This document shows positions 1 to 41,632 of a stretch of DNA of 41,632 bases, piece after piece (position 1 is the first letter of the stretch; the number at the start of each line of letters is the position of its first letter). Below the pieces are notes generated by a model. That model worked only from the letters and a program-made list of their open reading frames with translations, searched no databases and was not told where the DNA came from. Source of the stretch: a virus; IMG/VR virus record IMGVR_UViG_3300030410_000018, positions 1 to 41,632 of that record; one strand, given 5' to 3'. The position numbers and the translations under genes were made by a program.

Positions 1-609
1 TTGAGCGCCGTTAGACCAATCAGGAGAGTTGAACACGCCCTGCGTATAGCCTAATCCGCCACCTAGCCCTATGCCCTTTGCCACATTGACCAAAAGCGGA
101 GCGCTCTTAACGGCTATGCTTGGCGCGGCAAGGACGCCAGCCCCGACAGAGCCGACAGCATTGCCCATGCCATATGAAAAGGGGTTTTCATCTTTTAAAT
201 CAAAGTTCGAATCTTGAAAATGCTTGAGTGCAGCGGAGTAGTCGCCAAAATGCCCATTTAGCCCTGTCGCAGCGTCTATCAAAGCCGCCGCGCGTGTGTT
301 AAGCCCCATTGAAGCGCCATCAAGAGCCCCAACGGTGCCAGCACCCACTATGTTTTTCAGATCATCAAATTTCTTCTTCATGTTTTCGGACGTGTCTAAT
401 TTGTCCATATTCCATGACGCTACGGGTAAATCATCCCCGCGCTGATACCATGGCGTTGCAGCCGTTTGCGTTGTGCCAGAAGCACCATCAAGCGCAAACC
501 CGTCAGGCAGTTGGTCAAGCGCAAACCCGTCAGGCAATGCCCCGCTATCAGGTGAGGCCGCCGCAGGAGCCGGATCATCTAAGACAAATCCTTTAGGAAG
601 TTCGCTCAT
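1..609 (-). CDS. Large virion/ejection-type protein, N-terminal part (partial)
   Basis: The frame opens at an ATG on the minus strand and stays open to the window edge, so only about 203 N-terminal residues are visible. The first 45 residues carry a short motif three times (LPKGFVLD, LPDGFALD, LPDGFALD), a pattern I associate with N-termini of very large internal or ejected podovirus proteins. A Gly/Ala-rich hydrophobic stretch follows at about 145-195. The start overlaps the stop of the upstream gene as ATGA, so it is the next cistron of the late operon. A lytic transglycosylase or other enzymatic domain could lie outside the window; none is visible here. Function is inferred from position and the N-terminal motif only. 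Confidence 0.7.
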   Translation of the reverse strand, partial: MSELPKGFVLDDPAPAAASPDSGALPDGFALDQLPDGFALDGASGTTQTAATPWYQRGDDLPVASWNMDKLDTSENMKKKFDDLKNIVGAGTVGALDGASMGLNTRAAALIDAATGLNGHFGDYSAALKHFQDSNFDLKDENPFSYGMGNAVGSVGAGVLAAPSIAVKSAPLLVNVAKGIGLGGGLGYTQGVFNSPDWSNGAQ

Positions 610-2576
610 TGGTTAGTAACCCATTTGCCAGATTTGAACATCATTTTAGCGCCATTCGGGCCGGTTGCCGTCTGGCCTTCCTGATATTTGGGTGCAATGA
701 CAGCCGCAGGCGTTGTTGTTGTTTTGACATCACCCATTGACATGGGAGTTCCCGGCGCATTGGTTTGAGGTGCTAATCCCGGTGTTAGCGGAGATATGAA
801 GAAGGGATGCGACCGCTTATAATCATAAAGAGCGCCTTGCACGTTGTCTGTAAGCGGGTTCAATTTTCGAGCAATATCACCAGCCCCAATAATCGCATCA
901 GATTGTGGCACAATCGAATTATCAATAATCCATTTCGATGCGCCGTTTAGCAATTGATTGTTTGGCATAGAATCAAGGAACGCTTTAGCTGTTTGCTGGC
1001 GCAAAGCTACGTCCTTCCCATCGCCAGACATTGTTTGCTTGCCATATTCCATAGCTAGAGCAACGCGCAGCTTATTGGCCTCTTGATCATTTTCTGGGTT
1101 TGTTTTCAAAATGCCCTGAATGGTTTCATCACTGAAGCCCGCCTGTTTAGCAATTGCTGCAAGATGATTTATGAACGCGCCTGAAGGGCCTGAGTTTACA
1201 AGAGGGTTGCCGTTTGAATCGACCAACCGGTTTCGCATTTGTAAAGCTTGCTGTTTTTCAACTGAGGCAGAGATAGCCGCACTTAATGCCTGTTTGTGTT
1301 CCTCAATCTGCGTGTCAACATATTTTGCGCTATTTGGGTTTACGGCGGAAACACCGAACGAAGGCTTCGGGTTAGCCGATGATGGCGAAAGTTCTTGAGA
1401 TTGATCGCTTGAAGGAGATTGCCCAACACTAATCACGGGCGGCTGATTAGATTTTGGTGGCGTTTGACCATTGTTAGCTGTCGCTGCGTCAGCTTCCTGC
1501 AAAACAGTTGGGCGGATGAACATACCCGGATTATTGACATCCGGTATAACTTCACCCATTTTATTGCGTGCTTCAGCGGCGCTTTCACCAGCTTTTTGCG
1601 CAATAGCGGGATTAACCTTTGCCCAAGCTTCGGCATCTGCATTTAGGCCCTTGCCTACAGGGCCAGCCATTACGCGATTGTAAACTGTATTATACAGTTC
1701 CATAGCTATTGGCGCTTTCATATGCTGCGGGTTTTGTTTAAAATCAGCCTGATATGCTTTTAACGTGGCTAAATCTTGGGCAAATAGCGCTTTGGTATCA
1801 AGACCATATGGCTGGCCTTGCTGCCCCTGTTGAGCAGATCCTTGCTGGCCTTGACCAATCGGTACGGCTGACTGTGGCGGCATTTGTCCAGATACCTGCG
1901 CGGGCATTGGATTTTGCGAATCCGCCATAGAAATAGGCGCATTTGCCGTTTGACTTGGCTGGACAGGATTGGACAAGTCTTGACTTGGCGACTGTTGTCC
2001 AGTCGGCTGTGACGCATTAGAACCATCAGAGGCGCCGTTTGCTACGGCACCCAAACTACCCGATGCACCCAAGACAGGTGGAGCCGCAGACTGCATTTTA
2101 GTCTGTGGCAAACCGCTTCCTGAAATACCAGAAAGCCAGTTCAAGTTGCCCACGCCCTGCATACCGCCCACAACATTGTTCGGCATTGACAAAGCATCTT
2201 TGGTATTGGCCAATTGCTCACCAGCCGCCGCACGGTCAAGATTAGCCTTGGCAATCTGCAAAGCTTGGATTTTGCCCGCCCGGTCTAACTGTTCGGCGCG
2301 CTGCTGCGTCAGGGCAGTGTTATAATTGGCTAAGCCCTCTCCCATGCCCTTGGTAAGCCAGCCGTTGCCCATTACGCCAGAAGCAAAGGCTAATCCCGGC
2401 GATTGGTTCCCCTGCGTTTGCAGATCATTTAGCTTTCCGATAAATTGATCATCGGCTTGACGCGATCCCGCCACCGCATTGGAAATGCCACTAGACATGG
2501 CATCATACTGGCCTGGAATCTTTCCAGCCAGTCCGGTAATGAAATCGCTAAGCGCGCCTAAGCCTGTATCAGCCAT
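606..2576 (-). CDS. Putative internal virion protein, 656 aa
   Basis: I do not recognise a named family. The N-terminus (about 1-125) is Ala/Gly-rich with predicted helical stretches. Residues 150-270 are low complexity, rich in Gln, Ser, Pro and Gly. The C-terminus ends in a compact motif (ATGPNGAKMMFKSGKWV) of a kind often seen at the ends of phage virion proteins. It lies in the late operon, separated by 7 bp from the upstream structural gene and overlapping the downstream partial gene by ATGA. Size, low complexity and position next to a very large cistron fit a structural or ejected protein. No catalytic motif is visible. Confidence 0.7.
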   Translation of the reverse strand: MADTGLGALSDFITGLAGKIPGQYDAMSSGISNAVAGSRQADDQFIGKLNDLQTQGNQSPGLAFASGVMGNGWLTKGMGEGLANYNTALTQQRAEQLDRAGKIQALQIAKANLDRAAAGEQLANTKDALSMPNNVVGGMQGVGNLNWLSGISGSGLPQTKMQSAAPPVLGASGSLGAVANGASDGSNASQPTGQQSPSQDLSNPVQPSQTANAPISMADSQNPMPAQVSGQMPPQSAVPIGQGQQGSAQQGQQGQPYGLDTKALFAQDLATLKAYQADFKQNPQHMKAPIAMELYNTVYNRVMAGPVGKGLNADAEAWAKVNPAIAQKAGESAAEARNKMGEVIPDVNNPGMFIRPTVLQEADAATANNGQTPPKSNQPPVISVGQSPSSDQSQELSPSSANPKPSFGVSAVNPNSAKYVDTQIEEHKQALSAAISASVEKQQALQMRNRLVDSNGNPLVNSGPSGAFINHLAAIAKQAGFSDETIQGILKTNPENDQEANKLRVALAMEYGKQTMSGDGKDVALRQQTAKAFLDSMPNNQLLNGASKWIIDNSIVPQSDAIIGAGDIARKLNPLTDNVQGALYDYKRSHPFFISPLTPGLAPQTNAPGTPMSMGDVKTTTTPAAVIAPKYQEGQTATGPNGAKMMFKSGKWVTNQ

Positions 2577-2583
2577 GTGAAAC

Positions 2584-3570
2584 CTATTTCAAACCGTTGA
2601 GAAGGGAGAGACCGCTTACAAGAGAATTTAACCCCGTTTGCGATTGCGGATAGGCGTAGGAGTTAATTCCAGTTTGAGACTTACTTTCAGACGTTGGAAC
2701 TTGCACGCCTTTCAAGATCGAGTTCATGTTTGACAATTGCTGCCAAGGGTATTGAACCTGATTTTGGAAATCGCCATAAGCAGTGTTGAGGTTCTGCTGG
2801 GTTAAGCCCTGTTGCTCTTGCCCGATGGCATCAAGCGAGGCTGCATCTTTCAAGCCGTAGTTCTGTCTCTGGCCTGCCATTGCCGCTTGATTGGTGCCGA
2901 TATTGGCAAGGTTCTGTTGACCCGTTGCAGTGAGATTGCCCTGAACCTGTCCAATTTGAGCCTGCCGAGATAGATCATTCTGCGAGAATGTTGCCGCATT
3001 GTTAAATTCGCTATTGAGGTTTTGGCTTTGCTGGCCTAGCAACTGCTGCTGCGTATTTTGCATAGCTTGACCGGTAGAGTCCTGCATACGCGAAGACCCG
3101 AACTGCCCCGATTGCGTGTAAGCTGAACCAATGGCCGGAAGGATATTCTGACTGAGGTTAAGACCCGCCTGTTTGGCAAGGTTGTTGTTTACGTCCTGCG
3201 TATAGGGGTTCATGTAGTTTGACATTCCGGATGATCCGGATTGTGAGGCAGATGTGAGATTTCCATTTGCCGCAGCGTAGGGGTTCATCGCAGCAGCACC
3301 GGCTTCGTTACCGTTTGCAGCGTTCATGCCACCCGTCCATGAGCCGTTGTTTGTGCGTGTCTGCGCATAGGCTCCGGTTTGATCAGGTGTTGCCCCGGCA
3401 ATGCGTGGGCCGCCATAGACCTGAAAGGGTTCCGACGCGACCGAGTTGGCTTTGGCCATCATGCCTTGAGCATAATCTGTGTACCACGCCGGAAGGCCAG
3501 ACGTAGTTGTGCCATAGCTTGTGGTTGCGGGCGGCGGTGAACCGTTAAAAAGGAAATCAGTTAAGCTCAT
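2584..3570 (-). CDS. Gln/Asn/Gly-rich structural protein, 328 aa
   Basis: The protein starts with a short conserved-looking block (about residues 25-65, including LPAWYTDYAQ and YGGPRIAG), a pattern I recall from small podovirus structural proteins. The remainder is dominated by Gln, Asn, Ser and Gly, with probable amphipathic helices around 125-270. There is no signal peptide or membrane segment. It lies 11 bp downstream of a Gly-rich structural gene and 7 bp upstream of the 656-aa gene, so it is part of one transcriptional unit. A virion component is likely; the exact role is unknown. Confidence 0.7.
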   Translation of the reverse strand: MSLTDFLFNGSPPPATTSYGTTTSGLPAWYTDYAQGMMAKANSVASEPFQVYGGPRIAGATPDQTGAYAQTRTNNGSWTGGMNAANGNEAGAAAMNPYAAANGNLTSASQSGSSGMSNYMNPYTQDVNNNLAKQAGLNLSQNILPAIGSAYTQSGQFGSSRMQDSTGQAMQNTQQQLLGQQSQNLNSEFNNAATFSQNDLSRQAQIGQVQGNLTATGQQNLANIGTNQAAMAGQRQNYGLKDAASLDAIGQEQQGLTQQNLNTAYGDFQNQVQYPWQQLSNMNSILKGVQVPTSESKSQTGINSYAYPQSQTGLNSLVSGLSLLNGLK

Positions 3571-3581
3571 TCTAAAACCCC

Positions 3582-4739
3582 TTAACGGTTATTTTGTGCG
3601 AGATATTGCAGAGGCGATTTGGCATCAGGCGGGAAATTGCCCTTTGCCAATGACGGGCCAATATGCCGGCGAATGTTTTGGCGCATTTGATCAAGCGCTT
3701 GCGCCCCGGCGTCGGTTGAGCCATTGCCAAGCGCGGAAACCGTTCCTGCGTCCATGATGTATTCGCCGTGCGAGAGTTTGGCCGGAACCACATCGGCGCG
3801 GCCATCAAGCGGGTTTTGCGATTGTTGCTGCATGGGTGCTGCATTCGGTCGAATTTTACCGCCGCGCGCTAAGGATTGCATTGTCGGCAGTTCGTTATTC
3901 TGGATTTGCTGAACGCCGGGGTTATAGCCATAATTGAGATATTGCGATTGCGTCATTGGCGTTTGCTGGCGATTAAAAGCCACTGTGGGCAAATGCTGAT
4001 TAAAGTTTGCCTGCGCTTGTGCGTTTTGCCCTGCCGCAGCCCGTTGTGCAGAATTACCATTGTGATTAGCGAATAGTGATAATAGCGAGCCGATAGCCGC
4101 CAGATTTTTCGGGTTCATTCCACCGGATAGAAGGCCACCTAAGCCACCAGACCCAGAAGCACCGGAGCCAGACGCCCCGCTTGCTGCCCCATCGGTTCCA
4201 CCGCTAGAACCACCCAGAAGCCCCGCTACCGCAGAGCCGCTATGATCAGCATAACCAGTCCCGCCGAACCCAAGAGCATTAGTGACGTAAGGCGTTGCCG
4301 CTCCGGTAAGGCCACCCATCAATGCGCCGGAAACGCCATTGCTAAGCCCGCCAATGCCCGCCCCTAATATTCCGCTACCAAGCGCGTTCGCAGCCGTTGA
4401 ACCCGCGTCCACAAGCCCCGTAGCGCCGCCAATTGCATCACCAAGGTATCCACCTAGACCGCTGATGCTTCCGACAGCCGACGCGACGGGCGCAAACCAT
4501 GATTGTTTGTAAAATGGCGTAAATTCCGGCAAGCCAGTTTTTGGGTTGATTGTTGGATCACCCCAGCGTTTACGCATTTCGTCAAATTCGTCTTTGTTGA
4601 CGTGCACCGCCATGGTATCGCCACCGCGCCCCGAATTAGCAACGTCTTTACCCGCATCGGCAAGACCGCCCTTGGCATAGGCAGTGCTGTTGCGTCCGTG
4701 GATTATAACTGGCATGTGGCGGTCATTTTCAGGGATCAT
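3582..4739 (-). CDS. Gly-rich virion structural protein, 385 aa
   Basis: I chose the ATG at 4739, one base after the stop of the upstream gene; an in-frame upstream ATG at 4781 would overlap that gene by 41 bp. Visible parts are an N-terminal block (about 10-65), a Gly/Ala/Ser-rich hydrophobic middle (about 75-210), a Gln/Asn-rich segment, and a C-terminal block (about 315-385) with VPAKLSHGEYIMD and a helical tail. The VPA-LS-GEYIMD signature is common in phage structural proteins of uncertain role. It is probably a virion protein of the tail or internal core. Confidence 0.65.
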   Translation of the reverse strand: MIPENDRHMPVIIHGRNSTAYAKGGLADAGKDVANSGRGGDTMAVHVNKDEFDEMRKRWGDPTINPKTGLPEFTPFYKQSWFAPVASAVGSISGLGGYLGDAIGGATGLVDAGSTAANALGSGILGAGIGGLSNGVSGALMGGLTGAATPYVTNALGFGGTGYADHSGSAVAGLLGGSSGGTDGAASGASGSGASGSGGLGGLLSGGMNPKNLAAIGSLLSLFANHNGNSAQRAAAGQNAQAQANFNQHLPTVAFNRQQTPMTQSQYLNYGYNPGVQQIQNNELPTMQSLARGGKIRPNAAPMQQQSQNPLDGRADVVPAKLSHGEYIMDAGTVSALGNGSTDAGAQALDQMRQNIRRHIGPSLAKGNFPPDAKSPLQYLAQNNR

Positions 4740-4740
4740 T

Positions 4741-4968
4741 TTAATATTCCACAATGGAGTTAAAGTCGTGAACCCAGTCAATCCAAGATGTGTAGGATTC
4801 GGGATATGGCGGGCTGTATTTGGCTAATTCTGGCAGGGCTATCAGTTCAATAACCCATTGTTGCCAGTTGTCGTTTCGCGGCTGCTGGTTGATGAAGCCA
4901 AACAAAGACAATGGCTTGAGTGCGTCTTGTGCCCATGTCTCGAAATCAGACAAAAACGGCACAATCAT
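4741..4968 (-). CDS. Small conserved-looking late protein, 75 aa
   Basis: This short acidic protein is rich in Trp and aromatic residues (for example FETW, NWQQW, SWIDW), with no membrane segment or signal peptide. It lies between the gp10-like tail gene (4 bp gap) and the Gly-rich structural gene (1 bp gap), which supports a real coding role in the late operon. I do not recognise the family. An accessory virion or assembly factor is a guess from context. Confidence 0.6.
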   Translation of the reverse strand: MIVPFLSDFETWAQDALKPLSLFGFINQQPRNDNWQQWVIELIALPELAKYSPPYPESYTSWIDWVHDFNSIVEY

Positions 4969-4972
4969 TGCG

Positions 4973-6748
4973 TTATCCTAGAATTGTTTCTTCACTGTCG
5001 GCTTCAATGTGGGCATAGCAATTGCCCATTTGAAAATCCCCGCCGATCACGTTGGATTCAAACCGAAACCGCATTTGTCTGCGCTTGGTTTTAAGATAGA
5101 CCATTTGGTCTTTCGGATCGGTAATGGTTAGTGGGTCTTTGATTGTAACCGTCTCGCTGAAAATGATATTTGCCCGCGCATTGGCGTTTCCGGTTATTTT
5201 CAGGGTCATATCGCCAGATTGAATAAAATCCGGTTCGATAGCGCTAATTGCGAGATGATGGCTGTTCGGCTTTTGAGCCAGCAAACTTGACATGGAATTG
5301 GTTTCAAACCACGCATCAATCGGCCCGATGCCGGATGAACTCACCGCATCAAGCCCGCTTTCGTGCTGCCAAACCGGATAGGTGCTGCCATTTACTGTTG
5401 CGTCGCACATTACCGGATAGGGGTAAACCCCGGTATTGGTTGAGCATGTTCTAAATGTTGATGGTAAAGCCGTGTCATACCAACAATTCTCTCGCACATT
5501 GTAAATCACGGCATGACTGCATTCGGTTGCAGATCCGCGCGGATAGCACCACCAAATCTCACCCCAACGCGTATTTTTGAACGCAAAAACTTTTTGCCTT
5601 TGAGCAAGGTTAATGTTGTCAAAAAGCCAGTTGGTATTTGATACGTTCGGCAGTTCGCGAACCGTACCATTATAGACAAAGAACCGATCAGTTCCGAGCC
5701 AAAAATACATGCCATTATATTCGCAAATCGCGTTAGATGACATAATGGTTGAAGCATCTGTCAGCGTGTTAAATTGCCATGTGGTCGAGGAATTATACTG
5801 CATTAAAATCAGTGAATTTAACGTCCACAAAAGCGCGGAAGGGCTTGTCCCAGCACCGCCCCTAACCAACATGCCCTTGACGATCTTTTGATCAGAAACA
5901 TAGGCTTGCCCGGAATTAATCGCTTGCCAGAAATCCGCACCCGATGCGCTGGTAGAGTTGGCAGGAGCGTTCCAATAGACAAGACCATTTGATCCAAAAG
6001 CCACGATATACGGGGGCATACACAAGACGCCACCAGATACGCCGCCCGTTACTACCGAAACCGTTATGCCTGCCGCTGTAGCGGTTGCGGCATTGCTCAT
6101 CGTGATAGTGTTGACAGTCCACGATTTGACATAGGTGTTTATAGGAATACCAGTTCCGGAGACGGTCATGCCATAGCTAAGCGCCGTTGTATCAGACACG
6201 GCAGTTAGCGTTATGCTAGTATTTGTCGAAGCCGTAATGGTCGCAATCGGAATTGAGGTATTTAAGACCGGCAAACCAAGCGGCGTTAAGGCGGTTGAGG
6301 ATGTAGCTTTGCCCCAGAAAATCGCGCTTTCAACATTGCTATCAATAAAGGATAAATTCTGCCCTGCGTGCCCTACCAACATCGTGTCATTGTTGAGCGT
6401 TGTCGGGTCGGTAATCATGTCAAACTGCCAAAGGTTGTTGGCAGAATTCACAAGAGCATTTGGCGTGCGTAGAGCCGGGGTAAATACGCTGCCCATAGTG
6501 TCAATATTGATCTGTTCAACGAGGCCAGAGCTCCCAACAGCAAAATACGCATAGCCGTTTCGTGTATACATATGCGAGCCGCGCCCTTGACCGGACGTAG
6601 ACTGGATTTGCTTATAGCCGCGGATTTTACGAGGCAAACCCCGTTGCCAGCGCACCCACTGCGCATCAATGCAGTTGGTGTTGTTCAGCGTTGAACCATC
6701 GCGGCCAACGCCCGGCTGTGGCGCAATAAGAACCGGAACGGATGGCAT
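4973..6748 (-). CDS. Tail hub/nozzle-type protein, P22 gp10-like
   Basis: This 591-aa protein starts with a segment (NCIDAQWVRWQRGLPRKIRG) typical in style of podovirus tail stabilisation/nozzle proteins. Much of the length is short Trp/Tyr-rich beta repeats (for example YAYFAVG, LLWTLNSL, MYFWLGTDRFFVYNG, VWQHE), compatible with a beta-propeller. A Thr/Ser/Val-rich block at about 165-230 looks like an inserted Ig-like or carbohydrate-contact domain. Known relatives such as P22 gp10 or T7 gp12 close the channel below the portal and adaptor. The start ATG overlaps the stop of an 11-codon mini-frame as TAATG. Assignment is by pattern, not by alignment. Confidence 0.55.
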   Translation of the reverse strand: MPSVPVLIAPQPGVGRDGSTLNNTNCIDAQWVRWQRGLPRKIRGYKQIQSTSGQGRGSHMYTRNGYAYFAVGSSGLVEQINIDTMGSVFTPALRTPNALVNSANNLWQFDMITDPTTLNNDTMLVGHAGQNLSFIDSNVESAIFWGKATSSTALTPLGLPVLNTSIPIATITASTNTSITLTAVSDTTALSYGMTVSGTGIPINTYVKSWTVNTITMSNAATATAAGITVSVVTGGVSGGVLCMPPYIVAFGSNGLVYWNAPANSTSASGADFWQAINSGQAYVSDQKIVKGMLVRGGAGTSPSALLWTLNSLILMQYNSSTTWQFNTLTDASTIMSSNAICEYNGMYFWLGTDRFFVYNGTVRELPNVSNTNWLFDNINLAQRQKVFAFKNTRWGEIWWCYPRGSATECSHAVIYNVRENCWYDTALPSTFRTCSTNTGVYPYPVMCDATVNGSTYPVWQHESGLDAVSSSGIGPIDAWFETNSMSSLLAQKPNSHHLAISAIEPDFIQSGDMTLKITGNANARANIIFSETVTIKDPLTITDPKDQMVYLKTKRRQMRFRFESNVIGGDFQMGNCYAHIEADSEETILG

Positions 6749-6783
6749 TATGTTAAAATCTCATTTATTAAAATAATAATCAT
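6748..6783 (-). CDS. Possible 11-codon leader frame upstream of the tail hub gene
   Basis: AAGGAG overlaps the stop of the 925-aa fibre gene and lies 7 nt before an ATG. That frame encodes MIIILINEILT and stops as TAATG, sharing the A with the ATG of the next gene. The large gene itself has no good Shine-Dalgarno at normal spacing. The arrangement suggests ribosomes load at the mini-frame and re-initiate. The alternative is a fortuitous ATG, with the AAGGAG acting at long range. Confidence 0.4.
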   Translation of the reverse strand: MIIILINEILT

Positions 6784-6793
6784 TGCCAACTCC

Positions 6794-9571
6794 TTAAATC
6801 TCAGCGCTTGCTGTCCATGTCGTTGCAAATTGGCCGCTCGCAGTTGTGTTAGCCGTGCGGACTTCGTACCAATATTGTGGGCTGACTTGCACAGGGGTTC
6901 CTGGAGTAAAGGGAAAGCTAACCTGTCCGGCATTTGTCATAACAAATGTGGGAGTTGCGCGCATAACTGTTGGTAAAATCATTGTTGCCGAATATGCAAA
7001 ACCGGAAGTTACGGAGGTCTGAAGGAAATTGCCGCCCGTCGAGTAATAACGTTGGCAAAGCTCTAATTCATATGCAATAGGGCGGCGTTCAAAAGATGTA
7101 GACGATGCGCCTACCTCAAATTGGACACCTGCAATCTGGAGAAGTTGAGTTGCCACAATAGCCGGATTATTTGAGACAAGCTGTATCTTTAACCCGGTAG
7201 TTGCCGCATTCGGGATAGCAAAAGTAGATGTTACCTTCGTCCAAGTTCCAGTTGTGACGCTGGTTGCCCCGCTCGTGCCGATGGCAGTTATTGCGCCAAA
7301 ATTATCAACCGTATTGGCATATGAAAGCGTTGACGTGACGCTCATAGTGCTACCGGTGCTTTGGAAAACATAATATGTTAGCATACATGTCTGACCAGCC
7401 ATATCGCGGCAGTTCTGCGATTCTATGCGCTGTTCAATATTTATGCCAGTATTTGCGGCAATTCCTGTAATTTGCAAAATGCTTTCAAGCTGAGACAATC
7501 CCGTTGTAGTTGATGTGGTCTGCTGCCAAGTTGGCGCGGTTCCTGTAAAATTGGAGAGAAACCGGTCAAGCATATAACCAGCCGCCGTTACCGTGCCTGA
7601 AGCCCCGCGTTGAGCAATTCTAAAATCACCATTTATGATGCGGTTTCGGAAACTAAGTGCACTTGATGATGCCACCCATGCCGGAGCCACACCCGCGCCC
7701 TGCCCCGTTAGAACCGTGCTCAAAGCGCCCGTTGTATCCAGCTTAACAAGCGTTGCCGCGCCCGCCGCGATTGAACCAGCAACTACCGTATTTGCAGCAA
7801 CCTTGCCCGGCGCACTTATCAATTCAAATTGAGTGCCGTCATAAATGACTTCGACAAGGTTCCCTACTGCAATTTCACCACCAACCAGTGCCGTAGGCCC
7901 AGCCGCACCCGGCACAAAAATATTGGTTGCCGCCAACCCATTGACCGCCAATGTAGCCGCAGCCGTATTGGTAAAGCCTGCAATAAATGACAGACGATTG
8001 CCGCGCGTGAGTGTAAAGCCCGCAGGAGTTGGCGCGGCCACGATTTGAGCGTTTGCCGCGCCCGTAGACGTGCCTGCGCTAAAAGTCGAAGTTGTTGACG
8101 AAACAATGCTTACGACAAACCATTTATTGGTTCCGTTGCTTTCCAGCGTCAGATATGAATAAGGAATTGTCAGGATGGTGTTTGCCAAGCCGTTGAGAGT
8201 ATCGGCACCCGCACACGCCACCGTCAAAGTGATGATTGGCGAGACTGCCCCGCTTTCATCAACGACAATAATGGTTTCGCCGGGGTTGAACCCGTTTGCT
8301 GCTGGAAGCGTGAGAATGCGCGAAGCCGTGATTGACGTGTAGGCAATAAGCCGGTCAGTGACTAATCCGGTGTAATTGGTATCAGCAACCGCCGTTCTTT
8401 GATCAACCAGAAGCGAAAGCCGCGCCGCTGCCGCGCTGGCTGTTGTGAACAGGGAAATACCGACGGATGTGCCGCCTAAGTTGGTTAGTGCACCGCCCGA
8501 TGTGGTTGCATTGGTGCCACCCTGCGCAACAGAAATCGGGAATGTAACCGACGAAGGCGAAGCATTTAGAACGTTGGTGCCATCCCCAAAGATAATAATA
8601 CGAGACGCAGCCGAAACCGAAATAGGCGTACCTGCCGCCGTTGCAAGCGACAACGTAAACCCGTTCAATGTGACTTGGTTGTCAATATCCCACTGCTGGA
8701 TTGTGGTTGGAAATACAACGGTCAGATTGCCAGTCAAAGAACCGGAAAAGCGTAAAATCTGGTTTGAATATTGCGCCGATGAAAGCGTTTGTGTACCGCT
8801 GGCATTGACGGCAATGGCCAAGAATGTATAGGCAAGATTGTTTAATCGAGTGCGGCCAATGGTATAATAGGTGGTGCCATTCGATAAAACGATTAGAGAG
8901 TCTTGCGAACTAAGCGTAATGGTCGAAACACCGTCAATGGTATCGCCACTCGTCAATGCAATTGTAAGCGTCCCTGCCCCAGCGTTTTTGATATTGGCAA
9001 ACCAGTTAGCGCCAACCGTTGCCGCAGAGGATAGGGTTACAGTACCAGACCCGCCCGTCCAAACCACAACCGATGCCCGATCAGCCGCGCCAAGCGTATA
9101 GGCCGAATTGATTTGCGTAACCGGCATTGACTGGTTAAGCGACTGCCCAGAAGCGATAATGCCGTATCCTATAAGAGACGATGCCTGCGCTACCGATGTG
9201 CCGGAGCCTTGCTGGAAATAAGACCAGATGCCATTCGCAGTGCTGTTATCAGTGAGATAAATCTGCCAAGCCTGCCCCGGACTAACCGCTATAATGGTAT
9301 TGCCTGACGTGTCGGTGACGGTGAATGAATAAGACCCGGTATTGTTGAACAGGATGCTTTTACCGGTTGATGCAAGATTTGCAGCCGGAACCGCAATTTT
9401 AAAGCCAGCGCCTGACTGCGTGACATTAATGATTGTTGTGGCAATGTTAGAAGTTGAGCCGACTTCCACCGGCCAAGTCAGCACAAGATTGCCCGTCAGG
9501 TTTTGGGATGTGTAAGTTTGATCTGACGGAAAAACAGTATTTCCAGAGAAAACTTGCGTAAACGTCGCCAT
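6794..9571 (-). CDS. Tail fibre / receptor-binding protein, 925 aa
   Basis: Long Thr/Ser/Gly/Ala beta-rich repeats fill the first 640 residues, typical of trimeric phage fibres. From about residue 645 a distinct C-terminal domain begins with INGDFRIAQRG and YMLDRF and ends near SFERRPIAYELELCQRYY. I recognise this as a jelly-roll carbohydrate-binding module common at fibre tips. It probably binds a surface polysaccharide of the host. The gene lies 2 bp downstream of the adaptor-like gene and directly precedes the tail hub gene. No chaperone gene is evident and no peptidase motif for self-cleavage was seen. Confidence 0.8.
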   Translation of the reverse strand: MATFTQVFSGNTVFPSDQTYTSQNLTGNLVLTWPVEVGSTSNIATTIINVTQSGAGFKIAVPAANLASTGKSILFNNTGSYSFTVTDTSGNTIIAVSPGQAWQIYLTDNSTANGIWSYFQQGSGTSVAQASSLIGYGIIASGQSLNQSMPVTQINSAYTLGAADRASVVVWTGGSGTVTLSSAATVGANWFANIKNAGAGTLTIALTSGDTIDGVSTITLSSQDSLIVLSNGTTYYTIGRTRLNNLAYTFLAIAVNASGTQTLSSAQYSNQILRFSGSLTGNLTVVFPTTIQQWDIDNQVTLNGFTLSLATAAGTPISVSAASRIIIFGDGTNVLNASPSSVTFPISVAQGGTNATTSGGALTNLGGTSVGISLFTTASAAAARLSLLVDQRTAVADTNYTGLVTDRLIAYTSITASRILTLPAANGFNPGETIIVVDESGAVSPIITLTVACAGADTLNGLANTILTIPYSYLTLESNGTNKWFVVSIVSSTTSTFSAGTSTGAANAQIVAAPTPAGFTLTRGNRLSFIAGFTNTAAATLAVNGLAATNIFVPGAAGPTALVGGEIAVGNLVEVIYDGTQFELISAPGKVAANTVVAGSIAAGAATLVKLDTTGALSTVLTGQGAGVAPAWVASSSALSFRNRIINGDFRIAQRGASGTVTAAGYMLDRFLSNFTGTAPTWQQTTSTTTGLSQLESILQITGIAANTGINIEQRIESQNCRDMAGQTCMLTYYVFQSTGSTMSVTSTLSYANTVDNFGAITAIGTSGATSVTTGTWTKVTSTFAIPNAATTGLKIQLVSNNPAIVATQLLQIAGVQFEVGASSTSFERRPIAYELELCQRYYSTGGNFLQTSVTSGFAYSATMILPTVMRATPTFVMTNAGQVSFPFTPGTPVQVSPQYWYEVRTANTTASGQFATTWTASAEI

Positions 9572-9573
9572 AC

Positions 9574-10227
9574 TTATTTATCCTGTTGTGTAACGGAGCG
9601 ATCTAGGATTTTCTTCATTTCTTCATTGTTGATTGCCGATAGGGCGCGGTCGTATTCCGCCTGCCATTGCTGTTTTGCCCCGTCCGATTTTAGGAACATG
9701 GCGCATTCAATCAGCGAGGCATAAAGCAGGACTTGCGGTGCAAGATCGGTTAGCCAGTTGGTTTGATTGTCGGCACCAAGCAAGCGAGGGAGTTCGTAAT
9801 AGAGCGCCTCAAACGGATAGGCACTGCTTGGCGTGGGCGCGATAATCCAATGCTTAGGATCATATTCGGCATAGAAGCGCGGTATTCCCGTTACGGAATC
9901 ATCGGGAAAATAGTTGCGAAGATATTCGTAAGACCGCACGAATAATGGCGAGCGAACATTGTTATTCGTGCCAGAACCGAAATTGATCGAAATATCCTTG
10001 CGCCAGCGATCCGGACGCTGATAAACAGCAACACCGGACTGCATGACAGACGTGACGGTGTTTTGCAGCCCTTCGACTTTGAGTTCGCGAGCAATCCGGC
10101 GTTCGGCAAGATTGATCAAACGGGGCAATTGTGTCTGGAAAATCGGGTCTTGTGTGGACGTAGTTCCGCGCTCCAAGTAAGACGAAATATCCGTGCTTAA
10201 AGAGTTGAAAGTCGTTGCTGTTGACAA
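9574..10227 (-). CDS. Head-tail adaptor, SU10-adaptor/gp4-like
   Basis: This 217-aa protein has an N-terminal helical signature (LPRLINLAERRIARELKVEG, about 30-49). A beta segment with aromatic residues follows (YEYLRNYFPD, FYAEYD, HWIIAPTP), then a C-terminal helical bundle containing TDLAPQVLLYASLIECAMFLK. This layout matches adaptor proteins that bind the portal ring in podoviruses (SU10-type adaptor, P22 gp4-like), by family knowledge rather than alignment. It is separated from the gene upstream by an intrinsic terminator at 10263-10283, so its expression may depend on read-through or a local promoter. Confidence 0.7.
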   Translation of the reverse strand: MSTATTFNSLSTDISSYLERGTTSTQDPIFQTQLPRLINLAERRIARELKVEGLQNTVTSVMQSGVAVYQRPDRWRKDISINFGSGTNNNVRSPLFVRSYEYLRNYFPDDSVTGIPRFYAEYDPKHWIIAPTPSSAYPFEALYYELPRLLGADNQTNWLTDLAPQVLLYASLIECAMFLKSDGAKQQWQAEYDRALSAINNEEMKKILDRSVTQQDK

Positions 10228-10262
10228 GGGCTATTCCAATTTACAGACGAGATGCGGACAAT

Positions 10263-10283
10263 AAAAAACCCGCATGAAGCGGG
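10263..10283 (-). terminator. Intrinsic terminator inside the late operon
   Basis: On the minus strand, CCCGC and GCGGG form a 5-bp stem around a 5-nt loop, extendable by one pair and followed by TTTTTT. It lies between the 90-aa gene and the adaptor gene, so it would cut the late transcript before adaptor and fibre genes unless passed by antitermination. Confidence 0.75.
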
Positions 10284-10308
10284 CCATGTAGACGATTAGG
10301 CTAAGCTT

Positions 10309-10581
10309 TTATGTGATCGAGATCGTGTTAATAGAGGCCCTTGCAGCAGCATCAGCCGCTGCTATATTGAAGGCTTGAGTTGTAGTCATCCAGTTATTAA
10401 TTGATTGGTCAACGATACAGTTAAACACTTGAGCGTGTGTTGCTGTACCATTGACAGCAATGTTAGCGGCTGACTGATATGCTGCAAACATCTTAGCCAT
10501 GTCTGCATCGCTAAAGTTTGTGTAGGATTTGGTCAGCGTGCCATCAATTGTATCAGTTAGCTGAAATGTAAGAGTACCCAT
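10309..10581 (-). CDS. Small hypothetical late protein, 90 aa
   Basis: The predicted protein is beta-rich at the N-terminus (LTFQLTDTID) and helical and Ala-rich afterwards. It has no membrane segment or recognisable motif. AAGGAAC precedes the start at a usable distance. It lies downstream of the exported ClpP-like protein and upstream of an intrinsic terminator, so it closes the transcript segment that begins with the capsid-side genes. Function unknown. Confidence 0.6.
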   Translation of the reverse strand: MGTLTFQLTDTIDGTLTKSYTNFSDADMAKMFAAYQSAANIAVNGTATHAQVFNCIVDQSINNWMTTTQAFNIAAADAAARASINTISIT

Positions 10582-10596
10582 TTGATTGTTCCTTGT

Positions 10597-11010
10597 TTAG
10601 CAAGATGGAACGCCAAGAGCTATTAGCTCCGGCGCATAGATTAAAGTTAGTGATGGACTTTCAAGCGCTGGTGCAACTCTCGCTGCAAGTCTTGGGAACT
10701 TGCTGTAATAGCGCATTAACACCGCGTTTCCCTCTGGCGATAAAGCACGCCATGGGTTAGCATCAGCCATGCCCGAATGGAACGCCGAATGGAAACCTAG
10801 AACCGCATCAGGCTCAACGCACACGCCTTGTGCAGATCCAAGTTTCATAGTGCATGCTGATAGGCATTGGCCTGAAATATGGACTTTAGATGTGGCTGCA
10901 TCTGCACGGGCGGCATATTCTGAAATGCGGCCACCGGCATCGCGCTCACCAAGCGATTGGCAACCGAACGTCGATAAAGCAAGGAGAAGAACTGCGAGAT
11001 AGGTTTTCAT
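10597..11010 (-). CDS. Exported ClpP/crotonase-fold-like protein (COG3904-like)
   Basis: I place the start at the ATG at 11010, because GAGG 6 nt upstream overlaps the fibre stop codon; this gives 137 aa. Residues 1-17 form a signal sequence (MKTYLAVLLLALSTFGC) ending in a Cys that could be a lipidation site, though the lipobox is not canonical. The core includes VHISGQCLSACTMKLG and AVLGFHSAFH. This resembles alphaproteobacterial periplasmic proteins of the COG3904 type, distant ClpP-fold relatives in which the Ser of the SAC motif would be the nucleophile. It lies between fibre and adaptor genes, an unusual place for such a protein. It may be a host-derived accessory gene acting in the envelope. 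Confidence 0.65.
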   Translation of the reverse strand: MKTYLAVLLLALSTFGCQSLGERDAGGRISEYAARADAATSKVHISGQCLSACTMKLGSAQGVCVEPDAVLGFHSAFHSGMADANPWRALSPEGNAVLMRYYSKFPRLAARVAPALESPSLTLIYAPELIALGVPSC

Positions 11011-11018
11011 GTCTTTCC

Positions 11019-14000
11019 TCAATGCGTCCGATACCAAGACGTTGTTGCGAGGTCGTAGATGAACGCCGTGCCCATGGCTAAAGCCGCCGAACTATTACCG
11101 CCGACAACCGTATTGCCGTTGCCACTGAGTGTCAGAGCCGTGATGGCTTGCATGTACGAGATAAACTGCACTTGGCCGTCTACTGGCGAAGCAGGGAACG
11201 TCACGGTCAACGTGGCAAGTGTGCCCGCTGGATTGATGATCTGGTATGGCGTGACTTTAGCAAGAGTGACTGTGCCACCAGTTGTAGGAACCGCGACGTT
11301 TTTGCCGTTATAGACTAGACCTTTTGCATGTTTGATTGTTTGATCAGCGCCGGTAATAGACAAAGCCGTAACAAAAGCATTCTGAGCAGTTGCACCCGCA
11401 CCAGTGCCACCAGTCTGGAAGATCATGTCGCCAGATACACCGGAACCAGTCGAAGCAGGAGCTTGAACGGTAAAGTTAGGTGCAGTGGTATTGGTTGTGC
11501 CAGCGACAACAGATTGAGCTGTGAGTGTTTGCGCTACAGGTGCGGCTGCGTCTGGCGCGCCAAGTTGGAAGTTTGCTGCGGCGCGACGTTTAAGAATAAC
11601 ATCATTTGCTGCCCCTAAATATAAGCCAGAAATGTCAGCGGAGCCAATAATGTTAGAAAAAGCGGTAATATAATTGGCGTTTATAGTTCCGTTTGTGGTG
11701 ATGCTGCCAATTGATGATATATTAAACTGAGATACACCGTTAAGCTGAAGGTCAACAAACTTACCAGCAAACCCTGCCGGAGCATTGACACCTAAGCCAG
11801 TGCCCGCAGTGTTCCAATTAGTCGATACCGTACCCGCTGGCTCGATAAGCATCACTGGTTTGGTTGTAGTTCCTGTGCCACCAGTGAACCAAGTACCGCT
11901 TGCAAGAATGGGCGGGGTGCTCGCTACGCCGTTGACCGAGACAATTTGTTGGCCTGTGAACGTATTAGCGCCGAGGGTTGCCAATGTGCCAGACGTCGGC
12001 AGCGTAACCGTTGTTGCGCCCGTTGCGGTGAGAGTGGTCGCAAAGGCTCCCGATGTGGTTAATGCGCCGCCGAGAACAACAGCCTTACCACCAATCGAAT
12101 TGACGGCTGTAGTCAATGACCCAGCGGTGTTCGTCATGTCACCAGTGTGGGCCGGTTCCTGTGCGGCCGCTAAAGTGCCAGTGAGCGCCGTGGTCGGAAG
12201 CCCAGTTGCATTTGTAAGCACACCCGATGCGGGAGTTCCAAGAGCCGGTGTAACAAGCGTAGGCGACGTTGCCAATACAACCAAACCGGAACCAGTCGAA
12301 CCCGTAAATGAATACGCACCCGCGCCTGTCCTGTTTATAAAACCAGTGCTTGCAAATCCTGATATATTATCAAGCGAAGTGCCGCTTGCCGTGCTTGCAT
12401 TTGTGCCGCCATTGGCAACCGGTAAAACACCAGTCACGCCGGAAGTTAGAGGCAGGCCAGTCGCATTGGTTAAAACCCCGTTCGCAGGTGTTCCAAGAGC
12501 CGGTGTAACAAGTGTCGGGCTGGTTGCAAGAACGATTAAACCCGAACCTGTAACCGCATTGCCTAGAGCCGTCACAGTCCCTGAAGTGGGTAATGTAAGC
12601 GCTGTTATACCGGTCGCAGTGAGCGTGGTGGCGAATGCGCCGGAAGTCGTGAGGTTGCCGCCCAGCGTGATCGTAGAGGCATTGGCGACGCCTGTACCGC
12701 CATTTGCAGCGAGTATAACACTTACGCCACCAAATGCGCCCGCATTGTTGTATTGGATTTGTCCCGAAGTACCACTCGGCACGCCACCGCTAACCGGAGT
12801 TACCCAAGCGCCATCGCCGCGCCAAAACGTTGTCGCGCTCGCACCAGTGCCAGAGTTTAGGTTGGTGACGGGAAGGTTGCCAGTGACGCCAGTAGTCAAT
12901 GGCAGCGCTGTTCCGCTGGTGAGCACAATTGCTGAGGGAGTACCAAGCGCGGGAGTTATGAGTGTGGGAGACGTTGCTAAGACGATATTGCCGGAACCTG
13001 TGACTACGTTACCTTGCGCAGTTACAGTTCCAGAAGTTGGTAGGGTTAGCGTCGTTATGCCAGTGGCTGTCAGTGTAGTTGCGAATGCGCCGCTTGTTGT
13101 CAGCGCGCCGCCGAGCGTTAGATTGCTCGCATTGGCGACGCCAGTACCGCCGTTTGTAGAAGGGAGAATGCCAGAAATCTGAGTTGTTAGGGATACTGAT
13201 GGAGTAAATGAATATGCACCCGCGCCGGTACGGCTAATAAACCCAGTTGAGGCAAAGCCGGTAATATTGTCTAATGCCGTTCCCGAAGCAACAGCCGCAT
13301 TTGTGCCGCCGTTGGCAATCGGAAGGATACCGGCAACGCCTGTAGTGAGCGGAAGGCCAGTCGCGTTAGTCAAGACGCCAGAAGCAGGTGTACCCAACGC
13401 CGGAGCCGTCAACACCGGACTGGTCAAAGTCTTGTTTGTAAGCGTGTCTGTTGAAGCGCGACCAACCAGCGTATCGGTTGCGGCTGGAAGCGTAAATGAA
13501 CCTATTGCCTGTTGGACGATAGTTGTGGCGAATGCGCCAGTCGTAGTCAGTGCGCTGCTAAGTGAAACCGCCTTACCGCCGATTGAATTGACCGCCGTTG
13601 CAAGCGAACCCGCAGTCGTAGTCATGTCGCCAGTAAATGCAGGAACCTGTGCGGCGGCTAGTGTGCCCGTCACGCCAGTGCTTAACGGAAGGCCCGTGGC
13701 ATTGCTTAAAACCGCAGCGGAAGGCGTTCCAAGTGCGGGCGTAGTCAATGCCGGGGATGTGGCTAAAACAATAGCACCCGAACCAGTAGGCGCAGCCGCA
13801 AGAGCGGTAGCAATACCAGCGCCAAGCCCACTTAGACCAGTCGCAATAGGCAGAGCCGTTGCATTGGTTAGAACGGCTGCTGAAGGTGTGCCGAGCGCCG
13901 GAGTGATAAGTGTTGGCGATGTAGAAAGAACAATCGCACCAGAGCCGTTTACGGCTTGTCCGAGTGCTGTTAAAACGCCAGTTCCCGTTGATGTCCCGGC

Positions 14001-14477
14001 AAACGCGCCAGCATTGTTATACTGAAGTTGTCCGGAAGTGCCGCCCGGAACACCGCCGCCCGACCCTGCCGGGGTTGCCCAAGTGCCATCACCACGCCAG
14101 AATGTCGTTGCATTTGCGTTAGTGCCCGAATTCAGATTAGTGACTGGAAGATTGCCCGTCACCTGAGAGCCAAGCGCAACCGCCGAAGCCGTAGCCAAAG
14201 CGCCAAACGCCACACCGCTCGTTGCAGTGACAACCAAGTTGCCATTTGTAGTGTTTAAAGTTGCATCGCCACCAATAATAACACCGCCGAAAGCACCGGT
14301 ATTATTGAACTGAACCGAGCCGTAAGCCCCAGCAGGCGCGCCAAGACCAGCCCCGACATAGCTCTTGATTTGGTCAACCGACATTTTTGTGTCAAGACCG
14401 TTTTGAACAGCATAAGTGAGTTCCGGCCCCGTAAGCTGTTTGGCTTGCGGGAGTGCGGTTAAGGTCGAATTTGCCAT
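11019..14477 (-). CDS. Repeat-rich tail fibre protein, 1152 aa
   Basis: The protein is built from about six copies of a module with the core TSPxLxTPALGTPxxxVLT and LPLTTGV, interleaved with TLPTSGT and [17 protein letters not shown] segments. This is characteristic of long beta-structured phage fibres. The C-terminal roughly 250 residues differ in composition ([26 protein letters not shown]), suggesting a separate tip domain. The N-terminus probably attaches to the virion. The repeats are nearly identical at DNA level in places and are a likely substrate for recombination between modules. Long open frames on the opposite strand here are mirror artefacts of the biased codons. Confidence 0.8.
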
Positions 14478-14490
14478 TTAAGCGATTATC

Positions 14491-14790
14491 CTAAAGCGGC
14501 GTATAGCCATCGGTTAAGACGAGGAAATTGACGCCATCAACCAGCAAAAGGTTGAACGTATCCGAGGCGTCGATGTTGGTATCATTGCGCACGAAGGGCA
14601 GGTTTATTTTGTCCGCTGCACGTGGTGCAAGGCGATAAGGATCATACACATCAAGATCAGCAAGACAGACACGCAAGCCCGGCGAATTTGGGTCGGCATA
14701 GAGTTGCCCTATCGGAAATTTAGAAGAGCACCGTCCACAAATGCCAACCCCAAGGGTTGAATTGCCGGATGTGTCAAGAAACTTACTCAT
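14491..14790 (-). CDS. Small Cys-containing late protein, 99 aa
   Basis: Residues 18-50 contain CGRCSSKFP and VCLADLD. This resembles a zinc-ribbon-type small phage protein whose usual fourth ligand is replaced, since only one Cys is present in the second half. The rest is beta-rich and ends in LLVDGVNFLVLTDG. It overlaps the upstream 332-aa gene by 4 bp and precedes the repeat-rich fibre gene by 13 bp. Such proteins commonly lie beside tail genes; function is not known. Zinc binding is uncertain given the missing ligand. Confidence 0.65.
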   Translation of the reverse strand: MSKFLDTSGNSTLGVGICGRCSSKFPIGQLYADPNSPGLRVCLADLDVYDPYRLAPRAADKINLPFVRNDTNIDASDTFNLLLVDGVNFLVLTDGYTPL

Positions 14791-15785
14791 CTTGTATAGC
14801 CGGAGATATTCGGAGCAAACCGGATCGGGCCTTTATCGCGTTCGGCGCTTTGCACCATTAACAAAGCTTCATCAGATAGCTGTTTGAGAAGCGGAATAGT
14901 TTCTTTATCGACTTCCGGCGTTTCCATGCCGATGCGCCATGCCAAACCCCAGACGATGGCCTCATACCAGCGTTGTGGAATGTCCAAGGATTGCCCAAGG
15001 GTGCCCACGTCCATAATCTGGCGCTTACGATAGGCAACGATCTGGTTTAGGGCACTGGCGGCGTCCGGAGCGCGATCTAGCCGCATGATTGGCGCATCAC
15101 GTTGACGGTCTAGCCAAAATTGCGATGGCCGCCCGAAAATCTGCGACGATGAAAGATTGCTGTAATCATCCTGACTCATGCGATACATGGCCGACGATGA
15201 CGGCGAGCCAGCCGGATAGATTGATGTGAAGCTCAAAGTTTGCGCAGCGGCGTCTCGAATGGAGATATAGCCCGCCGCCTGAATGATATTAAGGTCAAAC
15301 CAGTAAAGCGTTCCCGCCGTGTAAACTGCGCTCGCAATGGTATTAGCGTTTGTGAATGTCACGCCATCGCTGGAGACTTCAAGGATAAGATTATAAGTTC
15401 CGCCGGTTGCAAAGATCACGCCCAAAGTTGTGATAATCGGCGTCGAACCGGAGCCGAAGCTTACTAACTGCCCACCAAGGCGCGCCGTCAAACCGCCGGT
15501 ATATTGCACCACTTGGCGATAAAGCACGTTCTCAAGATCGACCGTGCCAGTTGGCAATGTGATATTAGCAACGCCCTGCGTTAAGGATAAAACAAGACTA
15601 TCGCGCGACCATAATTGATCACCCATGTTTGGCAGCGAGGACAACAGCAAATACAGATTGTATTTTGCGACTTCCTGCATTTCCGGCGTGATTGATTGTG
15701 CTGCCAACCGGCACCGACGCAACGCATGGTCAATGACCCGGCCCGTATCAAAAGTTGTGGTTGAGACCGTGCCGGAAACAGCCAT
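14787..15785 (-). CDS. Nozzle/adaptor-type tail protein with inserted beta domain
   Basis: This 332-aa protein starts with a helical block (VIDHALRRCRL, MQEVAKYNLYLLLSSL). About residues 105-180 are Thr/Ser/Gly-rich beta sequence, which I read as an inserted jelly-roll or discoidin-like domain. The conserved-looking C-terminal part has MSQDDYSNL, PSQFWLDRQ and a helical WYEAIVWGLAWRIG segment. That overall order fits podovirus tail tubular or adaptor proteins. It is the second candidate for that function in the window, the other being the gene at 9574-10227, so the two may form successive rings below the portal. Assignment is inferential. Confidence 0.6.
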   Translation of the reverse strand: MAVSGTVSTTTFDTGRVIDHALRRCRLAAQSITPEMQEVAKYNLYLLLSSLPNMGDQLWSRDSLVLSLTQGVANITLPTGTVDLENVLYRQVVQYTGGLTARLGGQLVSFGSGSTPIITTLGVIFATGGTYNLILEVSSDGVTFTNANTIASAVYTAGTLYWFDLNIIQAAGYISIRDAAAQTLSFTSIYPAGSPSSSAMYRMSQDDYSNLSSSQIFGRPSQFWLDRQRDAPIMRLDRAPDAASALNQIVAYRKRQIMDVGTLGQSLDIPQRWYEAIVWGLAWRIGMETPEVDKETIPLLKQLSDEALLMVQSAERDKGPIRFAPNISGYTR

Positions 15786-15789
15786 GATC

Positions 15790-16071
15790 TTACTCGATAA
15801 TCAGTGTGGCATTGACGCCAGCGGGCAAGGTCGCAACGATACCGGTGTTAAAACGGATGCCGCCATCGGGGAGATTGATCCACACAGTACCGGTTGCCGA
15901 GGCAGGCAAGACCATCGAAAAGCGAACAATGCCGCCGACAAGCTCGGAAAATGTCAGTGTGCCACCACCAACAACGCTAAGGACATAAAGCCCGGACAGA
16001 CGCGTTCCTGCTGGATATGCCGTGCCCGTCGCGGTAATGGCAACAGATTGATAAGCCGAATAGGAAGCCAT
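15790..16071 (-). CDS. Small beta-rich structural protein, 93 aa
   Basis: The sequence is almost entirely alternating hydrophobic and small residues, predicted beta, with Gly/Thr/Val-rich strands and no Cys, signal or membrane segment. It is the first gene after an intrinsic terminator that follows the 417-aa gene, and lies 4 bp upstream of the nozzle-type gene. A minor head or connector component is plausible. No family is recognised. Confidence 0.6.
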   Translation of the reverse strand: MASYSAYQSVAITATGTAYPAGTRLSGLYVLSVVGGGTLTFSELVGGIVRFSMVLPASATGTVWINLPDGGIRFNTGIVATLPAGVNATLIIE

Positions 16072-16085
16072 GAATTTAGTCCTAT

Positions 16086-16120
16086 AAAAAAGAGAATAGA
16101 CGCGAGCTGCCCCGCGTCTA
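16086..16120 (-). terminator. Intrinsic terminator after the 417-aa structural gene
   Basis: On the minus strand TAGACGCG and CGCGTCTA form an 8-bp perfect stem with an 8-nt loop. T6 follows after a 5-nt spacer. It lies 4 bp past the stop of the gene at 16124-17377 and before the 93-aa gene, inside a run of same-direction genes. Confidence 0.65.
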
Positions 16121-16123
16121 AAG

Positions 16124-17377
16124 TTAAGCCTGAGTTACGCCGTAAAGCGAAACGAAGTTGATGTTGTCGGAATTGTAGATGTTGTACTGTGGCAGTGACA
16201 TAAACAGCGCCAGACGTTTAGTGCCATCCATTGGGCCACCAGCCGCACCTGAACCCAAAGGCCCGATTGTGCCGATCTGGATTGTCCCGCGCACATCACC
16301 GGTTGTTGAAGTTGCGGGCAATGTGTAGTCCGCTGCTGTAAATCCTGTATTAATCGACAGGAAATTGCTGGAGACATAGAAGTTCATATATTCCCAAAAA
16401 TCCGAACGGATATTGAGACCATAAACATCAGATGTACCGACAGACACAGTACCCACCAATGTACCGCCACCAGACTTGAGCAAGGCAACCGATACAATAT
16501 ACTTGTGAGCCTTTTTGCCGTATGCCACTGTATTTGCGGCCACCGCGATGGTTTCAGTCATTGGCACGCCGTCAATATCGTAGGACGTGATTTTAACCGA
16601 ATAACCAGTGTCACCCACGTTGTTGGACGTAACCGAAAGACCGCGTGTAATGCTCTGCGTCGGATCGACAATAGCCATCTGACTGGAAGCAAAACGCGAG
16701 CCTGGACGGAATGGCCAAGCAACGACTGAGTTAACACCACCAACGCCCCATTGTGGGTTAGCATTGCCAATCTGCGCACCAGTCACAGTCTGACCCGGCG
16801 CATCATTGATCACCAAGTTTGTGCCGAGGAATGACACAACAAAAGTGATCAATGGAGTATTCGCAATTGAACCAGCACCCGAAATGATAATCGGCTGATT
16901 AACTGTGAAATACCGAAATGCACCCGCTGGAATTACAACATTCTTGTTGCCCGCCGTAGTATTACCAGTGGTAAAACCAAGATCAAGCGCCAAGGTTTTA
17001 ACAACGTTCGCACCAACCATCGACTGACCAAAAGGGGCAATCGGAATGTTTGGTGAAGCGCCAACACCTTGCGTTGAGACAAGGCTAAGCAAAAGCGAAC
17101 CACCCACCGGAACCACACCACCGGTTGCAACAACTACGCGAGTAGCGGATGCAGCTTGTGGCACGTTTTCAGTAGTGCAGGCATAAACATGGTTAGCAAA
17201 ACCATAGATTTTATTGCTAAGTCCCGGTGCGGAACCCACTGTGGGAAATACGCGCCGAACATCAGGAACGCCATCACCATTTGCGGTCAACGATGGCCCC
17301 ATGTCAGTTTCAACAAACTGCTGCGGATTCAAGTTGCCGGTAATGATGTATGGGCCTGTAGAGGTTTCTAAAGCCAT
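16124..17377 (-). CDS. Structural protein next to the major capsid gene, 417 aa
   Basis: This beta-rich protein, high in Val, Gly, Asn and Thr, contains an N-terminal block (MALETSTGPYIITGNLNPQQ) and a C-terminal block (GTKRLALFMSLPQYNIYNSD). It has no signal peptide and no enzyme motif. It lies directly downstream of the major capsid gene after a hairpin, and is followed by a terminator. Size and position would suit a head fibre, decoration or minor capsid protein; I do not recognise the family. Confidence 0.65.
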   Translation of the reverse strand: MALETSTGPYIITGNLNPQQFVETDMGPSLTANGDGVPDVRRVFPTVGSAPGLSNKIYGFANHVYACTTENVPQAASATRVVVATGGVVPVGGSLLLSLVSTQGVGASPNIPIAPFGQSMVGANVVKTLALDLGFTTGNTTAGNKNVVIPAGAFRYFTVNQPIIISGAGSIANTPLITFVVSFLGTNLVINDAPGQTVTGAQIGNANPQWGVGGVNSVVAWPFRPGSRFASSQMAIVDPTQSITRGLSVTSNNVGDTGYSVKITSYDIDGVPMTETIAVAANTVAYGKKAHKYIVSVALLKSGGGTLVGTVSVGTSDVYGLNIRSDFWEYMNFYVSSNFLSINTGFTAADYTLPATSTTGDVRGTIQIGTIGPLGSGAAGGPMDGTKRLALFMSLPQYNIYNSDNINFVSLYGVTQA

Positions 17378-17408
17378 TTGAATTGATCCTTTCTAAGGGT
17401 TGCGGGAA

Positions 17409-17428
17409 GGGGCGGATTACTCCGCCCC
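17409..17428 (-). other. GC-rich hairpin between capsid gene and 417-aa gene
   Basis: GGGGCGG and CCGCCCC form a perfect 7-bp stem around ATTACT. No T-run follows on the minus strand, so it is not a classical terminator. It may stabilise the abundant capsid mRNA or cause partial termination. Confidence 0.5.
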
Positions 17429-17435
17429 AGTGCCC

Positions 17436-18374
17436 TTAGATCCCGGCTGTGCCGTAGATGCCGCGAGGATCTGTCCAGCCAACTGCATAGCGTTCGGTCG
17501 CTTTGTAGCGCATGGAGTCGGTTGCAAAATCGCCTTCCATGCTCTTTTCAAGCTTGCGACGCATTGCAATTTTAAGACCGCCGGGGCCGCCCTTTTCGTC
17601 GTTGGCATCGGTCAAAACCCACCAAGCCGTTGTCGATGTAAGGCGCGCCATATTGGCCTGACCACCTTCGAGCATTCCCATCGATTTGACTGGGTTAATG
17701 TCGTTGTTGGCAGTGCCGGTGCGCAGAACGCTCTTAAGCAAGACTTCTGCCTGAAACACGTTTGCAGGGGCGCAGACGATCTTCGTAGGCTCAATCCGGA
17801 TTTTCTTGCCGTTGTTGTCAACGGCTGCACGGATCTGGATAAGCATCTGCTCAAGTGAAGTCTGAGACAAATTGGCAGCGGTTGCGAGCTGGTTCGAAAA
17901 AGTACCAACTGCAATCGGATGCGCAGTGTTAATCAAAGACACACCATCGCCCGGAGCCTGAGTATATGCCGAGTTAAACGCACGGTTCAAAACGTTTGCT
18001 GTCAACAGTTCCTTGGTTTCGACCAAAGACTGTGCCAAATGCCGGGAGAAGTTTTTGCCGATCTGAATATGATCGCCATCTTCCATCAACACTTTTGTAA
18101 TGGCAAAAGCTAAGCCATAGACCCTGTACTGGTAGCGCTGAACGAATTCAGTACCACCGGACTGGTAAGTGACTGGCATACCATCGGGAAGCTCCGGAGC
18201 CGCACCAAAGCCATAGAGAACGGCTTCTTCATGGTAGCCGCGTGGGGTGCCGGTTACTTCATTGAATATGGCCTTCCATTCATCTTTGCGCTGATCATAT
18301 ACACCATCAAAGACTTCATTCAGGATAGGCTCAACTACTGCGCGAAAGTCAGTAGAACGCATTGGATTAGACAT
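17436..18374 (-). CDS. Major capsid protein
   Basis: This 312-aa protein has the size and features of an HK97-fold major head protein of the Mu-gpT-like group. An N-terminal helical segment has FDGVYDQRKDEWKAIF. Residues 75-125 (FVQRYQYRVYGLAF) resemble the E-loop/spine region. The central part resembles the P domain (LINTAHPIA, LEQMLIQIRAAVDNNGKKIRI, KIVCAPANV). The C-terminus has RYAVGWTDPRGIYG. It follows the decoration-type gene and the scaffold, as in many podovirus heads. There is no fused protease or delta domain; prohead maturation may rely on the separate scaffold. Confidence 0.88.
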   Translation of the reverse strand: MSNPMRSTDFRAVVEPILNEVFDGVYDQRKDEWKAIFNEVTGTPRGYHEEAVLYGFGAAPELPDGMPVTYQSGGTEFVQRYQYRVYGLAFAITKVLMEDGDHIQIGKNFSRHLAQSLVETKELLTANVLNRAFNSAYTQAPGDGVSLINTAHPIAVGTFSNQLATAANLSQTSLEQMLIQIRAAVDNNGKKIRIEPTKIVCAPANVFQAEVLLKSVLRTGTANNDINPVKSMGMLEGGQANMARLTSTTAWWVLTDANDEKGGPGGLKIAMRRKLEKSMEGDFATDSMRYKATERYAVGWTDPRGIYGTAGI

Positions 18375-18388
18375 AATACTGGCCCTCC

Positions 18389-18985
18389 TTAGTAGGCAAT
18401 TTGGCTAGCCACGTCCTGATGCTGAGCAATCTGGACTTGGACAACCGGGAAAAGGTTTGCGGAATCGCCTACGGCATTATCGAGGTATTTCGAGAAGCCA
18501 ATGATGCGAAGCTGAGCGCTCGCGCTGTTAGTAATGGTCGATGTATCCAAGGCCCATGCGGAGCCGGAGATGTAGTTACCGACACCGGCAATCAATGCAG
18601 CCTGCACGCCGATATTGGCCTGAGCCAAAATAGGAGTGGTGAAGCCAGTGTTGTTCGAACACATGATTTCATAGGTCTGATACGGATCGCGGATATAGTA
18701 GGTCTGCAAAACAGTTGCAGTTAGACCGGCGGGCCAGAAGTTGGAATAAGTTGGTTTACCGGTAGCATCGATGTATTCAATGCCCTGAAATACGCCGACA
18801 AGACGGTTGGTCGAACCAGCCGTGGCAAGCGTAATGTTACCAGAGGAGTTGATCGCAATAGGATCACTTGAGTAGATATTGGAGGCATAACCCGAAGCAA
18901 CAGTAGCACCGCCTGCATAAGGACGGGTGACACCACCGTTGTTGTTAATCGGGCGCAAACCGAATGGAGTATTGATTGCGGACAT
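18389..18985 (-). CDS. Head decoration/cement-type protein, 198 aa
   Basis: The protein begins with MSAINTPFGLRPINNNGG, an N-terminus I associate with small structural proteins placed beside the capsid gene in podoviruses of alphaproteobacteria. The body is beta-rich with Asn, Ser and Thr. It contains a block on propagation of the chain (FWPAGLTATVLQTYYIRDPY) and a C-terminal LFPVVQVQIAQHQ. It lies 14 bp upstream of the major capsid gene. A capsid-binding decoration role is inferred from position and size. Confidence 0.65.
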   Translation of the reverse strand: MSAINTPFGLRPINNNGGVTRPYAGGATVASGYASNIYSSDPIAINSSGNITLATAGSTNRLVGVFQGIEYIDATGKPTYSNFWPAGLTATVLQTYYIRDPYQTYEIMCSNNTGFTTPILAQANIGVQAALIAGVGNYISGSAWALDTSTITNSASAQLRIIGFSKYLDNAVGDSANLFPVVQVQIAQHQDVASQIAY

Positions 18986-19037
18986 GGTAATTTCCTAAAA
19001 GTTAGGTTGGTGAATGCCCGCACCGATGGTTAGGCTT

Positions 19038-19565
19038 TTATCCAGCCTCAAAAATGGGTGCGCGCGTGGAGCGGGTCAGGTCATCAGACAATTCGGCGTC
19101 AACACGCCCTTTTGCTTTCTTGACCTGTTCTTTGATTTGCCGTTCTTGATCTTGCAGAATTTCTTCTTCGCGAAGCGGCATGTTGTGGTGCGCTTCGGTC
19201 ATGTATCGCTGATACAGACGCATAGGGAGCTTGTAGGCGAGCATCTCATGCACACCAACGGAACCAGCCCATTCACCTGTTTTAAGCGACAAATGCTCAA
19301 ACCCCGGAATGTCGGACTGCTTTATTGGCTCGTACCCTTGCATCAAGCGACGGTGAATAGAATCCTGCGCATTCGTCGTTGAAAGCCAGCACACATGGTA
19401 TCCGGCAATTTTTGGCAAATCAGGCAAAACTGTATTATTTCCCTGAAACATCGCAAATCTATCGTCGTCGGATAGTTCGCGGTTTTCAGTCACTGCGCGA
19501 TCTTGCATCGCACGGTCGGCACGGTCGTCTCCGACATTTTTCTTAAAGCGTTCATCATGTGACAT
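19038..19565 (-). CDS. Late protein between scaffold and decoration genes, 175 aa
   Basis: I use the ATG at 19565, which has AAAGGG upstream just past the scaffold stop; a longer frame would run into the scaffold gene. The N-terminus is highly charged (MSHDERFKKN, Asp/Arg-rich to about 40). A folded-looking middle follows (KIAGYHVCWLSTTN, WAGSVGVHEMLAYK), then a charged helical C-terminus (EEEILQDQERQIKEQVKKAK). It has no membrane segment. An accessory head-assembly role is plausible; the family is unrecognised. Confidence 0.65.
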   Translation of the reverse strand: MSHDERFKKNVGDDRADRAMQDRAVTENRELSDDDRFAMFQGNNTVLPDLPKIAGYHVCWLSTTNAQDSIHRRLMQGYEPIKQSDIPGFEHLSLKTGEWAGSVGVHEMLAYKLPMRLYQRYMTEAHHNMPLREEEILQDQERQIKEQVKKAKGRVDAELSDDLTRSTRAPIFEAG

Positions 19566-19578
19566 TTGAATGGCCCTT

Positions 19579-20496
19579 TCAGCTATTCGCGTTCTTACGG
19601 TCGTAGTCTTGGTATGATTTTGCGCGACGTTGCATCGCGGCCTTATCACCCCAGATACCCTCGGATTTCATCGCCTCAATTCGAGACGGCGAAAAAGTAA
19701 ACTCTCGTTTGGCCGATGCAGCCCCGGACTTTCCGCCACCAACAGGGGCAGATTTACGAGAGCCATCGCCATCATCTTTGAACCGATGCGGGAGCCGCTT
19801 TTCAAGACGGCGTTCCAGCTCGTCCCAATATTCGGGGCTATCCATTCGGAACTCGTCAGCAGCAACGGCCTTATCAACGGCAAGAGCGACAAGGCTGTCT
19901 TCATCCTTGCCGTTAAGATCAATCCACGGATGATCCTCTGTGAACTCTCGCGCCAGCTTTGCGGCCATCGGATTAATGCGAGATTGTGAAGGTTGCTGGG
20001 CAACGCGCTGCTTCACTGAATTGATTTCATTCAATCGAAACGCTGCATCGTCCTTCTGGCGTTGGGCACGAAAGAACAAATCAGAGTCTTGCGTTTTCAT
20101 GGCATTGGCTAGAGCCATTTCAGCTTCTTGATAGCGACGGCTTTCAAGCGCTAAGCGACCATCAAGTTCGCGGCTGTCATTCTGCAAGGCCCGCGATTCA
20201 AGTTGCGCCAGCCTATTAGCTAATTCACTATTCTCATGCTCAGATTGATCAAGTTTGCGTTTAAAGTGATCAAGGTCACTGATGTTTTTATCGCGCGCGT
20301 TATTCTTTCGCTGCTTTTTAAATCTGCGTTCTTCGCTGCGCCGTTCAGCGCGGGATTTTGCCTCAGCATCTTCTGCGTCATCGGCATCAACCTCGGACGT
20401 GTCCTTGATTTTTGCGTCTGACTTTTCGTCATCATCTTCATTGGTAATGATGATTTCATCTTCAATCGGCTTGTTAGCCTTATCGGTATCAATCAT
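19579..20496 (-). CDS. Capsid scaffolding protein
   Basis: I choose the ATG at 20496, which has AAAGGG 7 nt upstream; a TTG 6 nt earlier is possible. The 305-aa protein has a very acidic N-terminus (about 1-50), a long charged heptad-like helical region (about 55-165), a conserved-looking block (DHPWIDLNGKDEDS, YWDELERRLEKRLP) and a basic C-terminus. Acidic-helical-basic architecture and location between portal and capsid genes are typical of P22-like scaffolding proteins that guide capsid assembly and then leave. Confidence 0.75.
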   Translation of the reverse strand: MIDTDKANKPIEDEIIITNEDDDEKSDAKIKDTSEVDADDAEDAEAKSRAERRSEERRFKKQRKNNARDKNISDLDHFKRKLDQSEHENSELANRLAQLESRALQNDSRELDGRLALESRRYQEAEMALANAMKTQDSDLFFRAQRQKDDAAFRLNEINSVKQRVAQQPSQSRINPMAAKLAREFTEDHPWIDLNGKDEDSLVALAVDKAVAADEFRMDSPEYWDELERRLEKRLPHRFKDDGDGSRKSAPVGGGKSGAASAKREFTFSPSRIEAMKSEGIWGDKAAMQRRAKSYQDYDRKNANS

Positions 20497-20522
20497 AGTC
20501 AAACCCTTTCGGCTTGATGCTT

Positions 20523-20951
20523 TTAGATGAAGGCTTTAATAGCCAGCGGGTCGATGGTGACTTTGCCGATCAGGTTAAGATCGTCATACATCGCGAACAT
20601 GGCCGGTTCGTCTTTGTTGGCGGGGTTATCAACCACCCAGCGATCACCGCCGTATTTTGGCACTCGCACAAAGTCGCCAACGGCACACCACTCGCCTTCA
20701 ATCCAAGGCTCTTGCGTGGTGCGATTGCGAAATGAAAGCGGCCCGACCCAGATGACTTTTGCGATCTGAGTGTTCCAGAGTTCGGTGTCTTTGGTATCGG
20801 CGGTAAGCAAAATGCCGCCCGATGTTTTTGATTTTGGCGTCCGTATCTGAACCAGAATTCGGGAGCCAAACGGGGTAATTCCTGCGTCCACTTTGGGAAA
20901 CGCACGTTCCAATTCACTCGAATTTGCATTCAAGTCATTTGTGATAATCAT
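20523..20951 (-). CDS. Phage GroES-like co-chaperonin
   Basis: Residues 24-110 carry the Cpn10 pattern: ITPFGSRILVQI, then KSKTSGGILL, a charged mobile-loop-like segment, VIWVGP, and GDFVRVPKYGGDRWVV. By family knowledge this resembles GroES and T4 gp31, which cap GroEL and let it fold phage capsid protein. The protein is 142 aa, longer than the roughly 97-aa bacterial GroES because of an insertion of about 20 residues before GDFVRV and C-terminal extra residues. It lies immediately upstream of scaffold and capsid genes, which fits a head-folding role. No GroEL partner is in the window, so host GroEL would be used. Confidence 0.75.
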   Translation of the reverse strand: MIITNDLNANSSELERAFPKVDAGITPFGSRILVQIRTPKSKTSGGILLTADTKDTELWNTQIAKVIWVGPLSFRNRTTQEPWIEGEWCAVGDFVRVPKYGGDRWVVDNPANKDEPAMFAMYDDLNLIGKVTIDPLAIKAFI

Positions 20952-20955
20952 AGGG

Positions 20956-21144
20956 TTACAAATCCTTATCTTCCATTTGACGAAGGGTTGCGTGGCATTC
21001 GTCGATTGACTGTTTAATGCCAGCAGAGACGCCCATCAGGTAGCCAAAGTCATAGAGCGAGGGGTTATCGCGCCGCACCATCAGAGCGGCTTCCTGATAG
21101 GCTTTCAGCTTAGCCTCAAGCGCTAAAATCAGCTTCATTTCCAT
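20956..21144 (-). CDS. Small helical late protein, 62 aa
   Basis: This short protein is predicted all-helical (LILALEAKLKAYQEAALMVRR, KQSIDECHATLRQMED), with no membrane segment. Its ATG follows the stop of the 83-aa gene by one base and its stop precedes the GroES-like gene by 4 bp, consistent with translational coupling. A small coiled-coil assembly protein is possible. No family is recognised. Confidence 0.55.
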   Translation of the reverse strand: MEMKLILALEAKLKAYQEAALMVRRDNPSLYDFGYLMGVSAGIKQSIDECHATLRQMEDKDL

Positions 21145-21145
21145 G

Positions 21146-21397
21146 TTATTGCTCTTCGCTGTTTTTGCTTGTTTTAACGGTTCCGCCTTTTTTATAGGTC
21201 TGCGGCGTAGAGGCTTTGACGGAGCCGCCCTTTTTCATGGCGGGTTCGCCCTTCATTGGTTGCGGGGTTTTGCCGCTTGACCACTTGGTGACTTCGCCGC
21301 CCTTTTTATAAGTCTGTGGCGTCGATGGCTTGCCGCTTGAAGGCATCCCGCTCATTGCCATTTTGCGCTTTGCACTAATCTGATCGCTGTCTTTCAT
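21146..21397 (-). CDS. Small basic Lys/Gly-rich protein with internal repeats, 83 aa
   Basis: The protein is rich in Lys, Gly, Ser, Pro and Thr and contains STPQTYKKGG twice, plus related KKGG units. It is predicted disordered and strongly basic, so it may bind DNA or coat a negatively charged surface inside the virion. AAGGAAC lies upstream of the start. It lies between two small late genes downstream of portal. Comparable KKGG-repeat proteins occur near portals of podoviruses, but I cannot name the family. Confidence 0.6.
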   Translation of the reverse strand: MKDSDQISAKRKMAMSGMPSSGKPSTPQTYKKGGEVTKWSSGKTPQPMKGEPAMKKGGSVKASTPQTYKKGGTVKTSKNSEEQ

Positions 21398-21408
21398 GAT
21401 GATGTTCC

Positions 21409-21714
21409 TTACTTGGTGGTGACTGGTTCAACGGCTTCAACCCACGGCACGGCGGCAACAGGCGCGGCTTCAACAGCGGGAATGGGTTTGGTTTCAACCT
21501 TGGCAACAACGACAACAGGCTTCTCACCAGTTGCTTCCCAGCGCATGATGTGGTTGCCGTCTTCAGCGGTGTATTTGCCTATACCGAAAACCATGTTGTA
21601 GCGGTCTTCGGCTTCCATCATGAACTCAACAGCTTCGTTGCGGAAAGTGGATTCGTCAGCGCGAACCATGTCCATGCCGAACACAAGATTTTCAATCATT
21701 TTATTAGCTTTCAT
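21409..21714 (-). CDS. Small late protein with Ala/Pro/Val-rich tail, 101 aa
   Basis: The first 55 residues look folded (MIENLVFGMDMVRADESTF, DRYNMVFGIGKYTAEDGNHI). The last 40 are low complexity with repeated Ala, Pro, Val and Glu. The start overlaps the portal stop as ATGA, so it is translationally coupled to portal. Function unknown; head morphogenesis is suggested only by location. Confidence 0.6.
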   Translation of the reverse strand: MKANKMIENLVFGMDMVRADESTFRNEAVEFMMEAEDRYNMVFGIGKYTAEDGNHIMRWEATGEKPVVVVAKVETKPIPAVEAAPVAAVPWVEAVEPVTTK

Positions 21715-24302
21715 TGAGGGTTAATGCCGGTGCCATCTTTGAGGTTTGACCGATGACCGTTAGCAATATCTGCCCCGGCAATTAGCATGGCTGTATGGTT
21801 GTCAGCCGTGTTGGTCTGTATGCGGGTTTGTAGTTCCGCCATCTTGCGTTGCGATTCGGCCTGTTCGCGCATTTGCTCTAGGCTCATGCGGCTTTGTGCT
21901 GCGATCTGCGCGTCTTGCATGTCGCTCTGTGCATCCGTTTGCGAATTTGCTTGCGAGGCTTGAACTTTAGATTGTTCCAATTGCATTTTCGCTTGAAGCG
22001 CTTGCTGATCGAATTGCAACTTCTGTTGCTGGCTTTGTGCGTCCATCTGGATTTTTTGCGACGCAACCTGAGACGGATCAATCGGAGGCGGCTGCTGTAT
22101 CGATTGAATGTATTGCATGGCCTGTTGGATAACCGGCGGAAGCACCGACAGAACCTTATTCTGTCCTACGCTTTGCAGGATTTGCGCCGATGCTTGCATC
22201 ATCACGCCGTCAAACTCGCGGGTGACGGTTTCATCCTCGTTGTCCATCAGCTTCGAAATATCAGACCCAGCTGCTTCGCTCGAAAAGTTAAACACCTGCG
22301 TGACATACCAGAACGCCAGATGTTCTTTCAGATGACCCATCATAATAGGCGTTAAGGTCTGCTTGATAATCGGGTTTTGACCAAATAGCGGGTGCTGCAT
22401 ATATTCAACATGCGTCCGGATATGGGCTTCATGATCCTGCTGCGGAAATGCAACGATAGGCCGGGACATTGTTGCGGCCATGTTCTCATTCACCGCGTTC
22501 ATATGTTGCGGCTGCTGAATTGGCGCGAGCAAATCCATTCCGTTCGGTATTTTCAACCGGGTCAGAATGAGTTCTTCAATCTTGCGCTTATCGTATAGGC
22601 CGGGATTTGCATCCGAGCGCGCAACAATAGCCTGCACCTGTGCAAAGCGTTGGGTTTCCGAAAAGATGTTCGGATCCGAAACCGGAATAACGTCTTGCGC
22701 GCCTTCAAAATCACGGCGCTTAACCATGACTTCGCCGGTCAGCTTATCGACTTCGCTTTCCTTCATGTAAAGGAAGTTCAAGCGGTGCAAAATATCCAAC
22801 AATTGCGCCATAGCATTATGCAAGCGCGCATGAATGGCGGAGAACACCGTCATGCCCTGTTCGATTAATGCCAGCGTTGTGCCAACCGGCATTTGCGAGC
22901 TTTGATCAGCCAAACTTTCAAACGTGGTCTGCACCACACCCTTGCCGGAATCAACCAAGAAGCCAAGCAACTGATAAAGCACCGCAGACGGCGGGTTGAA
23001 CGGCAATGGCATAATCACCTTGCGAATATCGTCTTGCTGGAAGCTACCCTCTATCTCACTGATTGACGCGGGTTGCATATCAATGGTTTGGCTGCTTGCC
23101 CCACCCTTGAGTTTGACCGCCGATGCAAAGTTGTTGATGTGAGCACTGTCAAGCAAAGCCCGCAGCGCACCCGTTGCAGCCGCCGCAATACCGCCGATCA
23201 TATGTGGCAAGCCTATCGGATAGGCACCACGCCACGGCACAAACGGAAACTCAACGATGTGCTGAATTTCTTCTTTGTTTTCGTCTTTTTCATCCCAGTT
23301 GCGATAAATGGCGCAAACCAGACCGCTTTCGCCGTCAATCGTTACCAAATATGGCTCTAGGTTGTCATCATCCTTTAGGTCGAGATAGCAACCAATCTCA
23401 TAGACCGTGCGGACGCCATCTTGATTGGACGAATCCAGAACGCGACCTTCGATTTTATCATTGGCGCGACCGGAGCTTGACTGTTCGGGATCGCCAGCAG
23501 CCACAATCGAAATGTCACGGTAATGACCAGACTTAACCCGGCGCTGAAATTCCATTTCAGTCAGGGTTTGAACGTGCGTTTTACGTTCAGCCGCACGAAA
23601 CGACGAAGCGGCATAGGGAATAATGATATTGTCAATTGAGACAAATTCAGCCATCGGGCGCTTGAGACGTGCATTATAATACATTTTGATGTATTGCGCG
23701 CCGCCAAGCGGAACCTGTGTAAGCATCTGTTCGAGTTCAGAACGAAACTCAGGCATCAACTTAGTAAGCTGATAATTCATGAATTTCGTTTTGCGCTTTG
23801 CCCTTGCGTCCTTGGCTGCGCTTGGCGTTCCAACAATTGACGCCTTAACCGGACCATCGGCTGGAAATAGCTCTTTCATCACACGCGAGGAAAAGTCCAC
23901 ACATGTCTCAGTCAAGATCGGATGCACAACGCGGGATGCACCTTCGAAAGATGCTCCGCCCGGCGCTTCATCGCCAAGGCCAGTACGCTTTAGACCATCC
24001 TCATATTGCTTATCGCGAGCCTTACGGGCTTCCTTGTCCTCAGCGATCATGTCAATGAGGTTGGAGCCGATGTTGTGCAGCTCGCTTTGCGTCATTGTCT
24101 CAGCGAGGTTTTCAAAGAACCCGTTGACTAGACCCGGCGCATTATCATCCATGACAATAGTTGCCGAGCCATCCTCGTTTTCTTTTACATCATCATCGTC
24201 AACGCTCGGGTCAAGATTAACTGTTGCGTCATCTGTTTCGGACGCAGCTCCGCTATCCGATGAATCATTCAGATCATCGTCAACGTCTTCAGGATCAATC
24301 AT
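21711..24302 (-). CDS. Portal protein
   Basis: This 863-aa protein has a long acidic, probably disordered N-terminus (about 1-60). The portal core follows, with RVVHPILTETCVDFSSRVMKEL, TKFMNYQLTKLMPEF, VPLGGAQYIKMYYN, a helical wing/stem region, and LIEQGMTVFSAIHARLHN in the clip-to-crown part. A Gln-rich coiled-coil C-terminus (about 730-840, SQQQKLQFDQQALQAKMQLE) resembles the barrel of P22-like portals. It forms the dodecameric DNA channel and docking site for the terminase. Its gene order relative to TerL is interrupted by a 954-aa gene of unknown role. Confidence 0.88.
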   Translation of the reverse strand: MIDPEDVDDDLNDSSDSGAASETDDATVNLDPSVDDDDVKENEDGSATIVMDDNAPGLVNGFFENLAETMTQSELHNIGSNLIDMIAEDKEARKARDKQYEDGLKRTGLGDEAPGGASFEGASRVVHPILTETCVDFSSRVMKELFPADGPVKASIVGTPSAAKDARAKRKTKFMNYQLTKLMPEFRSELEQMLTQVPLGGAQYIKMYYNARLKRPMAEFVSIDNIIIPYAASSFRAAERKTHVQTLTEMEFQRRVKSGHYRDISIVAAGDPEQSSSGRANDKIEGRVLDSSNQDGVRTVYEIGCYLDLKDDDNLEPYLVTIDGESGLVCAIYRNWDEKDENKEEIQHIVEFPFVPWRGAYPIGLPHMIGGIAAAATGALRALLDSAHINNFASAVKLKGGASSQTIDMQPASISEIEGSFQQDDIRKVIMPLPFNPPSAVLYQLLGFLVDSGKGVVQTTFESLADQSSQMPVGTTLALIEQGMTVFSAIHARLHNAMAQLLDILHRLNFLYMKESEVDKLTGEVMVKRRDFEGAQDVIPVSDPNIFSETQRFAQVQAIVARSDANPGLYDKRKIEELILTRLKIPNGMDLLAPIQQPQHMNAVNENMAATMSRPIVAFPQQDHEAHIRTHVEYMQHPLFGQNPIIKQTLTPIMMGHLKEHLAFWYVTQVFNFSSEAAGSDISKLMDNEDETVTREFDGVMMQASAQILQSVGQNKVLSVLPPVIQQAMQYIQSIQQPPPIDPSQVASQKIQMDAQSQQQKLQFDQQALQAKMQLEQSKVQASQANSQTDAQSDMQDAQIAAQSRMSLEQMREQAESQRKMAELQTRIQTNTADNHTAMLIAGADIANGHRSNLKDGTGINPQ

Positions 24303-24311
24303 GAGCGGTCT

Positions 24312-27176
24312 TTACGAATAGTTGTAATAGGAGTGCATCGGCTTCATGCCGTAATGCTCATAGTCGATAGGGTCTTCAGCGCGGGTCCGAAGTGCTGCTT
24401 GGATTAGCGCAGGCAATGTGCTGGTGCCCGTCCCGCCTGTACCATGTCCAGATGATCCGTTCGGATTTGTCGGGCTATATTGGTTTCGATAGTCACCTGT
24501 TTGCGAATCCTGCTCATTCATATGGCGATCAAAGGCACTTGATGCCATGTTGGTCGTCGCGCCCGGTGCCCATGTTCCGTTGTCATAGCCGTTTTGCAAG
24601 GCGTTAATCAGTTGGCTGCCGGGTGTCTGCCCGGAAATGAGCTTGTCACCCATAACCGCAGCCGAACCCAATGGCCCGCCGAAAAATCCTAGACCAGCGT
24701 TGCCAATGCCCCCAACAATCTTGCCTAAGGTGCTATCTGCCCACCTAGGATTTGGCTGTCCGTTGTTTGTCGGATCAACGCCGCTTCTAGGCGGGATGTC
24801 GCCTCTGTTTTCGAAGCCGGGGCCTTCTGTTGCGATATGCGCCCCGCCGTCATTTAAGTGGCGCAATCGTGCAGCCGGAGACCCACCGGGATCATCATTG
24901 CCATTGCGCTCACGATCATTGCCATCATTAAAAGCGAATTTATCTAACGGCGCACCAAATGCATTTGGTGGCCTCATGACATTGGCCAGACCAGATGGAT
25001 CGACCATGCCGGGAAGGCCATAGCCGGGGTTGGGCATATCTCCGTATGAGTCCATCGACATAGGCATACGAGCAAGCGGATAATTGCTGCCCCCGCTTTG
25101 GTCTTGCGATGCACTTACCGATGGTGGAGGCGCGTTACCAAAGCCTGATGCCAATGTATAGCGATCATACTGGCTTGGCGTCATGCGGCCCGACAATGGA
25201 TCGTAGCCTTGCGAAGGATCACGCGGGTCATTGTATGCCGACTGCGTGTCACCAGAAGGGCTAGGCCCGACGCCGTTTAAGCCAGCAAGGTTGCGGTCGT
25301 GGTAGTCCGGCGATGCACCAAGCCCCACTCCACTCAATCCTGTAAGGTTCATATCGTGGTAATTGGGAACGGGGTTAGAACCAACGTTGTTTAAGCCCGC
25401 AAGATTTTGGTCGTGATAGTCGTTCCCGACACCAGACAGCCCCGCAAGGTTACGATCATGGTAGTCCTGCGACTGACCACCAGACCATGGCATCCCCTGA
25501 TATGCCGGAGCTTGTGGTGTTATCCCCTGCCCCATTGAGCCAGAGCTTGGCGAGCCGTATTGGACGCCAACTGTAGGGTCGTTCATAGCCATAGACAAAG
25601 GCCTCGAATAGTTTGGCGTATTGCCCTCGTAATTCGACGGGCTTAGCAGGTGTATGTAATCAGCCGTTTGAGCCGATGGCATGAATGCCGATGTTTCAAT
25701 TGATTGATTTGGTGTTTTTAAACCAGTGTAGGCGTTAGCAGAAGTCGGCATACCATCAGCCGATGCCAATGGCGACACCGGCGCGGAATAGCCCGCAAAG
25801 GCCGGGGACACGCCAAGAATGCTTGACAGAATGTTAGGACTGGCTTGAACGGATGCGCTTGGCAATGCAGGGCGCGTATACGTTGGCGACGGATCATTTG
25901 AAGCGGTTAGTGATTCGCCATTACCATTGCCAGCCCGCGCCATCATTTCCGGCATAAGATCATGTGTAAATGTTAAAGCATATGGAATTTCTTTTGGCGC
26001 ATCTGGCGCATAGCCATAAGTCTGCTGCGCCCCTTTATCGCCATATGTTACGCTATTTGGGTCATTTGCCATAGCAGTAACCCACTTACGGGTATCGGGA
26101 AGTGGGTTGCTTGCTAGTGTTAAAGGAACATTGGCATAGTTAAGTGTACTCTGTTGCGCATCTGGATTGACAGCAATATTAGCTAGAACGTCCTTTACTG
26201 CGTCTAGAGTGGCAGGCGATGCCTCTGGAACACGCGCAAGGCTTCCATAAGCTTGCAGGCCAGCAGGGCTGAATTGCGCCGATTTAGTCCCTTCGCCAGA
26301 CGCTAAAACTTTGTTTATATCGCCGGTAGAGGTTCCATAACCAGGCGTTGCAGCCCGATCAAGAAATGTTCCCAGCGTCGCACCAATGACGTTTGTCGCT
26401 TGGCCCGGATACTGAGACATGATGCTGCCGACTTCGGCTTGAAGCATCTTAGCTGAATTGTTGATCCTATTTTTATCAAGAGTTAAAAGACGAAATGAAT
26501 TAGGGTCAGTGCCGTATGCATCCGGCCCAGCTCCGCCGACCAATTCAGCACCGGCAAGCCCCGGAGTGGGGGGAAGCCCGCTGCCAATTTCTGCTTGAGG
26601 TCTTAACCCGCCTTCATTGTTTGGATCGCTAGAGCCAACAAGCGAGCCAAGCGCGGGCGCATTGTTGCCCAAGCTGCTGCCATAGTCGGGCACATTCTCT
26701 TGACCATTGCCCGCGCCGCCCGTCAGTCCAGCAACAGCCGATGCACTGGAATTGTCATATGATGGCGAACCCTCGGAACCGGCCTCGCTGCGTATTCCGG
26801 CGCCGGAACTGGAGATGGAGCTGCCGCCACCCGAAGGCTCGCTACGGCTTGCCTCCGACGAACGTTCGCCGCCCCATCCGGATGAACCCGAACCCGACGA
26901 TGAATAGCTGCTAGTGTCAGCACGGTCTTGCGCGGAGTCTTGGCGCATATCATCGGCGTGAGTGTAAGACCCGCCCTCACCTGTTCCGCCTTCGCTGGTA
27001 GGGCCGCCCTCTTCAAACTTCTTGACCGGGCCAGAGCGCCCTTGGAACATAAACGGGCGCGACGTGGCTTGAACCATGCCGCCCATTGCCATGTGATGCG
27101 CTTCCATAGCCGAAATAAGCGTGTCCAATTGTTGCGGGGATAGTTTGGTAATGCTCAAATCATTCTCCCCTTTCAT
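24312..27176 (-). CDS. Gly/Ser/Pro/Asn-rich protein between TerL and portal, 954 aa
   Basis: The start codon overlaps the TerL stop as TAATG. Nearly the whole length is low complexity. Residues 55-150 are Ser/Gly-rich, 160-560 are Asn/Pro/Ser/Ala-rich, and 565-640 carry four tandem copies of YHDxNLxGLxxVG. The C-terminus includes a hydrophobic Gly-rich piece (TLGKIVGGIGNAGLGFFGGP) that may insert in membranes. No enzyme motif is visible. The short N-terminal helix (LSPQQLDTLISAMEAHHMAMGG) resembles segments on other structural proteins here. It is probably a virion-associated protein, perhaps ejected. I do not recognise a family. Confidence 0.7.
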   Translation of the reverse strand: MKGENDLSITKLSPQQLDTLISAMEAHHMAMGGMVQATSRPFMFQGRSGPVKKFEEGGPTSEGGTGEGGSYTHADDMRQDSAQDRADTSSYSSSGSGSSGWGGERSSEASRSEPSGGGSSISSSGAGIRSEAGSEGSPSYDNSSASAVAGLTGGAGNGQENVPDYGSSLGNNAPALGSLVGSSDPNNEGGLRPQAEIGSGLPPTPGLAGAELVGGAGPDAYGTDPNSFRLLTLDKNRINNSAKMLQAEVGSIMSQYPGQATNVIGATLGTFLDRAATPGYGTSTGDINKVLASGEGTKSAQFSPAGLQAYGSLARVPEASPATLDAVKDVLANIAVNPDAQQSTLNYANVPLTLASNPLPDTRKWVTAMANDPNSVTYGDKGAQQTYGYAPDAPKEIPYALTFTHDLMPEMMARAGNGNGESLTASNDPSPTYTRPALPSASVQASPNILSSILGVSPAFAGYSAPVSPLASADGMPTSANAYTGLKTPNQSIETSAFMPSAQTADYIHLLSPSNYEGNTPNYSRPLSMAMNDPTVGVQYGSPSSGSMGQGITPQAPAYQGMPWSGGQSQDYHDRNLAGLSGVGNDYHDQNLAGLNNVGSNPVPNYHDMNLTGLSGVGLGASPDYHDRNLAGLNGVGPSPSGDTQSAYNDPRDPSQGYDPLSGRMTPSQYDRYTLASGFGNAPPPSVSASQDQSGGSNYPLARMPMSMDSYGDMPNPGYGLPGMVDPSGLANVMRPPNAFGAPLDKFAFNDGNDRERNGNDDPGGSPAARLRHLNDGGAHIATEGPGFENRGDIPPRSGVDPTNNGQPNPRWADSTLGKIVGGIGNAGLGFFGGPLGSAAVMGDKLISGQTPGSQLINALQNGYDNGTWAPGATTNMASSAFDRHMNEQDSQTGDYRNQYSPTNPNGSSGHGTGGTGTSTLPALIQAALRTRAEDPIDYEHYGMKPMHSYYNYS
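25268..25470 (-). repeat. Four tandem coding repeats (YHDxNLxGLxxVG)
   Basis: Four copies of a 14-20-codon unit with core YHDRNLAGLSGVG lie in the 954-aa gene, separated by 1-6 variable residues. The copies differ at a few codons, so they are diverged rather than recent duplicates. Confidence 0.8.
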
Positions 27177-28657
27177 TAGGCTGCATACGGGTTTTGGCGC
27201 TTAGGCCCGTCAACACGGTCTTCAACAAACTCACGTTCATGTTTTTTACTGGTGCGGATTTGGTCGCGATCTGAGAAATATCTCAGCGCTTGCGTTGCCG
27301 AATCCACATAGTCATCATGCTTCAAACTACCGTTGCCCGTGAACGCGCATATCTGGCTAATCAAGCCCATTGTGTTGGCGTCGAGGCTTTCATCAGCCCA
27401 CGAAATAGGTTGCCCGCTTAGATGCGGCTGGCTACTCTCAGGAACCCATACAACGCCATTGCTAAACAAATGCGATACGGCATGAAGCCGATCTAACTTG
27501 CCCGCCCTACCGGGGTTATACGGATATGTCAGCACACCCTCACGCGCTAGAACTTGACGCAGTGATATTCCGGAACCTTTGTCTTCAATGATCAACAGGT
27601 TAGGCTTCTTGCCGCGCTTTGGAACTATCCGGCCATTGTGGCCCATGATTTTGACTTCACCGTAGCGCGATTCCATCTCCCGATGCGCCGCCGTGATTAA
27701 TTCCGGCATTCCTAAACGTTTGGCCCAACAATCCAATAGGAGAATGTTTTTCTTACCGTCATCGTCGATAAACAGACCCCACGTCGTGCAAGCGGTGAAA
27801 TCGGTTTCATCAGTTTTTTTGTCTCTGGTTTCTTCCGTCATTGCAGTGTCGAGCGACACCACAATGCTTTCGAAATAGGGCAGAGCTTCATCATGCGGCC
27901 AGACCTCAAACCACGACCGTTTGATGATCGAGTTTTCCTCCGCCCCAATCAGTTCAGCGTGGATTTCTTGCCTACCTAATTGCGTCCCCTCATATTTGAG
28001 GATTTGCTCGCGAAACGTTGGCGCGAGATTAGCAAGGTTTGCATAGGTGCTGGCGCGGGTAAGAACAACATCCTTGCCTTCACGCGCAACAAGATCACGA
28101 ATGATCTGCTTTGGCTTTGGCGTCGTTGTTAAGATCAGCCGAGGATGATCTCCAAGCCGCTGCCCGAACATGAGCAGATCGAATGCTTCTTGACCATATT
28201 GCCATGCAGCCAGTTCTTCACACCATGCGCCATGAAATTCCGGCCCGCGAAACTTATCTGGCTTTTCCGCAGAAAGACCCTTGATTAACGTCCCGTTTAC
28301 AAGAGTTAGTTCAAGATCAGTGCTATTATATTTGGCTACTAACCCGCGAGGGATGACGTTTAACAAGCCGCTTTGGCCTTCAAAACATATGCCCTGAACG
28401 TCACTAAACGTAGGAGCTGCAACAAGCCAGCGCGTGTTTGGATTGGCCCACGCCCACTCTCGCAATGTCTCAGCAGCGAGGCGAGTCTTGCCAGCACCGC
28501 GGCCCGCTAACAGAAGCCAAATAGTCCACCAGTCATCAGGCGGAACTTTTTGATGTTCTAGCCGCGTCTTTGCCCATTTAACATCAGCACGAAGCGCGAT
28601 CAAATCTTGGTCGCTAAAACCCACAAGACTTTTTGCGAGCGCGTCCGCATCTAACAT
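27176..28657 (-). CDS. terL: Terminase large subunit
   Basis: This 493-aa DNA-packaging motor has the ATPase domain first. Walker A is AGRGAGKT (51-58), Walker B is around GAWCEEL (143-149), and a coupling motif TTTPKPK lies at 177-183. The RNase H-like nuclease domain carries acidic residues at SLDTAM (D270), IIEDKGSG (E358, D359) and HDDYVDS (D448/D449/D452). It docks on the portal and cuts concatemers. The gene is separated from the small subunit by about 630 bp containing three small genes and a terminator, and it is coupled to the 954-aa gene by TAATG. Confidence 0.95.
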   Translation of the reverse strand: MLDADALAKSLVGFSDQDLIALRADVKWAKTRLEHQKVPPDDWWTIWLLLAGRGAGKTRLAAETLREWAWANPNTRWLVAAPTFSDVQGICFEGQSGLLNVIPRGLVAKYNSTDLELTLVNGTLIKGLSAEKPDKFRGPEFHGAWCEELAAWQYGQEAFDLLMFGQRLGDHPRLILTTTPKPKQIIRDLVAREGKDVVLTRASTYANLANLAPTFREQILKYEGTQLGRQEIHAELIGAEENSIIKRSWFEVWPHDEALPYFESIVVSLDTAMTEETRDKKTDETDFTACTTWGLFIDDDGKKNILLLDCWAKRLGMPELITAAHREMESRYGEVKIMGHNGRIVPKRGKKPNLLIIEDKGSGISLRQVLAREGVLTYPYNPGRAGKLDRLHAVSHLFSNGVVWVPESSQPHLSGQPISWADESLDANTMGLISQICAFTGNGSLKHDDYVDSATQALRYFSDRDQIRTSKKHEREFVEDRVDGPKRQNPYAA

Positions 28658-28707
28658 TGGCGCCGCCCCATTATTCTACGCAGACCATGATTGCCGGAAT
28701 AAGCGGG

Positions 28708-28833
28708 CTATGAAACAGAGCAAATAAACTCGTACATTTTTTTTGCTAATGCCATAACTTCATCATCAGACACTGATTGGGAAAACTTAACCGCAAGTTG
28801 TAGACACTCAAGTTTCAATTCGTGCTCATTCAT
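28708..28833 (-). CDS. 41-aa protein, paralogue of the 61-aa protein upstream
   Basis: I take the ATG at 28833, with GGAG 8 nt upstream; a second ATG 6 nt earlier is too close to the SD. The protein has the pattern LKLECLQLAV...AKKMYEFI. It matches the pattern YEALQLAIDF...AQKFASFI of the gene at 29724-29909, so the two look like members of one small helical family. It lies just after a bidirectional terminator and 50 bp before TerL. Function unknown. Confidence 0.6.
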   Translation of the reverse strand: MNEHELKLECLQLAVKFSQSVSDDEVMALAKKMYEFICSVS

Positions 28834-28848
28834 ATTCATCACTCCAAT

Positions 28849-28877
28849 AAAAAACCCGCCTACTTGGCGGGTTTTTT
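28849..28877. terminator. Bidirectional intrinsic terminator
   Basis: A6CCCGCC and GGCGGGT6 form a near-perfect palindrome around the 5-nt loop TACTT, with U-tracts on either strand. In the minus direction it ends the TerS-side transcript before the 41-aa gene and TerL. Confidence 0.85.
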
Positions 28878-29081
28878 ATTCCCGTAGCGGCTCAAAATCG
28901 TGGGGCAGAAAGGAGGCGGCCAATATGGAACCCCCATAGCTTCATAAGTACCCAGATTGCACATGATCTCAACATCAGGTGCAGTGTGCAGCCCCGTAGG
29001 GGGGTCAGTAGCGCGCGGTTGGGAGAAATCCTCGCCGCGCGTGGTTATAATTGCCCTAACATGGCATTCGCTCCAGCACAA
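28860..29081 (-). CDS. Possible small late protein, 73 aa or shorter
   Basis: The frame starts at a TTG with no convincing SD and encodes a Pro-rich sequence (PRATDPPTGLHTAPDVEIMC, GVPYWPPPFCPTIL). Its stop lies inside the left arm of the bidirectional terminator. Protein-like composition and a tight fit between the two-TM gene and the terminator support it. The weak start argues for caution; a shorter start at an internal Met would remove the Pro-rich part. Confidence 0.4.
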   Translation of the reverse strand: MCWSECHVRAIITTRGEDFSQPRATDPPTGLHTAPDVEIMCNLGTYEAMGVPYWPPPFCPTILSRYGNKKPAK

Positions 29082-29087
29082 CCGGCA

Positions 29088-29237
29088 TTACCGAAGGATG
29101 CGCTTGATGATTGCATAGAGCATAGTGGATGAAAACGCCATCATCATGACAGCGATCAGGAACGGGATCGGGAACGCGATCATGGCCGAACAGAACATTA
29201 TGAAGCCGTAAAAGATAGAACCAAAAAAATCAAACAT
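29088..29237 (-). CDS. 49-aa two-TM membrane protein, holin candidate
   Basis: I take the ATG at 29237 because GGAG lies 8 nt upstream; a longer frame would overlap TerS. The protein is nearly all hydrophobic with two predicted membrane segments (about 4-22 and 26-43) split by FPIPF. It ends with a basic tail (IIKRILR). Small size, two TM segments and a charged C-terminus are what class II holins look like. It lies next to TerS in the late operon. No endolysin is identified beside it, so the lysis role is a hypothesis. Confidence 0.5.
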   Translation of the reverse strand: MFDFFGSIFYGFIMFCSAMIAFPIPFLIAVMMMAFSSTMLYAIIKRILR

Positions 29238-29286
29238 GGCACTTACTCCCGCCCGACCGATGCGGCCAGACCATAGATAAACACTA

Positions 29287-29700
29287 CTATTTTTTAGGCT
29301 CATGCGCAATCAGCAACATAATTTCGTTGATGATTTGCAGCTTGCTTTTGATCTGGAGCGGCTGGCCATCTGGCCCGGTATGCTCGTTCATAACCTTCTC
29401 GCCATACACTTTGGCTTTGCGCTTTCCAGCGGCCCACTTGTAAGCGTCAATGCGCACTCGCTTGTCATTCGGGTCAAGTGTCGGATGTTGAGCCGTGTCA
29501 ATAACCCTATCCGCATAAGCATCAGCCTGATCCTCGCGCGCACGGGCGTATTGCTTACGTAGCTCTTCCTTCTCAGGAACCTTGAGCCATTTGCACAGTA
29601 GGCTGTCGGATACGCCGAGAACTTCACCAGCTTCCTTTAGAGTACCACCAAGAGATATGATCTCAACAAATTGAGCTTCTGCCTCTGTTAGATCGTCCAT
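29287..29700 (-). CDS. terS: Terminase small subunit
   Basis: This 137-aa protein has an N-terminal helix-turn-helix (about 14-40, GGTLKEAGEVLGVSDSLLCKWL). A charged central helical oligomerisation region follows (EELRKQYARAREDQADAYAD), then a conserved-looking DPNDKRVRIDAYKWAAGKRK and a variable tail. This is the layout of TerS proteins that bind the packaging site and stimulate TerL. It lies second in the late operon. Confidence 0.85.
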   Translation of the reverse strand: MDDLTEAEAQFVEIISLGGTLKEAGEVLGVSDSLLCKWLKVPEKEELRKQYARAREDQADAYADRVIDTAQHPTLDPNDKRVRIDAYKWAAGKRKAKVYGEKVMNEHTGPDGQPLQIKSKLQIINEIMLLIAHEPKK

Positions 29701-29723
29701 AGTGTTATCTTTGCTTTATCTGG

Positions 29724-29909
29724 TTATGAGCTAAGCACAGTTGGCTTTGTGCGGGCCATTGGCTTTCCGATGATGAACGATGCGAATTTCTGGGCAATGA
29801 TTAGGATGTTGTCGGCGTTCTCATCCGGCGCGAAATCAATGGCGAGTTGAAGCGCCTCGTAGCGGACACTCTCCTCAGTGAAGCACATGCATTCGTTTTC
29901 ATCATTCAT
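29724..29909 (-). CDS. Small helical protein at the head of the late operon, 61 aa
   Basis: The protein has an acidic N-terminus and the pattern RYEALQLAIDF...IAQKFASFI. The shorter gene at 28708-28833 has the same pattern. GGGG lies 8 nt before the ATG. It is the first gene transcribed leftward from the divergent intergenic region, 23 bp ahead of TerS, so it may be a small regulator or packaging accessory. I know similar short proteins in alphaproteobacterial phages but no function for them. Confidence 0.6.
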   Translation of the reverse strand: MNDENECMCFTEESVRYEALQLAIDFAPDENADNILIIAQKFASFIIGKPMARTKPTVLSS

Positions 29910-30046
29910 GCGTTTGACCCCTGTTTTGGCGCTTATTCAACCTGCAATTAGTATAAACCCGCATTATCGGGCATTTTCTGCGGTTTTGCGCCAGAGATAC
30001 AACCAGAGATATATCTGAAATATATTAGTTATTTGAATTATATCAG
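29910..30046. promoter_or_regulatory. Divergent control region between late and small-gene operons
   Basis: This AT-rich spacer separates the leftward late genes from the rightward small genes. It contains CCAGAGATA twice (29991-29999 and 30003-30011), the second copy running into the palindrome AGATATATCT (30007-30016). It also contains the interrupted inverted repeat CCCGCATTATCGGG (29959-29972). These look like operator sites for a regulator of the late genes. I could not fix a leftward -35/-10 pair with confidence; TATACT on the minus strand is a possible -10. Confidence 0.45.
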
Positions 30047-30074
30047 TTGACAAATCAAACTATGTCTATATAGT
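30047..30074 (+). promoter_or_regulatory. Promoter of the first small-gene module
   Basis: TTGACA at 30047-30052 and TATAGT at 30069-30074 are separated by 16 bp, a strong sigma-70-type match. The downstream leader carries GGAGAGAGACA before the ATG at 30101, nearly the same as the leader of the second module at 31473. Confidence 0.7.
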
Positions 30075-30100
30075 CAGATTAACAACAGCGGAGAGAGACA

Positions 30101-30277
30101 ATGACTTACGGCATCAAAATAATTTCAACACTGGACTATCAAGAGCGCGGAATCCGCAAAGGCAACGAGTGCTTTATTGCAGTAAATGGCTCAACTATTC
30201 ATTTCTTCAAAACACTTGGCGGGGCTGTTCGGTGCTTTGCTAAACAGGGTTACAATTCATTTGGCGAAAAGCTTTAA
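30101..30277 (+). CDS. 58-aa protein, first gene of small-gene operon
   Basis: The frame has a clear SD (GGAG, 6-7 nt before ATG) and a strong promoter. The protein is mixed alpha/beta (MTYGIKIISTLDYQERGIRK, FKTLGGAVRCFAKQGYNSFG), basic, soluble and without a recognised motif. It lies 11 bp ahead of a second small gene with the same leader style. It is likely an early-expressed host-interaction or regulatory protein, which is only an inference from position and size. Confidence 0.6.
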   Translation: MTYGIKIISTLDYQERGIRKGNECFIAVNGSTIHFFKTLGGAVRCFAKQGYNSFGEKL

Positions 30278-30288
30278 GGAGCAAGACA

Positions 30289-30456
30289 ATGGTAGCATAT
30301 CTTTACAAATCAAAAGGCGAAGGGTTTGAATTGATCATCTGCCCTAAACCATGCAGCGGCCAAGCTTATCAGGATGGCAAGCGCATTTTTGTAAAAGGGA
30401 AGCGCGAAGCAAATGCCTATTGCAAAGCAAATGCTATACAGCCTTGGAATTTTTAA
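30289..30456 (+). CDS. 55-aa basic protein
   Basis: AAGGAGCAAGACA precedes the ATG, the same SD-spacer seen at the other genes of this cluster. The sequence is basic with beta-like N-terminus (VAYLYKSKGEGFELIICP) and a Lys/Arg-rich second half (DGKRIFVKGKREANAYCKAN). It has three Cys. No family is recognised. It is followed by an RNA hairpin and a gene for a probable DNA-binding protein. Confidence 0.55.
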   Translation: MVAYLYKSKGEGFELIICPKPCSGQAYQDGKRIFVKGKREANAYCKANAIQPWNF

Positions 30457-30463
30457 CCAACCC

Positions 30464-30483
30464 GCCCCGGCGCAAGCTGGGGC
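30464..30483 (+). other. GNRA-loop hairpin upstream of the 96-aa gene
   Basis: GCCCCGGC and GCTGGGGC pair over 8 bp (one G-U) closing a GCAA tetraloop, a very stable RNA element. No U-run follows, so it is more likely an mRNA-stability or expression-tuning structure between 30289-30456 and 30504-30794 than a terminator. Confidence 0.5.
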
Positions 30484-30503
30484 AACACTAATGGAACAAG
30501 ACA

Positions 30504-30794
30504 ATGACCAATAAAAACGAATGGTGTGTTGACACTTTGCGGTTTTGCGATGGTGCGCAAGCCTGCAAAATTAAGTGCCCTTATTCACGCGAAGCACCCA
30601 AACAACGCGGCGGCGCGCGTGAAGGCGCTGGCAGGCCAGCTACAGGCCAAGGCAAGCGGATGGAGCTATATTGCCGCCCCGATATATTCGAGAGGCTCAC
30701 AGACCACGCGCTCGCACTCGACACCAGCAAATCAGCACTGGTTATGCAAATCCTTGACGATTATTTTGCAAAAGTTACGATCAAAAAAAGCTAA
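30504..30794 (+). CDS. Ribbon-helix-helix-like small protein with GAREGAGRPATG motif
   Basis: This 96-aa protein has a Cys-containing N-terminus (WCVDTLRFCDGAQACKIKC), then GGAREGAGRPATG, then RMELYCRPDIFERLTDHALALDTSKSALVMQILDDYF. The last part reads as a ribbon-helix-helix fold: one strand, two helices. Such proteins usually bind DNA as dimers. The gene at 31730-31960 shares the GGARxGAGRPATG signature and similar order, so they are paralogues. GGAACAAGACA precedes the ATG. Confidence 0.65.
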   Translation: MTNKNEWCVDTLRFCDGAQACKIKCPYSREAPKQRGGAREGAGRPATGQGKRMELYCRPDIFERLTDHALALDTSKSALVMQILDDYFAKVTIKKS

Positions 30795-31126
30795 ATACCA
30801 AAACCGCCGCCTGGCAGCTTACCATCTTGGTAATGACACGCTTCAATTCCTGCGGTTTTTAAACCATTCCGATACAGCCGTATTGCGATATCAAAAGGCG
30901 CGGCAATTACGCCAACATAGACATGCATCCAAGGCGTCAGGGCGGGCGGATAGACATCATTTTGCTGTTGATATTCGTAGGCTGGGTTGCGCCAATCAAA
31001 CCCACTATGCCCAGATTGCGCTTCCCACCTAAACGCCTCGTTTAGGTAGTCAGAAACGGCACATCGAATGCTAAAATGATAATTTTTATATCGGATTAGG
31101 CGACGAATTTTATATGGGATGTGCAT
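30791..31126 (-). CDS. 111-aa protein on the opposite strand
   Basis: This frame converges with the 96-aa gene and their stops overlap by 4 bp. The sequence is protein-like, with aromatic-rich GFDWRNPAYEYQQQ, PPALTPWMHVYVGVIAAPFD, and a Gly-rich end. A basic N-terminus precedes it. GGGGG lies about 9 nt before the ATG at 31126. No membrane segment is convincing and no family is recognised. It is the only leftward gene in a rightward cluster. Confidence 0.5.
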   Translation of the reverse strand: MHIPYKIRRLIRYKNYHFSIRCAVSDYLNEAFRWEAQSGHSGFDWRNPAYEYQQQNDVYPPALTPWMHVYVGVIAAPFDIAIRLYRNGLKTAGIEACHYQDGKLPGGGFGI

Positions 31127-31227
31127 ACACTAACCCCCATTTGAAATATCAAGACGTTAAAATTTGAACCCGCACCACATCTGATGCGGTCTTTGCTCAT
31201 ACCAAGCAGAGAAAGTGATACTCTGGC

Positions 31228-31380
31228 ATGAAACAAACCTTGGCACGATTACAAAGCCATCGCGCTACAGGCGAAACTTACCGCCGCCTTGCACGGCTTC
31301 GGATGTTTGTCTCTCGCGTTGAGAGTGGGCGCACATCTAACCTTCGCGCCTTTAGTTGCCGGGGGGCAGGCGGATGGTAA
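31228..31380 (+). CDS. Possible 50-aa Arg-rich peptide
   Basis: An ATG-initiated frame encodes a strongly basic sequence (MKQTLARLQSHRATGETYRR..., about 11 Arg in 50 residues). It has no good SD. It could be a small DNA- or RNA-binding peptide, or chance. The opposite strand is also open here (31249-31503), which lowers confidence. Confidence 0.25.
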   Translation: MKQTLARLQSHRATGETYRRLARLRMFVSRVESGRTSNLRAFSCRGAGGW

Positions 31381-31409
31381 AAATAATTCCAGTTTGATGA
31401 TTATTTGTG

Positions 31410-31437
31410 TTGACAATTCATCAACTAGGCGTATTCT
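31410..31437 (+). promoter_or_regulatory. Promoter of the second small-gene module
   Basis: TTGACA (31410-31415) and TATTCT (31432-31437) are spaced by 16 bp, the same spacing as the first module. The leader continues into CGGAGCAAGACA and the ATG at 31473. Confidence 0.65.
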
Positions 31438-31472
31438 ATGGTTATTGAAACAGACAACAACGGAGCAAGACA

Positions 31473-31733
31473 ATGACCTATGAACACGCTTACAAGCCCG
31501 CATCAGAAATTTCCATCGGTGATGAAGTTTTCATATGGGGAGCGTGGACAAATGGATATTGGATGCAAGTAAAAAATGTTGATTTTTATCAGTCATATTT
31601 TCCCGACGCGATAAAGGAAATTTATAACGAACCAAAAAATCATAACCCGAAATTATTTGTTTTTGATGACGCAACATGTGTTCATCACGTTTCAGAAACT
31701 GAACCATATCTGACAAGGACAGCAACCAAATGA
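31473..31733 (+). CDS. 86-aa protein of the second small-gene module
   Basis: The frame starts with MTY like the first gene of the first module and has a perfect SD. The protein is aromatic-rich and acidic (GDEVFIWGAWTNGYWMQVKN, DFYQSYFPDAIKEIY), predicted beta then helical. It overlaps the downstream ribbon-helix-helix-like gene by ATGA, so the pair is co-translated. A toxin/antitoxin-like or anti-host role is possible from the architecture but there is no motif evidence. Confidence 0.6.
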   Translation: MTYEHAYKPASEISIGDEVFIWGAWTNGYWMQVKNVDFYQSYFPDAIKEIYNEPKNHNPKLFVFDDATCVHHVSETEPYLTRTATK

Positions 31734-31960
31734 CCGACACACCCAAAACCCGCGGCGGCGCGCGCCCTAACACTGGCGGCGCTAGAGCCGGAGCTGGAAG
31801 ACCAGCAACAGGCAGGGCAGTTGTCGTGTCTGTTTCGCTAAGCCCTGCCCTTGTGGCCTTCCTAGATCAATGTGTAGACGGCGCAGGAATCTCAAGATCG
31901 TCGATGATTGCCCATGTTTTAAATAAATGGGCAAAGCCGTTTATTGACACATTGGATTGA
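31730..31960 (+). CDS. Ribbon-helix-helix-like regulator with GARAGAGRPATG motif
   Basis: This 76-aa protein has a flexible N-terminus with GARAGAGRPATG, then VVVSVSLSPALVAFLDQCVDGAGISRSSMIAHVLNKWA in the pattern strand-helix-turn-helix, as in CopG/Arc-type proteins. It likely dimerises and binds operator DNA. It is paralogous to the gene at 30504-30794. It is the last gene before the convergent tandem terminators of the replication operon. Confidence 0.7.
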   Translation: MTDTPKTRGGARPNTGGARAGAGRPATGRAVVVSVSLSPALVAFLDQCVDGAGISRSSMIAHVLNKWAKPFIDTLD

Positions 31961-31962
31961 CA

Positions 31963-32000
31963 AAAAAACCGCCCCATCGAGCTTTCCCGATGCAAAGGCG
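31963..32000 (-). terminator. Terminator 2 of tandem pair ending the replication operon
   Basis: Read leftward, GCCGCC pairs with GGGCGG (with an inner CATCG/CGATG stem), followed by T7. It lies beyond the first terminator at 32007-32033 and ends the leftward operon. It also protects the rightward small genes from antisense transcription. Confidence 0.7.
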
Positions 32001-32006
32001 GCAAAA

Positions 32007-32033
32007 AAACCCGCTAGGTTTCCCTGCGGGCGC
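32007..32033 (-). terminator. Terminator 1 of tandem pair ending the replication operon
   Basis: On the minus strand CCCGC and GCGGG form a stem with an internal A/G-rich loop, followed by T7. It lies about 50 bp past the stop of the 188-aa gene. Confidence 0.7.
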
Positions 32034-32081
32034 AAATATCAAACAGTAACAAATTGACCATGCTTGATTTGCAATGCCTTG

Positions 32082-32648
32082 TCAAGCGGCGCGACGTTGC
32101 GGTTTTTGCTCTTTGTCCTCTCCCATATATTCAAACTCAAAATATTTGCAAAGCCAAACTAGCCCGTCAATGCAAAAGCTTTGCGTCACGCTATCCGGCA
32201 CCCATGTTTCTTCCTGTTTATCTATGCATACTATCTCCAGCGCTATGCGGATCCTATAGCCCATGCATTGCAGTTCATGCGTTAGCGCGTTAAACGCTCG
32301 CTTGATTTTGAGAATGGTCGCCTCGTCCATTTCGACGCCAGTAGCTGATGAATTGGACGATCCTAATTTTGTGCCATCAATGGCTTTGCGCGCGTCATCA
32401 ATTTCAGAATATTTTGTTGCGGCCTGATAAAGCGCATTCTTGGACATGCCACCTGTTAGATCGGGTGAATCCTCAATAAGCCGTCCCGCTGCACATGATC
32501 GGCGTTCGCTGGTCTTGCCCATCCGATGCGGCTGTTTTAGAACAACAATTGTCGCAGGCTCGACATGCCCATGCGCACCCGCACGTGAGAGGCGTCCATT
32601 GGGTTCGCGTTTTTGCAGCACTATTCCAGTTGATTTGCGCTTCGCCAT
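32082..32648 (-). CDS. Hypothetical protein at the end of the replication operon, 188 aa
   Basis: The N-terminal 65 residues are basic and Arg/Gly/Pro-rich with CAAGRLIED. The middle is helical (KNALYQAATKYSEIDDARKAID, TILKIKRAFNALTHELQ). The C-terminus has Cys-rich Trp-containing strands (SFCIDGLVWLCKYFEF) and a basic end. It has no signal peptide. It is coupled to the upstream 61-aa gene, whose TAA stop immediately precedes the ATG. Function unknown; early DNA metabolism is suggested by operon membership. Confidence 0.6.
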   Translation of the reverse strand: MAKRKSTGIVLQKREPNGRLSRAGAHGHVEPATIVVLKQPHRMGKTSERRSCAAGRLIEDSPDLTGGMSKNALYQAATKYSEIDDARKAIDGTKLGSSNSSATGVEMDEATILKIKRAFNALTHELQCMGYRIRIALEIVCIDKQEETWVPDSVTQSFCIDGLVWLCKYFEFEYMGEDKEQKPQRRAA

Positions 32649-32834
32649 TTATTCAGCCTCTTTCGTTGACGTTGAACGCAACACATTAAATCGAGCGGGA
32701 TCGTATTCAGGATATTCTCTGCGCAAGGCTTCGACAAACTGCCTGTCGGCTTCGCGCGTCATCGCATTGGCCTCGTGGACTGTTAGCGTATCAACATGGA
32801 TACGGGGCGCGTTGCGGGCTGTCAGGGCGCTCAT
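32649..32834 (-). CDS. 61-aa charged protein
   Basis: This short Glu/Arg/Ala-rich sequence is predicted mainly helical (TVHEANAMTREADRQFVEALRREYPEYDPARFN). It overlaps the upstream gene by ATGA and abuts the downstream gene. A small accessory protein of the replication operon; family unrecognised. Confidence 0.55.
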   Translation of the reverse strand: MSALTARNAPRIHVDTLTVHEANAMTREADRQFVEALRREYPEYDPARFNVLRSTSTKEAE

Positions 32835-33055
32835 GCGGTGCCCCTTTTATTTAGGGTTGAATGCGACATAAAGAATTTTTTGGTTTCTTCATCAATGTGC
32901 TTTTGATATTCAAGTTTGTTCCTCTCATCAGGCGACAAAGGCCCTATAAAATGCTCATTCAGAGTCCAACGATTACCCAAAACGCCCATAGTAACCGCAG
33001 GCACATAGTCATGCCGCAATGATTTGAAACTATAATCGAAACATGGCGCACCCAT
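32831..33055 (-). CDS. 74-aa protein downstream of the initiator
   Basis: I prefer the ATG at 33055, with GGAGG 5 nt upstream, over the TTG at 33067. The sequence has an aromatic/basic N-terminus (MGAPCFDYSFKSLRHDYVPA) and a charged helical end (DERNKLEYQKHIDEETKKFF). It lies 33 bp past the initiator gene and overlaps the next gene by ATGA. No family is recognised. Confidence 0.55.
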   Translation of the reverse strand: MGAPCFDYSFKSLRHDYVPAVTMGVLGNRWTLNEHFIGPLSPDERNKLEYQKHIDEETKKFFMSHSTLNKRGTA

Positions 33056-33088
33056 TTTAACCTCCAATATTGTGAACGGTGCCGCGTC

Positions 33089-34027
33089 TCATGCGGCGCT
33101 TTCCTGTTTTTGGCGTTCAATCAATGGAGGCGGGAATTCAGTTTCAACCGATAATTCTTGAACCAAGCCCTGTCTCATCATTGATGCTCTTGCCCGCTTT
33201 CCCGTCGCGTCGAGATAATCCCGCCAAGCCTCAAAAGCTTTACTACCGTTTTTAATCAAAAACATGTTTGTGAGTGGCGTTACTGTTGATGGGGCAGCGC
33301 TGGTAAATGTTTTTGCAGCCGACTGGCGTTCTTCAATTCGGTTAACAAAATATTTCCAGCTCGAAGCCGCTTCTCGCTTTCCGTGCGATTTGATCGCGGG
33401 CAAAATTACGGTCTCCAAATCAAAACCGCGTTTGATCAAATTAGTGATCGGCGAAATGTCCCGCAAAGCAGTTGCGTTCGAACCTTGAAGCCCAGCCGCT
33501 TTTCGAAGTTGAGCTTCAATTTCAGCGTTGTCTAAATCCAAATCTGAAAAATCAGCGGCGCGGCGCGGCAGTTCTTCGCGCGGGTTACATGCGCCGCTCT
33601 CTATTATATTCTTTTCTTCCTTTCCTTTCCTTTCCTCTCCATTCCCTTCCCTTCCGTCGCGAACGTTCGCTGAACATTCGACGAATGGTTTTTCTTTTTT
33701 TGCGGGATTTGGCGGAATTTTTGAAGGTTGTGGCCTGTCAATGCGCTGATGGTGCCACCCCGTAACTTGCAAATAGTGTTTGTTTTCAACTTCATAGCAA
33801 ATTATAAGACCATTCGTCGATAATTCGTCGATCATTCCGCGAATGGATTCGCTGGAAATATCATCTGCAGGGAAAATCTGTGCTTTCAATTGTTTACATG
33901 AAAACGATATTCTTCCATCGTCATCGCAAAAATTCCACATACCAATGAACAGTAGACGAGCATTCGTCGAACATTCCATGACCTGTTCATTAGTCCAAAA
34001 CTCAGGTTTGATTGTGCGGATACGAGC
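33089..34027 (-). CDS. Replication initiator / replisome-organiser-type protein
   Basis: The start at 34027 (MARIRTIKPEFW) has GGAGG 8 nt upstream. The 312-aa protein has an N-terminal winged-helix-like region (about 1-100, with LLFIGMWNFCDDDGRISF and SSESIRGMIDELSTNGLI) of the type seen in phage replisome organisers. A purine-coded, highly charged linker follows (about 110-145, REGNGEERKGKEEKN), then a helical C-terminal region. Iteron-like repeats lie inside the gene, as in lambda O-type initiators that bind an origin in their own gene. No helicase or loader is encoded nearby. Function is by pattern. Confidence 0.65.
   Translation of the reverse strand, partial: ARIRTIKPEFWTNEQVMECSTNARLLFIGMWNFCDDDGRISFSCKQLKAQIFPADDISSESIRGMIDELSTNGLIICYEVENKHYLQVTGWHHQRIDRPQPSKIPPNPAKKEKPFVECSANVRDGREGNGEERKGKEEKNIIESGACNPREELPRRAADFSDLDLDNAEIEAQLRKAAGLQGSNATALRDISPITNLIKRGFDLETVILPAIKSHGKREAASSWKYFVNRIEERQSAAKTFTSAAPSTVTPLTNMFLIKNGSKAFEAWRDYLDATGKRARASMMRQGLVQELSVETEFPPPLIERQKQESAA
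33600..33658. repeat. Homopurine/homopyrimidine tract in the initiator gene
   Basis: A run of repeated CCTTT units (GGAAA on the coding strand) with a short AT-rich flank encodes the charged linker of the initiator. Such tracts can unwind or form triplex DNA and may contribute to origin opening. This role is an inference. Confidence 0.5.
33678..33970. repeat. Iteron-like repeats CATTCGTCGA in the initiator gene
   Basis: CATTCGTCGA occurs at 33811-33820 and 33961-33970, its complement at 33678-33687, and AATTCGTCGA at 33822-33831. The two central copies are spaced by 11 bp, one helical turn. GCGAACGTTCGC (33659-33670) is a perfect palindrome beside the leftmost copy. The set could be an origin recognised by the initiator. 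Confidence 0.5.
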
Positions 34028-34031
34028 CATT

Positions 34032-34601
34032 TCAATAGCCTCCTGCATTCCGTATTTTGCCCCAGCAGGTGCCGCAAAAATACTTCCAGCCCCATTTTTG
34101 GCTATACGGTTTCATTGATTTTGCAAGATCAATCGAGGTCAAAACTTCATCAAGACCTAATTTATCTATAAACCTTTTTAGACTTTCAAAATCGGATTTT
34201 TGGATGCTCTCTATATTGTAGCATTCGCAAAAGTGATTTAATGCCTCTTGAGCATCTGCATCTAATCGCATGCGACGGGCCTTCATTATGGCCTCATATC
34301 CAGCTATTTGAGATTCACGTTCAATGACTTCTGCGGCCCTCTCTGAAAGGCTTAGTGGCGTAATTGAAAGAGGTATGTTTGACTTACCGCTATTGCATGG
34401 CTGGCAAGCGGTTACGAGATTATCAATAGATGTCTCACCACCACGCGAAACCGGATTAATATGATCACAATGCAAAATAACATTGGGAGGTGTTGCCCCA
34501 CAATAAACGCACTCAAACCCGTCCCGCTTGAAAACTTCAAAGCGCATCCGTTTTGGAATGGCTACTCGGACAAACTTTTCTTGTATGACGTTCATGCTCA
34601 C
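34032..34601 (-). CDS. HNH endonuclease
   Basis: The GTG at 34601 has GGAGG 7 nt upstream and overlaps the methyltransferase stop (GTGA). The protein is 189 aa. The HNH core has CVYC (31-34), HCDH (44-47), N61 in SIDNLVTACQPC and a second CxxC at 66-69 binding structural zinc, followed by SGKSN. The C-terminal helical region (about 90-185) may confer specificity; it also contains Cys pairs. It lies between a methyltransferase and the initiator. It could be a homing-like nuclease or part of a modification-related pair; family knowledge cannot decide. Confidence 0.8.
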   Translation of the reverse strand: MSMNVIQEKFVRVAIPKRMRFEVFKRDGFECVYCGATPPNVILHCDHINPVSRGGETSIDNLVTACQPCNSGKSNIPLSITPLSLSERAAEVIERESQIAGYEAIMKARRMRLDADAQEALNHFCECYNIESIQKSDFESLKRFIDKLGLDEVLTSIDLAKSMKPYSQKWGWKYFCGTCWGKIRNAGGY

Positions 34602-35356
34602 AGCATCACCTCCTGCTTAACGGGCTTGGGTTTTTCGATGAAGAAATCGGGCTGCTTCAGGGCGTCGGAAATGCGCTTGACGGCAATGTCAAAATATTTA
34701 GGCTCGCGCTCAATTCCAATGAACTTGCGGCCCATTTTAATGCAAGCGACGCCGGTCGTGCCTGAGCCCATGAAGGGATCGAGGATGGTCTGCCCAATCG
34801 CAGTAAAATCATCTAGCAGTTCAGCCATTAAACTTACTGGCTTTTCTGTTGGGTGCACTCCATGCCGCTCGCGTGAATTGGTGTTATGAGTATATACACC
34901 GCGCTTTCCGCCTGAGTACCATTTGCTTATCCCAATCCCGCACCATCCTGCGGCGATGCATTCATAACCTTGAGCTGGGCCTTGCCCATTAAATTGAGGC
35001 GAAGAATCCGGTTTAATCCAAGCCATACCACGCTTATATTTAATCCCAGCCGCTTCGATTACATCACGCCAATCAGAAACTGCCTCAACCTGACAAAATG
35101 CCAACACCCACCCAAAACATTTTTGCGCAGCCCAATCGGGAATCACGCACCTCAATTCATCATTGATCGCCTCAAAATCCAATGAGTCTGGAATCCCTGA
35201 TCTAATTGATTTTTGAGTTCTGCTAATCGGATTATGGGCTTCTTTTTCAAACGGCGGGTCTGTTATGATATGATGCACCTTGCCCAGCGTGGGCAAAATG
35301 TCGCGGCAATCCCCCTCATAAATTGTGACGCCATCAGCTAGTGTTTCAATCCTCAT
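34598..35356 (-). CDS. DNA amino-methyltransferase (N6-adenine/N4-cytosine, beta class)
   Basis: The ATG at 35356 overlaps the upstream stop as ATGA and gives 252 aa; longer in-frame starts would run into the upstream gene. The catalytic motif DPPF is at 33-36 and the SAM motif DPFMGSGTT at about 193-201, followed by GRKFIGIE. The order DPPF first, FxGxG last defines the beta class of CcrM-type and related enzymes. The target-recognition region is probably 105-165. No cognate restriction enzyme is adjacent except an HNH gene, so it may mask phage DNA or alter host gene regulation. Confidence 0.9.
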   Translation of the reverse strand: MRIETLADGVTIYEGDCRDILPTLGKVHHIITDPPFEKEAHNPISRTQKSIRSGIPDSLDFEAINDELRCVIPDWAAQKCFGWVLAFCQVEAVSDWRDVIEAAGIKYKRGMAWIKPDSSPQFNGQGPAQGYECIAAGWCGIGISKWYSGGKRGVYTHNTNSRERHGVHPTEKPVSLMAELLDDFTAIGQTILDPFMGSGTTGVACIKMGRKFIGIEREPKYFDIAVKRISDALKQPDFFIEKPKPVKQEVML

Positions 35357-35547
35357 GGCTGAACATCGCCACATTCGCAGTGCCAACAAAAAACGCTCCA
35401 CTGCCCATGCGTAGGGCCTAGGTGGGCAACAGGAAGCCACCCGCGCCGCAAGAACTCATCAAGCCTTGACCATCGGACATAACGGAATAGGCCAGTGCGG
35501 ACGGGCTGTGTCATGCTTGCGCTATAGCTCTCGATAGTCTTGATCAT
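35353..35547 (-). CDS. 64-aa protein with C-terminal Cys/His motif
   Basis: The ATG at 35547 overlaps the upstream stop as ATGA. Residues 25-64 read RLDEFLRRGWLPVAHLGPTH then FCWHCECG, a Cys/His cluster that could bind one metal. The protein lies directly before the amino-methyltransferase, to which it is coupled. I recall similar short proteins in rhizobial prophages but no function. Confidence 0.6.
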   Translation of the reverse strand: MIKTIESYSASMTQPVRTGLFRYVRWSRLDEFLRRGWLPVAHLGPTHGQWSVFCWHCECGDVQP

Positions 35548-35834
35548 GGCTTTGTTCCCGATGGTGTGCGGCGCAAGCGGGGACTTGTATCTGTTCCCCA
35601 TATAAAGCCAATTGGCATGGGAAGCACTTGATAGTGGGTGACATGCATTGGCGTTCCGCCATAATCATCATACCAGCCTTCACCTTTATAATGGTCGGAA
35701 ATCCATCGAACAATAATAGGGTCTGGCATCATTCTTTCCGCTGGCTTACCGTAAATTTCGGGGTTCCACGTAGCTATAATACGCGTCCCATCTTTCGGCG
35801 CGCTGTCTATTAAATGCCACTGTTGATAATTCAT
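35544..35834 (-). CDS. DUF551-like protein, 96 aa
   Basis: The N-terminus has WHLIDSAPKDGTRIIATW, the hallmark of small phage proteins of the DUF551-like type. The rest is Trp/Tyr-rich beta sequence (VRWISDHYKGEGWYDDYGG). It is coupled by ATGA overlaps on both sides. Members of this family are common in prophages; their function is not established. Confidence 0.65.
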   Translation of the reverse strand: MNYQQWHLIDSAPKDGTRIIATWNPEIYGKPAERMMPDPIIVRWISDHYKGEGWYDDYGGTPMHVTHYQVLPMPIGFIWGTDTSPRLRRTPSGTKP

Positions 35835-36037
35835 GCGCGCGCCCTCTTGGTTTCACAGATACGGGAAAGCGCGCTGCATATTTCGTGCTCCTTCCGTTCG
35901 AGCCGAATTGCAATTTCCTTTGTATCCAGCCCACGGTTCCAAAGCCGCTCAACGCGCGCGCTATCGTAATCAGACAGGCTCTGGACGCTCTTTGACCTCC
36001 ACACTGGTAGGTCGGTTCGGAATTTATGGACGCCCAT
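35831..36037 (-). CDS. GcrA-like/sigma-region-like helix-turn-helix protein, 68 aa
   Basis: The ATG at 36037 overlaps the stop of the DnaA-like gene as TGATG; a longer frame to 36088 would overlap it. The core DYDSARVERLWNRGLDTKEIAIRLERKEHEICSALSRI has the L-W-x-x-G-L-x-x-x-E-I-A form of GcrA-type DNA-binding domains, here followed by a short basic end. GcrA is an alphaproteobacterial cell-cycle factor that binds sigma-70 and methylated DNA. The location between a DnaA-like protein and methyltransferases is suggestive. It lacks the rest of GcrA. Confidence 0.6.
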   Translation of the reverse strand: MGVHKFRTDLPVWRSKSVQSLSDYDSARVERLWNRGLDTKEIAIRLERKEHEICSALSRICETKRARA

Positions 36038-36630
36038 CACACGGCATCCGTAGAGGCAACCGGTATCAACCCAGCGTAGGATTCCCATTGCGACACATAC
36101 TCAACAGTGTCAGGGATGATGCGCGGGTCGTTTGCAGCTAAGCGCTTAGCATATTTACTAATGCCGTTGAGTATTGACGTATGATCGCGCCCACCAAATA
36201 TCCGGCCAATCTGCGGCAGTGACATTGTTGTATATTTTCTGATTTTATACTGCGCTTCGTGGCGAGGAATCATGGCCAGCAAGTCGCGCCTTTCTGAAAT
36301 CATATCCATTGGGCTGATGTTATATTTTTCACATACGTCCATCATGATTTGGCGCGCAATCGGCTTAAAATGTTGCTCCGCTTTTCTTTGTGCGTGGATG
36401 GCTTTCAGTTTTTCGAAAAGGAACAAATCGTCAGCCGCTTTGCGTTCTTTTGCTTTAAGAACAGCGCGCTCTATCACTATTTTTGCGGCAAGATCTTTCG
36501 CCTGATTTTCTTCAAGCGCTTTGGCATGTTCGCGCCTCACAAAGTCGCGTCCTGCTTGCTCTATCCGATAGCGGACACCGCGATTTAAACTGTAATCGGT
36601 TTCAAAATCTCTTTGTGCAATTACATTCAT
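36037..36630 (-). CDS. Stand-alone DnaA domain-IV-like protein
   Basis: The protein is 197 aa. Residues 1-85 are charged and helical without AAA+ motifs. Residues 90-165 match the DnaA DNA-binding domain (IARQIMMDVCEKYNISP, YTTMSLPQIGRIFGGRDHTSI). The GGRDHTSI signature contacts DnaA boxes in bacterial DnaA. Without an ATPase domain it cannot load helicase itself; it might bind DnaA boxes on phage or host origin, recruit host DnaA or block host initiation. Overlaps by ATGA or TGATG on both sides couple it to neighbours. Confidence 0.8.
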   Translation of the reverse strand: MNVIAQRDFETDYSLNRGVRYRIEQAGRDFVRREHAKALEENQAKDLAAKIVIERAVLKAKERKAADDLFLFEKLKAIHAQRKAEQHFKPIARQIMMDVCEKYNISPMDMISERRDLLAMIPRHEAQYKIRKYTTMSLPQIGRIFGGRDHTSILNGISKYAKRLAANDPRIIPDTVEYVSQWESYAGLIPVASTDAV

Positions 36631-36830
36631 TTCCGCAGCTCCTTTTCACGCAGGGATTTTACAAACGCCTCGAACTCAGCCGGATGGCGATCAAATAGCT
36701 CATGCTGTTTGATGATGTTTTCGAGCAGATTCTTATAAAATTCACGCTCCCGCTCATTGCGGAAAAACATCTTCGGGTTATCGCCTTGTAGCCATGCCGA
36801 GCGCAGAACTGATACGGTTGTCGAACTCAT
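36627..36830 (-). CDS. 67-aa charged helical protein
   Basis: The sequence has a SWLQGD-like start (VSVLRSAWLQGDNPKMFF) and a charged helical remainder (RNEREREFYKNLLENIIKQHELF, KSLREKELRK). It is coupled by ATGA to both the C5 methyltransferase and the DnaA-like gene. Function unknown. Its start lies inside the left copy of a 19-bp repeat that recurs at the start of the methyltransferase. Confidence 0.6.
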   Translation of the reverse strand: MSSTTVSVLRSAWLQGDNPKMFFRNEREREFYKNLLENIIKQHELFDRHPAEFEAFVKSLREKELRK

Positions 36831-36840
36831 GCTGCGACCT
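36822..36840. repeat. Left copy of 19-bp direct repeat bracketing the C5 methyltransferase
   Basis: CGAACTCATGCTGCGACCT is identical to 37586-37604, offset 764 bp. Both copies span a stop/start junction, so the upstream protein ends EVAA and the next starts MSS in each case. Confidence 0.85.
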
Positions 36841-37594
36841 CCGCAGCCGCGATTGCGCGCCCTATTAATTCAGGAATCTGAGGGACTACGGCGTTGCCAA
36901 GTGACTTACATCGGTGTGCGCCGGTGGGAACCCCATCAATAATGAGGCGAACTCCGGATTGGTCTTCCCAATCCTCCCAACTGCAAGCACCGACCAATGG
37001 GCCAGCATTAATTGATGACCACCGCGCATCCGCAAATGAACCATTTCTGGCGATATTTTGTAATGCCACTTCGGGCCGTCGCTCGCCTGCGGGGTAGGCA
37101 ACGATCCAAACTCTGTCCCGATTGTGCGGCGCTCCGATATTCGATGCTGAAATAACTTCCCATTCCGCATCATACCCGACCTCGGAAAGGTCGCCGAGAA
37201 CTCTGCCAATTCCGTTAGAAAGCAATGCTGCGACGTTCTCCACGATGACGTATTTTGGTCGAAGCTCGCCAATAAGACGGGCATATTCGAACCATAATCC
37301 AGACCGAGCGCCATCAAGTCCGCGCCCTTGGCCTGCTGTTGATATATCCTGGCACGGGAACCCGCCGCAGATTGCATCAACGGCAATTCCATCTGCGGCA
37401 AGTCTTGCTGCGGTGAGTGTTCTAATGTCATGATAGCAAGGAACCCTTGGCCAATGTTTAGCCAAGACCTTGCGCGGAAATGGCTCAATTTCGCAAAATG
37501 CGACGGTTTCAAAAGCACCCGAACGCTCTAGGCCAAGCGAGAAACCCCCGATGCCAGAGAACAGGTCTAAGAGCTTGTAGGGCTGCGAACTCAT
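36827..37594 (-). CDS. C5-cytosine DNA methyltransferase
   Basis: This 255-aa enzyme has the ordered C5 motifs. Motif I is LLDLFSGIGGFSLGLE (8-23). GGFPCQD, with the catalytic Cys, is at 77-83; ENV is at 119-121; NRDRVW (motif VIII-like) is at 158-163; GNAVVP (motif X-like) is at 233-238. The target-recognition segment between motifs VIII and IX is short (about 165-215), so the enzyme is smaller than typical Dcm. It is coupled by ATGA to the VRR-NUC gene upstream and to the 67-aa gene downstream. A 633-nt open frame is nested in the +1 frame over its middle and 3' part. It probably protects phage DNA. Confidence 0.9.
   Translation of the reverse strand: MSSQPYKLLDLFSGIGGFSLGLERSGAFETVAFCEIEPFPRKVLAKHWPRVPCYHDIRTLTAARLAADGIAVDAICGGFPCQDISTAGQGRGLDGARSGLWFEYARLIGELRPKYVIVENVAALLSNGIGRVLGDLSEVGYDAEWEVISASNIGAPHNRDRVWIVAYPAGERRPEVALQNIARNGSFADARWSSINAGPLVGACSWEDWEDQSGVRLIIDGVPTGAHRCKSLGNAVVPQIPELIGRAIAAAEVAA
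36886..37392 (-). CDS. Nested frame inside the C5 methyltransferase gene (candidate overprinted gene)
   Basis: An open frame in the +1 register on the same strand runs from at least 37518 to 36886. I list the ATG at 37392 (168 aa) because the segment with recognisable pattern starts just after it; 37377 is another possible start. The product contains SRARIYQQ, SSWRTSQ, FSATFPRSGMMRNGKLF, PTPQASDG and NPEFASLLMGFPP. From memory these are the ordered motifs of short phage proteins often annotated beside C5 methyltransferases. The DNA under them is that of PCQD, ENV and the motif VIII-IX region in the other frame. It could be a real overlapping gene, or a conserved shadow of the methyltransferase. 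No strong SD is visible. Confidence 0.35.
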   Translation of the reverse strand: MELPLMQSAAGSRARIYQQQAKGADLMALGLDYGSNMPVLLASFDQNTSSWRTSQHCFLTELAEFSATFPRSGMMRNGKLFQHRISERRTIGTEFGSLPTPQASDGPKWHYKISPEMVHLRMRGGHQLMLAHWSVLAVGRIGKTNPEFASLLMGFPPAHTDVSHLATP

Positions 37595-37604
37595 GCTGCG
37601 ACCT
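37586..37604. repeat. Right copy of 19-bp direct repeat bracketing the C5 methyltransferase
   Basis: Identical to 36822-36840. It spans the end of the VRR-NUC gene and the start of the methyltransferase. Confidence 0.85.
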
Positions 37605-37947
37605 CTCGCGTTTCAATTCCCCATCGGTCGAATGCCGCCCGCACATCGTCTATTGATTTGGCGACAATCCAGGGAACGCCCTGCGCATCGAGGCGGGCCA
37701 TAAATTCCTTTTGCTCTTTTGATAAATCTCCGGTGTCTGTTTTCACCTCAATATAAAATGGTTCACATTGATCAATAACAACAAGATCGAGAGCGCCCTT
37801 TAACAAGCCTGTGTAGACCGCTAGAGCCCCTTGTGATTTTGAACAGTGGATGCCATTTGGAATTGAGTGGCAAATCGCTTGAGGCGCGCAGGCGCGTATC
37901 CAACCCACAATCGCATTCTGTATGATGGCTTCCAAATTGCGGGCCAT
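37591..37947 (-). CDS. VRR-NUC domain nuclease
   Basis: This 118-aa protein has the compact PD-(D/E)XK-type layout: IPNG (29-32), GALDLVVI with D54, FYIEVKT with E67 and K69, then KEQKEF with Q79. A C-terminal helix follows with VPWIVAKSIDDVRAAFDRWG. VRR-NUC stand-alone proteins are common in phages and act as structure-specific nucleases, for instance on branched replication or packaging intermediates. It lies between the GapR-like gene and the C5 methyltransferase and is coupled to both. Confidence 0.88.
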   Translation of the reverse strand: MARNLEAIIQNAIVGWIRACAPQAICHSIPNGIHCSKSQGALAVYTGLLKGALDLVVIDQCEPFYIEVKTDTGDLSKEQKEFMARLDAQGVPWIVAKSIDDVRAAFDRWGIETREVAA

Positions 37948-37948
37948 G

Positions 37949-38224
37949 TCAGATCATCCCTAGAGCGTTTAAATAGAGGTCTAGAACAGCATCGCGTTCA
38001 TGACGTGCGCCTGAATCCATCTCTCGCAGTTTTAAAACTTCCTTGACGATCTTAACATCAAAGCCACGGCCCTTCATTTCACCAAACACTTCGGAAATAT
38101 CTTCGCCAATAGACTTACGTTCTTCGCGCAGCCGCTCAACACGCTCAACGAATGCGAGCAATTCTGCACCGGCAACCGTATCATTTTGGCTGTTATGGCC
38201 TTCGGATGGTTCAGATTTGATCAT
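37949..38224 (-). CDS. GapR-like DNA-binding protein (DUF2312)
   Basis: I prefer the ATG at 38224, with GAGG 9 nt upstream, giving 91 aa. The core, LLAFVERVERLREERKSI, GEDISEVFGEMKGRGFDVK and DAVLDLYLNALGM, is the DUF2312/GapR pattern: a coiled coil ending in helices that clamp overtwisted AT-rich DNA. GapR is an alphaproteobacterial nucleoid factor involved in replication. A phage copy may help fork or transcription-driven torsional stress or compete with the host protein. It is one of the clearest host-range indicators here. Confidence 0.85.
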   Translation of the reverse strand: MIKSEPSEGHNSQNDTVAGAELLAFVERVERLREERKSIGEDISEVFGEMKGRGFDVKIVKEVLKLREMDSGARHERDAVLDLYLNALGMI

Positions 38225-38235
38225 GGTGTTCATCC

Positions 38236-38574
38236 TCAAAAGCCAAGGGCATTACAAATTGAGGCGAGTGCTGATTCTGCACGGCTTAAATCATTGGATA
38301 AATCAGACGTTGCTTTTTCCATTTGCTTAGTAAGAGGGGGCTGCAAAGTGGGCGCGTCACCAGTTTTGGGCAAGTCTAAAGTATTTGCGCCGCCACAAAG
38401 TTTTAACGCAATATGTTCGGCCTTTAGCGCAACGTCGCGCGCCTTACTCATCGCAAAAATTGATTGATCAAAAACGGAAGTCGCTTTTGGAGAATTTAAA
38501 GATGCTGCGTTTTCCGCCGGATAAGATTGTTGATTCATTGCTGCCGAATAAAATTGTTGATTTGAGTTATCCAT
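38236..38574 (-). CDS. 112-aa hypothetical protein upstream of the GapR-like gene
   Basis: The N-terminus is Gln/Asn/Ser-rich and likely disordered (MDNSNQQFYSAAMNQQSY). The C-terminal half is helical (MSKARDVALKAEHIALKLCGG, MEKATSDLSNDLSRAESALASI). GAGG lies upstream at a normal distance. It lies directly before the GapR-like gene and is likely co-translated with it. Function unknown. Confidence 0.6.
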   Translation of the reverse strand: MDNSNQQFYSAAMNQQSYPAENAASLNSPKATSVFDQSIFAMSKARDVALKAEHIALKLCGGANTLDLPKTGDAPTLQPPLTKQMEKATSDLSNDLSRAESALASICNALGF

Positions 38575-38656
38575 TTTCTTTCCTCGCGTTTATTGCTAAT
38601 TATCGGGCTTCTAAAACTTGGCATGAATGTTGCTCACGTGTGCGCACGAGGCCATG

Positions 38657-38752
38657 TTAAATCACTGTTTCCTTGCCGTCTTTGAAAACCTTAGAAATCA
38701 CGGGCGGATATTCGCTAAAGTCCTCGGAGGGCTTTGATTGCCTCTTTCGCAT
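38657..38752 (-). CDS. Possible 31-aa peptide
   Basis: An ATG-initiated frame overlaps the end of the 130-aa gene by 38 bp and encodes MRKRQSKPSEDFSEYPPVIS followed by KVFKDGKETVI. The composition is protein-like, but no SD is visible. The remaining gap to 38574 shows nothing else supported. Confidence 0.35.
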   Translation of the reverse strand: MRKRQSKPSEDFSEYPPVISKVFKDGKETVI

Positions 38753-39107
38753 GATCAAGCAAAGCCTCAGCCGCGCGAACCGCAGCGCCATCATGTTCAA
38801 CAGTGCATTTTTTAGCGTTTTCCAAATCATAAGCGAGCGCCTTCATTTGAATTTCAAGATCAGTGATAAACGCGACACGAATACGCTCTAAAATCTGCGC
38901 TTTAAGCCCTTTCAGCCGACCACGGCGAAGGTTCTCCAATGTGCCAACAGCAACGCCAATTCGCCGTCCGACACGCTGCCGCGCAAGAGCCAGAGACAAG
39001 CCGCTGCTGGCGCTTTCCCTTTCCTCCAGACGCTCTGCCCATTTGCGGGCGTCATCATCTAAACTGACTGACAACATTGGTGCTTTATCCATTGGGTTTG
39101 GATGCAT
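38715..39107 (-). CDS. HTH-like DNA-binding protein at the head of the replication operon, 130 aa
   Basis: The middle has LALARQRVGRRIGVAVGTLENLRRGRLKGLKA, a helix-turn-helix-like segment. A long helical segment follows (RVAFITDLEIQMKALAYDLENAK), as in small regulators found in rhizobial prophages. GAGG lies 8 nt before the ATG at 39107. It is the first gene of the leftward replication operon, so it may autoregulate it. No C-terminal effector domain is seen. Confidence 0.65.
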   Translation of the reverse strand: MHPNPMDKAPMLSVSLDDDARKWAERLEERESASSGLSLALARQRVGRRIGVAVGTLENLRRGRLKGLKAQILERIRVAFITDLEIQMKALAYDLENAKKCTVEHDGAAVRAAEALLDHAKEAIKALRGL

Positions 39108-39160
39108 TTGCCATTCCTCATGTGCTTAATTGTGATCACACATGAGGGAGAGGAGTTGTT
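39108..39160. promoter_or_regulatory. Control region of the replication operon
   Basis: A perfect 10-bp palindrome TGTGATCACA lies at 39131-39140 in the spacer between the leftward HTH gene and a possible rightward frame. It is a candidate operator. I could not place a convincing -35/-10 pair. Confidence 0.4.
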
Positions 39161-39364
39161 TTGCATCACGACCGCGATAACGACATTTGTTTTGAATTGC
39201 TTGGCGATGTGGTTGCCAAGATGCTTGTGCAGTTTCCGCTCAACGGCGCTGATACGCCTGCGAATGAAAACGTCGAAAAAAGGCCGGATGCGGTTAAGCG
39301 ATCCGGCCAGTCTGGGAGGATTAAGGCAAAGAAACGGCGTTCTTCAAAGCCGCCGAAGGAGTGA
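39161..39364 (+). CDS. Possible rightward protein, 67 aa
   Basis: A TTG start with GAGGAG 5 nt upstream opens a frame with protein-like sequence in the first half (MHHDRDNDICFELLGDVVAK, MLVQFPLNG). The second half is basic and runs through the leftward terminator and 44 bp of the HU gene. The start signal is good, but the overlap with a terminator and a gene on the other strand makes it uncertain. Confidence 0.3.
   Translation: MHHDRDNDICFELLGDVVAKMLVQFPLNGADTPANENVEKRPDAVKRSGQSGRIKAKKRRSSKPPKE
39276..39308 (-). terminator. Strong intrinsic terminator after HU-like gene
   Basis: GGCCGGAT and ATCCGGCC form a perfect 8-bp stem with an 11-nt loop, followed on the minus strand by T6. It closes the operon that starts at the XRE gene at 40488 and contains the tRNA. 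Confidence 0.85.
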
Positions 39365-39599
39365 ATTTGACGCGCTTGCCGTCCGGAATATGCAACGCTT
39401 CGCCGGTCTTTGGATTGCGCGCCGCATGGGCGGGAACGTCTTTAACTTTAAATGTTCCAAGATTACCGAGCGGCACGTCATGGCCGATGCCAAGGCAATT
39501 TTCGATTGTTGCGAAATACGATTGAAGAACCGATTTGACGATTGCCTTTGGCTGTTGGCATTCAAAGGCAACTAGATGGATCATTTCATCTTTGGTCAT
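39321..39599 (-). CDS. HU/IHF-like DNA-binding protein
   Basis: This 92-aa protein has the HU/IHF fold pattern: two N-terminal helices (MTKDEMIHLVAFECQQPKAI), then LGNLGTFKVKDVPAHAARNP in the beta-arm region, KTGEALHIPDGKRVKFTPS, and a C-terminal helix. GGAG lies 8 nt before the ATG. It bends DNA and may assist integration, packaging or regulation. It lies downstream of the embedded tRNA and before a strong terminator. Confidence 0.85.
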   Translation of the reverse strand: MTKDEMIHLVAFECQQPKAIVKSVLQSYFATIENCLGIGHDVPLGNLGTFKVKDVPAHAARNPKTGEALHIPDGKRVKFTPSAALKNAVSLP

Positions 39600-39966
39600 G
39601 GTCTTTGCTCCGTTGGAAAATGAGGTGCATGGCTTTCATCACGCAAGTGCCATACAACTTGCCGCTAGCCGGTGGTTGCTTCCGTCCATGATTGGCTTTC
39701 GCGGTAGGATTCGAACCTACGACCTGCCGAGTAGAAAGCGGCTGCTCTAATCCAACTGAGCTACGCGAATTGAAAATGAGGTGCATGGCTTTCATCGCAC
39801 AAGCGCCATGCGGCTTGCGTATCAGGCGGGGAGAAACGCCAGCGATTGGTGTTGCCGCATACAAATCAGCGTCCGACCAAATGGGGTCGAAAGCAGAATT
39901 GAAAACATCGGCATGTAATGGTTGGATGAGGTCGTCAGACCATCCGAATGTGAATGAGTGCGTCAT
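39586..39966 (-). CDS. 126-aa frame interrupted by an in-frame tRNA insertion
   Basis: The ATG overlaps the upstream stop as ATGA. The first 60 residues look like a normal small protein (MTHSFTFGWSDDLIQPLHAD, PTPIAG-like middle). Then MKAMHLIF appears twice, 52 codons apart, and the segment between the copies is the tRNA-Arg and its flank read as protein. Removing the 156-bp unit gives a plausible 74-aa ancestral protein. Whether the long frame is translated is doubtful, because the transcript should be processed at the tRNA. Confidence 0.5.
   Translation of the reverse strand: MTHSFTFGWSDDLIQPLHADVFNSAFDPIWSDADLYAATPIAGVSPRLIRKPHGACAMKAMHLIFNSRSSVGLEQPLSTRQVVGSNPTAKANHGRKQPPASGKLYGTCVMKAMHLIFQRSKDHDQR
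39616..39662. repeat. Copy 1 of the 47-bp repeat flanking the tRNA
   Basis: 41 of 47 bases match 39772-39818, with the first 25 identical. The offset is 156 bp. It starts at the 3' side of the tRNA on the minus strand. Confidence 0.8.
39693..39770 (-). tRNA. tRNA-Arg (anticodon UCU)
   Basis: A 78-nt cloverleaf reads on the minus strand. The acceptor is ATTCGCG/CGCGAAA with one A-A mismatch at the end. The D-arm has GCTC/GAGC, and the T-arm has GTAGG/CCTAC around TTCGAAT. CCA is encoded. The anticodon loop TTTCTAC gives UCU, reading AGA (and perhaps AGG). The anticodon stem has a C-T mismatch at its loop end. The two imperfect pairs suggest phage drift. It is flanked by a 47-bp direct repeat and lies in an open frame. 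Confidence 0.85.
39772..39818. repeat. Copy 2 of the 47-bp repeat flanking the tRNA
   Basis: Matches 39616-39662 at 41 of 47 positions. It begins 2 bp outside the 5' end of the tRNA. Confidence 0.8.
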
Positions 39967-40121
39967 ATGACGCCTGCGAGAGTTAGCACGAGGGCAAGGT
40001 TAGAAAATGCCCCGCTTAACATCAAGCAAGCAGTTCCGATCTTGCGATCTTGAGTCTTAGCGACATACGCCATGGCTAACGCAAGATTAAGGAAAGCTAA
40101 TAAAAATGTACAAAAGATCAT
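39963..40121 (-). CDS. 52-aa two-TM membrane protein
   Basis: The protein has two hydrophobic segments (about 2-19 and 31-51, MIFCTFLLAFLNLALAMAYV and LMLSGAFSNLALVLTLAGV) separated by a basic turn KTQDRK. It overlaps its neighbours by ATGA on both sides. Similar tiny membrane proteins in immunity-side operons may act in superinfection exclusion or as holin/antiholin; nothing in the sequence decides. Confidence 0.6.
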   Translation of the reverse strand: MIFCTFLLAFLNLALAMAYVAKTQDRKIGTACLMLSGAFSNLALVLTLAGVI

Positions 40122-40279
40122 GAGTCACCCGCAAGAACAGCCGTAATGGCAAAGAGAGACACGGCGATGCTGGCGAGCAAATAAAAGACGCCCGTCTCAA
40201 AATCGTGTCCAATCAAAACAATAAAAATAGAAACTGTAAAAAGGCCAAAACTTGCGCCTCTTAGATATGGGGATATCAT
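40118..40279 (-). CDS. 53-aa two-TM membrane protein
   Basis: Two hydrophobic segments (about 8-23 and 31-50, GASFGLFTVSIFIVLIG and VFYLLASIAVSLFAITAVLA) flank the short acidic HDFETG. It is coupled to the XRE gene and to the next membrane protein by ATGA overlaps. Function unknown; the pair probably acts in the inner membrane. Confidence 0.6.
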   Translation of the reverse strand: MISPYLRGASFGLFTVSIFIVLIGHDFETGVFYLLASIAVSLFAITAVLAGDS

Positions 40280-40488
40280 GCGAGCACCTGTGGGGTGGCT
40301 GGCATAAAGTCGTTAGGAGTGACCGCGCCATTTGTCGCGTGAACTAGCCTTGCAATAGTTTTCACGGATGGGCGGGCAACGCTGCGTTCAATTTTTGAAA
40401 GAAACGACTTTTTAACTCCAGCCGACAAGGCCAGGGTATCTAAAGAAATCCCGCTTTTTATTCTGTAAGTGCGTAGAGCATGTTCCAT
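40276..40488 (-). CDS. XRE-family regulator, short (Cro/CI-like)
   Basis: This 70-aa protein is essentially one helix-turn-helix domain: LRTYRIKSGISLDTLALSAG, VKKSFLSKIERS, RPSVKTIARLVHAT. It has no effector domain. Its start lies 8 bp from operator O1. It heads an operon of two membrane proteins, the tRNA-containing frame and HU, all linked by ATGA. It could be the Cro-like partner of the divergent XRE gene, though which is repressor is not evident. Confidence 0.8.
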   Translation of the reverse strand: MEHALRTYRIKSGISLDTLALSAGVKKSFLSKIERSVARPSVKTIARLVHATNGAVTPNDFMPATPQVLA

Positions 40489-40495
40489 TTGCGTA

Positions 40496-40516
40496 AAGTG
40501 TCATTAAAAGACACTT
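40496..40516. promoter_or_regulatory. Operator O1 (7-7-7 palindrome)
   Basis: AAGTGTC and GACACTT are perfect inverted arms around a 7-bp AT-rich centre, immediately upstream of the short XRE gene. The same sequence with minor changes occurs at O2 and O3. Confidence 0.75.
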
Positions 40517-40580
40517 AATGCAAGCTTTAAGTTTAATCTGCGGCTAACGATTTTTAGATATGGGATTGGTAATATGGTTA

Positions 40581-40916
40581 ATGATCCAAATTACTAAAAT
40601 TCATCAGCATAGATCAGCGCCGCGAACACATTTCTTTATGGAGTGGCTGGAATGGCGCGGGATTAAAAAATCGGAATTTGCTCGAATGGTCGGCGTCGAT
40701 AAGTCACTTGTGACAAAATGGGCAAGTGGAAACATGCCCACTGGCAAAAACATTATGACTATTACGGAACAACTTAACATTGAACCAAACGATCTATTTA
40801 GACATCCAAATGATGATTGGCTTACCAAGTTTTTTGAAGGTCGGAAACAAGATGAAATTGATCGCATAAAAATCATGCTTCAGGCAGCCTTTCCAAAAAC
40901 AGGGACAGGCGGTTAA
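40581..40916 (+). CDS. XRE-family regulator with C-terminal extension
   Basis: An ATG at 40581 is chosen; 40560 is also in frame, and the helix-turn-helix proper starts only near 40638. The product is 111 aa. The HTH has MEWLEWRGIKKSEFARMVGV, DKSLVTKWASGNMPTGKNIM and EQLNIEPNDLF, followed by a charged helix ending in MLQAAF. It is transcribed divergently from the short XRE gene, with operator O1 between, and is followed by a terminator. It may be the lysogeny repressor or its antagonist. Confidence 0.75.
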   Translation: MIQITKIHQHRSAPRTHFFMEWLEWRGIKKSEFARMVGVDKSLVTKWASGNMPTGKNIMTITEQLNIEPNDLFRHPNDDWLTKFFEGRKQDEIDRIKIMLQAAFPKTGTGG

Positions 40917-40941
40917 TAACAGCAACCATCTAAAGGATATG

Positions 40942-40967
40942 AAGCCTCGCTTTTGCGGGGTTTTTTT
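40942..40967 (+). terminator. Intrinsic terminator after the plus-strand XRE gene
   Basis: CCTCGC and GCGGGG pair (one T-G) around TTTT, followed by T7. It isolates the XRE gene from the operator-controlled gene downstream. Confidence 0.8.
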
Positions 40968-41005
40968 ATGCCCTCACGTGCGGGTGCGCGGGAGGCTCTA
41001 AAAAT

Positions 41006-41026
41006 AAGTGTCATTTATTGACATTT
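41006..41026. promoter_or_regulatory. Operator O2 overlapping a TTGACA element
   Basis: AAGTGTC and GACATTT flank a 7-bp centre, one change from the O1 arm. TTGACA (41018-41023) is inside the site. O2 is centred 33 bp from O3. Confidence 0.7.
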
Positions 41027-41053
41027 TGATATTGACCAAAGTTTCTTTATATG
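41026..41053 (+). promoter_or_regulatory. Promoter candidate for the DUF6948-type gene
   Basis: TTGATA (41026-41031) and TATATG (41048-41053) are 16 bp apart. The -35 touches O2 and the -10 lies inside O3, so repressor binding would block it. Confidence 0.5.
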
Positions 41054-41059
41054 ACACAT
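41039..41059. promoter_or_regulatory. Operator O3 covering the -10 region
   Basis: AAGTTTC and GACACAT are imperfect arms around TTTATAT, with the same 7-7-7 layout as O1 and O2. Confidence 0.6.
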
Positions 41060-41103
41060 TCATTCTCACAAACGGCGCAAGGCTGTTTGCAAGGAGAATG
41101 AAA

Positions 41104-41397
41104 ATGACCAGTAAAGCAAGTCGTCCGGTTCTTGTAACCACAGAATTTCGAGGCGTTTTCTTTGGTTATTCCGATGATACCAGTGGCGATACAATCACGC
41201 TGAAAAACGCCCGGAATTGCATCTACTGGCCATCTACTCAGGGAGGATTTGGGGGGCTTGCATCGGAAGGCCCGGCAAATGGTTCGCGCGTCGGCGCAGT
41301 AGTTGAATCCCTCGAACTTCGCAAAATTACTTCAGTTTCAGAAGTGACCGCAGATGCAGCGGCGGCATGGGAAAAAGCCAATGTCTATCGGGGTTGA
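41104..41397 (+). CDS. DUF6948-type small beta protein
   Basis: The ATG at 41104 has AAGGAG 7 nt upstream; the longer in-frame start at 41008 would begin inside O2. The 97-aa protein has RPVLVTTEFRGVFFGYSDDT, GDTITLKNARNCIYW, GGFGGLASEGP and a helical end with VTADAAAAWEKA. By family knowledge this is the DUF6948 pattern of small phage proteins. Function is not known. Its expression is under O2/O3, so it is part of the immunity circuit output. Its 3' end overlaps the Gly-X frame by 17 nt. Confidence 0.7.
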   Translation: MTSKASRPVLVTTEFRGVFFGYSDDTSGDTITLKNARNCIYWPSTQGGFGGLASEGPANGSRVGAVVESLELRKITSVSEVTADAAAAWEKANVYRG

Positions 41398-41632
41398 CGG
41401 CTCCGGCGACGGCTCCGGCTACGGCTACGGCTCCGGCTCCGGCTACGGCTCCGGCAACGGCTCCGGCTACGGCTACGGCTCCGGCTCCGGCTCCGGCTAC
41501 GGCTACGGCTCCGGCTACGGCTACGGCTCCGGCTCCGGCGACGGATCCGGCGACGGCTCCGGCGACGGCTACGGCTCCGGCTACGGCAACGGCTCCGGCT
41601 CCGGCTCCGGCTACGGCTCTGGCTACGGCTCC
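41381..41632 (+). CDS. (Gly-X)n repeat protein, partial
   Basis: The ATG at 41381 lies in the 3' end of the previous gene, in another frame, and opens MSIGVD followed by 39 Gly-X pairs to the window edge. X is Ser 20, Tyr 13, Asp 4 and Asn 2 by my count. Nearly every Gly is GGC. It has no good SD and probably relies on coupling with the DUF6948-type gene. Similar Gly/Ser/Tyr/Asp-rich frames follow small genes in other phages, from memory. The product would be disordered and possibly phase-separating or adhesive; nothing is established. Confidence 0.5.
   Translation, partial: MSIGVDGSGDGSGYGYGSGSGYGSGNGSGYGYGSGSGSGYGYGSGYGYGSGSGDGSGDGSGDGYGSGYGNGSGSGSGYGSGYGS
41397..41632 (+). repeat. Hexanucleotide repeat GGC-NNC
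   Basis: About 39 units of GGCTCC, GGCTAC, GGCGAC or GGCAAC run to the end of the window. One GGA and one TCT are the only deviations I found. The repeat may continue and may be where assembly stopped. Confidence 0.9.

Follow-up and report, generated by a model that had tools for sequence, protein, structure and literature searches.

The YGGCCR C5 methyltransferase M.EcoHK31I carries motifs I–VIII and X on one polypeptide and motif IX on the other, and its target-recognition region (TRD) is predicted to lie on the large subunit (PMC3404938). Its small subunit, of 176 aa, is reportedly encoded in an alternative frame inside the gene for the 309 aa large subunit (Lee, Kam and Shaw 1995, Nucleic Acids Res. 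23:103). M.AquI is split after motif VIII into a catalytic and a specificity polypeptide, the small subunit carrying motif IX as well as motif X (PMC3404938). The locus described here is like M.EcoHK31I in its two-polypeptide distribution of motifs, with a methyltransferase of 255 aa (P0) and a nested putative protein of 181 aa (P1).

We analyzed a viral DNA stretch of 41,632 nucleotides (the window), a tailed-phage contig. Besides terminase and capsid genes it carries an HNH gene and genes for an N4/N6 methyltransferase and a DnaA-type helix-turn-helix protein. The P0 ORF spans 768 nt on the minus strand. A first-pass annotation, made from sequence alone, had reported an open frame lying wholly inside this C5 methyltransferase gene, in the +1 frame of the same strand. 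This claim held exactly: the maximal nested ORF occupies 36886..37518 (minus strand; 633 nt, 210 aa, GTG start), and its product contains every motif that had been quoted. A VRR-NUC nuclease gene (37591-37947, minus strand) lies directly upstream of the methyltransferase, and its stop codon shares bases with the methyltransferase ATG. The features of the locus are as follows.

36827..37594, minus strand: P0, C5-cytosine DNA methyltransferase of 255 aa with motifs I–VIII and X; TRD and motif IX are unrecognisable in frame 0.
37445..37448, minus strand: AAGG, tentatively a weak SD sequence, 13 nt upstream of the P1 ATG (SD enrichment in the family, sequence inspection).
36886..37431, minus strand: P1, putative +1-frame nested protein of 181 aa counted from its likely ATG, with a TRD-like region and motif IX (phrog_1008, E=1.2e-17; dual-frame selection in the family).
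37346..37357, minus strand: P0 motif IV, PCQD, overlapping SRARIYQQ of P1 (sequence inspection).
37159..37188, minus strand: P1 FPRSGMMRNG, predicted beta strands 86-89 and 92-95 (AlphaFold), conserved in the A3 alignment.
37097..37132, minus strand: P0 motif VIII region, APHNRDRVWIVA (sequence inspection).
37075..37101, minus strand: P1 LPTPQASDG module, the single TP module in the window; relatives carry 0-6.
36959..37090, minus strand: VIII–IX segment, which codes in the P1 frame and is an unselected linker in P0 (codon-position test, P0 disorder).
36922..36960, minus strand: P1 motif IX-like NPEFASLLMGFPP, conserved in the A3 alignment, with a weak PDB profile match and in frame with motif X in loci L088 and L090.
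36878..36904, minus strand: P0 motif X, SLGNAVVPQ, where selection is back in frame 0.

P0 matched PF00145 with 155.5 bits (curated cut-off 22), over residues 6-171 only and reaching only position 165 of the 324 in the profile. It meets the catalytic-core criterion (motifs I–VIII) of PF00145 C5 methyltransferases; no TRD or motif IX was found in P0 itself, as judged from PF00145 coverage, AlphaFold disorder and the lack of selection on this segment in frame 0. The AlphaFold model of P0 had a pLDDT of 84.7, with residues 188-223 mostly below 50 and the motif X helices at 86-94. Over ~172 columns its fold matched the M.HaeIII and M.HhaI catalytic domain; those single-chain enzymes, unlike P0, also contain the TRD and motif IX.

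The nested product matched no Pfam or NCBIfam family in our profile searches. It did match PHROG 1008 (labelled 'DNA methyltransferase') with E=1.2e-17 over residues 29-120, as did all 76 P1 proteins scanned, and tblastn with the nested protein returned 106 phage records. At the first ten loci examined, the methyltransferase lay in the -1 frame relative to P1 and scored better, an outcome that a reading-frame shadow would also give. Under the shadow explanation, the +1 frame is conserved only through the methyltransferase DNA and no protein is made. In its favor, P0 is highly conserved over motifs IV–VIII, so any frame should look somewhat similar (the +2 frame slightly exceeds the permutation expectation), and each P1 match sits on a methyltransferase.

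The window by itself cannot carry the case. Synonymous permutation of P0 in the window alone gave 4.3 expected +1 stops across codons 54-225, with P(0)=0.002, and a probability of 0.0015 for a run of at least 213 codons. We regard this open run as unusual rather than overwhelming, a possible indication that is suggestive only; that the nested ORF is far beyond chance rests on the family-wide tests. The nearest P1 to that of the window has only about 47% identity; without a close relative, the selection pattern of this copy is weakly resolved and the claim for it rests on the family.

We therefore rely on a shadow test in which the P0 protein and its codon usage were kept while synonymous codons were permuted, at 77 non-redundant viral loci chosen only by methyltransferase similarity. 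From PCQ to motif VIII (motifs IV–VIII) the +1 frame held 14 stops where 230 were expected; from motif VIII to IX there were none, with an expectation of 83. No such depletion affected the N-terminus of the same loci or the part beyond motif X. The depletion was sharply bounded, running from P0 codon ~55-65 to ~225, and stops in the third (+2) frame were near normal across this stretch. The control of 164 neighbouring ORFs showed no deficit, with 1618 stops against 1641 expected. We also observed a +1 ATG near codon 50-60, with an SD-like sequence 5-16 nt upstream, at 29 loci, compared with 8.8 ± 2.5 (maximum 15) in permutations. Because depletion begins at codon ~55-65 of the methyltransferase and SD-like sequences are enriched at +1 ATGs, P1 probably starts at the ATG at 37431 (181 aa) rather than at the GTG at 37518, and the GTG-start extent first given for the nested protein is corrected accordingly.

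In the reciprocal test, loci were picked by P1 and the P1 codons were permuted, using 80 viral and 80 bacterial or archaeal genome loci (145 usable; 77 viral, 68 genome). Between motifs VIII and IX, frame 0 contained no stops against 233 expected at the viral loci, and 12 against 206 expected at the genome loci, 11 of these 12 being in a single split case (L268). The +1 depletion and the reciprocal frame-0 depletion together show that both frames are kept open.

Substitutions showed which frame is selected in each segment. In nucleotide alignments, variation followed P0 third positions in the N-terminus and after motif X, was intermediate over motifs IV–VIII, and followed P1 wobble from VIII to X. 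Between VIII and IX, variable sites were shared.62/.25/.13 over P0 positions 1/2/3, which is the P1 wobble pattern. Among 78 disjoint pairs, this segment favored P1 in 77 of 77 informative pairs, and the N-terminal control favored P0 in 71 of 72; the pair test aligns VIII–IX in the P1 frame, and the nucleotide-alignment version is the unbiased one. Pairwise +1 similarity also exceeded the shadow expectation, but +2 similarity was mildly raised too, and we do not use it as main evidence. At the family level, then, dual coding is shown: both frames are under selection, and the selected frame switches along the gene. The P0 frame is selected only for motifs I–VIII and X, and its amino acids between VIII and IX form a linker that need only stay open.

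These results all but exclude the shadow explanation. Synonymous permutation leads one to expect hundreds of +1 stops that relatives lack, constraint between VIII and IX acts on the P1 frame but leaves the P0 amino acids free, and SD-like sequences are enriched at the internal ATG. We rejected the shadow on the combination of synonymous permutation, control genes, the third frame and codon positions.

The first-pass annotation had associated the nested frame with stand-alone phage proteins found beside C5 methyltransferases, and had suggested that the family arose by overprinting or that the gene is dual-coding. The first of these failed: PHROG 1008 is the nested frame itself, the methyltransferase lay in the -1 frame of P1 at all 160 P1-selected loci (80 viral, 80 bacterial or archaeal), and none of the 160 had a stand-alone P1. 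Dual coding held and is strongly supported, both frames being open and the selected frame switching along the gene. Overprinting held in part, probably for only the N-terminal half of P1, over motifs IV–VIII. Of the checks it had proposed, the database search yielded PHROG 1008 and the 106 phage records but no Pfam or NCBIfam match, and the examination of synonymous sites in relatives revealed +1 constraint in stop depletion and codon positions. It had named shadow-only homologues, stops in the nested frame of relatives and a lack of excess constraint as grounds for refutation; none of these was met. At the family level this is a real gene inside a gene and no coincidence, and the same nested layout recurs in phages and bacterial genomes; translation of P1 is inferred.

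A second explanation is a programmed frameshift from frame 0 to +1, giving a fused methyltransferase with TRD and motif IX without internal initiation. It is supported by phiBT1, Samy and AvatarAhPeg, in which TRD, IX and X are all in +1 and a single shift near motif VIII would complete the enzyme. However, +1 depletion starts at codon ~55-65, far upstream of VIII, where a shift near VIII needs none; an SD-like sequence is enriched at the +1 ATG; and motif X is in frame 0 in most relatives, requiring a second shift back. We consider a frameshift very unlikely and retain internal initiation of P1.

P1 family members have an SGMMRNG-type conserved segment, 0-6 'TP' modules and the motif NPxWVEWLMGFPxGW. 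The only matches of the P1 profile in the PDB were the C5 methyltransferases 4onj and 4onq, at the motif IX-like stretch and weakly (E=1.5). In L088 and L090, the P1-type motif IX shares a frame with motifs I–VIII and X, and PF00145 spans positions 2-322 of 324, compared with 2-167 in a typical member. From this in-frame occurrence with full-length PF00145 and the weak PDB profile match, NPxWVEWLMGFPxGW of P1 is very likely methyltransferase motif IX. The phages JKSyngboy and Neville likewise have an NPxWVEWLMGFPxGW-type motif in frame 0, but there PF00145 stops short of it. The AlphaFold model of P1 alone was poor (pLDDT 62.6, pTM 0.30), and a fold search with this low-confidence model found no match. 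Two loci (L179 and L038) differed by 4% at the nucleotide level in catalytic DNA, yet showed 20% P1 identity between VIII and IX. VIII–IX cassettes are swapped among loci that hardly differ in their catalytic DNA and can be unrelated to one another, which is the behavior one would expect from a TRD.

A third explanation is that P1 is a real overlapping protein with another role, such as anti-restriction, outside the methyltransferase. In its favor, P1 has no Pfam family or fold match, and the evidence for its assigned role consists of a short motif and genetic pairing. Against it, P0 has no folded TRD and no motif IX while P1 has motif IX; the P1-type motif IX of L088 and L090 belongs to a full-length PF00145 methyltransferase; P1 was never found without P0 (160 P1-selected loci); and the swapping of VIII–IX cassettes is consistent with a TRD. 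We judge a separate role unlikely and favor P1 as part of the methyltransferase.

In our proposed mechanism, frame 0 would give P0, a C5 catalytic subunit whose motifs I–VIII and X are joined by a linker of unselected amino acids. An independent start inside P0, at about codon 54, would give P1 in the +1 frame, with a target-recognition region and motif IX. Most likely, P0 and P1 would together make up a single DNA C5-methyltransferase in which P1 is the specificity subunit, and the enzyme would modify the phage's own DNA. We assign the recognition part to P1 because the TRD/IX place of P0 is disordered and unselected while P1 carries motif IX. Dual selection, the selected frame of each segment, the internal-start signal and the invariable pairing of P1 with P0 are shown; that P1 is translated in this phage, pairs with P0 as a heterodimer, supplies the TRD and sets specificity, and that the enzyme protects phage DNA, is inferred, there being no expression or activity data. 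The phage probably has two modification enzymes, since a second DNA methyltransferase of N4/N6 type (PF01555) is encoded at 34598-35440 (minus strand).

The two halves of P1 appear to differ in origin. Its C-terminal half looks like the methyltransferase's own TRD and motif IX moved to another frame, and the N-terminal half, over motifs IV–VIII, is probably the only true overprint. One possible history is that the C-terminal half of an ordinary methyltransferase was displaced into +1, after which an N-terminal extension was overprinted over IV–VIII.

Layouts vary among relatives. The M.AquI distribution was seen in L006-L008, L106 and L268. Named phages that show it are phiBT1, Samy, AvatarAhPeg and Firecracker, where P0 ends after VIII and TRD, IX and X are in +1; in Samy, Firecracker and AvatarAhPeg the two pieces of the split gene have ORF annotations of their own, either adjacent or overlapping. 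In JKSyngboy, Neville, L088 and L090, the TP modules remain in +1 and motifs IX and X have returned to frame 0.

Several other loci had individual peculiarities. In an enterobacterial/Vibrio subgroup (L004, L005, L100, L272) the +1 frame is open almost from the methyltransferase start, and P1 may span nearly the whole gene; in three of the four, an ATG begins 4 nt after the methyltransferase start codon begins (GTGAATG/TTGAATG). The methyltransferase of the E. coli PCP07014 prophage (L273) has a pseudogene annotation and an internal stop; close to this position the nested frame is broken as well. In Mycobacterium phage Llama (L009) the methyltransferase is frameshifted and annotated as two genes (74/75), and both frames shift together. 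L082 (2197-3108) and L048 (about 2943 onwards) have extra Cys/His-rich +1 sequence beside motif IX, fused to P1 in L082; this insertion looked HNH-like by eye, but Pfam did not support an HNH identity and we did not use it as evidence.

Long same-strand overlapping genes have rarely been established in prokaryotes and their dsDNA phages, and this one is supported by reciprocal selection tests in well over 100 loci. The arrangement explains the PHROG 1008 proteins and the apparent absence of a TRD in phage C5 methyltransferases of the P0 group. It would imply that half of the enzyme is lost in annotation, where a single ORF is usually kept, and that the annotated gene expressed alone would be inactive. 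It also offers a natural system for studying two proteins that diversify in shared DNA. On a bolder reading, which we consider more likely than not, phages and bacterial genomes hold a large class of C5 methyltransferases that has gone unrecognised, in which the catalytic gene encodes TRD and motif IX in its alternative frame; cassettes would be exchanged by recombination with both frames open, and specificity would evolve in a dual-coding segment.

P0 meets the criterion for an M.EcoHK31I-type large subunit (motifs I–VIII and X without IX), and P1 that for the small subunit (IX in an alternative frame), the identity of motif IX resting on L088 and L090 and the weak PDB match. Two differences remain. 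M.EcoHK31I is part of a restriction-modification system, whereas P0/P1 comes from a phage, and we identified no restriction gene next to it; and the TRD of M.EcoHK31I is predicted on the large subunit, whereas our segment is selected in the small-subunit frame, which counts against a full parallel. Like M.AquI, P0/P1 has a catalytic/specificity split after VIII, but motif X stays on P0 in frame 0 in the window, and the M.AquI-type criterion (IX and X on the small subunit) is not met there. The PHROG 1008 label, which P1 matches, is silent on the +1 location in a methyltransferase gene and on the missing catalytic motifs. In the literature searched we found no earlier report of such an overlap in phages, M.EcoHK31I being the only precedent. 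The architecture thus has a precedent, while its spread in phages and the evidence for dual selection are likely to be new, and we regard P0 and P1 as likely forming a two-subunit C5 methyltransferase of M.EcoHK31I-type architecture, its assembly and activity inferred, with the specificity subunit overprinted on the catalytic gene.

Follow-up and report, generated by a model that had tools for sequence, protein, structure and literature searches.

A conserved phage module pairs DUF6948, a probable Sm-like protein, with a hypervariable Gly-X repeat gene

Comparison of viral contigs shows that a DUF6948 gene and a gene for a long repeat of glycine alternating with a second residue (Gly-X) form a conserved two-gene phage module, in which the repeat tract is rewritten much faster than its flanks while its composition, Gly plus Ser, Tyr, Asp and Asn, is kept. 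The module came to light at the end of the viral stretch described below.

Results

A Gly-X gene overlaps a DUF6948 gene at the end of a viral contig

The window, that is, the whole stretch of DNA analysed, comprises 41,632 bases and is the complete IMG/VR virus record IMGVR_UViG_3300030410_000018; because the record is complete at this length, its Gly-X array is cut by the contig end, and the contig also ends inside the array in 5 of 17 close relatives with arrays. The features at this end are:

40276..40488, minus strand: divergent HTH (repressor-type) regulator (Pfam HTH_3, E=1.3e-9)
40496..40516, unstranded: operator-like 21-nt pseudo-palindrome AAGTGTCATTAAAAGACACTT, located between the two divergent HTH genes
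40560..40916, plus strand: HTH (Cro/CI-type) regulator upstream of the module (Pfam HTH_3, E=1.6e-7; PHROG, transcriptional regulators)
41006..41026, unstranded: operator-like 21-nt pseudo-palindrome AAGTGTCATTTATTGACATTT upstream of DUF6948, 81% identical to the copy at 40496-40516
41039..41059, unstranded: second operator-like copy AAGTTTCTTTATATGACACAT, 76% identical
41104..41397, plus strand: DUF6948 gene for a protein of 97 aa that is predicted to form a small Sm-like barrel (Pfam PF22253, AlphaFold)
41381..41632, plus strand: Gly-X gene, ATG at 41381, leader MSIGVD followed by the array; 3' end outside the record
41399..41632, plus strand: array of 39 Gly-X hexanucleotides, truncated at the contig end

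The first-pass annotation, made from the sequence alone, had described a frame of 39 Gly-X pairs (X = Ser, Tyr, Asp or Asn) that starts 17 nt inside a DUF6948-type gene. We counted exactly 39 hexamers at 41399-41632, the 17-nt overlap runs from the ATG at 41381 to the DUF6948 stop codon (TGA, 41395-41397), and the upstream gene matches Pfam PF22253 with E=1.7e-21 (76.5 bits, gathering cut-off 27). The Gly-X open reading frame begins MSIGVDGSGDGSGYGYG and stays open up to 41632. Its glycine codons are, as had been noted, almost invariantly GGC (38 of 39, with one GGA), and its X codons are TCC (19), TCT (1), TAC (13), GAC (4) and AAC (2), which specify 20 Ser, 13 Tyr, 4 Asp and 2 Asn residues. 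A scan of the record in 1.26-kb segments revealed no comparable Gly-X run elsewhere. The proposal that the pair is operator-controlled also gained support: imperfect copies of the pseudo-palindrome that lies between the HTH genes recur twice just upstream of DUF6948, so the pair is plausibly under the phage switch. A scan for consensus promoters gave no match at this locus.

A lone tRNA-Arg (TCT) gene (39693-39770, minus strand) lies between an HU-like gene and the switch region, in surroundings that are partly duplicated (MKAMHLIF occurs twice within the frame at 39586-39966), and this stretch is possibly an attachment site.

DUF6948 and Gly-X genes are linked in both directions

Array-selected loci were obtained with two pattern scans of viral contigs, both blind to DUF6948. 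Among the matches listed, an iterated profile identified a DUF6948-type gene in 70 of the 82 loci with at least 450 nt upstream, and the 91 profile matches overall, again among the matches listed, all lie on the strand of the array at a median distance of 59 nt. Independently, the Pfam DUF6948 model matched 69 of 74 aligned linked genes (E<=0.01). For the reverse direction, two distant DUF6948 queries yielded 73 and 65 loci with enough downstream sequence, and an array follows just downstream of DUF6948 in 68 and 62 of them, respectively (median 40 and 7 nt after the gene), compared to none in 190 control segments from the same loci. By these counts the pairing is near-obligate. The first-pass annotation had called for a search for other phages with this arrangement and had stated beforehand that a frame broken in relatives would speak against the gene; the outcome favours the Gly-X frame, which is kept in nearly all DUF6948 phages.

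Hundreds of phage contigs contain the module. The pair was found in each of the 15 cultured or named phage records examined, namely Rhodobacter phage RcapNL, two Rheinheimera Barba phages, Iodobacter phage PhiPLPE, Chlorobiaceae phage CV-1-33, Dickeya phage Setonix, Vibrio phage IKEMa6-1, one environmental genome and the Pectobacterium phages Taid, Ymer, Abuela, Amona, Koroua, Pappous and Sabo; these records are not independent, as eight belong to one Pectobacterium-type group and two are the Barba phages. The hosts of the cultured module phages include Pectobacterium, Rheinheimera, Rhodobacter, Iodobacter, a Chlorobiaceae strain and Vibrio. DUF6948 occurs in 2 of 385 alphaproteobacterial genomes, in both of which a Gly-X tract follows it, and in none of 369 bacterial genomes of another class. 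Scanning cellular genomes for long Gly-X arrays, we found that 4 of 125 pass a lax S/Y/D/N criterion (among the matches listed), and these four are D/H/N or S/F/Y mixtures, none of the phage type. On this distribution, we conclude that the module is viral.

The arrangement varies at a few loci. DUF6948 and Gly-X are encoded as a single open reading frame at L047, the only fusion seen. At L152 several Gly-X genes with a shared MKEKHNM leader are placed before DUF6948, and L066 (1693-2971) carries five tandem Gly-X genes that have the same leader, MGLKAFLKF, and the same tail, GEPNLTSAGATVVEE, around different arrays.

Among the neighbours of the module are DnaB-type helicases, DNA methyltransferases, the annealing proteins ERF and Sak4, and YqaJ and RecE-like exonucleases, and among cultured phages RecE lies near the module in PhiPLPE, as do Erf and SSB in Taid. 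Such neighbours indicate that the module belongs to early replication/recombination regions, and the nearness of recombination genes may reflect nothing beyond a shared early operon.

Arrays are rewritten between close phages at constant composition

Heterozygosity along the hexamer (0, 0, 0.04, 0.44, 0.36, 0.03) peaks at the first two bases of the X codon, the positions to which the first-pass annotation had assigned the variation. When lengths and X patterns were compared, as it had also suggested, arrays proved hypervariable between close phages. In Taid, Ymer and Amona the DUF6948 genes are identical and the flanks nearly so, but the arrays, of 35, 28 and 25 units, are no more similar to one another than shuffled arrays would be. 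Similarly, L002 and L003 share 99.7% identity across 300 nt upstream, yet their arrays have 32 and 47 units in differing order. Eight separate contigs with 100% identical DUF6948 genes also share their array (seven contain the full 37 units and the eighth its start), which argues that array differences are not assembly noise. Asp is present in 87 of 87 arrays tested and Tyr in 86 of 87, the order of adjacent X residues is close to random on average, and roughly one array in four contains more block duplications than expected. We infer that recombination shuffles the units while selection holds the mixture.

A pattern in which each unit varies at the first two bases of a single codon, with the wobble base fixed, recalls diversity-generating retroelements (DGRs). 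The codon spectrum is wrong for a DGR, however, as AGY, ACY, GCY and CCY outcomes are nearly absent from the arrays, and no reverse transcriptase was found: PF00078 was missing from the record, which is a fragment, and from five module-bearing phage genomes, whereas control genomes were positive. We therefore rejected a DGR as the source of the variation.

Diversifying selection might instead drive the turnover, if Gly-X were a hypervariable effector or decoy directed against a host or superinfecting-phage factor and DUF6948 only chaperoned or delivered it. The contrast between conserved surroundings and divergent arrays in Taid, Ymer and Amona and in L002 and L003 would fit such an arms race, as would the five different arrays of L066 within shared leaders and tails. 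Many anti-host genes are located in the phage early operon, which is where the module lies. However, a fixed composition with near-random X order suits a function based on composition better than specific recognition, and separate contigs with 100% identical DUF6948 share one array; we consider an arms race unlikely.

The strict alternation of Gly with a second residue in a long repeat is reminiscent of silk, in that the crystalline regions of Bombyx mori fibroin consist of GAGAGS/GAGAGA repeats (PMC12512099) and the phage X residues are likewise small polar residues plus Tyr. The Gly-X chains could accordingly form beta-sheet fibres or a gel and serve as a structural scaffold, in a replication compartment or associated with the virion, rather than regulating nucleic acids. 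Yet Ala, the main X residue of fibroin, is almost absent from the phage arrays, where X is Ser, Tyr, Asp or Asn and Asp is always present; the phage-encoded repeats are moreover hypervariable, and the module sits among early genes. A silk-like role thus appears quite improbable.

The Gly-X frame is protein-coding

Over 115 arrays of at least 15 units, we distinguished four codon types, GGC-NNC (75 arrays), GGC-NNT (26), GGG-NNC (10) and GGT-NNC (4), and in all of them Gly alternates with a residue that is mainly Ser, Tyr, Asp or Asn; the wobble bases match between unit types within the array in 112 of the 115. Since wobble bases switch while amino acids stay, a non-coding repeat is disfavoured, and with it the specially structured non-coding DNA that the first-pass annotation had listed as one option. 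The X codons are almost exclusively TCY, TAY, GAY and AAY, with rare CAY, TTY or TGY, that is, TAY or its single-step neighbours, and AGY serine codons are nearly absent.

The gene has start codons of its own (ATG at 82 loci, GTG at 7), most of them between -20 and +8 nt from the DUF6948 stop. Most close relatives found via DUF6948 use the same overlapping ATG, and both start position and frame are conserved in L002-L004, L007-L010 and L013. A Shine-Dalgarno (SD)-like motif precedes 49% of Gly-X starts versus 7% of control windows, and a stop codon usually occurs soon after the array. These properties, along with the amino acids kept across codon types, bear out the earlier suggestion of a low-complexity structural or regulatory protein, and we conclude from codon usage and conservation that the Gly-X gene is protein-coding. 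Its frame relative to DUF6948 is +2 in 58 loci and +1 in 30, and the occurrence of both argues for translational coupling and not programmed frameshifting.

Several other readings of the tract were rejected or disfavoured. A programmed frameshift product of DUF6948 is incompatible with the inconstant frame relation and the separate start codons. In the Ala-X and Arg-X frames, residue identity changes when wobble bases change, whereas the Gly-X frame is constant. The slippage-prone length switch envisaged at first, a phase-variable simple-repeat device, is not supported as a switch: the units are whole hexamers, so that changes in unit number leave the frame intact, and the eight contigs with identical DUF6948 genes showed no array difference. 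A chance or non-coding repeat is contradicted by codon switching, start-site conservation and linkage to DUF6948. The related idea of selfish or neutral repeat DNA, untranslated or dispensable and located after DUF6948 by happenstance, draws on the ability of slippage to expand repeats, on contigs that often break in the array and on the excess block duplications, but it is very improbable, as codons switch synonymously at constant amino acids, the overlapping starts are conserved and enriched in SD motifs, and linkage exceeds 90% in both of the distant DUF6948 groups.

Apart from Ser, the X residues (Tyr, Asp, Asn and His) correspond exactly to the set decoded by GUN-anticodon, queuosine-type tRNAs, a match that may be coincidence because the codons of these four amino acids are the NAY neighbours of TAY. 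That the codon run would let ribosomes sense charged tRNAs in the manner of an attenuator is scarcely credible: the GUN set, the predominance of NAY among X codons other than TCY and the uniform wobble within an array fit such a device, but Ser, outside that set, is a main X residue in many arrays, Gly does not vary, the neighbouring genes showed no constant downstream target of regulation, and in several phages the tract is part of longer proteins with conserved domains.

Pfam and PHROG provided no useful model for the Gly-X protein or its attached domains. In more distant relatives (L018-L020) the array forms the C-terminal tail of a small domain of ~60 residues. L018-L020, L044, L090, L131 and L215 have a domain with a conserved Ala-Cys motif ahead of the array, and in one group of phages, L034 (5033-5497), L070, L071, L075, L096, L114 and L119, a conserved domain of ~155 aa follows it; the latter has invariant AHG and TGSC..GR..F motifs and no Pfam or PHROG match. 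In the environmental phage genome MW202613.1 the Gly-X gene (26884-27198) is annotated as 'lamprin', apparently a low-complexity misannotation.

DUF6948 probably adopts an Sm-like fold

An AlphaFold model of DUF6948 built from 74 sequences is a confident barrel (pLDDT 94.6). The top Foldseek rows in the PDB are Sm/LSm or LSm-domain chains with probabilities of 0.99-1.00, although E values start only at ~5e-3. With VIA the best match was 3by7 (14% identity; Z 6.9, below 8, a range about which the tool warns), followed by LSm and archaeal Sm proteins. The 3by7 entry, from an uncultured source, is titled 'structurally similar to Sm/LSm-like RNA-binding proteins', and the protein was described as putatively cyanophage-derived. 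The same procedure gave a confident AlphaFold model without a PDB match for the ~155-aa domain that follows some arrays, which argues that the pipeline does not return Sm matches by default. At the level of profiles, DUF6948 aligned with the archaeal LSm family on Sm1 with a score of 20.4 (single-comparison E 0.006), compared to at most 15.4 in 120 column-permuted controls and to 15.2 for the cold-shock domain (CSD), 9.6 for CsrA and 16.4 for Hfq.

We conclude that DUF6948 probably has an Sm-like fold. We did not file it as an LSm family member because the Z score lies below 8, the N-terminal helix typical of classical Sm proteins is missing from the model, the part of the family consensus that corresponds to the Sm2 signature (Arg-Gly in beta4-beta5) contains no conserved RG, and none of the DUF6948 members checked has a Pfam LSM match. 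A DUF6948 profile search of PDB sequences retrieved no relative. The average net charge of the family is +1.9.

Discussion

The reading we favour, tentatively and at somewhat short of even confidence, is by analogy with Hfq: an Sm-like, nucleic-acid-binding DUF6948 would work with a translationally coupled, acidic and Tyr-rich Gly-X partner that acts like the Hfq tail. DUF6948 would be a small barrel, probably ring-forming, and the Gly-X polypeptide its low-complexity 'tail' supplied in trans, with Tyr as sticker, Gly, Ser and Asn as spacers and Asp as the source of acidic charge. Linkage and the one fusion suggest that the two proteins may touch. The phage switch would direct the joint production of both at an early stage of infection, and their targets may be phage RNA or ssDNA close to the replication/recombination machinery. 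The pair might concentrate nucleic acid in an assembly, or else Gly-X might compete with nucleic acid and tune its release, as does the acidic C-terminal tail of Hfq, a nucleic-acid mimic that competes with nucleic acid (PMC5606850); the Hfq C-terminal region also affects ssDNA and phage lambda recombination (PMC10392684). If composition rather than order matters, recombination between repeat units could freely reorder the tract, with selection preserving the mixture.

A more specific version, that an Sm-like RNA/ssDNA-binding ring and a separately encoded, rapidly reshuffled Gly-[Ser/Tyr/Asp/Asn] protein build or regulate a nucleoprotein condensate during infection, is possible but doubtful. 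If true, it would provide a phage counterpart of LSm/hnRNP-type low-complexity domains, one whose composition is under selection but whose order is not.

The module resembles Hfq in combining an Sm-type small barrel with a low-complexity tail, but the phage 'tail' is a separate overlapping gene, strictly Gly-X and hypervariable between close phages, and DUF6948 matches Hfq or LSM neither in Pfam nor at the sequence level. Pfam assigns no function to PF22253, of which DUF6948 is a member, and we found no model for its Gly-X partner there. A search of the open-access literature found no paper on DUF6948, phage Gly-X repeats or their pairing, and the module is apparently undescribed so far; it may have been overlooked because its second gene resembles low-complexity sequence. 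What is new is the module and its mode of variation, whereas the mechanism, if Hfq-like, would vary a known theme.

Owing to this linkage, DUF6948 now has a partner as well as a probable fold. Phages that are near-identical around the array but have unrelated arrays, moreover, constitute a natural experiment on whether composition alone, and not order, carries the function of a disordered protein.
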